A stretch of 31,926 nt of DNA from positions 1 through 31,926 of IMG/VR virus record IMGVR_UViG_3300044825_000669. One strand, written 5' to 3'. This document shows, in pieces, positions 1-31,926 of the stretch. The translations under genes and the position numbers were made by a program. The DNA comes from a virus. Every line of letters starts with the position of its first letter. Position 1 is the stretch's first letter. The notes beneath the pieces were generated by a model. The model was not told the DNA's origin. It saw only the letters and a program-made list of their open reading frames with translations, and did no database searches.

Positions 1-1134
1 GGTGGCACCGCTAATTTACTCGTCGATGGCAAATTAGGGATTGGCACTACAAGTCCTGCATTGAAGCTACACGCCGAAGATTCTGGTTCGCAAATTGTTC
101 GCTGGACCCGAACGGGTGTTGGCGCTGGAAGTCTTGATGTAGATGGAAGTGGAAACGCTGTTCTTAATGCGCACACCTCTAGCACTGGAATTGCGTTTCA
201 TCTACAAGCTTCCGAAAAAGCCCGCATCGACAGCTCGGGACGCTTGTTAGTTGGCACGTCTTCTGCTCGTACCATTGAACCATACGGACTTGGTACTGAC
301 GGTCAAAATGCTAATACATTTGAAAGTGTTGGTGATACAAATCCAGGTCCTGGCCTTGCTCTTTGCAGCAACTCCACCACGGCGCGGATGGGACCGTATT
401 TGTATTTCTGCCGGAGTGGAGCAGCGACTGTTGGCAGCAATACCGTCGTCACTAGCGGTGATAATTTAGGCACCATTTCGTTTGCTGGCGCTGATGGAAC
501 TGATGTAAGAACTCGGGGCGCAGCAATTTATTGCGAGGTAGATGGCACGCCTGGCGCTAACGACATGCCAGGCCGCTTAGTGTTCTCCGTTACTGCGGAT
601 GGCGCGTCATCACCTAGCCAGGCGGTGCGTATTGAAAACAACAGAAACACCCTATTTACCGGCGCAATTCTTCCATCTTCTGATAACGCTTATCAGTGTG
701 GCGCAAGCGATAAACGTTGGAGCCTTGTCTATGCTGCCAACGGAACAATCCAGACCTCCGACCAGAGAGACAAAACCGAAATAACGGGTTCTAGTCTTGG
801 CTCTGATTTCATTAAAAACCTTAAGCCTGTCAGCTATAAATTTGTGGTTGGCGGCAATAAGGATGCAGGTCTCGATGAAAATGGTAACCGTGTCTACGAG
901 GCTGTTCCTGGCAAGCGAACTCATTGGGGTTTTATTGCCCAAGAAGTGAAGGAAGCTGCCGACGAAGCTGGCGTGGACTTTGGCGGATGGATCTTAACGG
1001 ATACCGAAAACCCGGATAGTCCGCAAGGTCTCCGCTACGACCAGTTCATCGCTCCGCTGACTAAGGCATTGCAAGAGGCGCTCGCCAAGATCGAAGCCCT
1101 TGAAGCCAAAGTTGCAGCCCTTGAAGGCGCGTAG
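1..1134 (+). CDS. Tail fibre protein, C-terminal part, with S74 self-cleaving chaperone domain (5'-partial)
   Basis: The frame is open to base 1, so the gene starts outside the window; a TTG at 61 is internal. The first part has the short glycine-rich repeats of phage fibres (GKLGIGTTSPAL, RIDSSGRLLVGTSS). The last third is a Peptidase_S74 intramolecular chaperone domain: SDQRDK (Ser codon 757-759, Lys codon 772-774) matches the conserved S-D-x-R-x-K autocleavage site, followed by WGFIAQEVKEAADEAG, LRYDQFIAPLTKALQE and a terminal coiled coil (IEALEAKVAALEGA). In this family the domain trimerises the fibre and then cuts itself off, so about 125 residues should be released. The protein probably contacts the cyanobacterial surface and sets host range. 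Certain for the S74 domain; the exact fibre type cannot be told from a fragment. Confidence 0.88.
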   Translation, partial: GGTANLLVDGKLGIGTTSPALKLHAEDSGSQIVRWTRTGVGAGSLDVDGSGNAVLNAHTSSTGIAFHLQASEKARIDSSGRLLVGTSSARTIEPYGLGTDGQNANTFESVGDTNPGPGLALCSNSTTARMGPYLYFCRSGAATVGSNTVVTSGDNLGTISFAGADGTDVRTRGAAIYCEVDGTPGANDMPGRLVFSVTADGASSPSQAVRIENNRNTLFTGAILPSSDNAYQCGASDKRWSLVYAANGTIQTSDQRDKTEITGSSLGSDFIKNLKPVSYKFVVGGNKDAGLDENGNRVYEAVPGKRTHWGFIAQEVKEAADEAGVDFGGWILTDTENPDSPQGLRYDQFIAPLTKALQEALAKIEALEAKVAALEGA

Positions 1135-1155
1135 TCCTACTCTCTAAACCATAAC

Positions 1156-1180
1156 GGGGATGATAGAATTGTTCATCCCC
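1156..1180 (+). terminator. Hairpin between tail fibre and integrase genes (possible terminator)
   Basis: GGGGATGA at 1156-1163 pairs perfectly with TCATCCCC at 1173-1180 around a 9-base loop. It sits 22 bases after the fibre stop and 25 bases before the integrase start. The following bases are C-rich rather than a T-run, so it may be a weak terminator, an RNA-processing hairpin or part of an attachment or integrase-binding region. Confidence 0.45.
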
Positions 1181-1205
1181 CATCCACCTTACTCACTAAC
1201 AATTT

Positions 1206-2063
1206 ATGACTCTCGCTTTAATGGACGTTTGGGACAAATTTGTTGCTGAACGGTCTATTTCACTAGAAGCTACCAGCTTGACATCTGATTACCGTCAAGC
1301 AACAAAATGGTTGGCGCGTTGTCCTCATCAAAACTTTCAAACCGATGGAAGAGCCATTATGGTTTGGTTGTTGCAGGAGAAGCCAGTTCAATCAGCTCGT
1401 AGAGTAGCTATGTATCTCAAAGGTCTTTACCGTTGGGCTAGTCAAGAAGATATTGGATTAATTGAACGTAGTCCTATTCAATCCTTTAGAATGCCCAAAG
1501 CGCCTCAAAAAGATGAAGAGATCGTTGTTATTCCACGTAATGAACTTGATATTGTTTTTTCTACCTTAGCGGACAAGCGTACTTATAAGTCAACCAACTG
1601 GGCTTTTTACGCGGAGTTTATGCTTCAAACTGCTATGCGGACTGGTGAGGTACGAGCATTGATGTGGGAGGATATTAAGGATAATAAAATCCTTGTTCAC
1701 CGCAATTACACTCTTACCCACGGTCTCAAACACAGCACCAAAACAAACAAAAAGCGTTGGGTTCCTCTCAACGATAAGTGCCAACAGATTCTTTCCAGTC
1801 TTGATAAAACTGATAAGTTTATCTTCCCTTGGGATCGGTTGGCATATCAAAGCTATTTCCGAAAAAAGATGCAGCAACTCAAATCTGCTGATCTGATTTC
1901 TAACCTCTACCGTCCTTACGATTTGCGCCACACTGCAATCAGCCGATGGATTGAGTCTGATATTCCTATTGCTCAGGTAGCTGCCTGGGCAGGGAATACG
2001 GCGGATGTAATCTGGAAACATTACGCCAATACCACCCAAGAGTACAACATCCCTGTTATTTAA
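1206..2063 (+). CDS. int: Tyrosine integrase / site-specific recombinase
   Basis: A 285-residue phage integrase of the tyrosine recombinase family. An N-terminal SAM-like core-binding domain (about residues 5-95) precedes the catalytic domain. Catalytic positions: Arg145 in TAMRTGEVRAL, Lys179 in HSTKTNKKRWVPL, Arg241 and His242 in YDLRHTAISRW, and Tyr273 in WKHYANT as the likely nucleophile. The usual first His of HxxR is Tyr238 and the usual His/Trp before the nucleophile region is Asn (WAGNT), both tolerated in the family. The protein would join phage and host DNA at an attachment site. Similar integrases occur in T7-like cyanophages that are otherwise considered lytic. It lies just downstream of the fibre gene and overlaps the next start codon (TAATG). 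I saw no excisionase or repressor beside it. Confidence 0.93.
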   Translation: MTLALMDVWDKFVAERSISLEATSLTSDYRQATKWLARCPHQNFQTDGRAIMVWLLQEKPVQSARRVAMYLKGLYRWASQEDIGLIERSPIQSFRMPKAPQKDEEIVVIPRNELDIVFSTLADKRTYKSTNWAFYAEFMLQTAMRTGEVRALMWEDIKDNKILVHRNYTLTHGLKHSTKTNKKRWVPLNDKCQQILSSLDKTDKFIFPWDRLAYQSYFRKKMQQLKSADLISNLYRPYDLRHTAISRWIESDIPIAQVAAWAGNTADVIWKHYANTTQEYNIPVI

Positions 2064-2374
2064 TGGCTGAAACTACTTTCACCTGGAACATTGCTAATCT
2101 TGAAAGAGAAGTTCAAGATGGTTATGTTTATACCGTTCACTACACGGTTGATGCTAAAGACGATACCTATTCTGCCGGTGCATATGGCAGCCTTGGTCTG
2201 GAACGTCCTGAGGGCGAACTGATCCCTTTCTCCGAACTTACCTCCGAACTTGTCACTAATTGGGTTCTGGAAAAGCTTGGTGAAGAACAGGTGCAATCCA
2301 TTTGTAATGCACTTCAAGCACAACTTGATGAGCAACGTGCCCCAACTAAAGCCACAGGTCTCCCCTGGGCTTGA
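2063..2374 (+). CDS. Conserved cyanophage hypothetical protein (DUF7936-like)
   Basis: A 103-residue protein starting with the overlapping TAATG of the integrase stop. The opening MAETTFTWNIANLERE followed by DGYVYTVHYTVDAKDD and YGSLGLERP resembles a small beta-rich family seen in many cyanophages, often labelled DUF7936; this family match is from memory of the pattern. The first 60 residues look like alternating beta strands, and the end is a helix (NWVLEKLGEEQVQSICNALQAQL) with a proline tail. Function unknown. Its place between integrase and lysis genes gives no firm clue. Confidence 0.72.
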   Translation: MAETTFTWNIANLEREVQDGYVYTVHYTVDAKDDTYSAGAYGSLGLERPEGELIPFSELTSELVTNWVLEKLGEEQVQSICNALQAQLDEQRAPTKATGLPWA

Positions 2375-2404
2375 TCCCCATACCCCTTTATTCGGTAACT
2401 ACCA

Positions 2405-2602
2405 ATGCTTACCATTCTTGGCCTTAAGGTCTCCTATGAGACCCTGCTTTTCCTTGGCTTGTTCGTTGCCTCCGAAGTGGTTGGCAACAGCAAACTGAAA
2501 TCGAATAGCGTTGTCCAAATCATCCTTGCTGGTATCAACGCCCTGAAGCCTCTGCGTAAAGAGGACGACAAACTCCAACAACTCAAGGATACGTTCAAAT
2601 GA
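2405..2602 (+). CDS. Small single-membrane-segment protein, holin candidate
   Basis: A 65-residue protein with one hydrophobic stretch (about residues 12-28, ETLLFLGLFVASEVVG) and a positively charged, helical C-terminus (LRKEDDKLQQLKDTFK). Its stop overlaps the endolysin start as ATGA at 2599-2602. In T7-like phages a small holin lies next to lysis and packaging genes, so a holin or lysis accessory role is plausible, but nothing in the sequence proves it. There is no clear Shine-Dalgarno motif before the ATG. Confidence 0.62.
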   Translation: MLTILGLKVSYETLLFLGLFVASEVVGNSKLKSNSVVQIILAGINALKPLRKEDDKLQQLKDTFK

Positions 2603-3165
2603 GTATCCGGCTGACTGACGTAGCTAAGTACTACAAAGGTCTGCCCAACCAAATCAAAGCCCTCCAAGCCCTTGAGAAACTCTTGGGTAAGGAGGGTCTT
2701 TCTGATTCTCAGGAATGGGTTCAACTGTGGAGGCTTCCTCCCGCTGAACCTCCCAAGCAGCAATTCACTAATACATGGGATGGCATCGAAGCTGCTGCTG
2801 CTGCAGCTGGTGCCAAGTTTCCTGAAGTTGTGGCAGCCCAATGGGCACTTGAGTCTGCGTATGGCACCGCCCTGAGCGGTAAGAACAACTTCTTTGGCAT
2901 CAAAGGTCCAGGCACGGTTAAGACCACCTGGGAAGACTATGGCAACGGTCCTGTCACGATCAAAGCATCGTTCCAAGATTTTGCTACTCCTTTTGATTGC
3001 GTTAACCATCTGGTTACCCAATGGTACAAGGATTACAAAGGTTACAAAGGTGTTAACCGTGCAACCAGTCGTGAAGACTGTGCCTATCTACTGAAGCGTG
3101 AAGGCTACGCCACCGATCCTATCTACGCCCAAAAACTTATTCGCTTGATGGAGCAGAATGATTGA
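2599..3165 (+). CDS. Endolysin: N-acetylglucosaminidase-type peptidoglycan hydrolase
   Basis: A 188-residue protein. Residues about 60-185 match the glucosaminidase (FlgJ-C / PF01832) fold: AAQWALESAYGTALSGKNN carries the catalytic Glu of ALES, followed by FFGIKG, WEDYGNGP, IKASFQDFATPFDCVNHLV and the closing TDPIYAQKLIRLME. These enzymes cleave the glycan backbone of peptidoglycan, so this is the probable lysis enzyme; it has no T7-type amidase features. The first 45 residues (KYYKGLPNQIKALQALEKLLG) form a helical segment that may bind cell wall or a partner. It has no signal peptide, so it needs a holin, for which the flanking 65-aa and 78-aa membrane proteins are candidates. Overlaps both neighbours. 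Confidence 0.9.
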   Translation: MSIRLTDVAKYYKGLPNQIKALQALEKLLGKEGLSDSQEWVQLWRLPPAEPPKQQFTNTWDGIEAAAAAAGAKFPEVVAAQWALESAYGTALSGKNNFFGIKGPGTVKTTWEDYGNGPVTIKASFQDFATPFDCVNHLVTQWYKDYKGYKGVNRATSREDCAYLLKREGYATDPIYAQKLIRLMEQND

Positions 3166-3394
3166 GGGAGTTATCACTGCTGCCATTGCAGCGTTGACAG
3201 GAGTTGTTGCTCTCCATGGAAAACTGAATCAACGTATTGGTGAAGTCGATAGCCGTATTGATCGCGTTGAACTGCGTATTGCAGAAAAATATGTTCAACG
3301 CGAAGAACTCTCCACCGCTCTCAAAAAGATGGAAGACCATATGGTCCGCATCGAAAACAAACTAGATCAAATTGTATTGCGTCATGGCGGATAA
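3158..3394 (+). CDS. Small membrane-anchored coiled-coil protein (holin/spanin-like)
   Basis: A 78-residue protein with an N-terminal hydrophobic segment (residues 2-19, IEGVITAAIAALTGVVAL) followed by a long charged helix with heptad spacing (IGEVDSRIDRVELRIAEKY to MEDHMVRIENKLDQIVL). This layout resembles haemolysin XhlA-like and phage i-spanin-like proteins. It overlaps the end of the endolysin gene by 8 bases and the start of the small terminase candidate by 11. A role in membrane disruption at lysis is the best inference; direct homology was not checked. Confidence 0.65.
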   Translation: MIEGVITAAIAALTGVVALHGKLNQRIGEVDSRIDRVELRIAEKYVQREELSTALKKMEDHMVRIENKLDQIVLRHGG

Positions 3395-3638
3395 AAAGAA
3401 AGCCACAGAGGATATGTTTAACGAGCTTCATAACCTCGTAACAACTGAGTTCCTTCAACGCATTAAATCTGGTGAAGCCAGCACACAAGACCTTAAAGCC
3501 GCGTGTGACTGGCTCGCTAAGAATGACATTAGCGGGGTTGCTTACGATGGTAATCCCTTGGATAAACTGGCGTCTGTGATGCCTAAAGTAGACCCTGAGA
3601 TGGTGCAACGGAGGCTGTATGGCACAAAGCACGTCTGA
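3384..3638 (+). CDS. Small terminase subunit candidate (T7 gp18-like)
   Basis: An 84-residue protein, taken from the ATG at 3384 (MADKKKATEDMFNELHNLV) rather than a TTG four codons upstream, because this gives the usual 11-base overlap with the previous gene. The sequence is helical; EFLQRIKSGEASTQDLKAACDWLAKNDISG looks like the helix-turn segment of small terminases in T7-like marine phages, and the C-terminus ends MVQRRLYGTKHV. In T7 the small subunit (gp18) lies between the lysis genes and the large subunit, as here. It would form the DNA-recognition ring for packaging. Assigned on pattern and position; moderate confidence. Confidence 0.66.
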   Translation: MADKKKATEDMFNELHNLVTTEFLQRIKSGEASTQDLKAACDWLAKNDISGVAYDGNPLDKLASVMPKVDPEMVQRRLYGTKHV

Positions 3639-3873
3639 GTACTATAAGCAAAACCCAAAGGCACGCCAACGCCGACAAAATCAGCAGTCAAAATACAACA
3701 AAACCAACAATGGTTTGAAGATACGTACTGCTGCCAATAAACTGAATCGTAAACTTGGCACATACGGTAATGGTGATGGGATGGATGCGTCTCACACTGG
3801 ACCTAATAAAGGAAAGCTTGAAAAACCTTCAGCTAACCGACGTAGACCACGTACTAACAAGAAGTACGCATGA
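3619..3873 (+). CDS. Small basic phage protein, unknown function
   Basis: An 84-residue, very basic protein (SEYYKQNPKARQRRQNQQS, NRRRPRTNKKY) with a central DGMDASHTGPNKGKLEKPS segment. Similar small basic proteins with a DxSHxxxG-like stretch sit beside packaging genes in many marine phages and are sometimes labelled structural, but I do not know an established function. It overlaps the small terminase candidate by 20 bases and the HNH gene by 4 (ATGA). DNA or capsid association is plausible from charge alone. Confidence 0.7.
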   Translation: MAQSTSEYYKQNPKARQRRQNQQSKYNKTNNGLKIRTAANKLNRKLGTYGNGDGMDASHTGPNKGKLEKPSANRRRPRTNKKYA

Positions 3874-4196
3874 CCCCGTTACTACCTACGCCTGATCACT
3901 ACCTCCAAAACCTAATAACCATGACTAGTCCAGAAGCAAAACGGCTCTGGAGAAGAGCCATTAAGGAACACTTCAACTGTCAATGCGTTTATTGTGGAGA
4001 AACTTATGAATTACATGAACTTACACTTGACCACGTACGTCCTCGCTGCTTTGGTGGGGAAGACCTTACATCAAATCTTGTACCCAGCTGTTGGGAGTGT
4101 AACCAGGCTAAAGGTAGTAACAACTGGCTCCAATTTATGAGGAGCACATTTGGCATAACGCCAAGGGAAGATTTAATCCTTTCACACATTAACTAA
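3870..4196 (+). CDS. HNH endonuclease
   Basis: A 108-residue protein with a complete HNH core: CVYC (first zinc pair), LTLDHVRPRCFGGEDLTSNLV (catalytic His in LDHV, then Asn), and CWECNQAKG (second zinc pair plus the final Asn/Lys). The start at 3870 overlaps the previous stop as ATGA; an internal ATG at 3921 would still keep the whole domain. HNH nucleases next to terminase genes can be free-standing homing enzymes or, in other tailed phages, partners of the terminase in genome cutting. Its position between the small and large terminase genes allows either; I cannot decide from sequence alone. Confidence 0.88.
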   Translation: MTPLLPTPDHYLQNLITMTSPEAKRLWRRAIKEHFNCQCVYCGETYELHELTLDHVRPRCFGGEDLTSNLVPSCWECNQAKGSNNWLQFMRSTFGITPREDLILSHIN

Positions 4197-4198
4197 TT

Positions 4199-4825
4199 AT
4201 GCCAGCTTTAAACGAAGCTCAACGTAAACGGCAGCGTATGCTGCAGAAACAACGTGAAGAAGCCTATGCCGCTTCTATGCGTCCCAAGCCTGGTCAAAAA
4301 GGCCAGCAAACCGGTGCTCAAGGGGCAGCATCTAAAGGGGAAACCATTGGTGGTGCTCCTCAACGTGTTCGTGTTAAGAACCCAGCTAAAAGCAAGCAAC
4401 TCACTGCTGACGAAGCACGTACTCCTAAAGTAGAAGCAGGCAAAGGTGACCCTGAGTTTCGTCGGCCCAAACCTGCTGAAAAGCAACCGGCTAAACCGGC
4501 TATGCGTGCAGCTCAACAGCCTACCACCGCTACTAAAGCTCCCGCCGCTAAGCCCGCTGAAAAGCCTAAGGCACCTGTTTCAACTGCATCCACTTATCGT
4601 GATCCTTCCGACACCAAAGGGCTGTCTGTAGGTCGGTATCGTACGCTGGAAGAGCACCGAGCTGCTGTTCAAGCTAACAAAGCTTTGAAAATTGGCAGCA
4701 AGTTTGATAAGACTATGGATGTTTACACTCCGTCTACCAAGATGGAAGGTAAAGAAATGGACACCTCTAAGGTTACCGCTAAAACCGAAGAGTATAATAA
4801 AAAGAAGCGTAAGAACCTTAAATAA
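4199..4825 (+). CDS. Low-complexity Lys/Ala/Pro-rich protein, unknown function
   Basis: A 208-residue basic protein. It opens with a charged helix (NEAQRKRQRMLQKQREEAY), continues as a disordered Ala/Pro/Lys-rich stretch (about residues 25-135, with repeated KPAEKP-type units), and ends with a more ordered part (YRDPSDTKGLSVGRYRTLEEHRA, then KFDKTMDVYTPSTKMEGKEM) and a lysine-rich tail. No enzyme motif is visible. It starts 2 bases after the HNH stop and is followed by a good terminator at 4850-4876. Such proteins in packaging regions may be minor virion or DNA-binding proteins, but that is a guess. Confidence 0.68.
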   Translation: MPALNEAQRKRQRMLQKQREEAYAASMRPKPGQKGQQTGAQGAASKGETIGGAPQRVRVKNPAKSKQLTADEARTPKVEAGKGDPEFRRPKPAEKQPAKPAMRAAQQPTTATKAPAAKPAEKPKAPVSTASTYRDPSDTKGLSVGRYRTLEEHRAAVQANKALKIGSKFDKTMDVYTPSTKMEGKEMDTSKVTAKTEEYNKKKRKNLK

Positions 4826-4849
4826 GCATCTTCCTTATTAAACGATAGT

Positions 4850-4876
4850 GCCGCTCCAAACCGGGGCGGCTTTCTT
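4850..4876 (+). terminator. Rho-independent terminator
   Basis: GCCGCTCC (4850-4857) pairs along its full length, with one G-U pair, with GGGGCGGC (4863-4870) around a 5-base loop, followed by TTTCTT. It lies 24 bases after the preceding stop and ends one base before the ATG at 4878. It also decides that start: an upstream ATG at 4848 would put the hairpin inside the coding region. Confidence 0.82.
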
Positions 4877-4877
4877 C

Positions 4878-5780
4878 ATGCCAGAATTTATTCCTGTTGA
4901 AACACGATCTGACGCAATTAAAGCCGCTCAAGCGTACTTAGAAGATAAACCTTCCTTGTCTGGTGGTAATCTTTACGAGTTACCTAATGGGGATAAACTT
5001 CGGGTACGTAAAAAGGAAGGTGGGCGGCTTTCTGCTGAAAACTACAGCACTAAAGAAACTGCTGACACTAAGCGTAGTAAAGCGGAACGCAAATTCAAAA
5101 CAGAAGCAGAACGTGAAAATGTTTCTGAATTAAAAAGAAAAGCAAAGCAGCAATCTGAATCTACTGAACATCAATTTGTAGCTGGTTCTAAACCTACTAT
5201 TGTTGAGCATGATGTTCGACTGGCTTCCGGTGGCACAAATGAGTATGTATCTTTATCTGATCCAGATTACAAAGTATTTAAAGATACAGTTGAATCAAAA
5301 GTTTATGCTGCTTATGGGGACAAGTATGTTATAGATGTTGATGATGTAACCGGTTATCCACGTGCTATTCCCAAAGAATATCACAACAAATTTCAACCTA
5401 CAAGTCAACAACCTGGATTTGATTTTGAACCTGGTGTAGATATTGATAAAGCCCTTCAAAAACTGCCTAGGTCTGGAATTTTATCAAAATCAACAGCAAG
5501 TATTCGCTACACACCGGTTCTAACTGCAGCACCTACACCTAAGCCCAAACCAGTAACTAAACCTACTCCTGTTGCTAAACCAGCAGCTAGGCCAACACCT
5601 GTTGCAAAACCAGTTGCTAAACCAAAACCTGTTGCTAAGCCTAAAACCCTGACCAATAAAGCTGGTAACATTAGATTTAGCCGTTCTTTAATACCTGTTG
5701 AAGTACCTTCACAAGAACGATTCGGCCCTGGTGGCATGATGAGCACGATTGACTTGCCGCATGAACGTCAAGGCATATAA
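4878..5780 (+). CDS. Hypothetical protein with Pro-Lys-Val-Ala repeats
   Basis: A 300-residue protein. I chose the ATG at 4878, directly after a terminator hairpin, instead of the in-frame ATG at 4848, which lies before the hairpin. Residues 1-40 (AIKAAQAYLEDKP, LYELPNGDKLRVRKKEGG) look folded; 50-100 is a charged helix; 105-180 looks like a compact domain (EHDVRLASGGTNEYVSLSD, KYVIDVDDVTGYPRAIPKE). About residues 205-255 hold a proline-rich repeat built on P-V-A-K-P and P-K-P, encoded by near-tandem CCTGTTGCTAAACCA units, probably an extended linker. The end (GPGGMMSTIDLPHERQGI) is unrecognised. The EHDxxLASGG segment may be a nuclease-like or virion domain, but I do not assign one. Confidence 0.66.
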   Translation: MPEFIPVETRSDAIKAAQAYLEDKPSLSGGNLYELPNGDKLRVRKKEGGRLSAENYSTKETADTKRSKAERKFKTEAERENVSELKRKAKQQSESTEHQFVAGSKPTIVEHDVRLASGGTNEYVSLSDPDYKVFKDTVESKVYAAYGDKYVIDVDDVTGYPRAIPKEYHNKFQPTSQQPGFDFEPGVDIDKALQKLPRSGILSKSTASIRYTPVLTAAPTPKPKPVTKPTPVAKPAARPTPVAKPVAKPKPVAKPKTLTNKAGNIRFSRSLIPVEVPSQERFGPGGMMSTIDLPHERQGI

Positions 5781-5786
5781 CTTCGT

Positions 5787-5808
5787 TAGAGGCACCTACA
5801 AGCCTCTA
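5787..5808 (+). terminator. Hairpin upstream of the large terminase gene
   Basis: TAGAGGC (5787-5793) pairs perfectly with GCCTCTA (5802-5808) around an 8-base loop. It starts 7 bases after the preceding stop and lies 40 bases before the terminase ATG. There is no T-run, so it could be a weak terminator, an mRNA-processing or stabilising hairpin. A TACAAT that resembles a -10 box follows at 5834-5839 but I see no matching -35 box. Confidence 0.4.
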
Positions 5809-5848
5809 CAACACCCTTTAAACCACCTTTAGGTACAATCTACCATCT

Positions 5849-7612
5849 ATGCCCGTAAAACGCCGTACAGACGCTGCTAGAGGGGACTCCGTGTTAGAGT
5901 CCCTTCAACAGGATTTTAAACTATTTCTCCAAGCCCTTTGGGGACAACTTGATCTACCTTCACCGACACGTGCTCAATACGCTATTGCCGACTATCTACA
6001 ACACGGTCCAAAGCGTTTACAGATCCAAGCGTTTCGGGGTGTAGGTAAATCGTGGATTACTGGTGCCTTTGTTCTTTGGACACTCTTTAATAATCCCGAA
6101 AAGAAGATCATGATTATCTCCGCTTCTAAGGAGCGTGCAGACAACATGTCTATCTTCCTACAAAAACTGATCATTGAGACACCGTGGCTAGTACATCTTA
6201 GACCGAAGTCAGATGATGCCCGGTGGTCTCGTATTAGTTTTGATGTTAACTGCAGTCCACACCAAGCACCATCCGTTAAATCAGTCGGTATTACCGGTCA
6301 GTTAACCGGTTCACGTGCTGATTTGATGATTCTTGATGACATTGAAGTTCCTGGTAACTCAATGACTGAAATGATGCGAGAAAAACTTTTGCAACTGTGT
6401 ACAGAAGCTGAGTCAATCCTTACTCCTAAAACGGATTCAAGGATTATGTACCTTGGTACACCTCAGACTACTTTTACCATTTACCGTAAACTAGCCGAAC
6501 GTAACTATCGACCGTTTGTTTGGCCTGCAAGAGTCCCTCGTAAACTGTCAAACTACGAAGGATTAATTGCTCCTCAACTTCAAGAAGACATTGATAACGG
6601 TGCTGAACCGTGGTCAGTAACAGATCCTGATCGTTTCCAAGACGATGATCTGCTTGAACGGGAAGCAGCAATGGGTAGGAGCAACTTTATGCTCCAGTTC
6701 ATGCTTGATACGAGTCTTAGTGATGCAGAAAAGTTCCCACTTAAGTTCCAAGACCTTATCATTACCTCCGTTAACCCGACTCAAGCGCCGGATTCTGTTG
6801 TGTGGTGCAGTGATCCTCGTAATGTGCTCAAGGATCTGCCTACGGTTGGCTTACCGGGTGATTATTTCTACTCCCCGATGCAGCTTCAAGGAGAGTGGGG
6901 TCCGTATACTGAAACAATCTGCAGCGTTGACCCGTCAGGTAGAGGCACAGACGAAACAGCTGCCACGTACATAAGCCAACGCAACGGCTTCTTGTACGTT
7001 CATGAGATCCGTTCTTATCGAGACGGTTACTCCGACAACACTTTGCTAGACATTCTCAGGGGTTGTAAGAAGTATAACGTTACCAACCTTGTTATTGAAA
7101 CAAACTTTGGTGACGGTATTGTCTCCGAACTATTCCGTAAACATCTCCAGCAAACTAAACAGAACATCGGTATTGAAGAAGTACGGGCTAACGTCCGTAA
7201 AGAAGAACGAATTATCGATGCTCTTGAACCCATTATGAACCAACACCGACTCATCATTGATCGTGGTGTTGTTGAATGGGATTACAACAGTAACAAAGAC
7301 GATCCACCCGAGAAACGACTGCTGTACATGCTCTTCTATCAAATGAGTCGCATGTGTCGTGAGAAGTTTGCTATTAAACACGATGACCGTCTAGACTCTC
7401 TTGCACAAGGCGTTAAGTATTTTACCGATGCTATGGGTATCTCTGCCCAAGAAACGGTAAAACAACGTAAAATGGAAGAGTGGAACGACATGCTTACAGC
7501 ATTTATTGACGACCCTCAATCTGAGACAAACCATCTTGTTTTGGGTATGTCCTTAGACCAAAAAAGACAAGCAAGAGGATTTTCTAAAGGTCAGTCTATG
7601 ACTTGGATTTAA
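5849..7612 (+). CDS. Terminase large subunit (T7 gp19-like packaging motor and nuclease)
   Basis: A 587-residue packaging ATPase and nuclease, the same size as T7 gp19. Walker A-type loop FRGVGKSW (Lys67), Walker B LMILDDIEV (Asp163-Asp164, Glu166), and the coupling motif YLGTPQT (about 201-207) form the ATPase. The RNase H-like nuclease follows with SVDPSGRGTDE (Asp361), LVIETNFGDG (Glu417) and HDDRLDSLAQGVKYF (Asp513, Asp516). It pumps DNA through the portal into the procapsid and cuts the concatemer. In T7 it is almost the last gene before the right genome end, which fits the gene-free structured region about 1.15 kb downstream. The gene is followed at once by the 20-base repeat (7614) and a terminator (7662). 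Confidence 0.97.
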   Translation: MPVKRRTDAARGDSVLESLQQDFKLFLQALWGQLDLPSPTRAQYAIADYLQHGPKRLQIQAFRGVGKSWITGAFVLWTLFNNPEKKIMIISASKERADNMSIFLQKLIIETPWLVHLRPKSDDARWSRISFDVNCSPHQAPSVKSVGITGQLTGSRADLMILDDIEVPGNSMTEMMREKLLQLCTEAESILTPKTDSRIMYLGTPQTTFTIYRKLAERNYRPFVWPARVPRKLSNYEGLIAPQLQEDIDNGAEPWSVTDPDRFQDDDLLEREAAMGRSNFMLQFMLDTSLSDAEKFPLKFQDLIITSVNPTQAPDSVVWCSDPRNVLKDLPTVGLPGDYFYSPMQLQGEWGPYTETICSVDPSGRGTDETAATYISQRNGFLYVHEIRSYRDGYSDNTLLDILRGCKKYNVTNLVIETNFGDGIVSELFRKHLQQTKQNIGIEEVRANVRKEERIIDALEPIMNQHRLIIDRGVVEWDYNSNKDDPPEKRLLYMLFYQMSRMCREKFAIKHDDRLDSLAQGVKYFTDAMGISAQETVKQRKMEEWNDMLTAFIDDPQSETNHLVLGMSLDQKRQARGFSKGQSMTWI

Positions 7613-7613
7613 C

Positions 7614-7633
7614 AGGTCCGTTATGTATACAGG
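7614..7633 (+). repeat. 20-base perfect direct repeat, copy 1 (candidate phage RNA polymerase promoter)
   Basis: AGGTCCGTTATGTATACAGG occurs here, 2 bases after the large terminase stop, and identically at 13021-13040 inside the RNA polymerase gene. In both places it runs into a GAGAA sequence (one extra G in the second copy). Chance identity of 20 bases in a window this size is very unlikely. AT-rich TGTATACA followed by GGAGAA or GGGAGAA resembles the initiation end of T7-family promoters (TATAGGGAGA), and T7 has a promoter (phi-OR) just beyond gene 19. Promoter function is inference. Confidence 0.55.
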
Positions 7634-7661
7634 AGAAGGGAGGGTGGACCCAACTCCTGGG

Positions 7662-7696
7662 GGAGAGGAAGACAATCATTTCTTTCTCTCCTTTTT
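7662..7696 (+). terminator. Rho-independent terminator downstream of the large terminase gene
   Basis: GGAGAGGAAG (7662-7671) pairs over 10 positions, one of them G-U, with CTTTCTCTCC (7682-7691) around a 10-base loop, followed by TTTTT. It lies 50 bases after the terminase stop and about 90 bases before thyX, separating the packaging block from thyX. Confidence 0.78.
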
Positions 7697-7783
7697 CTAC
7701 GGTAAACCGAATAAGGTTTTATTTTTCCTCCCCATTAAACAAAATACGGTTATTTCCGTTTTACTACTGTCTGTCTAACACGT

Positions 7784-8455
7784 ATGACTACTTCCCACCA
7801 AGTAGAACCTTTGTTTCACTCCGTTCAACTTATTCACATCACACCTGATGCAGAAGAACTAATAGCTTACATGGCTAGAGTCTCTAACCCATCTAATCAA
7901 AACAACACTAAGACAAGTGCTAAGTTAATTAGATACCTTATTGAACACAAACATTGGTCACCGTTTGAAATGGTGAACATGTGTGTACAAATTGAAACTA
8001 CTCGGTCTATAGCAGCACAAATCCTTCGGCATCGGAGTTTCTCCTTTCAGGAGTTCTCTCAACGGTACGCACGGGTAGAGGAGATTCCCCGTAGTCCTTC
8101 CCTTCGGCGTCAAGATCAAAAGAACAGGCAGAACAGTATTGATGATCTAGATGAAGTAATTAAAAACAACCTGGATTACGAAATCACCAAACACTTTGCA
8201 GCCGGTGTTCACCTGTATCAACAGATGTTGGACTATGGAGTGGCTAAGGAATGTGCAAGAGACGTGCTTCCGTTGGCAGCTCCAACAAAGATGTACATGA
8301 ATGGAACCATTCGGTCTTGGTTGCATTACTGCGACCTTCGTACCGCTAATGGTACTCAAAAAGAACACGCACAGATAGCTGGTCAAGTCCAAGACCTGCT
8401 GTATCAACACCTTCCTAATGTTTGTGAGGCAATGTGGGAAAAGAACTTAAGTTGA
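7784..8455 (+). CDS. thyX: FAD-dependent thymidylate synthase ThyX
   Basis: A 223-residue flavin-dependent thymidylate synthase, about the usual family size. The signature RHRX7S is present as Arg82-His83-Arg84 to Ser92 (RHRSFSFQEFSQRYAR). The N-terminal MARVSNPSNQ and the HWSPFEMVNMCVQIETTRS segment fit the substrate/FAD region, and KECARDVLPLAAPTKMYMNG with RSWLHYCDLRT is the conserved C-terminal part. It makes dTMP from dUMP using methylene-tetrahydrofolate and NADPH, supplying dTTP for phage DNA. Marine cyanobacteria and their phages commonly use ThyX. It lies alone between the packaging genes and the presumed genome end, away from the other nucleotide genes at 20-23 kb. Start chosen at ATG 7784; no strong Shine-Dalgarno motif. 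Confidence 0.96.
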   Translation: MTTSHQVEPLFHSVQLIHITPDAEELIAYMARVSNPSNQNNTKTSAKLIRYLIEHKHWSPFEMVNMCVQIETTRSIAAQILRHRSFSFQEFSQRYARVEEIPRSPSLRRQDQKNRQNSIDDLDEVIKNNLDYEITKHFAAGVHLYQQMLDYGVAKECARDVLPLAAPTKMYMNGTIRSWLHYCDLRTANGTQKEHAQIAGQVQDLLYQHLPNVCEAMWEKNLS

Positions 8456-8766
8456 ATGAGTTCCACACACTGTATGTAACGTGGAAGCAAGGCATCCCTT
8501 GGTTTGATCACCTGCTGCTTGGCCTGCTTGTCTGGATTGAACGGTGGGTAATAGATAATCGGATTAAAACCGATTTAGACACCGCTATTGAACAGTTTCA
8601 TACGGAGGTTAAGGCGGTTGAATTTGACTATGTGACTCCTATTTACACAGAACAGCCCGGAGAGGGCAGTTTTGGCGTCTCTGAGTTGCGTTTAACCGCT
8701 CCTTGGTATAGAGAGGGCTTAGAAGGGGTAGAAGCTATTACAGAGCCTTCTAGAGGGGTCTCATAA
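8434..8766 (+). CDS. Hypothetical protein overlapping thyX
   Basis: A 110-residue protein whose ATG (8434) lies 22 bases inside the end of thyX; a TTG at 8452 is an alternative start. It has an amphipathic to hydrophobic region (about residues 10-40, PWFDHLLLGLLVWIERWVID), then a charged segment and an acidic C-terminus (YREGLEGVEAITEPSRG). I recognise no family. The hydrophobic stretch may be a membrane-associated helix. It is the last gene before the gene-free structured region, the position of T7 gene 19.5, though I claim no homology. Confidence 0.6.
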   Translation: MGKELKLNEFHTLYVTWKQGIPWFDHLLLGLLVWIERWVIDNRIKTDLDTAIEQFHTEVKAVEFDYVTPIYTEQPGEGSFGVSELRLTAPWYREGLEGVEAITEPSRGVS

Positions 8767-8951
8767 AATCCAACAAAAATCTTTCTGGTCTATTAACGGA
8801 TACGGCGGGCCGCACAACCCCCGTGTGGGGGTGGCCGCAGGCGCACACGCGTTGTAACCCACCCCCAGGCCGGTGTAGAGCCGGTGCAACGCCCGCCCTC
8901 GCCCGTAGTAACCCACGCACAACGGGTGCTCAGCGAGCCAGCAAGCTGCCA

Positions 8952-8981
8952 TGACCGGCTCTGAACCGTGCTTGACCGGCT
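8952..8981. repeat. Direct repeat TGACCGGCT with related GACCGG copies nearby
   Basis: TGACCGGCT occurs at 8952-8960 and 8973-8981, 21 bases apart (two helical turns), each followed by a GAA(A)CCG motif within a few bases. Related GACCGG copies lie near 9314 and 9330. This spacing suits protein-binding sites, but the GC-rich background makes chance repeats likelier. Confidence 0.4.
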
Positions 8982-9173
8982 GAAACCGCTTGCCCTGACT
9001 AGGATTTGATGCGATCTGTTGCGCCTTCATTAGCAATGCCTATGACACCGATAAGCAACAGTTATAACCATTGCGCTGCAACGGTTTAGCGCCAGTCATC
9101 CACCACCACTGTGCCAGTTCAACCGACTGTCCACCACCAAACCGGCTCGACACCGTGTAGGATGACCCTTGGA

Positions 9174-9247
9174 TGAGTGGTTGATGATCTTGATCTCGAC
9201 TCTCCCTGTTAAGGGGGAGGAGAGTCTCGATCTTCAATCACCACTCA
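9174..9247. repeat. Large imperfect inverted repeat / long hairpin
   Basis: A 74-base imperfect palindrome. The outer arms TGAGTGGTTGAT (9174-9185) and ATCACCACTCA (9237-9247) pair with one bulged T; inside, GATC (9192-9195) pairs with GATC (9229-9232), and GACTCTCC (9198-9205) pairs perfectly with GGAGAGTC (9219-9226) around a 13-base loop. It lies in the gene-free region presumed to contain the genome ends. Possible roles are a packaging or concatemer-processing site, a structured RNA, or a terminator; no T-run follows. Confidence 0.68.
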
Positions 9248-9514
9248 CCACCTCACCGAACCTTGACAACCGAATAAGCACACCGCTTCCGGAGCAACCG
9301 GTAGGCAGCGACGACCGGCATGGGTACTTGACCGGGAGGTGTGGTAGACACGTCACAGCGGCGAGGCACAGCCGCTAGATGCGCTACTGCGTATCGCTAC
9401 AAGTATGCTCATGCCACCGGCCATGCCCTGCACCGACAGGCCGCCCGTTTGAGTCGGGCTATGGTCATTGCGATCACAAGGTCGCAACACATTCCATCAT
9501 TACACTTTCACAAC

Positions 9515-9748
9515 ATGCCTACTTTCAACATTGCTCCTCGTACCTCTGATGCTGTCTCGTATCTGCAGGTTGACCCGTTCAACGGTGTTGCCTACGTTAC
9601 GTTTGAGAACGGCTACGAGTATGAGTACACCAACGTTAGCCGCCGGGCTATCATGAACCTGTTGCTCAATCCCAACATGTCGCTTGGGTTCTGGGTTAAC
9701 AAGAACTGCGTTAACACTAAGCGTACTTCTTATCTTCAACTGGCCTGA
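9515..9748 (+). CDS. KTSC-domain early protein
   Basis: A 77-residue protein starting at ATG 9515; the open frame extends upstream but only this part looks like protein. The sequence (SDAVSYLQVDPFNGVAYVTF, YEYEYTNVSRRAIMNLLL, MSLGFWVNKNCVN) follows the KTSC domain pattern: a strand with S-x-x-x, L-x-V-x-F, Y-x-Y-x-N-V, then a helix and S-x-G-x-W/F-x-N. The domain's function is not established. It is the first clear gene after the presumed genome end, the T7 class I position, so a role in host takeover is likely but unproven. Confidence 0.78.
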   Translation: MPTFNIAPRTSDAVSYLQVDPFNGVAYVTFENGYEYEYTNVSRRAIMNLLLNPNMSLGFWVNKNCVNTKRTSYLQLA

Positions 9749-9793
9749 TCTTCAGCCCCAGCGTCTCGTTTCACTCGACTGTTGGTTACACTT

Positions 9794-9836
9794 AAGCGTC
9801 ACTAATCCGACGCTTTCCTGTAGCCCACAAGCTACA
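9794..9836 (+). promoter_or_regulatory. Two consecutive hairpins upstream of an early gene; second belongs to a repeated element
   Basis: AAGCGTC (9794-9800) pairs with GACGCTT (9809-9815), and immediately after TGTAGC (9819-9824) pairs with GCTACA (9831-9836). The second hairpin with its leading CTTTCCTGTAG has a close copy at 10224-10243 (CTTTTCTGTAG...GCTACA), also upstream of an early gene. Possible leader, RNA-processing or promoter element; there is no gene in 9749-9865. Confidence 0.45.
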
Positions 9837-9865
9837 CTTACCTGTTCGCTTGCTTTACATACAAC

Positions 9866-10177
9866 ATGACCAACATGCACACCGCTCTCGCTGCTCGCTT
9901 CACCGATGCAGATGAGATCAAGGACGTAGCCAACTATGGCTGCGCCGGAGGTGTCTCTGGCTTCATCTATTACTCCGAGACTGAGAAGTTCTTCGATGAG
10001 TATGAAGATGAGATTTACGATTACCTCAACGATTGCGGGTTCTCTATGAAGAACTTTGTTGACACTGGTTCTACTATCTCCACCCTCAAGAATGAGATGG
10101 TGTGGTGTGTAGTTGAGCTGTGGTGTCAAGCACAACACATGGGTAATGAGCTTGAGCGTGCGGCTCTCGCTGCCTAA
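9866..10177 (+). CDS. Early hypothetical protein (DUF7222-like)
   Basis: A 103-residue acidic protein. The opening (TALAARFTDADEIKDVANYG) and the core GGVSGFIYYSETEKFFDEYE and EIYDYLNDCGF, then STLKNEMVWCVVELWCQ, resemble a family of small phage early proteins I associate with DUF7222; the number is from memory. Function unknown. A second in-frame ATG at 9878 is possible. It lies downstream of two leader hairpins and before the array of tiny genes. Confidence 0.75.
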   Translation: MTNMHTALAARFTDADEIKDVANYGCAGGVSGFIYYSETEKFFDEYEDEIYDYLNDCGFSMKNFVDTGSTISTLKNEMVWCVVELWCQAQHMGNELERAALAA

Positions 10178-10223
10178 GCCTGACGATTACACTCAGGGAT
10201 GCACAGCAATGTGTCTCCTTTTC

Positions 10224-10243
10224 TGTAGTCCTCAATGGCTACA
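10224..10243 (+). promoter_or_regulatory. Repeated leader hairpin, copy 2
   Basis: TGTAG (10224-10228) pairs with CTACA (10239-10243) around a 10-base loop. The preceding CTTTTCT and the stem match the hairpin at 9819-9836 (CTTTYCTGTAG, then GCTACA), and both stand 25-30 bases before an early gene's ATG. A GGAG Shine-Dalgarno motif follows at 10257-10260. Confidence 0.42.
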
Positions 10244-10266
10244 TGTTCACTTACATGGAGTTAGTT

Positions 10267-10410
10267 ATGTCCAACATTGAATACCTGCGTCAGCAGCTTG
10301 AGTATGCAGAAGAGCAGCTCATGATCGCTGATGACATGTACACCAAGATCACATGGGGTAACCGATGTGATGCACTTGAGGCTGCCCTTGCTGATGCGGA
10401 GGCAGCGTGA
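10267..10410 (+). CDS. Small early protein, 47 aa, helical
   Basis: Starts at ATG 10267 with GGAG seven bases upstream, and its TGA overlaps the next ATG. The peptide (IEYLRQQLEYAEEQLMIADD, then WGNRCDALEAALADAEAA) is acidic and looks like two helices with coiled-coil spacing. No known function; small acidic early proteins in T7-like phages often bind host proteins, which is only a suggestion here. Confidence 0.72.
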   Translation: MSNIEYLRQQLEYAEEQLMIADDMYTKITWGNRCDALEAALADAEAA

Positions 10411-10553
10411 TGGAGTACATCAACCCTGCACCTGATCAGTCTTCCTTAGACGTTTGGATCAACGCAAGTTATCAAACAGTAAGGACTTACCCTGATCACA
10501 TCTTGTTTACGTATGAATTGTTGTCTCGTATTGATGAGGAGGTTTACTACTGA
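10410..10553 (+). CDS. Small early protein, 47 aa
   Basis: Starts in the TGATG overlap at 10410 with a strong GGAGG seven bases upstream, inside the preceding gene. The peptide (EYINPAPDQSSLDVWINASY, then YELLSRIDEEVYY) is acidic, with a predicted helix at the C-terminus. I recognise no family. It is too short for usual gene calls, but the overlap and ribosome site argue that it is real. Confidence 0.62.
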   Translation: MEYINPAPDQSSLDVWINASYQTVRTYPDHILFTYELLSRIDEEVYY

Positions 10554-10726
10554 TGCAGTACCAAGTTCTTTACACCAAGGGTCGTGATGTCTGTGCCTGT
10601 GAGTACGTAACTGCTCGCTCAGTTATGGAAGCATGGAGCATGGGTGATGCACGAGCACAAGGACATGAGCGTGTCCTTGATGTTGTCCCGATGAACACTA
10701 ACCTGCACACTTACAAGGAGTTCTGA
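10553..10726 (+). CDS. Small early protein, 57 aa, strand-strand-helix-strand pattern
   Basis: Starts in the TGATG overlap at 10553 with GAGGAGG ten bases upstream. The peptide reads as two strands (YQVLYTKG, VCACEYVTA), a helix (SVMEAWSMGDARAQG) and a strand (RVLDVVPMN). The same order is seen in the early proteins at 10726, 11478, 11618 and, longer, 11769. Function unknown; a CxC pair (Cys14, Cys16) is present. Confidence 0.65.
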   Translation: MQYQVLYTKGRDVCACEYVTARSVMEAWSMGDARAQGHERVLDVVPMNTNLHTYKEF

Positions 10727-10887
10727 TGACCTACTACATCAACCGTCAGCAAGGACGCTACGATGAAACGTGTGATGAATACGACACACGTACTGAAGCT
10801 TACGCTATGCTGCGTGAGTATCAAGTAGCCGATCATGGTCGTGCTTACTATTACCTGTCCACCACATGTAAGGAGAATTGGAAATGA
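10726..10887 (+). CDS. Small early protein, 53 aa, strand-strand-helix-strand pattern
   Basis: Starts in the TGATG overlap at 10726 with AGGAG five bases upstream. The peptide opens MTYYINRQQG, continues with CDEYDTRTEAYAMLREYQVA and ends AYYYLSTTCKENWK. The strand-strand-helix-strand order and the T-x-x-x-A helix start match its neighbours. It resembles small proteins seen in other cyanophages, with no established function. Confidence 0.66.
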   Translation: MTYYINRQQGRYDETCDEYDTRTEAYAMLREYQVADHGRAYYYLSTTCKENWK

Positions 10888-11024
10888 TTACTGAAAAGAA
10901 TAGAGAGTTTGTTAACTTTCTTTTTGACAAGCTTGTGTCTCATGTAGACACTGACATGATTGATCTGCACGATGATGACTCATGCTGCGATCATCTTGAG
11001 TTTCAACAACTGGAGTTAATCTGA
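10884..11024 (+). CDS. Small acidic early protein, 46 aa
   Basis: Starts at ATG 10884 overlapping the previous stop by 4 bases (ATGA), with AAGGAGA upstream. The peptide has an N-terminal helix (KNREFVNFLFDKLVSHV) and a very acidic middle (DLHDDDSCCDHLEF) with adjacent cysteines and two histidines that could bind metal. No family recognised. Confidence 0.6.
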   Translation: MITEKNREFVNFLFDKLVSHVDTDMIDLHDDDSCCDHLEFQQLELI

Positions 11025-11209
11025 TGACTGAACAATCCACTGCAATCAAAGTACCTACATTCCCTGATGAGTTCAAACCTATCATCAAGGTACTCAATCG
11101 TGCATGTTGTAATGATGACATTATGCAGCATGTAACTGAAGAGGAAGCTGGTCTTATTAGTGGCTGGCTTGATGAATTTAAAGACCTTGCATTGGAGTTT
11201 GCTGAATGA
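11024..11209 (+). CDS. Small acidic early protein, 61 aa
   Basis: Starts in the TGATG overlap with GGAG upstream. The peptide (PTFPDEFKPIIKVLNRACCN, then TEEEAGLISGWLDEFKDLAL) looks like three short helices and is acidic. It overlaps the next gene by 4 bases (ATGA). Unknown function; part of the coupled early array. Confidence 0.7.
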   Translation: MTEQSTAIKVPTFPDEFKPIIKVLNRACCNDDIMQHVTEEEAGLISGWLDEFKDLALEFAE

Positions 11210-11478
11210 CTGAAACACTTACTCGATCCCGTGAATGGCTGCTACTTAATGCAGTCGAAGCGTGGCTGTATCACTATAAAGATGCAGGCACACCTACTGT
11301 CGCTCAGTATCAAGAACTGCAGCGAGAGTTCCATGATGCGTACATGCTAGCTAGCGAGCTACCTCTGCAAACCTTGAGCATGGACGTAGTTGAGCGTAGC
11401 GAAGCACCAGCTGAACCTACTCAAGATGAAGCCCCTAAAGTTTCATCGCCTACACGTAAACGTACCACCAGGAAGTAA
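11206..11478 (+). CDS. Early hypothetical protein, 90 aa
   Basis: Starts at ATG 11206 with GGAG upstream in the preceding gene. An N-terminal helical half (SREWLLLNAVEAWLYHYKDA, QELQREFHDAYMLASELP) is followed by a Pro/Glu-rich linker and a basic tail (SPTRKRTTRK). The tail suggests nucleic-acid contact. No family recognised. Its TAA overlaps the next start (TAATG). Confidence 0.68.
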   Translation: MTETLTRSREWLLLNAVEAWLYHYKDAGTPTVAQYQELQREFHDAYMLASELPLQTLSMDVVERSEAPAEPTQDEAPKVSSPTRKRTTRK

Positions 11479-11621
11479 TGTTTGCTGTCCTTGAAAGTCA
11501 TGAAGTTGTGGAGTATTATCCCGACGAAACTTCTGCTTACAACTGTGCTATTGATTTACTAGATCGTGAAGATTCACGTGATCTCATGGTCGTACAGATC
11601 ATTGAAAAGTTTAAACAATGA
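11478..11621 (+). CDS. Small early protein, 47 aa, strand-strand-helix-strand pattern
   Basis: Starts in the TAATG overlap at 11478. The peptide reads FAVLESHEVVEYYP (strands), TSAYNCAIDLLDREDS (helix), LMVVQIIEKF (strand). The same order is seen in early proteins at 10553, 10726 and 11618. Function unknown. It overlaps the next gene as ATGA. Confidence 0.6.
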   Translation: MFAVLESHEVVEYYPDETSAYNCAIDLLDREDSRDLMVVQIIEKFKQ

Positions 11622-11779
11622 TTCACAATCATCAACCCCGTTTATACGAAGTCACGCTAAGTTCAGGCACTATTCATCTATTAGCGCCCGATTCTGAGCA
11701 AGCCGCATGGATGGCTCTAGAATTGTCCCAAGAACGCAACGACAAACTAATCAATGTGAGGCAATCCGATGAGTGGTAA
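11618..11779 (+). CDS. Small early protein, 53 aa, strand-strand-helix-strand pattern
   Basis: Starts at ATG 11618 (ATGA overlap). The peptide reads RLYEVTLSSGTIHLLAP (strands), SEQAAWMALELSQER (helix), KLINVRQSDEW (strand). Of the set this is the clearest match to the common small phage pattern of two strands, S-x-x-x-A helix, strand. Overlaps the next gene by 11 bases. Function unknown. Confidence 0.62.
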   Translation: MIHNHQPRLYEVTLSSGTIHLLAPDSEQAAWMALELSQERNDKLINVRQSDEW

Positions 11780-12083
11780 GCGTTACTTTCCCAACAACTA
11801 CGACATGTACAAGGACGCACCAGATGAGATGTTTGAACAGCATTCCTTTGAGGAGGTAATGGACTGGAAAGTAGGTGGTTGGGAGTTACCTTCATCCGTA
11901 TGTTGTATCATACGGGTACGTGACACCAAGACCTACAAGGTTCAAGAACACGTCTACATGCGTAGATCCGCAGCACAAACTAAAGTCAGCCAGCTAATGC
12001 ACACGCCTGACATTGAGTTTACTGTTTGTGATCACGAAGCAATCCACCACCTTACTTGTGAGAAACCTGACAATGACGACTAA
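11769..12083 (+). CDS. Early hypothetical protein, 104 aa
   Basis: Starts at ATG 11769 inside the previous gene, with GAGG upstream. The N-terminus (KRYFPNNYDMYKDAPDEMFE) is charged and probably helical; residues 43-95 (VCCIIRVRDTKTYKVQEHVY, SAAQTKVSQLMHTPDIEFTV) again give strands, a helix starting S-A-A, then a strand. It may be an extended member of the neighbouring small-protein group. Function unknown. Confidence 0.7.
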   Translation: MSGKRYFPNNYDMYKDAPDEMFEQHSFEEVMDWKVGGWELPSSVCCIIRVRDTKTYKVQEHVYMRRSAAQTKVSQLMHTPDIEFTVCDHEAIHHLTCEKPDNDD

Positions 12084-12228
12084 AGTTTACTATCGCCGGT
12101 TGCACGAATTGTGTGCACAACTGCAGAATCATCCCCATCGTGATGAGATCCTACAGCTGGCAATCGACCAGCTTGCTGATGACACCGACACTGTAAACTC
12201 TGCCTATGCCAACACCTGCACAAATTGA
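12073..12228 (+). CDS. Small early protein, 51 aa
   Basis: Starts at ATG 12073, 11 bases inside the preceding gene, and its last 23 bases overlap the RNA polymerase start. The peptide (VYYRRLHELCAQLQNHPHRD, then ILQLAIDQLADDTDTVNSAY) is mostly helical. An ATG at 12013 in the same frame is less likely because it would create a 71-base overlap. Translational coupling to the RNA polymerase is likely. Function unknown. Confidence 0.62.
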   Translation: MTTKVYYRRLHELCAQLQNHPHRDEILQLAIDQLADDTDTVNSAYANTCTN

Positions 12229-14548
12229 GGAGCAAGTACTTCTTGAACGTGAACAAATCCGGCAAGGACTCAAGGCATTACGTGATAACACACGTAAGCT
12301 AGAGGAGAAAGATTACGCCAGTGCTTCTGTCTATGGTGTAGCATCAGTTCAAACACTGATTCCGCTTGTTGTTAAACGGATTCAGCAAACAGCTGAGCGA
12401 CGCATTCATTCTGGATGTGTTGGTGTAGCCTTTGCTGAGATTCAACATTACCTTTCTGATGTTGAACCTGAGGTGGCAGCAGCTATCGCAAGCAAGATGA
12501 CTTTTGATAAGGTCTTCAGCGTTAAACCTTCGTGTTCACAAGTTCAGAATGTAGCCGATGCAATCGGTCAAGCACTTGAGAATGAGTGCATGATGCGTCA
12601 TTATGAACGTTCTGTACCTGGTTTGCTTAACGTACTGAAAGAGAACTATTGGCACAAGTCCATTGGTACTCATCAGAAGGTCAAGGTTATTACTACCTTG
12701 ATGAATCGTTATGATGTTGAGCATTGGAAAGCATGGGGTAGAGCCAACCGTATTAAACTTGGTGGTTGGTTACTTGATTGTATTTGCGAGGCAACTAACT
12801 GGTTCATGCGTGACATGAGGCAGGAAGGACGAAAGCGCCAGAACTACATTGTACCTACACCTGAGTTCCTTGAAATCAAGGACGAGGTAATAGCAACTGC
12901 TGAGTTATTCAGTCCAGTAACTTGGCCGATGTTGATTCCTCCCAATGATTGGAACCATACACAGCCTGGTGGATACCTTCTCAACGAGGTGATGCGTGGG
13001 CATGACATGGTGCGTAGGGGAGGTCCGTTATGTATACAGGGAGAAACACCGATCAAGTTTCTGAACAAGATTCAGAAGGTTGCCTACCGTATTAACCCGT
13101 TTATTACTGAGGTTGCTGAAACCTTAATGAGTAAACAGATAGAGGTAGGTAAGTTTATCCCTATCATTGAACTTCCCCTACCGCCTAAACCGGTAGACAT
13201 TGCGGAGAACAAAGAGAGTAGAAAAGATTACAGAAGAAGAGCAGCTGAGATTATGAACATCAATGCACAGTCTTTTCAACGATCATGCCGTACACGTATG
13301 ACGATGAATGCAGTGCAGGTGTTCAAAGATCGAGAGCAGTTCTACATTCCGTGGTCTTTTGATTACAGGGGAAGGGCTTACCCGATCCCAGCTTTTCTTA
13401 CTCCGCAAGATACTGACTTTGGTAAATCCTTACTAAAGTTTCATGATGAGTCTTTTGTTGATGACTACGCCTGTGATTGGTTAGCTTTTCAGGTCGCTAC
13501 TACGTACGGTCTTGATAAAGCACCCATGGCTGAGCGGTTAGCATGGACGCTAGAGAATCATGAACTCATCACACTCATCGCTACTGACCCGATTGCTAAT
13601 CTGCATAACTGGGAAGGTGTCGAAGAACCTTGGCAGTTTCTTGCTGCCTGTGAAGAGTACTACCATTGTGTGATTGCATGTGATCGTTCACATACTTCAC
13701 TGATGGTTGCTACAGATGCTACATGCAGTGGTCTTCAGATCCTTGCTGGATTGGCCCGAGATGCCTCTACAGCACGCCTTGTTAACGTCTTACCATCCGA
13801 TGTACCTCAAGACGCTTACAAGGTCGTTGCAGAGGCCGCTAAGCCCCACTGTCCTGAGTCTATTCAACCGTACATAGACCGAAAGACAGTCAAGCGTGTA
13901 GTAATGACTGTTCCTTACAACGCTAAACCGTATTCCAATCGTGGATACATCCGTGAAGCATTGAAGGATCGTGATGTAGAGATCGAAAAGGATGATCTCA
14001 CTGCTACAGTCAAGGCGGTCAGGGACGCAATGAACGTTGTAGTTCCTGGACCCATGGCTGTAATGACATGGATCGAAAGTGAGGTAGCTGAGGCTATCAA
14101 ACGTGGTGCGGCTGAGTTAACTTGGACTACACCTTCTGGGTTTGCCGTAACTCAACGACTGATGAAACCTGAGATTCAACGCATTGAGTTGCAATTACTT
14201 GGTACTTGTAACTTACGTGTTGCCGTTGGTGACTCTGATGAAGTTGACCTTAACCACCACAAGAACGCAACAGCACCTAACCTCATCCATTCCCTTGATG
14301 CATCGTTGTTGCACTTAGCTGCGCTACGCTTCGATGCACCGATTGCACTTATCCATGACTCTGTGTTATGCAGAGCCACGGACATGTCCACGCTATCTAC
14401 CTTGGTACGTGAGACATACATGCACCTGTTCGCAGAGCATGATTTTCTCAATGACTTCGCATCTCAAATAGGTGCGGAGACTGCCCCACCGATCATTGGC
14501 GATCTTAAGCCTGAGTCGGTTATTGAATCCACCTACTTTTTCTGTTAA
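12206..14548 (+). CDS. T7-like single-subunit DNA-directed RNA polymerase
   Basis: A 780-residue single-subunit RNA polymerase, about 100 residues shorter than T7 gp1. Motif A is VATDATCSGLQIL (Asp504, equivalent to T7 Asp537). Motif B is DRKTVKRVVMTVPYN (Lys563 and Tyr571, equivalent to T7 Lys631 and Tyr639). Motif C is IALIHDSVLC (His717-Asp718, equivalent to T7 Asp812). WSFDYRGRAYPIPAFLTP and HHKNATAPNLIHSLDAS are also conserved, and the C-terminus ends YFFC, similar to the aromatic FAFA end of T7. It transcribes the replication and virion genes from phage promoters; host polymerase must first make it. The 20-base repeat at 13021 lies within this gene. Start ATG 12206 overlaps the previous gene by 23 bases and lacks a clear Shine-Dalgarno motif. 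Confidence 0.98.
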   Translation: MPTPAQIEEQVLLEREQIRQGLKALRDNTRKLEEKDYASASVYGVASVQTLIPLVVKRIQQTAERRIHSGCVGVAFAEIQHYLSDVEPEVAAAIASKMTFDKVFSVKPSCSQVQNVADAIGQALENECMMRHYERSVPGLLNVLKENYWHKSIGTHQKVKVITTLMNRYDVEHWKAWGRANRIKLGGWLLDCICEATNWFMRDMRQEGRKRQNYIVPTPEFLEIKDEVIATAELFSPVTWPMLIPPNDWNHTQPGGYLLNEVMRGHDMVRRGGPLCIQGETPIKFLNKIQKVAYRINPFITEVAETLMSKQIEVGKFIPIIELPLPPKPVDIAENKESRKDYRRRAAEIMNINAQSFQRSCRTRMTMNAVQVFKDREQFYIPWSFDYRGRAYPIPAFLTPQDTDFGKSLLKFHDESFVDDYACDWLAFQVATTYGLDKAPMAERLAWTLENHELITLIATDPIANLHNWEGVEEPWQFLAACEEYYHCVIACDRSHTSLMVATDATCSGLQILAGLARDASTARLVNVLPSDVPQDAYKVVAEAAKPHCPESIQPYIDRKTVKRVVMTVPYNAKPYSNRGYIREALKDRDVEIEKDDLTATVKAVRDAMNVVVPGPMAVMTWIESEVAEAIKRGAAELTWTTPSGFAVTQRLMKPEIQRIELQLLGTCNLRVAVGDSDEVDLNHHKNATAPNLIHSLDASLLHLAALRFDAPIALIHDSVLCRATDMSTLSTLVRETYMHLFAEHDFLNDFASQIGAETAPPIIGDLKPESVIESTYFFC
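13021..13040 (+). repeat. 20-base perfect direct repeat, copy 2, inside the RNA polymerase gene
   Basis: Identical to 7614-7633 and followed by GAGAAAC. Here it encodes GPLCIQ near residues 273-279 of the polymerase. Preceding G-rich sequence (TAGGGG) is not shared. A promoter at this point would drive the second part of the polymerase gene and the downstream replication genes. Whether it is a promoter or a copied gene fragment cannot be settled from sequence. Confidence 0.55.
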
Positions 14549-15117
14549 TGGCACAAACCATCCACAAGACCGAACAGCCTGTTGTCCTTGAAGGGTTCCA
14601 AGCTGTACTGAAACCTGGCAAGTTTGGTTACAAATTGTCTGCACTTCTCGATCAAGACACGATCAACACGCTTGAAGATGAGCGTACTGAACTGCTCAAG
14701 TGGGCAGAATCTAAACTGAAGAACCCCAAGCGTTCGACCCTTAAGCCTGAGCCTTGGGAAGAAGTAAAGGACGGTCAATACCAAGTTCGCTTCAGTTGGA
14801 ATGATGAAACTCGTCCTCCTGTTGTTGATACTGAAGGCACGGTTATCACTGATGAAGATACTCCGCTGTATGGTGGATCTAAGGTTAAGCTGGCTTTCCG
14901 CCAGAAGCCCTACATCCTCAAGGACGGGGTTACTTACGGCACTAGCTTGAAGCTTGCTGGTATTCAAGTGATTGCACTTAACACCTCTGCAGGTGTGGAT
15001 ACTGGTGACATGGATGACGCATCAGTGGCTGAGTTGTTTGGTAAGACTGCTGGTTTCAAGGCATCTGATCCCAACGTGACTCCTTCTGCTGATGTAGTAG
15101 AGGATGATGACTTCTGA
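14548..15117 (+). CDS. Single-stranded DNA-binding protein (T7 gp2.5-like)
   Basis: A 189-residue protein in the T7 gene 2.5 position, directly after the RNA polymerase (TAATG overlap). The core has the strand-rich OB-fold pattern of this group (VRFSWNDETRPPVVDTEG, PLYGGSKVKLAFRQKPYIL, TYGTSLKLAGIQVIALN). The end is acidic with a terminal phenylalanine (VVEDDDF), the T7 gp2.5 arrangement that docks on polymerase and primase-helicase. It coats single strands and coordinates replication and annealing. Family assignment rests on position, fold pattern and tail. Confidence 0.9.
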   Translation: MAQTIHKTEQPVVLEGFQAVLKPGKFGYKLSALLDQDTINTLEDERTELLKWAESKLKNPKRSTLKPEPWEEVKDGQYQVRFSWNDETRPPVVDTEGTVITDEDTPLYGGSKVKLAFRQKPYILKDGVTYGTSLKLAGIQVIALNTSAGVDTGDMDDASVAELFGKTAGFKASDPNVTPSADVVEDDDF

Positions 15118-15467
15118 TGTTTAGATCGGGCTTAGAGGGTAAGGTCGCTGACCTGCTCTCTAGCTTGAAAGTTAAGTACGAATACGAATCACGCAAACTC
15201 GCATACATCCTTGAATGCAATTACATCCCCGACTTTCTTTTGCCGAATGGTGTTTACTTAGAAGTAAAGGGACGCCTGACAAGCGAGGATCGCCGCAAGA
15301 TGATCGCAGTGAAGAAGAGCAATCCAGACTTAGATATTCGATTTGTCTTTCAAGCACCCTTTAACAAAATCTACAAAGGGTCTAAAACCACCTATGCGAA
15401 GTGGTGCGAAAAGCACGGCTTCCCTTGGTCTTCATACCAATCAATCCCAATTTCATGGCTAACTTGA
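15117..15467 (+). CDS. Endonuclease I, Holliday junction resolvase (T7 gp3-like)
   Basis: A 116-residue protein close to the size of T7 endonuclease I (149). The catalytic set is visible: Glu7 in FRSGLEGKVA, Asp39 in CNYIPDF, and Glu49/Lys51 in GVYLEVKGRL. It then follows the family pattern (SNPDLDIRFVFQAPFNKIYK, TYAKWCEKHGFPW). It cuts branched DNA such as Holliday junctions and helps degrade host DNA. Overlaps the previous gene by one base (TGATG) and the next by 13. Confidence 0.95.
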   Translation: MFRSGLEGKVADLLSSLKVKYEYESRKLAYILECNYIPDFLLPNGVYLEVKGRLTSEDRRKMIAVKKSNPDLDIRFVFQAPFNKIYKGSKTTYAKWCEKHGFPWSSYQSIPISWLT

Positions 15468-15664
15468 ATTACGGTTCTCTTGAGTTTTATTCTGAGCAGT
15501 TCTCTGACATTCTTGCTGATGTGGATGCTACGACTCCTGATGTAGCAGACAACATTATGAATGGGTTTATTATTGCCCTTGATGAATGGCTCGATTATCA
15601 CGACAAACAGGCATCTGCATATGCACAACTCCGAGAGCGAGTTCGTAAGGCACTTACCATGTGA
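15455..15664 (+). CDS. Small acidic hypothetical protein, 69 aa
   Basis: I take ATG 15455, 18 codons inside a longer open frame, because it gives the usual short overlap with endonuclease I. The peptide (LNYGSLEFYSEQFSDILADV, then FIIALDEWLDYHDKQASAYA) is acidic and helical with a short basic end (LRERVRKALTM). It overlaps the primase-helicase start by 44 bases. No family recognised. Confidence 0.68.
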   Translation: MANLNYGSLEFYSEQFSDILADVDATTPDVADNIMNGFIIALDEWLDYHDKQASAYAQLRERVRKALTM

Positions 15665-17201
15665 ACACTGTGGTTCATCGGATGCAAATTCTTTGTACTC
15701 CGATGGACACACTTTTTGCTTCTCGTGCAATGCGTACGGGCACACTGAAGAAGATGTTCACAATCACCAAATGTCCACCAATGTACAGTTACGCGGATCA
15801 GCTGAACGGCTGCAAAAACGACGTATCTCAGAAAAAGTCTGCAAGCAGTACCGGATACACAGGGACGGAGACGTTCTACGGTTCTATTATTTCAGCGATG
15901 CTGGAGTACTTGAAGGCTGTAAAGTAAAAACTAAAGACAAGGTATTTACCTACGAAGGCAATGTCCCAGGCACACTCTTTGGACAACATTTGTTTCCCGC
16001 CACTGGAAAACGAGTTGTCATTACAGAAGGCGAACTCGATGCAGCTTCATGTCAAGAAGCTATGCCGGGGTGGCCGATGGTATCTTTACCTAGCGGTGCC
16101 GCTTCGGCCAGGAAGTCGATTCAACGGGTTATCCCCTGGCTCCAGGGTTATGAAGAGATTGTCTTGTTCTTCGACAATGACACGGCAGGCCGTAAGGCGA
16201 CGGAGGAAGCAGCAAGCGTACTCCCACCTGGCAAGTGCAAGATTGCATCGCTCCCGGATGATTACAAAGATGCGTCAGACGCCCTCGTTGCCAATGACGC
16301 TCAAGCGATTCGTGAGGCTATTTGGAATGCAAAACCTTACCGTCCAGATGGGATCGTTGATGGGAAATCACTCCTAGAACTTGTAACCACACCTACACCA
16401 CCCGCTGATCATGACTACCCTTTCGCCGGACTACAAAATAAACTTCACGGGATCCGATACGGCGAGCTTGTTACAATTACTGCAGGATCTGGCATTGGTA
16501 AATCCAGCTTCTGTAGAGAGCTGGCAACTCACCTTCTCAATTCCGGTGAACGAGTTGGATACCTGGCTCTCGAAGAGTCAAATCGCAGGACAGCTCTTGG
16601 ACTGATGTCCGCAGCAGTTGGTAAATCACTACACCTTGGAGAACATGAACGATCTACTCTCACCCAAGCGTATCAGGATACTCTTGCTGTCTGGAATCTC
16701 TTTCTTTTCGACGGCTTTGGTTCTTTTGATCCTGATCTCATCTACAACCGAATTGAATACCTGGCAACAGGTCTTGATGCGCGGATCATCTTTCTAGATC
16801 ACCTCAGCATCTTGCTGTCTGGTCTTGATGGTGATGAACGCCGCATGATTGACACTACCATGACACGCCTACGTTCCCTTGTTGAACGTACTGGTGTTGC
16901 CATGTTCCTCGTCTCCCACCTCAGGCGAACATCATCTGATACAAACCATGAAGAGGGAGCACGTGTTACACTTGGACAGCTGCGAGGAAGTGCAGCTATT
17001 GCACAGCTGTCTGACGGAGTTATTGCACTTGAACGAAATCAACAGAGCACAAGCAAACAGTCTGACACGACTGTTAGAGTCCTCAAGAATCGCTATTCAG
17101 GCGAAGTTGGCATCGCGTGTAATCTAACTTACGATCTTTCCACCTGTAAATTCAATGAAACTCAACCAGAACAAGAGTTCGACCCAACAACAGACTTTTG
17201 A
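15621..17201 (+). CDS. DNA primase-helicase (T7 gp4-like)
   Basis: A 526-residue protein from ATG 15621; the longer frame from 15561 adds residues unlike T7 gp4. The zinc-binding primase domain has CEHC (Cys14, Cys17) and CFSC (Cys33, Cys36) around SLYSDGHTFC. The TOPRIM core has ITEGELDAAS (Glu136) and LFFDNDTAGR (Asp185, Asp187). The RecA-like helicase has Walker A AGSGIGKSS (about 288-296), Walker B IIFLDHLS (Asp393) and LRGSAAIAQLSDGVIALERN. The acidic end with terminal Phe (DPTTDF) matches the T7 gp4 polymerase-contact tail. It unwinds DNA and primes lagging-strand synthesis. Met51 could give a short form lacking zinc-binding, as in T7 gp4B. Overlaps both neighbours by 44-47 bases. Confidence 0.97.
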   Translation: MHNSESEFVRHLPCEHCGSSDANSLYSDGHTFCFSCNAYGHTEEDVHNHQMSTNVQLRGSAERLQKRRISEKVCKQYRIHRDGDVLRFYYFSDAGVLEGCKVKTKDKVFTYEGNVPGTLFGQHLFPATGKRVVITEGELDAASCQEAMPGWPMVSLPSGAASARKSIQRVIPWLQGYEEIVLFFDNDTAGRKATEEAASVLPPGKCKIASLPDDYKDASDALVANDAQAIREAIWNAKPYRPDGIVDGKSLLELVTTPTPPADHDYPFAGLQNKLHGIRYGELVTITAGSGIGKSSFCRELATHLLNSGERVGYLALEESNRRTALGLMSAAVGKSLHLGEHERSTLTQAYQDTLAVWNLFLFDGFGSFDPDLIYNRIEYLATGLDARIIFLDHLSILLSGLDGDERRMIDTTMTRLRSLVERTGVAMFLVSHLRRTSSDTNHEEGARVTLGQLRGSAAIAQLSDGVIALERNQQSTSKQSDTTVRVLKNRYSGEVGIACNLTYDLSTCKFNETQPEQEFDPTTDF

Positions 17202-17385
17202 TCCTTGGAATCTTCGTGGCCGTCTTCCCATGACTCCTGTTTGGAAAGACCCTGACAAATCCAAAGAACGTTGGGATCGAGCCTTTAATTACCTGGCTCA
17301 ACTAAAACGTCCCAACCCTCCTACTCCCGAGGCTGTAGCAAAGGCACAGTTTGTCGATAAGACGTATCGTTGGACCGGTCGTTGA
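17155..17385 (+). CDS. Hypothetical protein, 76 aa
   Basis: A 76-residue basic protein, starting 47 bases inside the end of the primase-helicase gene. The second half (VWKDPDKSKERWDRAFNYLA, then VAKAQFVDKTYRWTGR) looks folded and helical; the first 25 residues are Gln/Asn-rich. An internal Met (about residue 26, at 17230) is an alternative start. It ends directly before the exonuclease-domain ORF. No family recognised; the location in the replisome block suggests a replication accessory. Confidence 0.68.
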   Translation: MKLNQNKSSTQQQTFDPWNLRGRLPMTPVWKDPDKSKERWDRAFNYLAQLKRPNPPTPEAVAKAQFVDKTYRWTGR

Positions 17386-17907
17386 ATGTCACAGTTGATC
17401 TTTGACTTAGAAACAAACGGACTTCTGTATGATCTTACCAGCATTCACTGTCTGGTCATCTATGATAACGAGGCTGACCAAACCCTGGTTTATAATGACC
17501 AAGGTAGCCAAGAGCCAATCGTCCGTGGCCTCTCAAGGTTAGAAGAAGCTGATTGCATTATCGGCCATAACATCATTGGTTACGACATACCTGCTATCAA
17601 GAAGTTGTATCCTTGGTTCAAGCCTGAAGGCGAGGTCATGGATACCTTACTTCTTTCACGGCTGTATCACACAGACTTGCTCAGTATCGACAAAAAGAAG
17701 AACTGGAAACACATGCCAGTGAAACTATACGGTCGTCACTCTCTTGAAGCCTATGGCTATCGCCTGGGTGAATACAAAGGAGAGTTTGGTAAAACATCTG
17801 ACTGGAAAGAATGGTCAGAGGACATGCAAGACTATTGTGTACAAGACGTAACCGTTACCCGTAAACTATGCGAACACTTCCGTCCTTACCTGACTGGTGC
17901 TCGCTAG
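17386..17907 (+). CDS. DNA polymerase, 3'-5' exonuclease domain (separate ORF)
   Basis: A 173-residue ORF equal to the N-terminal proofreading domain of T7 gp5. Exo I is LIFDLETNG (Asp7, Glu9), Exo II is IIGHNIIGYDIPAI (Asp67), and Exo III is YCVQDVTVTRKL (Tyr150, Asp154), so all catalytic residues are present. It ends in a TAG at 17905 just where the polymerase domain should begin, while the polymerase continues in another frame from 17865. Either two proteins act together, or a -1 frameshift or a sequence error separates one gene. The protein would remove mismatched bases during replication. Compare the polymerase ORF at 17868. Confidence 0.93.
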   Translation: MSQLIFDLETNGLLYDLTSIHCLVIYDNEADQTLVYNDQGSQEPIVRGLSRLEEADCIIGHNIIGYDIPAIKKLYPWFKPEGEVMDTLLLSRLYHTDLLSIDKKKNWKHMPVKLYGRHSLEAYGYRLGEYKGEFGKTSDWKEWSEDMQDYCVQDVTVTRKLCEHFRPYLTGAR

Positions 17908-19130
17908 AGCATCAAGTCGCAGAAATACTTACTCAACAAGAACTACATGGCTGGTACTTCAACGAGAGGCAGGCATATGAGCTTGAATCTACTCTCCGAA
18001 GCGAACTGGAATCTATTACAGGATCACTACGAGAGAGGCATCCTCTCATTGCAGGATCGGAATTTACTCCTAAGCGAAATAACAAAACTTCTGGCTACAT
18101 TGAAGGATGCCCCTTCACCCGGCTAAAGGAGTTCAACCCCACATCTCGTGATCACATTGCGTGGGTTATGCAGCAGTATTACGGCTGGAAACCTACAGAG
18201 TTCACAGATAAAGGTAAACCTACGATTGATGAAGTTGTATTGAAAGACATTGGTACGCCAATCGCTCTTGATTTCTTCCGTTGTCTTGAACTAACGAAAC
18301 AGCTTGGCATGTTGTCCGAAGGCATCAATGCCTGGTTGAAGTTAGTAAGAGACAACCGTATTCATCATCACTGTTCCGTAGCTACGAACACATTCCGATG
18401 TGCTCACCGCAAACCTAACTTAGCTCAAGTTCCCAGTGACGCTGATTTTAGAAAGCTATTCTGCGCTACTCCTGGCCTTGTTATGGTCGGTGCTGATCTC
18501 GCAGGCATTGAACTCAGAATGCTTGCCCACTATCTGGCTCGATATGATGGAGGCAGGTATGCAGACGTTCTTCTCAACGGTGACATTCACCAAGAGAATG
18601 CCGACAAGATCGGAATTAGCCGTAAACAAGTCAAGACAGTAACGTATGCCTTTTTATACGGGGCTGGCGATGCCAAGTTGGGAAGAAGCTATGATCCTCA
18701 ACTCAATGAAAAAGATGCAAAGAAAAAGGGTAAAGAGATACGTCAGGCTTACATGGATGCAGTACCTGGACTTGAGAAGCTGGTTACTGCGGTTAAGTCC
18801 AAGGCAGAATCTGGTTACATCAACCTGTGTGACGATCGCCGCTGCCTTGTTGATGGTAGCCACAAAGCCCTTAACTACCTCTTGCAAGGATCCGCTGGTG
18901 TAATTGCCAAGCGGTGGATGCTTATCAACCACGAGAATACACGTGAGCTATGCTGCTCACAACTAGCATTTGTACATGACGAATTGCAATTTGAATGTGA
19001 TCCCGGACACGTGGATCAACTACGAACATCCTTGGTACGCTCAGCTGAAGAGGCTGGACGCTTCTATGACCTACGAATTTCCATCGCAGCAGAAGCCCAA
19101 GTCGGAAACAACTGGAGTGAAGTACATTAA
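17868..19130 (+). CDS. DNA polymerase I-like, polymerase domain (T7 gp5 C-terminal part)
   Basis: A 420-residue family A polymerase domain. Motif A is MVGADLAGIELRMLA (Asp210, Glu215); the O-helix is RKQVKTVTYAFLYGAGD (Lys256, Tyr260); motif C is LAFVHDELQF (His370-Asp371-Glu372). CSLEHQVAEILTQQELHGW near the start matches the region right after the exonuclease domain in T7-like enzymes. The ATG at 17868 overlaps the exonuclease ORF by 40 bases. Exonuclease plus polymerase total about 590 residues against about 700 in T7. Its frame opens only at 17865 (TAA just before), so any frameshift must occur in 17865-17907. It copies the phage genome. Function certain; one- or two-protein organisation is not. 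Confidence 0.95.
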   Translation: MRTLPSLPDWCSLEHQVAEILTQQELHGWYFNERQAYELESTLRSELESITGSLRERHPLIAGSEFTPKRNNKTSGYIEGCPFTRLKEFNPTSRDHIAWVMQQYYGWKPTEFTDKGKPTIDEVVLKDIGTPIALDFFRCLELTKQLGMLSEGINAWLKLVRDNRIHHHCSVATNTFRCAHRKPNLAQVPSDADFRKLFCATPGLVMVGADLAGIELRMLAHYLARYDGGRYADVLLNGDIHQENADKIGISRKQVKTVTYAFLYGAGDAKLGRSYDPQLNEKDAKKKGKEIRQAYMDAVPGLEKLVTAVKSKAESGYINLCDDRRCLVDGSHKALNYLLQGSAGVIAKRWMLINHENTRELCCSQLAFVHDELQFECDPGHVDQLRTSLVRSAEEAGRFYDLRISIAAEAQVGNNWSEVH

Positions 19131-19267
19131 TGGCAGTCAAATCTAAAACCACCCTTGGCCGGGTTCAATTCAAGTCTCGTGCCAAATTCAAACGCACCCA
19201 TCAAGGTAACGGCACCCGCAGTCTTCCTTCGCATGGGCGTAAGCTCAAGCGAGGACAAGGTAAATGA
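19130..19267 (+). CDS. Small basic protein, 45 aa
   Basis: Starts in the TAATG overlap with the polymerase stop and ends in an ATGA overlap with the exonuclease. Very basic (AVKSKTTLGRVQFKSRAKFK, then GNGTRSLPSHGRKLKRGQGK). The order polymerase, small basic protein, exonuclease is also known in related cyanophages as I recall it. Probably nucleic-acid-binding; function unknown. Too short for usual ORF cut-offs. Confidence 0.72.
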   Translation: MAVKSKTTLGRVQFKSRAKFKRTHQGNGTRSLPSHGRKLKRGQGK

Positions 19268-20031
19268 GTCTATTGATAGATGCAGACTTCATTGTTTATA
19301 AGTGTTGCGCCGCCAACGAAACTGAAATCGACTGGGGAGATGACGTTATCGTCGTCACAAGCCGCTTCACCGAAGCCTACAACATGGTCGAACGAGAGTT
19401 ATACAAAATCGCAAGTGACCTTGGAAACTTCGATGATTCTATTCTGTTTTTTACTGATAGTATCAACTTTCGTAAACGTATTGATCCAGCGTATAAAGGA
19501 CATAGAAATCGAAAGAAGCCGTGCGGCTATCGCCGGGTCATCAACAAACTCAAGGAAGAATACAACGTTGTTGTAATGCCTGAGTTAGAGGCAGATGATG
19601 CCCTTGGCATTTATGCTACTAAAGAACCGGGACACATCATTTGTAGTCCTGATAAAGACATGCGACAGATACCTGGAGACCTGTATGATTTATCTACTGG
19701 AGTTATCACAATCACCAAAGAAGAAGGTGAGCGTTGGCACTACATTCAAACGTTGGCTGGCGACCAAACTGATGGCTACAGCGGAGTACCTGGATTCGGA
19801 ATCAAAAGGGCGGAAGCCTTCTTTGAGGAGAACGGATACTCCTGGTCTTCGGTCGTCAATGCTTTTGCCAGCAAGGATCTTGATGAGTCCGTTGCCATTC
19901 AAAATGCCAGGCTCGCAAAGATCCTTCAGCACACCGACTATGACTTCACCACTAACACCGTCAAGCTATGGACCGCCCCCTCCGATTGTCGAACTGACAA
20001 TGGAGCAGCAGTTCAAAATGCGTCAGATTGA
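19264..20031 (+). CDS. 5'-3' exonuclease (T7 gp6-like, FEN/PIN superfamily)
   Basis: A 255-residue exonuclease. Acidic metal-binding positions appear in order: LLIDADFIVYK (Asp6, Asp8), LFFTDSINFRKRI (Asp65), MPELEADDALGIYA (Glu107-Asp112 region), ICSPDKDMRQIPG (Asp130, Asp132), and the helix-hairpin-helix region LAGDQTDGYSGVPGFGIKRA (Asp167, Asp170). It degrades DNA from 5' ends, removing RNA primers and recycling host DNA into nucleotides. This is the T7 gene 6 position after the polymerase. The last 31 bases overlap the next ORF. Confidence 0.95.
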   Translation: MSLLIDADFIVYKCCAANETEIDWGDDVIVVTSRFTEAYNMVERELYKIASDLGNFDDSILFFTDSINFRKRIDPAYKGHRNRKKPCGYRRVINKLKEEYNVVVMPELEADDALGIYATKEPGHIICSPDKDMRQIPGDLYDLSTGVITITKEEGERWHYIQTLAGDQTDGYSGVPGFGIKRAEAFFEENGYSWSSVVNAFASKDLDESVAIQNARLAKILQHTDYDFTTNTVKLWTAPSDCRTDNGAAVQNASD

Positions 20032-20227
20032 AGATGCCCTGAATAGTTCTAAGGGAGAGGTTGATTCTATTATCACTCTCTTCCTTGCTCTTCAACGGCA
20101 GTGCTTCGTTCTCGGTAATTCACTCTCTAATCTTGTAAAACATTGGCCGACACCAACTCAACTGGACCCAAATACTATCGAAGAGGTTCTATCCAAGTTT
20201 GGGATTTCGTCCGAGACCAAGGACTGA
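20000..20227 (+). CDS. Hypothetical protein, 75 aa
   Basis: From ATG 20000; the open frame is longer upstream but there it is only a shadow of the exonuclease gene. The peptide (KMRQIEDALNSSKGEVDSII, LALQRQCFVLGNSLSNLVKH, PNTIEEVLSKFGISSETKD) is mostly helical. It overlaps the exonuclease end by 32 bases and the DUF3310 gene start by 85. No family recognised. Confidence 0.6.
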   Translation: MEQQFKMRQIEDALNSSKGEVDSIITLFLALQRQCFVLGNSLSNLVKHWPTPTQLDPNTIEEVLSKFGISSETKD

Positions 20228-20442
20228 ACTTCCACCTCGGTAACGCCATTAAATACATTTGTCGTGCGGGATATAAAGACAGCCGCATCTCTGATCTACG
20301 TAAAGCAATCCACTACCTACAAAATGAGCTTGAAAACGAAATCCTTCATCAGCGACCAAGCAAAGGAGTTCCGGAAAAGTTTCCAGGTCAACAACAGTAT
20401 GAGTCCAGCTTCACGGACTGGTCAGAGGACTTTGATCGTTGA
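20143..20442 (+). CDS. DUF3310 protein (T7 gp1.7-like)
   Basis: A 99-residue protein carrying the DUF3310 pattern: YYRRGSIQVWDFVRDQGLNF, then HLGNAIKYICRAGYKD and LRKAIHYLQNELENE. T7 gp1.7, a nucleotide kinase, contains this domain, so a role in nucleotide metabolism is likely beside MazG and ribonucleotide reductase. The frame has a stop at 20128 and no ATG before the domain, so the start is probably the TTG at 20143, an unusual codon. The gene overlaps its upstream neighbour by 85 bases and MazG by 119. Confidence 0.87.
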   Translation: MADTNSTGPKYYRRGSIQVWDFVRDQGLNFHLGNAIKYICRAGYKDSRISDLRKAIHYLQNELENEILHQRPSKGVPEKFPGQQQYESSFTDWSEDFDR

Positions 20443-20713
20443 AGAGTTCAAGGAGTTTCTTGATGCTGAAAACCAACTCATCAAGGACTACACTATCAAC
20501 GCTGCTGATTGTTTGAAAGAGCTTGCAGACCTTGTTTATGTCTGCTATCAATACGCTGAGAATCTTGGATGGGATCTTGATGAAGCCCTTAACCGAGTAC
20601 ACATCAGCAACATGACCAAACTCGGTGAGGATGGTCAGCCTATCCGCCGTGAAGACGGCAAGGTTCTCAAAGGACCAAACTACCAACCCCCTACCCTTAC
20701 TGATCTCGTTTAA
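20324..20713 (+). CDS. MazG-like nucleotide pyrophosphohydrolase
   Basis: A 129-residue all-alpha NTP pyrophosphohydrolase, from ATG 20324. Metal-binding acidic positions are seen in LIVEEFKEFLDAE (E-E-x-x-E) and ELADLVYVCYQYAENLGWDL (E-x-x-D), followed by EALNRVHISNMTKL and the characteristic tail VLKGPNYQPPTL. Proteins of this kind hydrolyse nucleoside triphosphates; cyanophage MazG proteins are common and proposed to affect nucleotide pools or ppGpp signalling, with the true substrate debated. The first 119 bases overlap the DUF3310 gene in another frame. Three bases after its stop the ribonucleotide reductase begins. Confidence 0.88.
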   Translation: MSLKTKSFISDQAKEFRKSFQVNNSMSPASRTGQRTLIVEEFKEFLDAENQLIKDYTINAADCLKELADLVYVCYQYAENLGWDLDEALNRVHISNMTKLGEDGQPIRREDGKVLKGPNYQPPTLTDLV

Positions 20714-20715
20714 TA

Positions 20716-22119
20716 ATGTCCGCTCCACAGAAAGAAACAATCGCTCGTACTGGGCGTGTGCAGTCTTGGATTGACGACCCCACCTCCCGCCTACCTGTCT
20801 CCTGCACTGTTTTTGTGGTGGAGGACGAAATGGAAGGACCAAATGGAATTGAAGCGTCTTGGCGATTTGTTAGCCATGCATTACGTTTTGGTGCAGGCGT
20901 CGCTGTTCATCTCAGCAAGCTTCGTCCGAAAGGCGAAGAGAACGGTAAAGGTCTGGTTGCATCTGGCCCTGTATCGTTTGCTAAAATCTATTCCACTCTC
21001 AATGAAATCCTGAGGCGCGGAGGCGTCTATAAAAATGGCGCTGTCGTTTGTCATCTGGACCTTAATCATCCCGACGTTCTGGAGTTTATTACAGCTAGCC
21101 GCGCTGATCTACCTTGGGTCAAGCGTTGTGTCAATGTTAATCCGCACTGGTGGGAGACCGCCACACAGCAAGTAAAGAATGCACTGCTTGAAGGAATTAA
21201 GCGCGGTGACATTTGGCTGAACAAAACTAAAGTTGACAAAGATGGAAAGAGAATTAGGGGAAACGTATGCCTGGAGGTATATCTGCCCTCACGGGGAACA
21301 TGTCTTCTGCAGCATATTAACCTCGGCCAGTGTGAACTCCACGACCTTCAAACTGCATTTGTCACCGGAATGTCCCAGCTGTGCCAACTCCACGCAGAAA
21401 CTGGCGTGGGAGATAGCGGAGAATACCTCCCTCCGGAGACTGATCGCCAAGTCGGTCTCGGAATGCTTGGGCTCGCCAACTTTCTCCGCTACCATGGAGT
21501 AACTTATAAGCAGTTTGGTGAGGCACTGGAAACTATCAATGGCTACCAGCCCCATGAAAGCACAGCTGCTACTGTGCTTGCCCATGAGTTGCGTTCTGCT
21601 ATTAACTCTGCTGCTCAGGTAGCTAAGTACAATCGTATGGATCGAGCCTTTGCTATCGCTCCTACGGCCTCCTGCAGTTATCGTTATACTGATCTTGAGG
21701 GGTACACCACCTGCCCCGAGATCGCTCCTCCCATTGCCCGCCATGTGGACCGTGACAGCGGTACGTTTGGCGTCCAGAGCTTTGACTACGGTCCTGTTGA
21801 GATCGCGTCTGAAGTTGGCTGGGAAGATTATAAGAAAGTCGCGGACGGCATCATGACGATGCTAAACCGCACGGGACTTCTTCACGGTTACAGCTTCAAT
21901 AGTTGGTCTGATGTGATCACCTATGATGAAGCGTTTATCGAAGAGTGGCTTGCTTCTCCGCAAACCTCCCTTTATTATTCGCTTCAGGTAATGGGTGATA
22001 CACAAGACAAGACCAATGCTTACGCTGCATTGGAAGAGTCTGAAGTAGACAATTACCTGGAGTCCATTCTCTATGATAGAGATGATGATCCTGCTCCTGA
22101 TTGTAATTGCGGCGAATGA
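20716..22119 (+). CDS. nrdA: Ribonucleotide reductase alpha subunit, class I, short cyanophage type
   Basis: A 467-residue reductase catalytic subunit, far shorter than E. coli NrdA (about 760) and lacking an N-terminal ATP cone. Catalytic residues remain: Cys30 (LPVSCTVF), Asn183-Cys185-Glu187 in GNVCLEVYLP, Cys206 in HINLGQCEL, the Tyr420-Tyr421 radical-relay pair in TSLYYSLQV, and a C-terminal CNCGE (Cys463, Cys465) for re-reduction. The Tyr pair and the adjacent beta subunit mark it as class I, although relatives in marine cyanophages were long labelled class II. It makes deoxyribonucleotides from ribonucleotides for phage replication. The ATG follows the MazG stop by 2 bases; the TGA overlaps the nrdB ATG. 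Confidence 0.95.
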   Translation: MSAPQKETIARTGRVQSWIDDPTSRLPVSCTVFVVEDEMEGPNGIEASWRFVSHALRFGAGVAVHLSKLRPKGEENGKGLVASGPVSFAKIYSTLNEILRRGGVYKNGAVVCHLDLNHPDVLEFITASRADLPWVKRCVNVNPHWWETATQQVKNALLEGIKRGDIWLNKTKVDKDGKRIRGNVCLEVYLPSRGTCLLQHINLGQCELHDLQTAFVTGMSQLCQLHAETGVGDSGEYLPPETDRQVGLGMLGLANFLRYHGVTYKQFGEALETINGYQPHESTAATVLAHELRSAINSAAQVAKYNRMDRAFAIAPTASCSYRYTDLEGYTTCPEIAPPIARHVDRDSGTFGVQSFDYGPVEIASEVGWEDYKKVADGIMTMLNRTGLLHGYSFNSWSDVITYDEAFIEEWLASPQTSLYYSLQVMGDTQDKTNAYAALEESEVDNYLESILYDRDDDPAPDCNCGE

Positions 22120-22832
22120 ACCCCTATCAAAAACTCCTTAATCGTAAGCGCACCTGGACTCCTGTTCAAACCACTGCTGGTCAACTGGTCGAAGGTGCTG
22201 AAGAAACTATCTATCGTGCCTTGGCTCTCCGTCACATGGAGTTGCCTGTAGGTGATTTTATCAATGAAGCTCTAAAGAATGAAGTTCCAGCAGCGTCAGT
22301 GGGTTTACTACAATCCAATATCCGGGACGAGGAAAAGCATGATCTCGCACTCGGTTACATCGCCAACGCTTTGGGCGTGGATGAGAAGGCTGAATCCGAA
22401 GCCATCCGACTTAGGGATGCATGGATTGAACATCCAGATCACACGGTCCTCAAAGCAATGGTGGCCGAACGTGCAATTTTCTTCGTCCTTCTCCCCTTTT
22501 TCCGTTTCAATGGTGACGCAGGACTGAGGACTGTAAGCGCAGACATTAGTCGTGATGAACAAGTTCACGTTGCTACCAATAGCCTTGTTTGTCGTGAGCT
22601 GGGGCTTAGTGTCTCTCCTTCTCTTGATAAACTGCGTAAAGCAACTATAAATTGGGTGATGCAACCCCTTTCTGGGGTAGACTCCAATAAATATCTAAAC
22701 AAAAAATTTTGGCTGGATGCAAGTGATCGCCTGATGTATGAAGGTAAAGCTCCTGAGCTTTCCGATACTAAACGAGCACGGATGCCAGCGTTCTTTGAAC
22801 ATGCAAACCCTAACCTCCCTCAATACGCTTAA
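22116..22832 (+). CDS. nrdB: Ribonucleotide reductase beta subunit, class I, ferritin-like
   Basis: A 238-residue ferritin-like radical subunit from ATG 22116 (ATGA overlap with nrdA); an in-frame TTG at 22107 is less likely. Likely metal ligands are Glu29/30 (EGAEETIYRAL), Glu72 and His75 (DEEKHDLA), Glu118 (VAERAIFF), and Glu148 and His151 (SRDEQVHVA). In tyrosyl-radical enzymes a Tyr stands four residues after the first ExxH His; here that position is Leu79. The subunit is also much shorter than E. coli NrdB (about 375). It likely supplies the radical to NrdA by a cofactor without a tyrosyl radical at this site, such as a manganese-containing cluster; that is inference. Confidence 0.92.
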   Translation: MNPYQKLLNRKRTWTPVQTTAGQLVEGAEETIYRALALRHMELPVGDFINEALKNEVPAASVGLLQSNIRDEEKHDLALGYIANALGVDEKAESEAIRLRDAWIEHPDHTVLKAMVAERAIFFVLLPFFRFNGDAGLRTVSADISRDEQVHVATNSLVCRELGLSVSPSLDKLRKATINWVMQPLSGVDSNKYLNKKFWLDASDRLMYEGKAPELSDTKRARMPAFFEHANPNLPQYA

Positions 22833-22986
22833 CCTTCTGACTGTTGAAAAGTTGTTGGCTGAGCTAGAGGAACTTTATCCACCCATCAACCCTACTCCTG
22901 ACACTTCGCTTAATCAGATCATGTATCGGTCTGGTCAAGCAAGTGTTGTGGAATGGATACGAACACGTCTTACCCAAGAGGATTAA
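22801..22986 (+). CDS. Hypothetical protein, 61 aa
   Basis: From ATG 22801, overlapping the nrdB end by 32 bases. Helical and acidic (LTVEKLLAELEELYPPINPT) with a C-terminal part DTSLNQIMYRSGQASVVEWI that resembles small phage proteins built around an M-x-x-x-G-x-x-x-V-V-x-W pattern. No known function. Separated by 3 bases from the next gene. Confidence 0.7.
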   Translation: MQTLTSLNTLNLLTVEKLLAELEELYPPINPTPDTSLNQIMYRSGQASVVEWIRTRLTQED

Positions 22987-22989
22987 ATT

Positions 22990-23334
22990 ATGTGTGGAGG
23001 CAGACCACAGCATCACATTGAAGAGGAAAAGCGTCGGGCAGCTGCTGAAGCTGGAGCCATGCGAGAGATTGCTGAACGTGAGCGTCGCGCTCAAGAAGAA
23101 CGTATGCGAGCTTTCCAAGAAGAGGCTAACAAACAACAAGTAGCTGCACTTCAAATGATTGCAGAGACTTCTAAAGCTCCCATGAAAGTAAAAACCGCTG
23201 CTGAAGCCACGACTCCGCTAATGCGTACCCGGCAAAAAGCTCCAGGTAAAACTGCTAGTATCTCTTCTCTTCGTATTAATCGTACCCCTGGCACTAATGT
23301 TGACCTGGGTACAAGCGGAACTAACATTGGTTAA
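22990..23334 (+). CDS. Pre-portal structural protein candidate (T7 gp7.3-like position)
   Basis: A 114-residue protein. The N-terminus is a charged helix rich in Arg, Glu and Ala (EEEKRRAAAEAGAMREIAER, then EERMRAFQEEANKQQVAAL), and the C-terminus is a flexible part ending SLRINRTPGTNVDLGTSGTN. T7-like phages have a small virion protein (gp7.3) immediately before the portal, with a similar mix of helix and Gly/Ser-rich end. Position and composition support a tail-assembly or adaptor protein, without proof of homology. GAGG stands upstream of the ATG. Confidence 0.68.
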   Translation: MCGGRPQHHIEEEKRRAAAEAGAMREIAERERRAQEERMRAFQEEANKQQVAALQMIAETSKAPMKVKTAAEATTPLMRTRQKAPGKTASISSLRINRTPGTNVDLGTSGTNIG

Positions 23335-23338
23335 TTAG

Positions 23339-24919
23339 ATGAACGCTAAATCAAGGTACGATCATCTAAGTAGTTACCGTACTAACTTTCTCCAAACTGC
23401 GGTTGAATGCTCTGAGCTTACGATTCCTTATCTCATCCAACGTGATGAGCACAGGATTTCCCACAAGTCCCTTAAGCAACCTTGGCAATCAGTAGGTGCT
23501 AAGTCAGTAGTCACGTTGGCAGCTAAGCTTATGCTTGCACTGCTTCCACCTCAAACTACTTTCTTCAAGCTTCAAATTCGTGATGATAAGCTTGGCACTG
23601 AGTTGCCTGCTGAGATCCGTTCTGAACTTGACCTAAGCTTTGCCAAGATTGAACGCATGGTGATGGACTCGATTGCTGCTTCCAGTGATCGTGTTGTTGT
23701 TCACCAAGCCATCAAACACCTTGTTGTTGGTGGCAATGCACTTATCTACATGGGCAAGGATGGGCTTAAGCATTACCCATTGAACCGCTACGTAGTGGAT
23801 CGAGATGGCAACGGTAACGTAATTGAGATCGTCACCAAAGAATTGATTAACAAGAAGCTTCTTCCTAAAGAGCTTCAAGAAAAAGACTATCAAGTTAATG
23901 AACGCAACTACGCTCATGAAGATGACGTAGAAGTGTACACCCACGTACGTCTTGATAACAACCGTTGGTTGTGGCATCAAGAAGCGTTTGGTAAGCGAGT
24001 CCCTGGCACTGAAGGCAAAGCTCCTAAAGATGCTAACCCTTGGTTGGTTCTCCGGTTCAACTCTGTTGACGGTGAGAACTACGGACGAGGTAGAGTCGAA
24101 GAGTTCCTGGGTGATCTCAAGTCTCTTGATGCACTCTCTCAGGCACTCGTAGAAGGTTCTGCAGCAGCCGCTAAGGTGGTCTTCGTGGTATCACCCTCAA
24201 GCACCACTAAACCCCAGACAATCGCCCAGGCAGGCAACGGTGCAATCGTTCAAGGCCGACCTGATGACATTGGTGTTATCCAAGTTGGTAAGACCGCTGA
24301 CTTCAGCACAGCTGCTAACCTTGCAGCATCCCTTGAACGTCGCATCTCTGAAGCGTTCCTTGTTCTTACTGTGCGTCAGTCTGAACGAACAACTGCTGAA
24401 GAGGTACGTCTTACTCAGATGGAGTTGGAACAGCAACTGGGTGGCCTGTTCTCCCTGTTGACTGTAGAGTTCCTGATCCCTTACCTCAACCGTAAGCTTC
24501 TGGTGTTGCAACGTACTGGTGAACTACCTAAGATTCCTAAGGATCTGGTTAACCCAACTATCGTTGCTGGCATCAACGCTCTTGGTCGGGGTCAAGATCG
24601 TGAGTCTCTTACTACCTTTATTGCTACAATTTCTCAAGCACTTGGTCCTGACCAGATGCTGCAGTTCATCAATGCAGACGAAGCAATCAAACGCTTGGCA
24701 GCTGCACAGGGTATTGATGTACTAAACCTTGTTAAGTCGATGGATCAGCGTCAAGCTGAGCGTCAACAAGCTATGGGTCAACAGCAACAGATGATGCAAA
24801 TGCAACAACTGCCTGATATGCTGAAAGTTCCTATGGCAGACCCATCCAAAAACCCTAATGCGGAAGAAGCTGTTGCTCAATACTTGGGCAGTCAACAATC
24901 CGTTCCACCAATGCAATAA
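23339..24919 (+). CDS. Portal protein, head-to-tail connector (T7 gp8-like)
   Basis: A 526-residue portal, the same size as T7 gp8 (536). Typical parts are the start (RYDHLSSYRTNFLQTAVECS then ELTIPYLI), KQPWQSVGAKSVVTLAAKLM, ALLPPQTTFFKLQI, the barrel/wing region, SAAAAKVVFVVSPSS, and the C-terminal helices RTTAEEVRLTQMELEQQLG and GGLFSLLTVEFLIPYLNRKL. The last 60 residues are Gln/Met-rich (QQQQMMQMQQLPDML). Twelve copies form the channel for DNA packaging and tail attachment. Followed after 6 bases by the scaffold gene, the T7 order. Confidence 0.96.
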   Translation: MNAKSRYDHLSSYRTNFLQTAVECSELTIPYLIQRDEHRISHKSLKQPWQSVGAKSVVTLAAKLMLALLPPQTTFFKLQIRDDKLGTELPAEIRSELDLSFAKIERMVMDSIAASSDRVVVHQAIKHLVVGGNALIYMGKDGLKHYPLNRYVVDRDGNGNVIEIVTKELINKKLLPKELQEKDYQVNERNYAHEDDVEVYTHVRLDNNRWLWHQEAFGKRVPGTEGKAPKDANPWLVLRFNSVDGENYGRGRVEEFLGDLKSLDALSQALVEGSAAAAKVVFVVSPSSTTKPQTIAQAGNGAIVQGRPDDIGVIQVGKTADFSTAANLAASLERRISEAFLVLTVRQSERTTAEEVRLTQMELEQQLGGLFSLLTVEFLIPYLNRKLLVLQRTGELPKIPKDLVNPTIVAGINALGRGQDRESLTTFIATISQALGPDQMLQFINADEAIKRLAAAQGIDVLNLVKSMDQRQAERQQAMGQQQQMMQMQQLPDMLKVPMADPSKNPNAEEAVAQYLGSQQSVPPMQ

Positions 24920-24925
24920 CTTTTT

Positions 24926-25708
24926 ATGGCAGAAATTTTGAGCTACGACGCTACTCCTGATGCAGAAGTAATGTCGTCCATTCAATCCGACGAAGCTGAT
25001 TCCCTTGCTATCGGTGAAGAGCTGATGGCTCAACACGAGGGTATGCTGGCTGGTAAGTACAAAAATGCCCAGGATCTTGAGAAAGCTTACATGGAGCTTG
25101 AGAAGAAACTGGGTGGTAACAATCGTGAGGAATCTGAAGAAGAGACCTACGATGAAGAACCAGTTGAAGAAGAAAGTCGGGACTACAGTGACCTGTCTGA
25201 GTTGCTTTCACTTGCCGGTGATGAGTATTCAGAGAAAGGGGAACTGAGTGCAGAGACACTTGAAGCGTTCTCTCAAATGTCATCTCAGGATCTGGTGCAA
25301 GCCTACTTTGAGATGCAAGCTAACCAACCGTCCGTTCAAGGCCGTGAGCTTAGCAACCAAGAAGTCAATCAACTTCAAAACTCTGTAGGCGGTCAAGCCG
25401 CTTACAATCAGCTGACCAGTTGGGCAGCAGAAAATTTCAGTGAAGGTGAGATCGAAGCTTTTGATTCTCTCATTGAATCTGGTAACACTAACGCTATCCA
25501 GCTTGCACTGCAAGCACTATACTATCGCTATACCGACGCTATGGGAGTTGAAGGAGAACTGCTGAGTGGTAAACCCGCTCGCTCACAAGATGCATTCCGT
25601 AGCCAAGCTGAGCTGGTACGTGCTATGTCCGATCCTCGTTATGATAACGACCCGGCTTATCGTCAGGATGTGATCGAAAAGCTTGAACGCTCTGATGTAG
25701 AGTTTTGA
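24926..25708 (+). CDS. Capsid scaffolding (assembly) protein (T7 gp9-like)
   Basis: A 260-residue acidic protein directly after the portal, the T7 gene 9 place. It has EGMLAGKYKNAQDLEKAYME, a short motif common in podovirus scaffolds, then a Glu-rich stretch (about residues 65-95), a helical middle (SAETLEAFSQMSSQDLVQAY, WAAENFSEGEIEAFDSLIES) and a C-terminal LVRAMSDPRYDNDPAYRQDV with a terminal acidic/aromatic end. It shapes the procapsid and leaves before DNA packaging. Its TGA overlaps the hli ATG. Confidence 0.92.
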   Translation: MAEILSYDATPDAEVMSSIQSDEADSLAIGEELMAQHEGMLAGKYKNAQDLEKAYMELEKKLGGNNREESEEETYDEEPVEEESRDYSDLSELLSLAGDEYSEKGELSAETLEAFSQMSSQDLVQAYFEMQANQPSVQGRELSNQEVNQLQNSVGGQAAYNQLTSWAAENFSEGEIEAFDSLIESGNTNAIQLALQALYYRYTDAMGVEGELLSGKPARSQDAFRSQAELVRAMSDPRYDNDPAYRQDVIEKLERSDVEF

Positions 25709-25881
25709 TGAACGACACTAACATTTGGCCTATTGAACCCACCATGTACACTGATCACGATTACACTGTTCCCCATAATGAGCGAGCCGAACTCCTTAAC
25801 GGTCGCCTGGCTATGCTTGGCGTCATGGCTGCTCTTGGCGCTTACGCGCTAACCGGTCAAATCATACCTGGTATCTGGTAA
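25708..25881 (+). CDS. hli: High-light-inducible protein (Hli)
   Basis: A 57-residue single-helix chlorophyll-binding protein of the Hli/CAB family. The diagnostic stretch ERAELLNGRLAMLGVMAALG (residues 26-45) has the chlorophyll ligands Glu and Asn-x-Arg of the A-E-x-x-N-G-R-x-A-M-x-G motif, followed by YALTGQIIPGIW. The helix would lie in the thylakoid membrane. It protects the photosystems from excess light and assists photosystem II repair, alongside the phage D1. It begins in the TGATG overlap with the scaffold gene and ends in a TAATG overlap. Clearly of cyanobacterial descent. Confidence 0.96.
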   Translation: MNDTNIWPIEPTMYTDHDYTVPHNERAELLNGRLAMLGVMAALGAYALTGQIIPGIW

Positions 25882-26015
25882 TGCCTGCTAAGAAAATGAT
25901 GGAGTATGGTGGCAAAGAGAAGTACACTTCCAAAGCTGCCATGAAGAAGCACGAAGCTAAAGAGTCCAAAAAGATGGAAACTAAGGAGAAGCGCGGTGCC
26001 ACTAAAAAAAGGTAA
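25881..26015 (+). CDS. Small basic Lys-rich protein, 44 aa
   Basis: Starts in the TAATG overlap with hli. Composition is dominated by Lys, Glu and Met ([20 protein letters not shown] then [17 protein letters not shown]). Such short lysine-rich peptides are common beside structural genes of marine phages. It overlaps the next gene by 20 bases in a different frame. Function unknown. Confidence 0.65.
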
Positions 26016-26130
26016 GTCTGATAAAGCGGTCTCTTCTAACATCAGCAAATTGAAGGGAGAGGGTTATCCTCAAAAGCAAGCTGTTGCCATTGCTCTTAAC
26101 AAAGCTGGTAAATCTAAGAAGAAAAAGTAA
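25996..26130 (+). CDS. Small conserved phage protein, 44 aa (GTG start)
   Basis: GTG start at 25996 inside the previous gene. The core [20 protein letters not shown] followed by [12 protein letters not shown] is a pattern I recognise from many tailed phages (S-x-N-I-x-x-L-x-x-E-G-Y-P-x-x-Q-A-V-A-I-A), typically annotated as hypothetical. It is basic and likely a short helix pair. The strong pattern supports the unusual GTG start. Its TAA overlaps the next ATG. Confidence 0.78.
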
Positions 26131-26369
26131 TGGCTAATAGTGTTAGCCTAAAAATTGGTAAACACAAATCACGTACTGGCGGCCTTACAGCCGCTGGTCG
26201 TGCTAAATATAATCGAGAAACTGGCTCTAATCTCAAGGCTCCTCAACCAGAAGGTGGACCACGTAAACGTAGCTTCTGTGCCCGCATGTCTGGTGTTAAA
26301 GGTCCAATGAAAGATGAGAAAGGAAGACCTACTCGTAAAGCACTAGCCCTTCGTAAATGGAAATGCTAA
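26130..26369 (+). CDS. Conserved small basic phage protein, 79 aa (DUF6321-like)
   Basis: A 79-residue basic protein. GGLTAAGRAKYNRETGSNLK followed by PRKRSFCARMSGVKGPMKDE, KGRPTRKALALRKWKC is the typical pattern of a small conserved phage family (GGLTxxGRxxxNRxxGxNLK...GPMKxxxGxPTRKALALRxW) that I associate with DUF6321. Function not established; probably virion-associated or nucleic-acid-binding from charge. Begins in the TAATG overlap with the previous gene. Confidence 0.84.
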   Translation: MANSVSLKIGKHKSRTGGLTAAGRAKYNRETGSNLKAPQPEGGPRKRSFCARMSGVKGPMKDEKGRPTRKALALRKWKC

Positions 26370-26519
26370 ATGGCTAAGCCTGGACTCTATGCAAACATTC
26401 ATGCTAAGCGTGAGCGTATTGCCAAAGGTAGCGGTGAGAAAATGAGGAAGCCCGGTACTGCTGGTGCTCCTACCGCTAAACAATTCAAGCAAGCAGCTAA
26501 GACTGCTAAAAAGAAATAG
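26370..26519 (+). CDS. Small conserved basic phage protein, 49 aa
   Basis: Starts at ATG 26370 directly after the preceding TAA. The pattern KPGLYANIHAKRERIAKGSG followed by EKMRKPGTAGAPTAKQF is widespread in tailed phages as a small basic protein of unknown function, usually close to the previous type of gene, as here. The last G of its TAG is the first base of the pseudoknot-like element. Confidence 0.82.
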   Translation: MAKPGLYANIHAKRERIAKGSGEKMRKPGTAGAPTAKQFKQAAKTAKKK

Positions 26520-26558
26520 CGCAGTACTCCCGTCATTACTGCGCGTGTTGTGACGGGA
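26519..26558 (+). promoter_or_regulatory. Potential H-type RNA pseudoknot upstream of the RlpA-like gene
   Basis: GCGCAGTA (26519-26526) pairs perfectly with TACTGCGC (26537-26544). Its 10-base loop contains TCCCGTCA (26528-26535), which pairs perfectly with TGACGGGA (26551-26558) just downstream. The stems are 8 bp each and interleaved, with connecting loops of 1, 1 and 6 bases, the geometry of a classical H-type pseudoknot; alternatively the stems compete as two hairpins. There is no T-run. An in-frame GTG of the RlpA-like ORF lies at 26550, at the edge of the second stem. Confidence 0.62.
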
Positions 26559-26603
26559 CAAACAGAAGAAGTAAGCAATATAAAAGTTCTTTGCTTATTT
26601 ATT

Positions 26604-26900
26604 ATGATTCCTGTTCTAACTACTCTGTCGGTGATCACCAGTTGGTACGGTCCTGGCTTCCATGGAAACCTCACCGCTAACGGTGAACGGTACAATCAAA
26701 ACGGCCTTACTGCAGCGCACAAGACACTCCCATTTGGAACTAAGCTCAAAGCTTGCTTCAAACGGTGTGCCGTTGTTCGGGTCAATGATCGCGGTCCTTA
26801 TGCTCATGGCAGGGGATTGGATCTCAGTAAAGGTGCGGCTGATGCTATCGGTCTCACTAACTCTGGAGTTGGAAGGGTAAAAGTAACCCGTCTTAACTAA
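26604..26900 (+). CDS. RlpA-like double-psi beta-barrel protein
   Basis: A 98-residue protein from ATG 26604, or 116 residues if started at GTG 26550. The domain matches RlpA-type double-psi beta barrels: [54 protein letters not shown], and [11 protein letters not shown], with the Asp of NDRGP and DLS in the usual active-site places. Bacterial RlpA cleaves or binds glycan strands of peptidoglycan. The codons before 26604 encode a lysine followed by a hydrophobic run ([19 protein letters not shown]), a signal-peptide pattern that favours the longer start or a non-AUG start. Located 8 bases before psbA. Likely acts on the cell wall in infection or lysis; uncertain. Confidence 0.85.
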
Positions 26901-26908
26901 CTTCAACT

Positions 26909-27988
26909 ATGACTGCTATTCTTGCAGCCCCTCGGTCTCAGTCCAACTGGGACCGTTTTTGTGACTGGGTAACCAGCACCAACAATCGTCTTTATGTTGG
27001 GTGGTTTGGAGTTCTTATGATTCCTTGCCTGCTTGCAGCAACCACCTGTTTTATTCTTGCATTCGTTGCGGCTCCACCTGTCGATATTGATGGCATCCGT
27101 GAGCCCGTCTCTGGGAGTCTTCTTTATGGAAACAACATCATATCGGGAGCCGTCGTTCCGAGCAGCAATGCCATCGGACTTCACTTCTACCCAATTTGGG
27201 AAGCTAGTTCACTTGATGAATGGCTCTACAACGGGGGTCCATTCCAACTCACAGTGTTCCACTTCCTCATTGGCATCTATGCTTACATGGGACGAGAGTG
27301 GGAACTTAGCTATCGACTAGGAATGAGGCCTTGGATCTTTGTCGCATACTCCGCCCCTGTCGCAGCCGCCACGGCTGTTTTCCTTGTCTACCCGTTTGGT
27401 CAAGGTAGTTTCTCCGATGCTATGCCTCTCGGTATATCGGGTACCTTCAACTACATGCTTGTCTTCCAAGCCGAGCATAACATCCTTATGCACCCGTTCC
27501 ATATGTTGGGTGTTGCTGGGGTGTTTGGTGGGTCGCTATTCAGTGCAATGCATGGTTCGCTTGTTACGTCCTCGCTTGTGCGTGAAACTACTGAAGAGGT
27601 ATCTCAGAACTACGGTTACAAGTTTGGGCAAGAGGAAGAGACCTACAACATCGTAGCCGCTCACGGTTACTTTGGCCGTCTGATCTTCCAATACGCTTCG
27701 TTCAATAACTCTCGTAGTCTGCACTTCTTCCTGGCGGCTTGGCCGGTGGTTGGCATTTGGTTTGCTGCTCTTGGCGTGTCTACCATGGCCTTCAACCTGA
27801 ACGGGTTTAACTTTAACCAGTCGCTTCTTGACAATAAGAACCACGTGATTAATACTTGGGCAGATATTCTGAACAAGGCTAACCTTGGTTTTGAGGTAAT
27901 GCACGAGCGCAATGCTCACAACTTCCCTCTTGATTTGGCTGCTGCTGAGACCACTCCTGTGGCTCTGGTAGCTCCTGCTATTGGTTGA
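26909..27988 (+). CDS. psbA: Photosystem II D1 protein
   Basis: A full-length 359-residue D1. All key positions are present: Tyr161 (Yz), Asp170, Glu189, His332, Glu333, Asp342 and Ala344 for the manganese cluster; His198 for P680 chlorophyll; His215, His272 and Ser264 for the quinone and iron sites. Residue 130 is Glu ([10 protein letters not shown]), the variant typical of high-light cyanobacterial D1. The C-terminal extension after Ala344 is retained, so host CtpA could process it. The stretch [20 protein letters not shown] is the usual phage/cyanobacterial form. In infected cells it replaces damaged D1 and keeps photosynthesis supplying energy. No frameshift and no intron. The ATG follows the RlpA stop by 8 bases. 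Confidence 0.99.
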
Positions 27989-27990
27989 AC

Positions 27991-28104
27991 GTGGCACATC
28001 AATCCTCCCAGCTTCAGGCTTTTGTGACTCGTTACAGTCCTGAGCCTGAAGTGCAAGAAGAAGAACAAACTGAAGAAGAAGAGACTCAGGAAGAACCTGA
28101 GTAA
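27991..28104 (+). CDS. Short acidic peptide, 37 aa, with capsid-like N-terminus (GTG start)
   Basis: GTG start at 27991, 3 bases after psbA. The first 14 codons align without gaps to the start of the capsid gene at 28270 (MAHQSSQLQAFVTR against MAHQTSTLTTSLTR, 8 of 14 identical, including identical GCA-CAT-CAA and ACT-CGT codons). The rest is Glu/Gln-rich (EPEVQEEEQTEEEETQEEPE). It may be a remnant of a duplicated capsid start, or a small real protein. No known function. Confidence 0.5.
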   Translation: MAHQSSQLQAFVTRYSPEPEVQEEEQTEEEETQEEPE

Positions 28105-28109
28105 ATCGT

Positions 28110-28140
28110 AGGGAGAGCACCTCAGAGTCGGACTCTCCCT
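28110..28140 (+). terminator. Hairpin after the psbA segment (probable terminator)
   Basis: AGGGAGAG (28110-28117) pairs perfectly with CTCTCCCT (28133-28140) around a 15-base loop, followed by TCCTTGG, a weak T-tract. It lies 5 bases after the acidic peptide stop and separates psbA from the capsid gene. Confidence 0.55.
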
Positions 28141-28177
28141 TCCTTGGCTGAGGCCGGTACGCCGACACCCTTAGCCG

Positions 28178-28269
28178 TTGACAGTCGGAAAGACGACAAC
28201 ACAATAAGGCTACACAATTTTTTTTTCCAAACGTTTGGGAGCAAGTAAACAAATTCTTTCTCTCTATCA
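28178..28269 (+). promoter_or_regulatory. Capsid gene leader with T-run and 12-base palindrome (promoter candidate)
   Basis: The gene-free stretch 28105-28269 precedes the most expressed virion gene. It has TTGACA at 28178-28183 (host-type -35 box) without a good -10 box, a run of nine T at 28218-28226, and the perfect palindrome CCAAACGTTTGG at 28227-28238, then a pyrimidine-rich stretch to the ATG. T7 has its strong phi10 promoter in the equivalent place, so a promoter or operator is expected here, but I cannot name the exact site. Confidence 0.42.
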
Positions 28270-29391
28270 ATGGCACATCAAACTTCTACCCTGACCACGA
28301 GCCTGACTCGTCCTGGTCAGGATAACGGTGCGGGCGACGCCCGTGCTCTTTTCCTGAAACTGTTTTCGGGTGAAATGTTCAAAGGCTTCCAGCACGAGTC
28401 GATTGCTCGTGACCTGGTTATGAAGCGCACTCTGAAGAACGGCAAGTCTCTTCAGTTCATCTACACTGGCCGTACCACGGCTGAGTTCCACACCCCTGGC
28501 AACGCTATCCTCGGTAACACCGACGGTGCGCCTCCGGTGGCTGAGAAGACCATCACCTGTGATGACCTTCTAATTAGCTCGGCTTTCGTGTATGAGCTGG
28601 ATGAAGTGCTGGCTCACTACGACCTGCGTAGCGAAATCAGCCGCAAGATTGGTTATGCTCTCGCTGAGAAGTATGACCGTTATATCTTCCGTGCTATCGC
28701 TCGTGGCGCTCGTCAAGCCAGCCCGATCACCAAGGCCAGCTTCGTTGAGCCTGGTGGTACCCAGATCCGTGTGGGTTCTTCTGCCAACGATTCCGATGCT
28801 TTCGATTCCGCCAACCTGGTGGCTGCGTTCTATGACGCTGCTGCTGCGATGGATGAGAAAGGCGTGTCCAGCGACGGTCGTGTGGGTGTTCTGAACCCCC
28901 GCCAGTACTATGCGCTGATCCAAGCCATCGGTTCTAACGGTCTGGTGAACCGTGATGCTCAGGGTGATTCCCTGCAGCGCGGTAACGGCATCATCGAGAT
29001 TGCCGGTATCAAAATCTACAAGTCCATGAACATTCCGTTCCTGGGCAACTACGGCACCAAGTACGGCGGCACCACTGGTGAAACCTCGCCTGGTAACGTG
29101 GGTAGCTTCGTTGGTCCTGCTCTTGAGAACGCTGCTACCGGCAGCGGTGTGAACAACGACTACGGTACTGCTGCTGAAGTGGGTACCAAGTCCTGCGGCC
29201 TGATCTTCCAGAAGGAAGCTGCTGGTGTGGTTGAGGCCATTGGTCCTCAAGTGCAAGTGACCAGCGGCGACGTGTCGGTGATCTACCAGGGCGACGTGAT
29301 CCTTGGCCGTCTGGCTATGGGCGCTGATTACCTGAACCCGGCTGCTGCTGTTGAGCTGTATGTGGGCGCTACCGCTCCTTCTGCTTTCTGA
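28270..29391 (+). CDS. Major capsid protein (T7 gp10-like)
   Basis: A 373-residue major capsid protein with the HK97 fold pattern seen in T7-like phages: N-arm with LKLFSGEMFKGFQHESIARD, GKSLQFIYTGRTTAEFHTPG, DDLLISSAFVYELDEVLAHY, RSEISRKIGYALAEKYDRYI, LNPRQYYALIQ in the core, GIIEIAGIKIYKSMNIPFLG, and VQVTSGDVSVIYQGDVILGR near the end. Codon use is richer in C and G than most neighbours, as often in highly expressed genes. It forms the icosahedral shell. A strong terminator follows. Confidence 0.97.
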   Translation: MAHQTSTLTTSLTRPGQDNGAGDARALFLKLFSGEMFKGFQHESIARDLVMKRTLKNGKSLQFIYTGRTTAEFHTPGNAILGNTDGAPPVAEKTITCDDLLISSAFVYELDEVLAHYDLRSEISRKIGYALAEKYDRYIFRAIARGARQASPITKASFVEPGGTQIRVGSSANDSDAFDSANLVAAFYDAAAAMDEKGVSSDGRVGVLNPRQYYALIQAIGSNGLVNRDAQGDSLQRGNGIIEIAGIKIYKSMNIPFLGNYGTKYGGTTGETSPGNVGSFVGPALENAATGSGVNNDYGTAAEVGTKSCGLIFQKEAAGVVEAIGPQVQVTSGDVSVIYQGDVILGRLAMGADYLNPAAAVELYVGATAPSAF

Positions 29392-29410
29392 TTCTTTGTA
29401 ATCAATCTTG

Positions 29411-29435
29411 GGGGAACTTCGGTTCCCCTTTTTTT
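29411..29435 (+). terminator. Strong Rho-independent terminator after the capsid gene
   Basis: GGGGAAC (29411-29417), TTCG tetraloop, GTTCCCC (29422-29428), then seven T. This is a textbook terminator with an extra-stable UUCG loop. T7 has its main terminator T-phi in the same place, after gene 10, to favour capsid mRNA. Confidence 0.95.
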
Positions 29436-29452
29436 ATCTTCTGATAGGTACT

Positions 29453-30070
29453 ATGCCCTTTCCTACATATGCTGCGTCCACCGAACTGGATGCTGTTAAT
29501 CAAATTTTAAGCTCTGTGGGACAGGCTCCTGTCACCACGCTGGATCTACAGAACCCCGAAGTCTCCATTGTCCTTAACACTCTTCGTGAGATTAATCGAC
29601 AAGTCCAATCTGAAGGTTGGATCTTCAATACGGAGCGGGACTATGTAATGCAACCTGATGCCAGCACCAATGAAATTATTTATCCGTACAACATTCTACA
29701 GATGGATGCTAATGTAGAACACCATAAAAACGATTACGATCTTGTACGTCGTAATGGTAAGTTGTACGACCGTCTTCACCACACCTTTGAGTTTACTGAG
29801 GATATTCATGCGGATATTACTTGGTACTTTGACTTCACTGATGTACCGCCTGCTGTCCAGACATACATCGTTGCACGTGCTGCTCGCATGTGTGCCACTA
29901 AACTAATTGGTGATCAAGAAATCAATAAACTCCTTGCTGAACAAGAAGTCTACACCCGTGCTGCTGCCATTGAATATGAATGCAACCAAGGTGATTACTC
30001 TATGTTTGGGTTTAGAGATGGTTACAACTATTACACGAGTTATCAACCTTATCAAGCTTTGATGCGATGA
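29453..30070 (+). CDS. Tail tubular protein A (T7 gp11-like)
   Basis: A 205-residue protein, near T7 gp11 (196). I chose ATG 29453; an upstream in-frame start would lie inside the terminator hairpin. Typical motifs are STELDAVNQILSSVGQAPVT, LREINRQVQSEGWIFNTERD, DYDLVRRNGKLYDRLHHTF and YIVARAARMCATKLIGDQEI. It forms the ring under the portal to which the tail nozzle attaches. Its TGA overlaps the start of the next gene. Confidence 0.95.
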   Translation: MPFPTYAASTELDAVNQILSSVGQAPVTTLDLQNPEVSIVLNTLREINRQVQSEGWIFNTERDYVMQPDASTNEIIYPYNILQMDANVEHHKNDYDLVRRNGKLYDRLHHTFEFTEDIHADITWYFDFTDVPPAVQTYIVARAARMCATKLIGDQEINKLLAEQEVYTRAAAIEYECNQGDYSMFGFRDGYNYYTSYQPYQALMR

Positions 30071-31926
30071 GTACAATCAGCCAACGAATCCCAAACCTTT
30101 TTCTTGGTATTTCACAACAGCCTGATAGCAGGAAGTTTCCTGGACAAGTCCGTGATGCTGTAAATACCCTACCTGACTTTGCGTTGGGTATGTTGAAGCG
30201 CCCAGGTGGTGAATACATTGAGTCGTTGACAAACGCTACCACCACTGGTCGTTGGTTTTCGATTCTTAGGGATGAAGAAGAGAAGTACGTTGCTCAGTAT
30301 GCTAACAATGTATTTCGCATCTGGAGTCTTACAGATGGTTCTCCCCGCGCTGTTAACATGGGAACCAATACTGGTGTCCCTGGTGGGTGTGTTATTGCTA
30401 ATGTCAAAACCACACTGGCTAACTACAATACTGCAGTAGCTTTTAGAAAGGTTAAGCTGACTGAACTCCACAATGCTCAGTCTACCTACGCTGAAACCCT
30501 TGCTGGTCAAACCGGTACAACTGAAGAGTTGTTTGATGTAAAGTACAACTATACTCCTCCTAGCTCTCCTAACTCTTTCCATGATGTGTACCTGTATTCA
30601 GGTATCACTAAAAATGCAGCAGGTCTTTATGTAGTCAAGAACGCTGACACAGTGGTGTCTACAAGCGTCTCCTTGCCCGCTGGATACACTCTGGGTACCG
30701 AACGTACAGATGAGCACCCAAGGCTTGCTGCAGAGGGCTACAGGGTCTTTACAGCGATTCGTGCTGTAGCTGCTACACACAATGCTGGTCAGTTGTCAGC
30801 AGCCCTAGCTGCAATGAATACGGCACAGACCAACTATAACAATGCTGTGTCGGATGAAGCTACTAAGCTTGGACTGTATAACACTCAGGTTAATAACTGT
30901 GCCATTACCACGGTTCCTGCTAATGCGTACCTTAAGGATGCAGCTCCTGAGGACATTGAGGTTCTGACTCTTAATGACTACACCTTTGTTTTGAATAAAG
31001 CAAAGACAGTAGCAATGGATACAGCGACTACAACCGCTGCTCTTCCTCATCAAGCGTTTGTTGTTCTTAGTGTTGTAGGTACTGGTCATTATCAGATCAA
31101 ACTTGATGGAACATTGCGTGGTACTTATAATGCAGGATCTGGTGGTGATGTAGATCAAATCCTCACTGATCTTGTTGGTGATATTCATAACCAAGTATTT
31201 GGCGGTAAAACCTATACTGCCATAAGAGTAGGTGCTGGTATCTACATCAGCTGTACGGCTTCCTTTACTATTGAAGTTACAGGCGGTCCTTCAGAGGATG
31301 CCTTGTATGCTTTCCAAGATACTGTTGCTACTGTATCTGCTCTTCCTGGTCAAGCTAAGGATGGTTACCTTGTAAAGGTTGTCAACTCAGCTGATGTTGA
31401 AGTTGATGATATGTGGCTGCAGTTTAATACTTCCTCTGGTGCTACCTACGGTGTGGGCACTTGGGAAGAAACTGTTGGACCTGGTATCACATATAAGTTT
31501 GATCCTTTGACAATGCCGCATCAGCTGGTACGTCAAACTGATGGATCATTCACCTACCAACCTGTTACTTGGGATGATCGTTTGGTTGGTGACCTTACAA
31601 CCAATCCTAACCCCAGTTTTGTTGGGACAACGATCCGACACATGTTCCTTTATCGGAACCGCCTTGGATTCTTGTCCAATGAAACAGTAACAATGAGCCG
31701 AGCAGGTGACCTGTTTAACTTCTTTAACACCACCGCTCTCACCTCAACAGATGATGACCCGATTGATATTTCGGCATCAACTGCTAAACCGGTTACTCTT
31801 AATTATGTACGACCTACAGCTGTTGGTCTGATTCTATTTGGAAATACCGAACAGTTTCTGCTTAGCACTGACTCTGACATTCTGAGTCCCAAGACGGCAA
31901 AGATTAATACTATGTCGTCATATGAG
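30067..31926 (+). CDS. Tail tubular protein B, tail nozzle (T7 gp12-like; 3'-partial)
   Basis: Starts at ATG 30067 (ATGA overlap) and is open for all 620 codons to the window end, so the C-terminus is missing. The start STISQRIPNLFLGISQQPDS, KFPGQVRDAVNTLPDFALGM, KRPGGEYIESL, and later IRHMFLYRNRLGFLSNETVT and TMSRAGDLFNFFNTTA are diagnostic of the T7 nozzle family. About residues 115-275 contain a helical, Ala-rich insertion (LTELHNAQSTYAETLAGQ; AALAAMNTAQTNYNNAVSDE) that looks like coiled-coil spokes. It forms the lower tail tube through which DNA leaves the particle. Confidence 0.95.
   Translation, partial: MSTISQRIPNLFLGISQQPDSRKFPGQVRDAVNTLPDFALGMLKRPGGEYIESLTNATTTGRWFSILRDEEEKYVAQYANNVFRIWSLTDGSPRAVNMGTNTGVPGGCVIANVKTTLANYNTAVAFRKVKLTELHNAQSTYAETLAGQTGTTEELFDVKYNYTPPSSPNSFHDVYLYSGITKNAAGLYVVKNADTVVSTSVSLPAGYTLGTERTDEHPRLAAEGYRVFTAIRAVAATHNAGQLSAALAAMNTAQTNYNNAVSDEATKLGLYNTQVNNCAITTVPANAYLKDAAPEDIEVLTLNDYTFVLNKAKTVAMDTATTTAALPHQAFVVLSVVGTGHYQIKLDGTLRGTYNAGSGGDVDQILTDLVGDIHNQVFGGKTYTAIRVGAGIYISCTASFTIEVTGGPSEDALYAFQDTVATVSALPGQAKDGYLVKVVNSADVEVDDMWLQFNTSSGATYGVGTWEETVGPGITYKFDPLTMPHQLVRQTDGSFTYQPVTWDDRLVGDLTTNPNPSFVGTTIRHMFLYRNRLGFLSNETVTMSRAGDLFNFFNTTALTSTDDDPIDISASTAKPVTLNYVRPTAVGLILFGNTEQFLLSTDSDILSPKTAKINTMSSYE

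Follow-up and report, generated by a model that had tools for sequence, protein, structure and literature searches.

A duplicated 20-base element as the probable promoter of a cyanopodovirus's own T7-type RNA polymerase

Introduction

What is the role of a 20-base sequence that a virus carries twice in identical form, once just behind its large terminase gene and once inside its RNA polymerase (RNAP) gene? The question is raised by the IMG/VR record IMGVR_UViG_3300044825_000669, which we analyzed over its whole length of 31,926 bases (referred to here as the window; the record is classed as a linear fragment). Judging from its gene content, namely a T7-type terminase, Thy1 (thyX), a T7-type RNA polymerase, endonuclease I, a primase/helicase, a portal, photosystem D1, and a gp10-type capsid protein, the window comes from a cyanopodovirus.

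An initial annotation had read the two copies as cognate promoters of the phage polymerase, with a copied fragment of the polymerase gene as the alternative. We arrive at the same reading: with a probability of about 95%, estimated from sequence comparison, the two copies are promoters of this phage's own T7-type RNAP. The support comes from positions homologous to those of the Syn5 promoters, matching pairs in the relatives, synonymous constraint, and co-change with residues that align to T7 contacts. The features discussed below are collected in Table 1.

Table 1. Features of the window, with positions counted from its first base
Feature	Positions	Strand	Basis
Terminase large subunit gene (terL), upstream of copy 1	5849–7612	+	Pfam Terminase-T7_RNaseH-like 3e-36
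Putative promoter copy 1 (phiOR-like)	7614–7633	+	Exact repeat; homologous to Syn5 right-end promoter; matches RNAP-gene copy within each genome
Predicted hairpin at 5' end of predicted copy-1 transcript, conserved GGGTGGA in loop	7630–7659	+	Folds
Terminator-like hairpin (7659–7690) with T-rich tail	7659–7698	+	Such a hairpin in 64/96 relatives, 4.6% of shuffles
thyX, downstream of copy 1	7784–8455	+	Pfam Thy1 3e-47
Single-subunit T7-type RNAP gene	12206–14548	+	Pfam RNA_pol 1e-64, RPOL_N 3e-13; 76% identical to S-RIP2 RNAP
RNAP residues 63–72 = T7 89–99 (AT-rich recognition loop region)	12392–12421	+	Co-change with -15 to -12
RNAP Arg179 = T7 206	12740–12742	+	Co-change with -4
RNAP residues 206–211 = T7 233–240 (intercalating hairpin region)	12821–12838	+	Co-change with -6/-5
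Putative promoter copy 2, within RNAP gene (codons 272–278)	13021–13040	+	Exact repeat; homologous to Syn5 RNAP-gene promoter; strongest synonymous constraint
RNAP residues 652–681 = T7 739–770 (specificity loop)	14159–14248	+	Co-change with -11 to -7

The two copies and their counterparts in Syn5, T7, and KP34

The repeat is exact, as initially described: AGGTCCGTTATGTATACAGG occurs exactly twice in the window, both times on the plus strand. In 100 dinucleotide shuffles no match arose, so that no additional copy is expected by chance. Allowing up to three or up to four mismatches revealed no further copy on either strand of the window, so that the proposed search for more copies found none here, while the positions of the two copies turned out to be conserved in relatives. 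The count of two covers 31.9 kb; with a typical genome size of 45 kb, some 13 kb would lie outside it. Copy 1 begins 2 bases past the terL stop codon and copy 2 at nt 816 of the RNAP gene, which spans 2343 nt; they continue at their 3' sides as AGAAGGG and GAGAAAC, respectively. GPLCIQ can be read from both, and only copy 2 lies within a gene.

The cyanopodovirus Syn5 has a 15-bp promoter (ATTGGGCACCCGTAA) and only two promoters per genome, one of which is located within the RNAP gene (PMC3950665, PMC6834552). One promoter serves over 37 kb, and transcription by the cognate polymerase has been carried out in vitro (PMC3950665). In the Syn5 record, one is found at nt 810 of the RNAP gene and the other 6 bases past the terL stop. 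The likeness to our window extends to the places of the two copies (homologous RNAP codons and just after terL), the 15-bp recognition stretch, and the T7-type polymerase. Syn5 had already shown that a phage can have two promoters with one of them inside its RNAP gene, and this phage is a further case. It is a distant one, however: the two RNAPs are 39% identical and belong to distant clades, most of -15 to -4 differs, and the start regions read GTAA/GCAAGG in Syn5 and GTAT/ACAGGG here. In an ungapped alignment of Syn5 (GTAA followed by GCAAGGAGA, with G as +1) and the window (GTAT followed by ACAGGGAGA), the 20-mer corresponds exactly to -15 to +5. This would place +1 at 7629 for copy 1 and at 13036 for copy 2, uncertain by about 3 nt, rather than near 7632 and 13039 as first suggested.

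The comparison with T7 drawn in the initial annotation holds for copy 1, which has the place of T7 phiOR. The latter lies 99 nt past gene 19, with about 0.7 kb remaining to the right end of the genome. For the equivalent of copy 1, this distance is 1.0–1.4 kb in Syn5, P-SSP7, S-TIP37, and S-SBP1, the four records whose terminal repeats are exact. In the window, the copy sits behind terL by position, the right end itself not being delimited in this contig. The comparison does not hold for copy 2, since a promoter inside the RNAP gene is a feature of Syn5, whereas the RNAP-linked promoters of T7 lie behind that gene. Both phages share the general layout of an upstream recognition block, a TATA-like melting stretch, and a purine-rich start, and both seem to have it read by the same elements of the RNAP. 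On the other hand, the T7 promoter occurs in many copies (16 matches with up to four mismatches), and its recognition block has no sequence identity to the window element. The T7 consensus TAATACGACTCACTATAGGGAGA is absent at both copy sites. The element is, on this comparison, not a promoter of T7 specificity and is instead assigned to a T7-type enzyme with a specificity of its own.

KP34 RNAP uses the promoters TAATGTTACAGGAGTA, and besides strong promoters a weak one within the RNAP gene has been reported (PMC6834552). As in the window, a promoter is thus found within or just behind the RNAP gene; KP34 differs in having three strong copies and a start after GGAGTA. The stretch ATGTTACAGGAGTA of KP34 resembles ATGTATACAGGAGAA of copy 1, which may be due to chance.

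Two other kinds of element were looked for. A sigma-70 scan of 7400–14600 gave no excess over shuffled sequence, and a tRNA-linked attachment site was rejected, as the window contains no tRNA.

A matching pair across the cyanopodoviruses

Relatives of the RNAP and terminase were gathered from IMG/VR and from named phage records. When the whole RNAP gene was compared with the post-terL region, the best match was located at RNAP nt 795–865 in 47 of 49 nonredundant genomes or contigs. The two exceptions are 7B11-B and L129, whose terL copies look like their RNAP copies shortened by a small deletion close to the TATA. The sequence of the element varies between phages and agrees within a genome: among the 49 relatives, the match score has a median of 20 for a phage's own pair, as compared to 9.5 for pairs taken across phages and at most 12 for shuffled sequence. 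The phage's own RNAP copy ranked first in 42 of the 49 (ties included); the remaining seven post-terL regions were closer to the RNAP copy of another phage, mostly that of a close relative. Examples of the element are AGGACATGTATACAGG in S-TIP37, TCCCTGCCTTATACAGG in S-RIP2, and AATTGGTGACAGTAAGCAGGG in P60, and the 104 RNAP genes collected display 58 different -12 to -4 cores. Agreement between the copies starts sharply at -15 and drops after about +6, and the flanking sequences are unrelated; the shared unit is therefore promoter sized. TAT at -3 to -1 is nearly invariant.

A scan of 23 genomes or records, the window included, found exactly two copies in 22. The other, S-CBP2, has a third promoter-like copy at 16389–16410, within the ribonucleotide reductase gene and with 2 mismatches in 22. 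In S-CBP1, S-CBP3, S-RIP1, 7B11-B, L129, and others, the post-terL copy is TATA-GGGG-like, as against TATACAGGG in the RNAP gene, as if the coding copy retained CAG for the sake of the protein.

Selection on the DNA itself is also seen at the coding copy. RNAP codons 271–280 carry the strongest synonymous-site constraint of the gene (104 RNAP genes). All 96 phages that have Ile at residue 277 encode it by ATA, a codon that accounts for 16% of Ile codons overall and does not exceed 46% at any of the other conserved Ile positions. The residue preceding Ile277 is variable (Cys, Arg, Leu, or Ser), with a codon that nearly always ends in T. Just 3' of the putative promoter, codon use is also somewhat biased at codons 285–293 (CTG for Leu286, CAG for Gln290).

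Co-change with the polymerase

Background-corrected mutual information was calculated between element positions and the residues of 97 distinct RNAPs, leaving out codons 255–295. The highest value links -8 to window residue 669 (aligned to T7 756), followed by -5 with T7 240, -4 with T7 206, -15 with T7 96, -10 with T7 748, and -9 with T7 754. The T7 residues aligned to the co-changing sites are ones that we take to be individual promoter contacts. Together, specificity-loop residues 661, 667, and 669 align to T7 748, 754, and 756.

The associations form a partly readable code. Residue 669 pairs with -8 as Lys with A (32 of 35), Gln with T (23/23), Glu with G (13/13), and His with C (7/7). Residue 211 (T7 240) is Thr with C at -5 in 46 of 46 cases and Arg with T in 45 of 45, residue 179 (T7 206) is Arg with G at -4 in 68 of 68, and residue 667 is Arg with C at -9 in 73 of 73. 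The noncoding terL copies give the same base–residue associations as the RNAP-gene copies. Counted on an RNAP tree built without the regions compared, all 23 changes at -5 coincide with a change at residue 211.

All 12 element positions (-15 to -4) couple most strongly to a residue within a contact region; this becomes 11 of 12 without the region around T7 206, which was named as a contact region only once the result was seen. The positions match the polymerase elements in collinear order, with the AT-rich loop for -15 to -12, the specificity loop for -11 to -7, and the intercalating hairpin for -6/-5, which is the pattern of a T7-type RNAP promoter. Because the hypergeometric co-change p-values are uncalibrated (branch lengths differ), 300 control sites were run. 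These reach contact regions 14% of the time, and their best p-value is 3e-9, compared to 5e-26 for the promoter positions; taken singly, not every promoter position falls below the control range, and the strongest pairs are far beyond it. As firmly as sequence alone can, the co-change identifies the element as this polymerase's promoter. In T7, specificity is determined by -12 to -7 (PMC6395800, citing Cheetham et al. 1999).

Hairpins behind copy 1

A hairpin directly follows copy 1 and not copy 2, and its loop (GGGTGGA, or GTGGTGC in relatives) is conserved. Across 88 relatives, it folds better with its own flanks than with swapped or shuffled ones, and its 5' arm overlaps the putative transcript start. 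A terminator-like hairpin comes next, beginning about 30 nt past that start, and is present in 64 of 96 relatives, as compared to 4.6% of shuffles. Rfam matches on 7500–7900 were all far below the gathering scores.

Copy 1 might drive a small conserved unit, running from about 7629 via the 5' hairpin with its GGGUGGA loop to a terminator at about 7690–7696. The product would be a structured RNA of about 65 nt, made near the genome end by most cyanopodoviruses and possibly serving to prime replication or to mark the concatemer junction for packaging. We hold this to be doubtful: Syn5 RNAP read through a T7 stem-loop terminator (PMC3950665), which weakens the idea of a small RNA. The pair of hairpins may instead serve to stop a polymerase where the late region ends, or to mark the junction.

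Weighing the alternatives

If recombination had placed a copy of a functionless piece of the RNAP gene behind terL, this would explain why both copies can be read as GPLCIQ and why one of them is coding. Such a fragment, however, would hardly have promoter-sized boundaries between unrelated flanks, nor would its two copies be kept matching within dozens of phages with differing sequences; synonymous constraint and co-change with polymerase contact residues are likewise unexpected. We consequently reject this explanation, whose probability we regard as negligible. The repeat could also be a site for recombination, packaging, or another DNA-binding protein of the phage. The proximity of copy 1 to the right end in relatives and the conserved hairpin behind it would fit, and the phiOR region of T3 and T7 is linked to packaging. 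Yet the residues that co-change with the element are those of the RNAP that align to T7 promoter contacts, and the equivalent pair of Syn5 has been defined experimentally as promoters. A site of this kind in place of a promoter is very improbable, while copy 1 may have a second role besides that of a promoter.

Slightly less remote, and still improbable, is that only copy 2 works as a promoter, the post-terL copy being weak or mainly used for a short terminated RNA. The nearby terminator-like hairpin speaks for this, as does KP34, where the weak RNAP-gene promoter beside strong ones implies that copies need not be equal. Against it, the post-terL copy matches the contact residues as well as the gene copy does, T7 has phiOR at the same place, and Syn5 is reported with two promoters and a polymerase that passed the T7 terminator.

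Two working promoters thus remain the preferred reading, from which the following course of events can be proposed. The host polymerase would make the early transcripts, including that of the RNAP. The new enzyme would then read -15 to -4 with those of its parts that correspond to the AT-rich loop, specificity loop, and intercalating hairpin of T7 RNAP, as the co-evolution supports, melt TAT at -3 to -1, and, going by the Syn5 alignment, start at or near the A (+1) of ACAGG. From copy 2, a very long transcript of the replication, capsid/structural, and packaging genes would be produced, as proposed for Syn5. As this transcript lacks the RNAP start codon, it would encode no full-length RNAP and should not amplify the enzyme. 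From copy 1, thyX and the right genome end would be transcribed, as by T7 phiOR. Copy 1 could have a replication or packaging role at the concatemer junction, and on concatemers it could read into the early genes.

Reach of the pair rule and future perspective

The observations on the pair can be turned into a rule, by which the best repeat common to the RNAP gene and the post-terL region is the likely promoter. As a positive control, the rule was applied to T7 with the search extended 150 nt past the RNAP gene. The repeat found, TTAATACGACTCACTATAGG, is the canonical T7 promoter and comes from phiOR and from the promoter that follows gene 1. In pelagiphage HTVC011P, the same search gave an exact 20-mer, CTAAGTGCCACTATTAGATA, at 8622–8641 and 39089–39108; its only exact copies lie right behind RNAP and right behind terL, making it a candidate promoter. 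Desulfovibrio phage ProddE has a 41-nt imperfect repeat containing TTCCACCTATCGGAAGA at about 8613–8653 and 42276–42316, again behind RNAP and behind terL.

A 2024 screen of 44 RNAP families reported 18 for which promoters could not be predicted successfully, and used the predicted promoters AAAATTCTTCAAGTTTACAA and CACTTCCACTCAACCAACCG for P-SSP7 and S-CBP42, respectively (PMC11475235). The pair rule instead gives AACCCCTACGTATACAGGGG and CATCTGGCCCATGTAAGCAGGG. In the open-access literature, Syn5 was the only marine Synechococcus or Prochlorococcus podovirus found with mapped promoters, and no report was found there of this phage's element, of the family-wide rule, or of the residue-to-base code.

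The rule reads a likely promoter from sequence alone and gives the right answer for both T7 and Syn5. Since start site and enzyme change together in some 100 related viruses, start sites should be predictable for related enzymes. Moreover, the residue-to-base code is partly readable, which would make predictions of specificity at the level of single residues directly testable.
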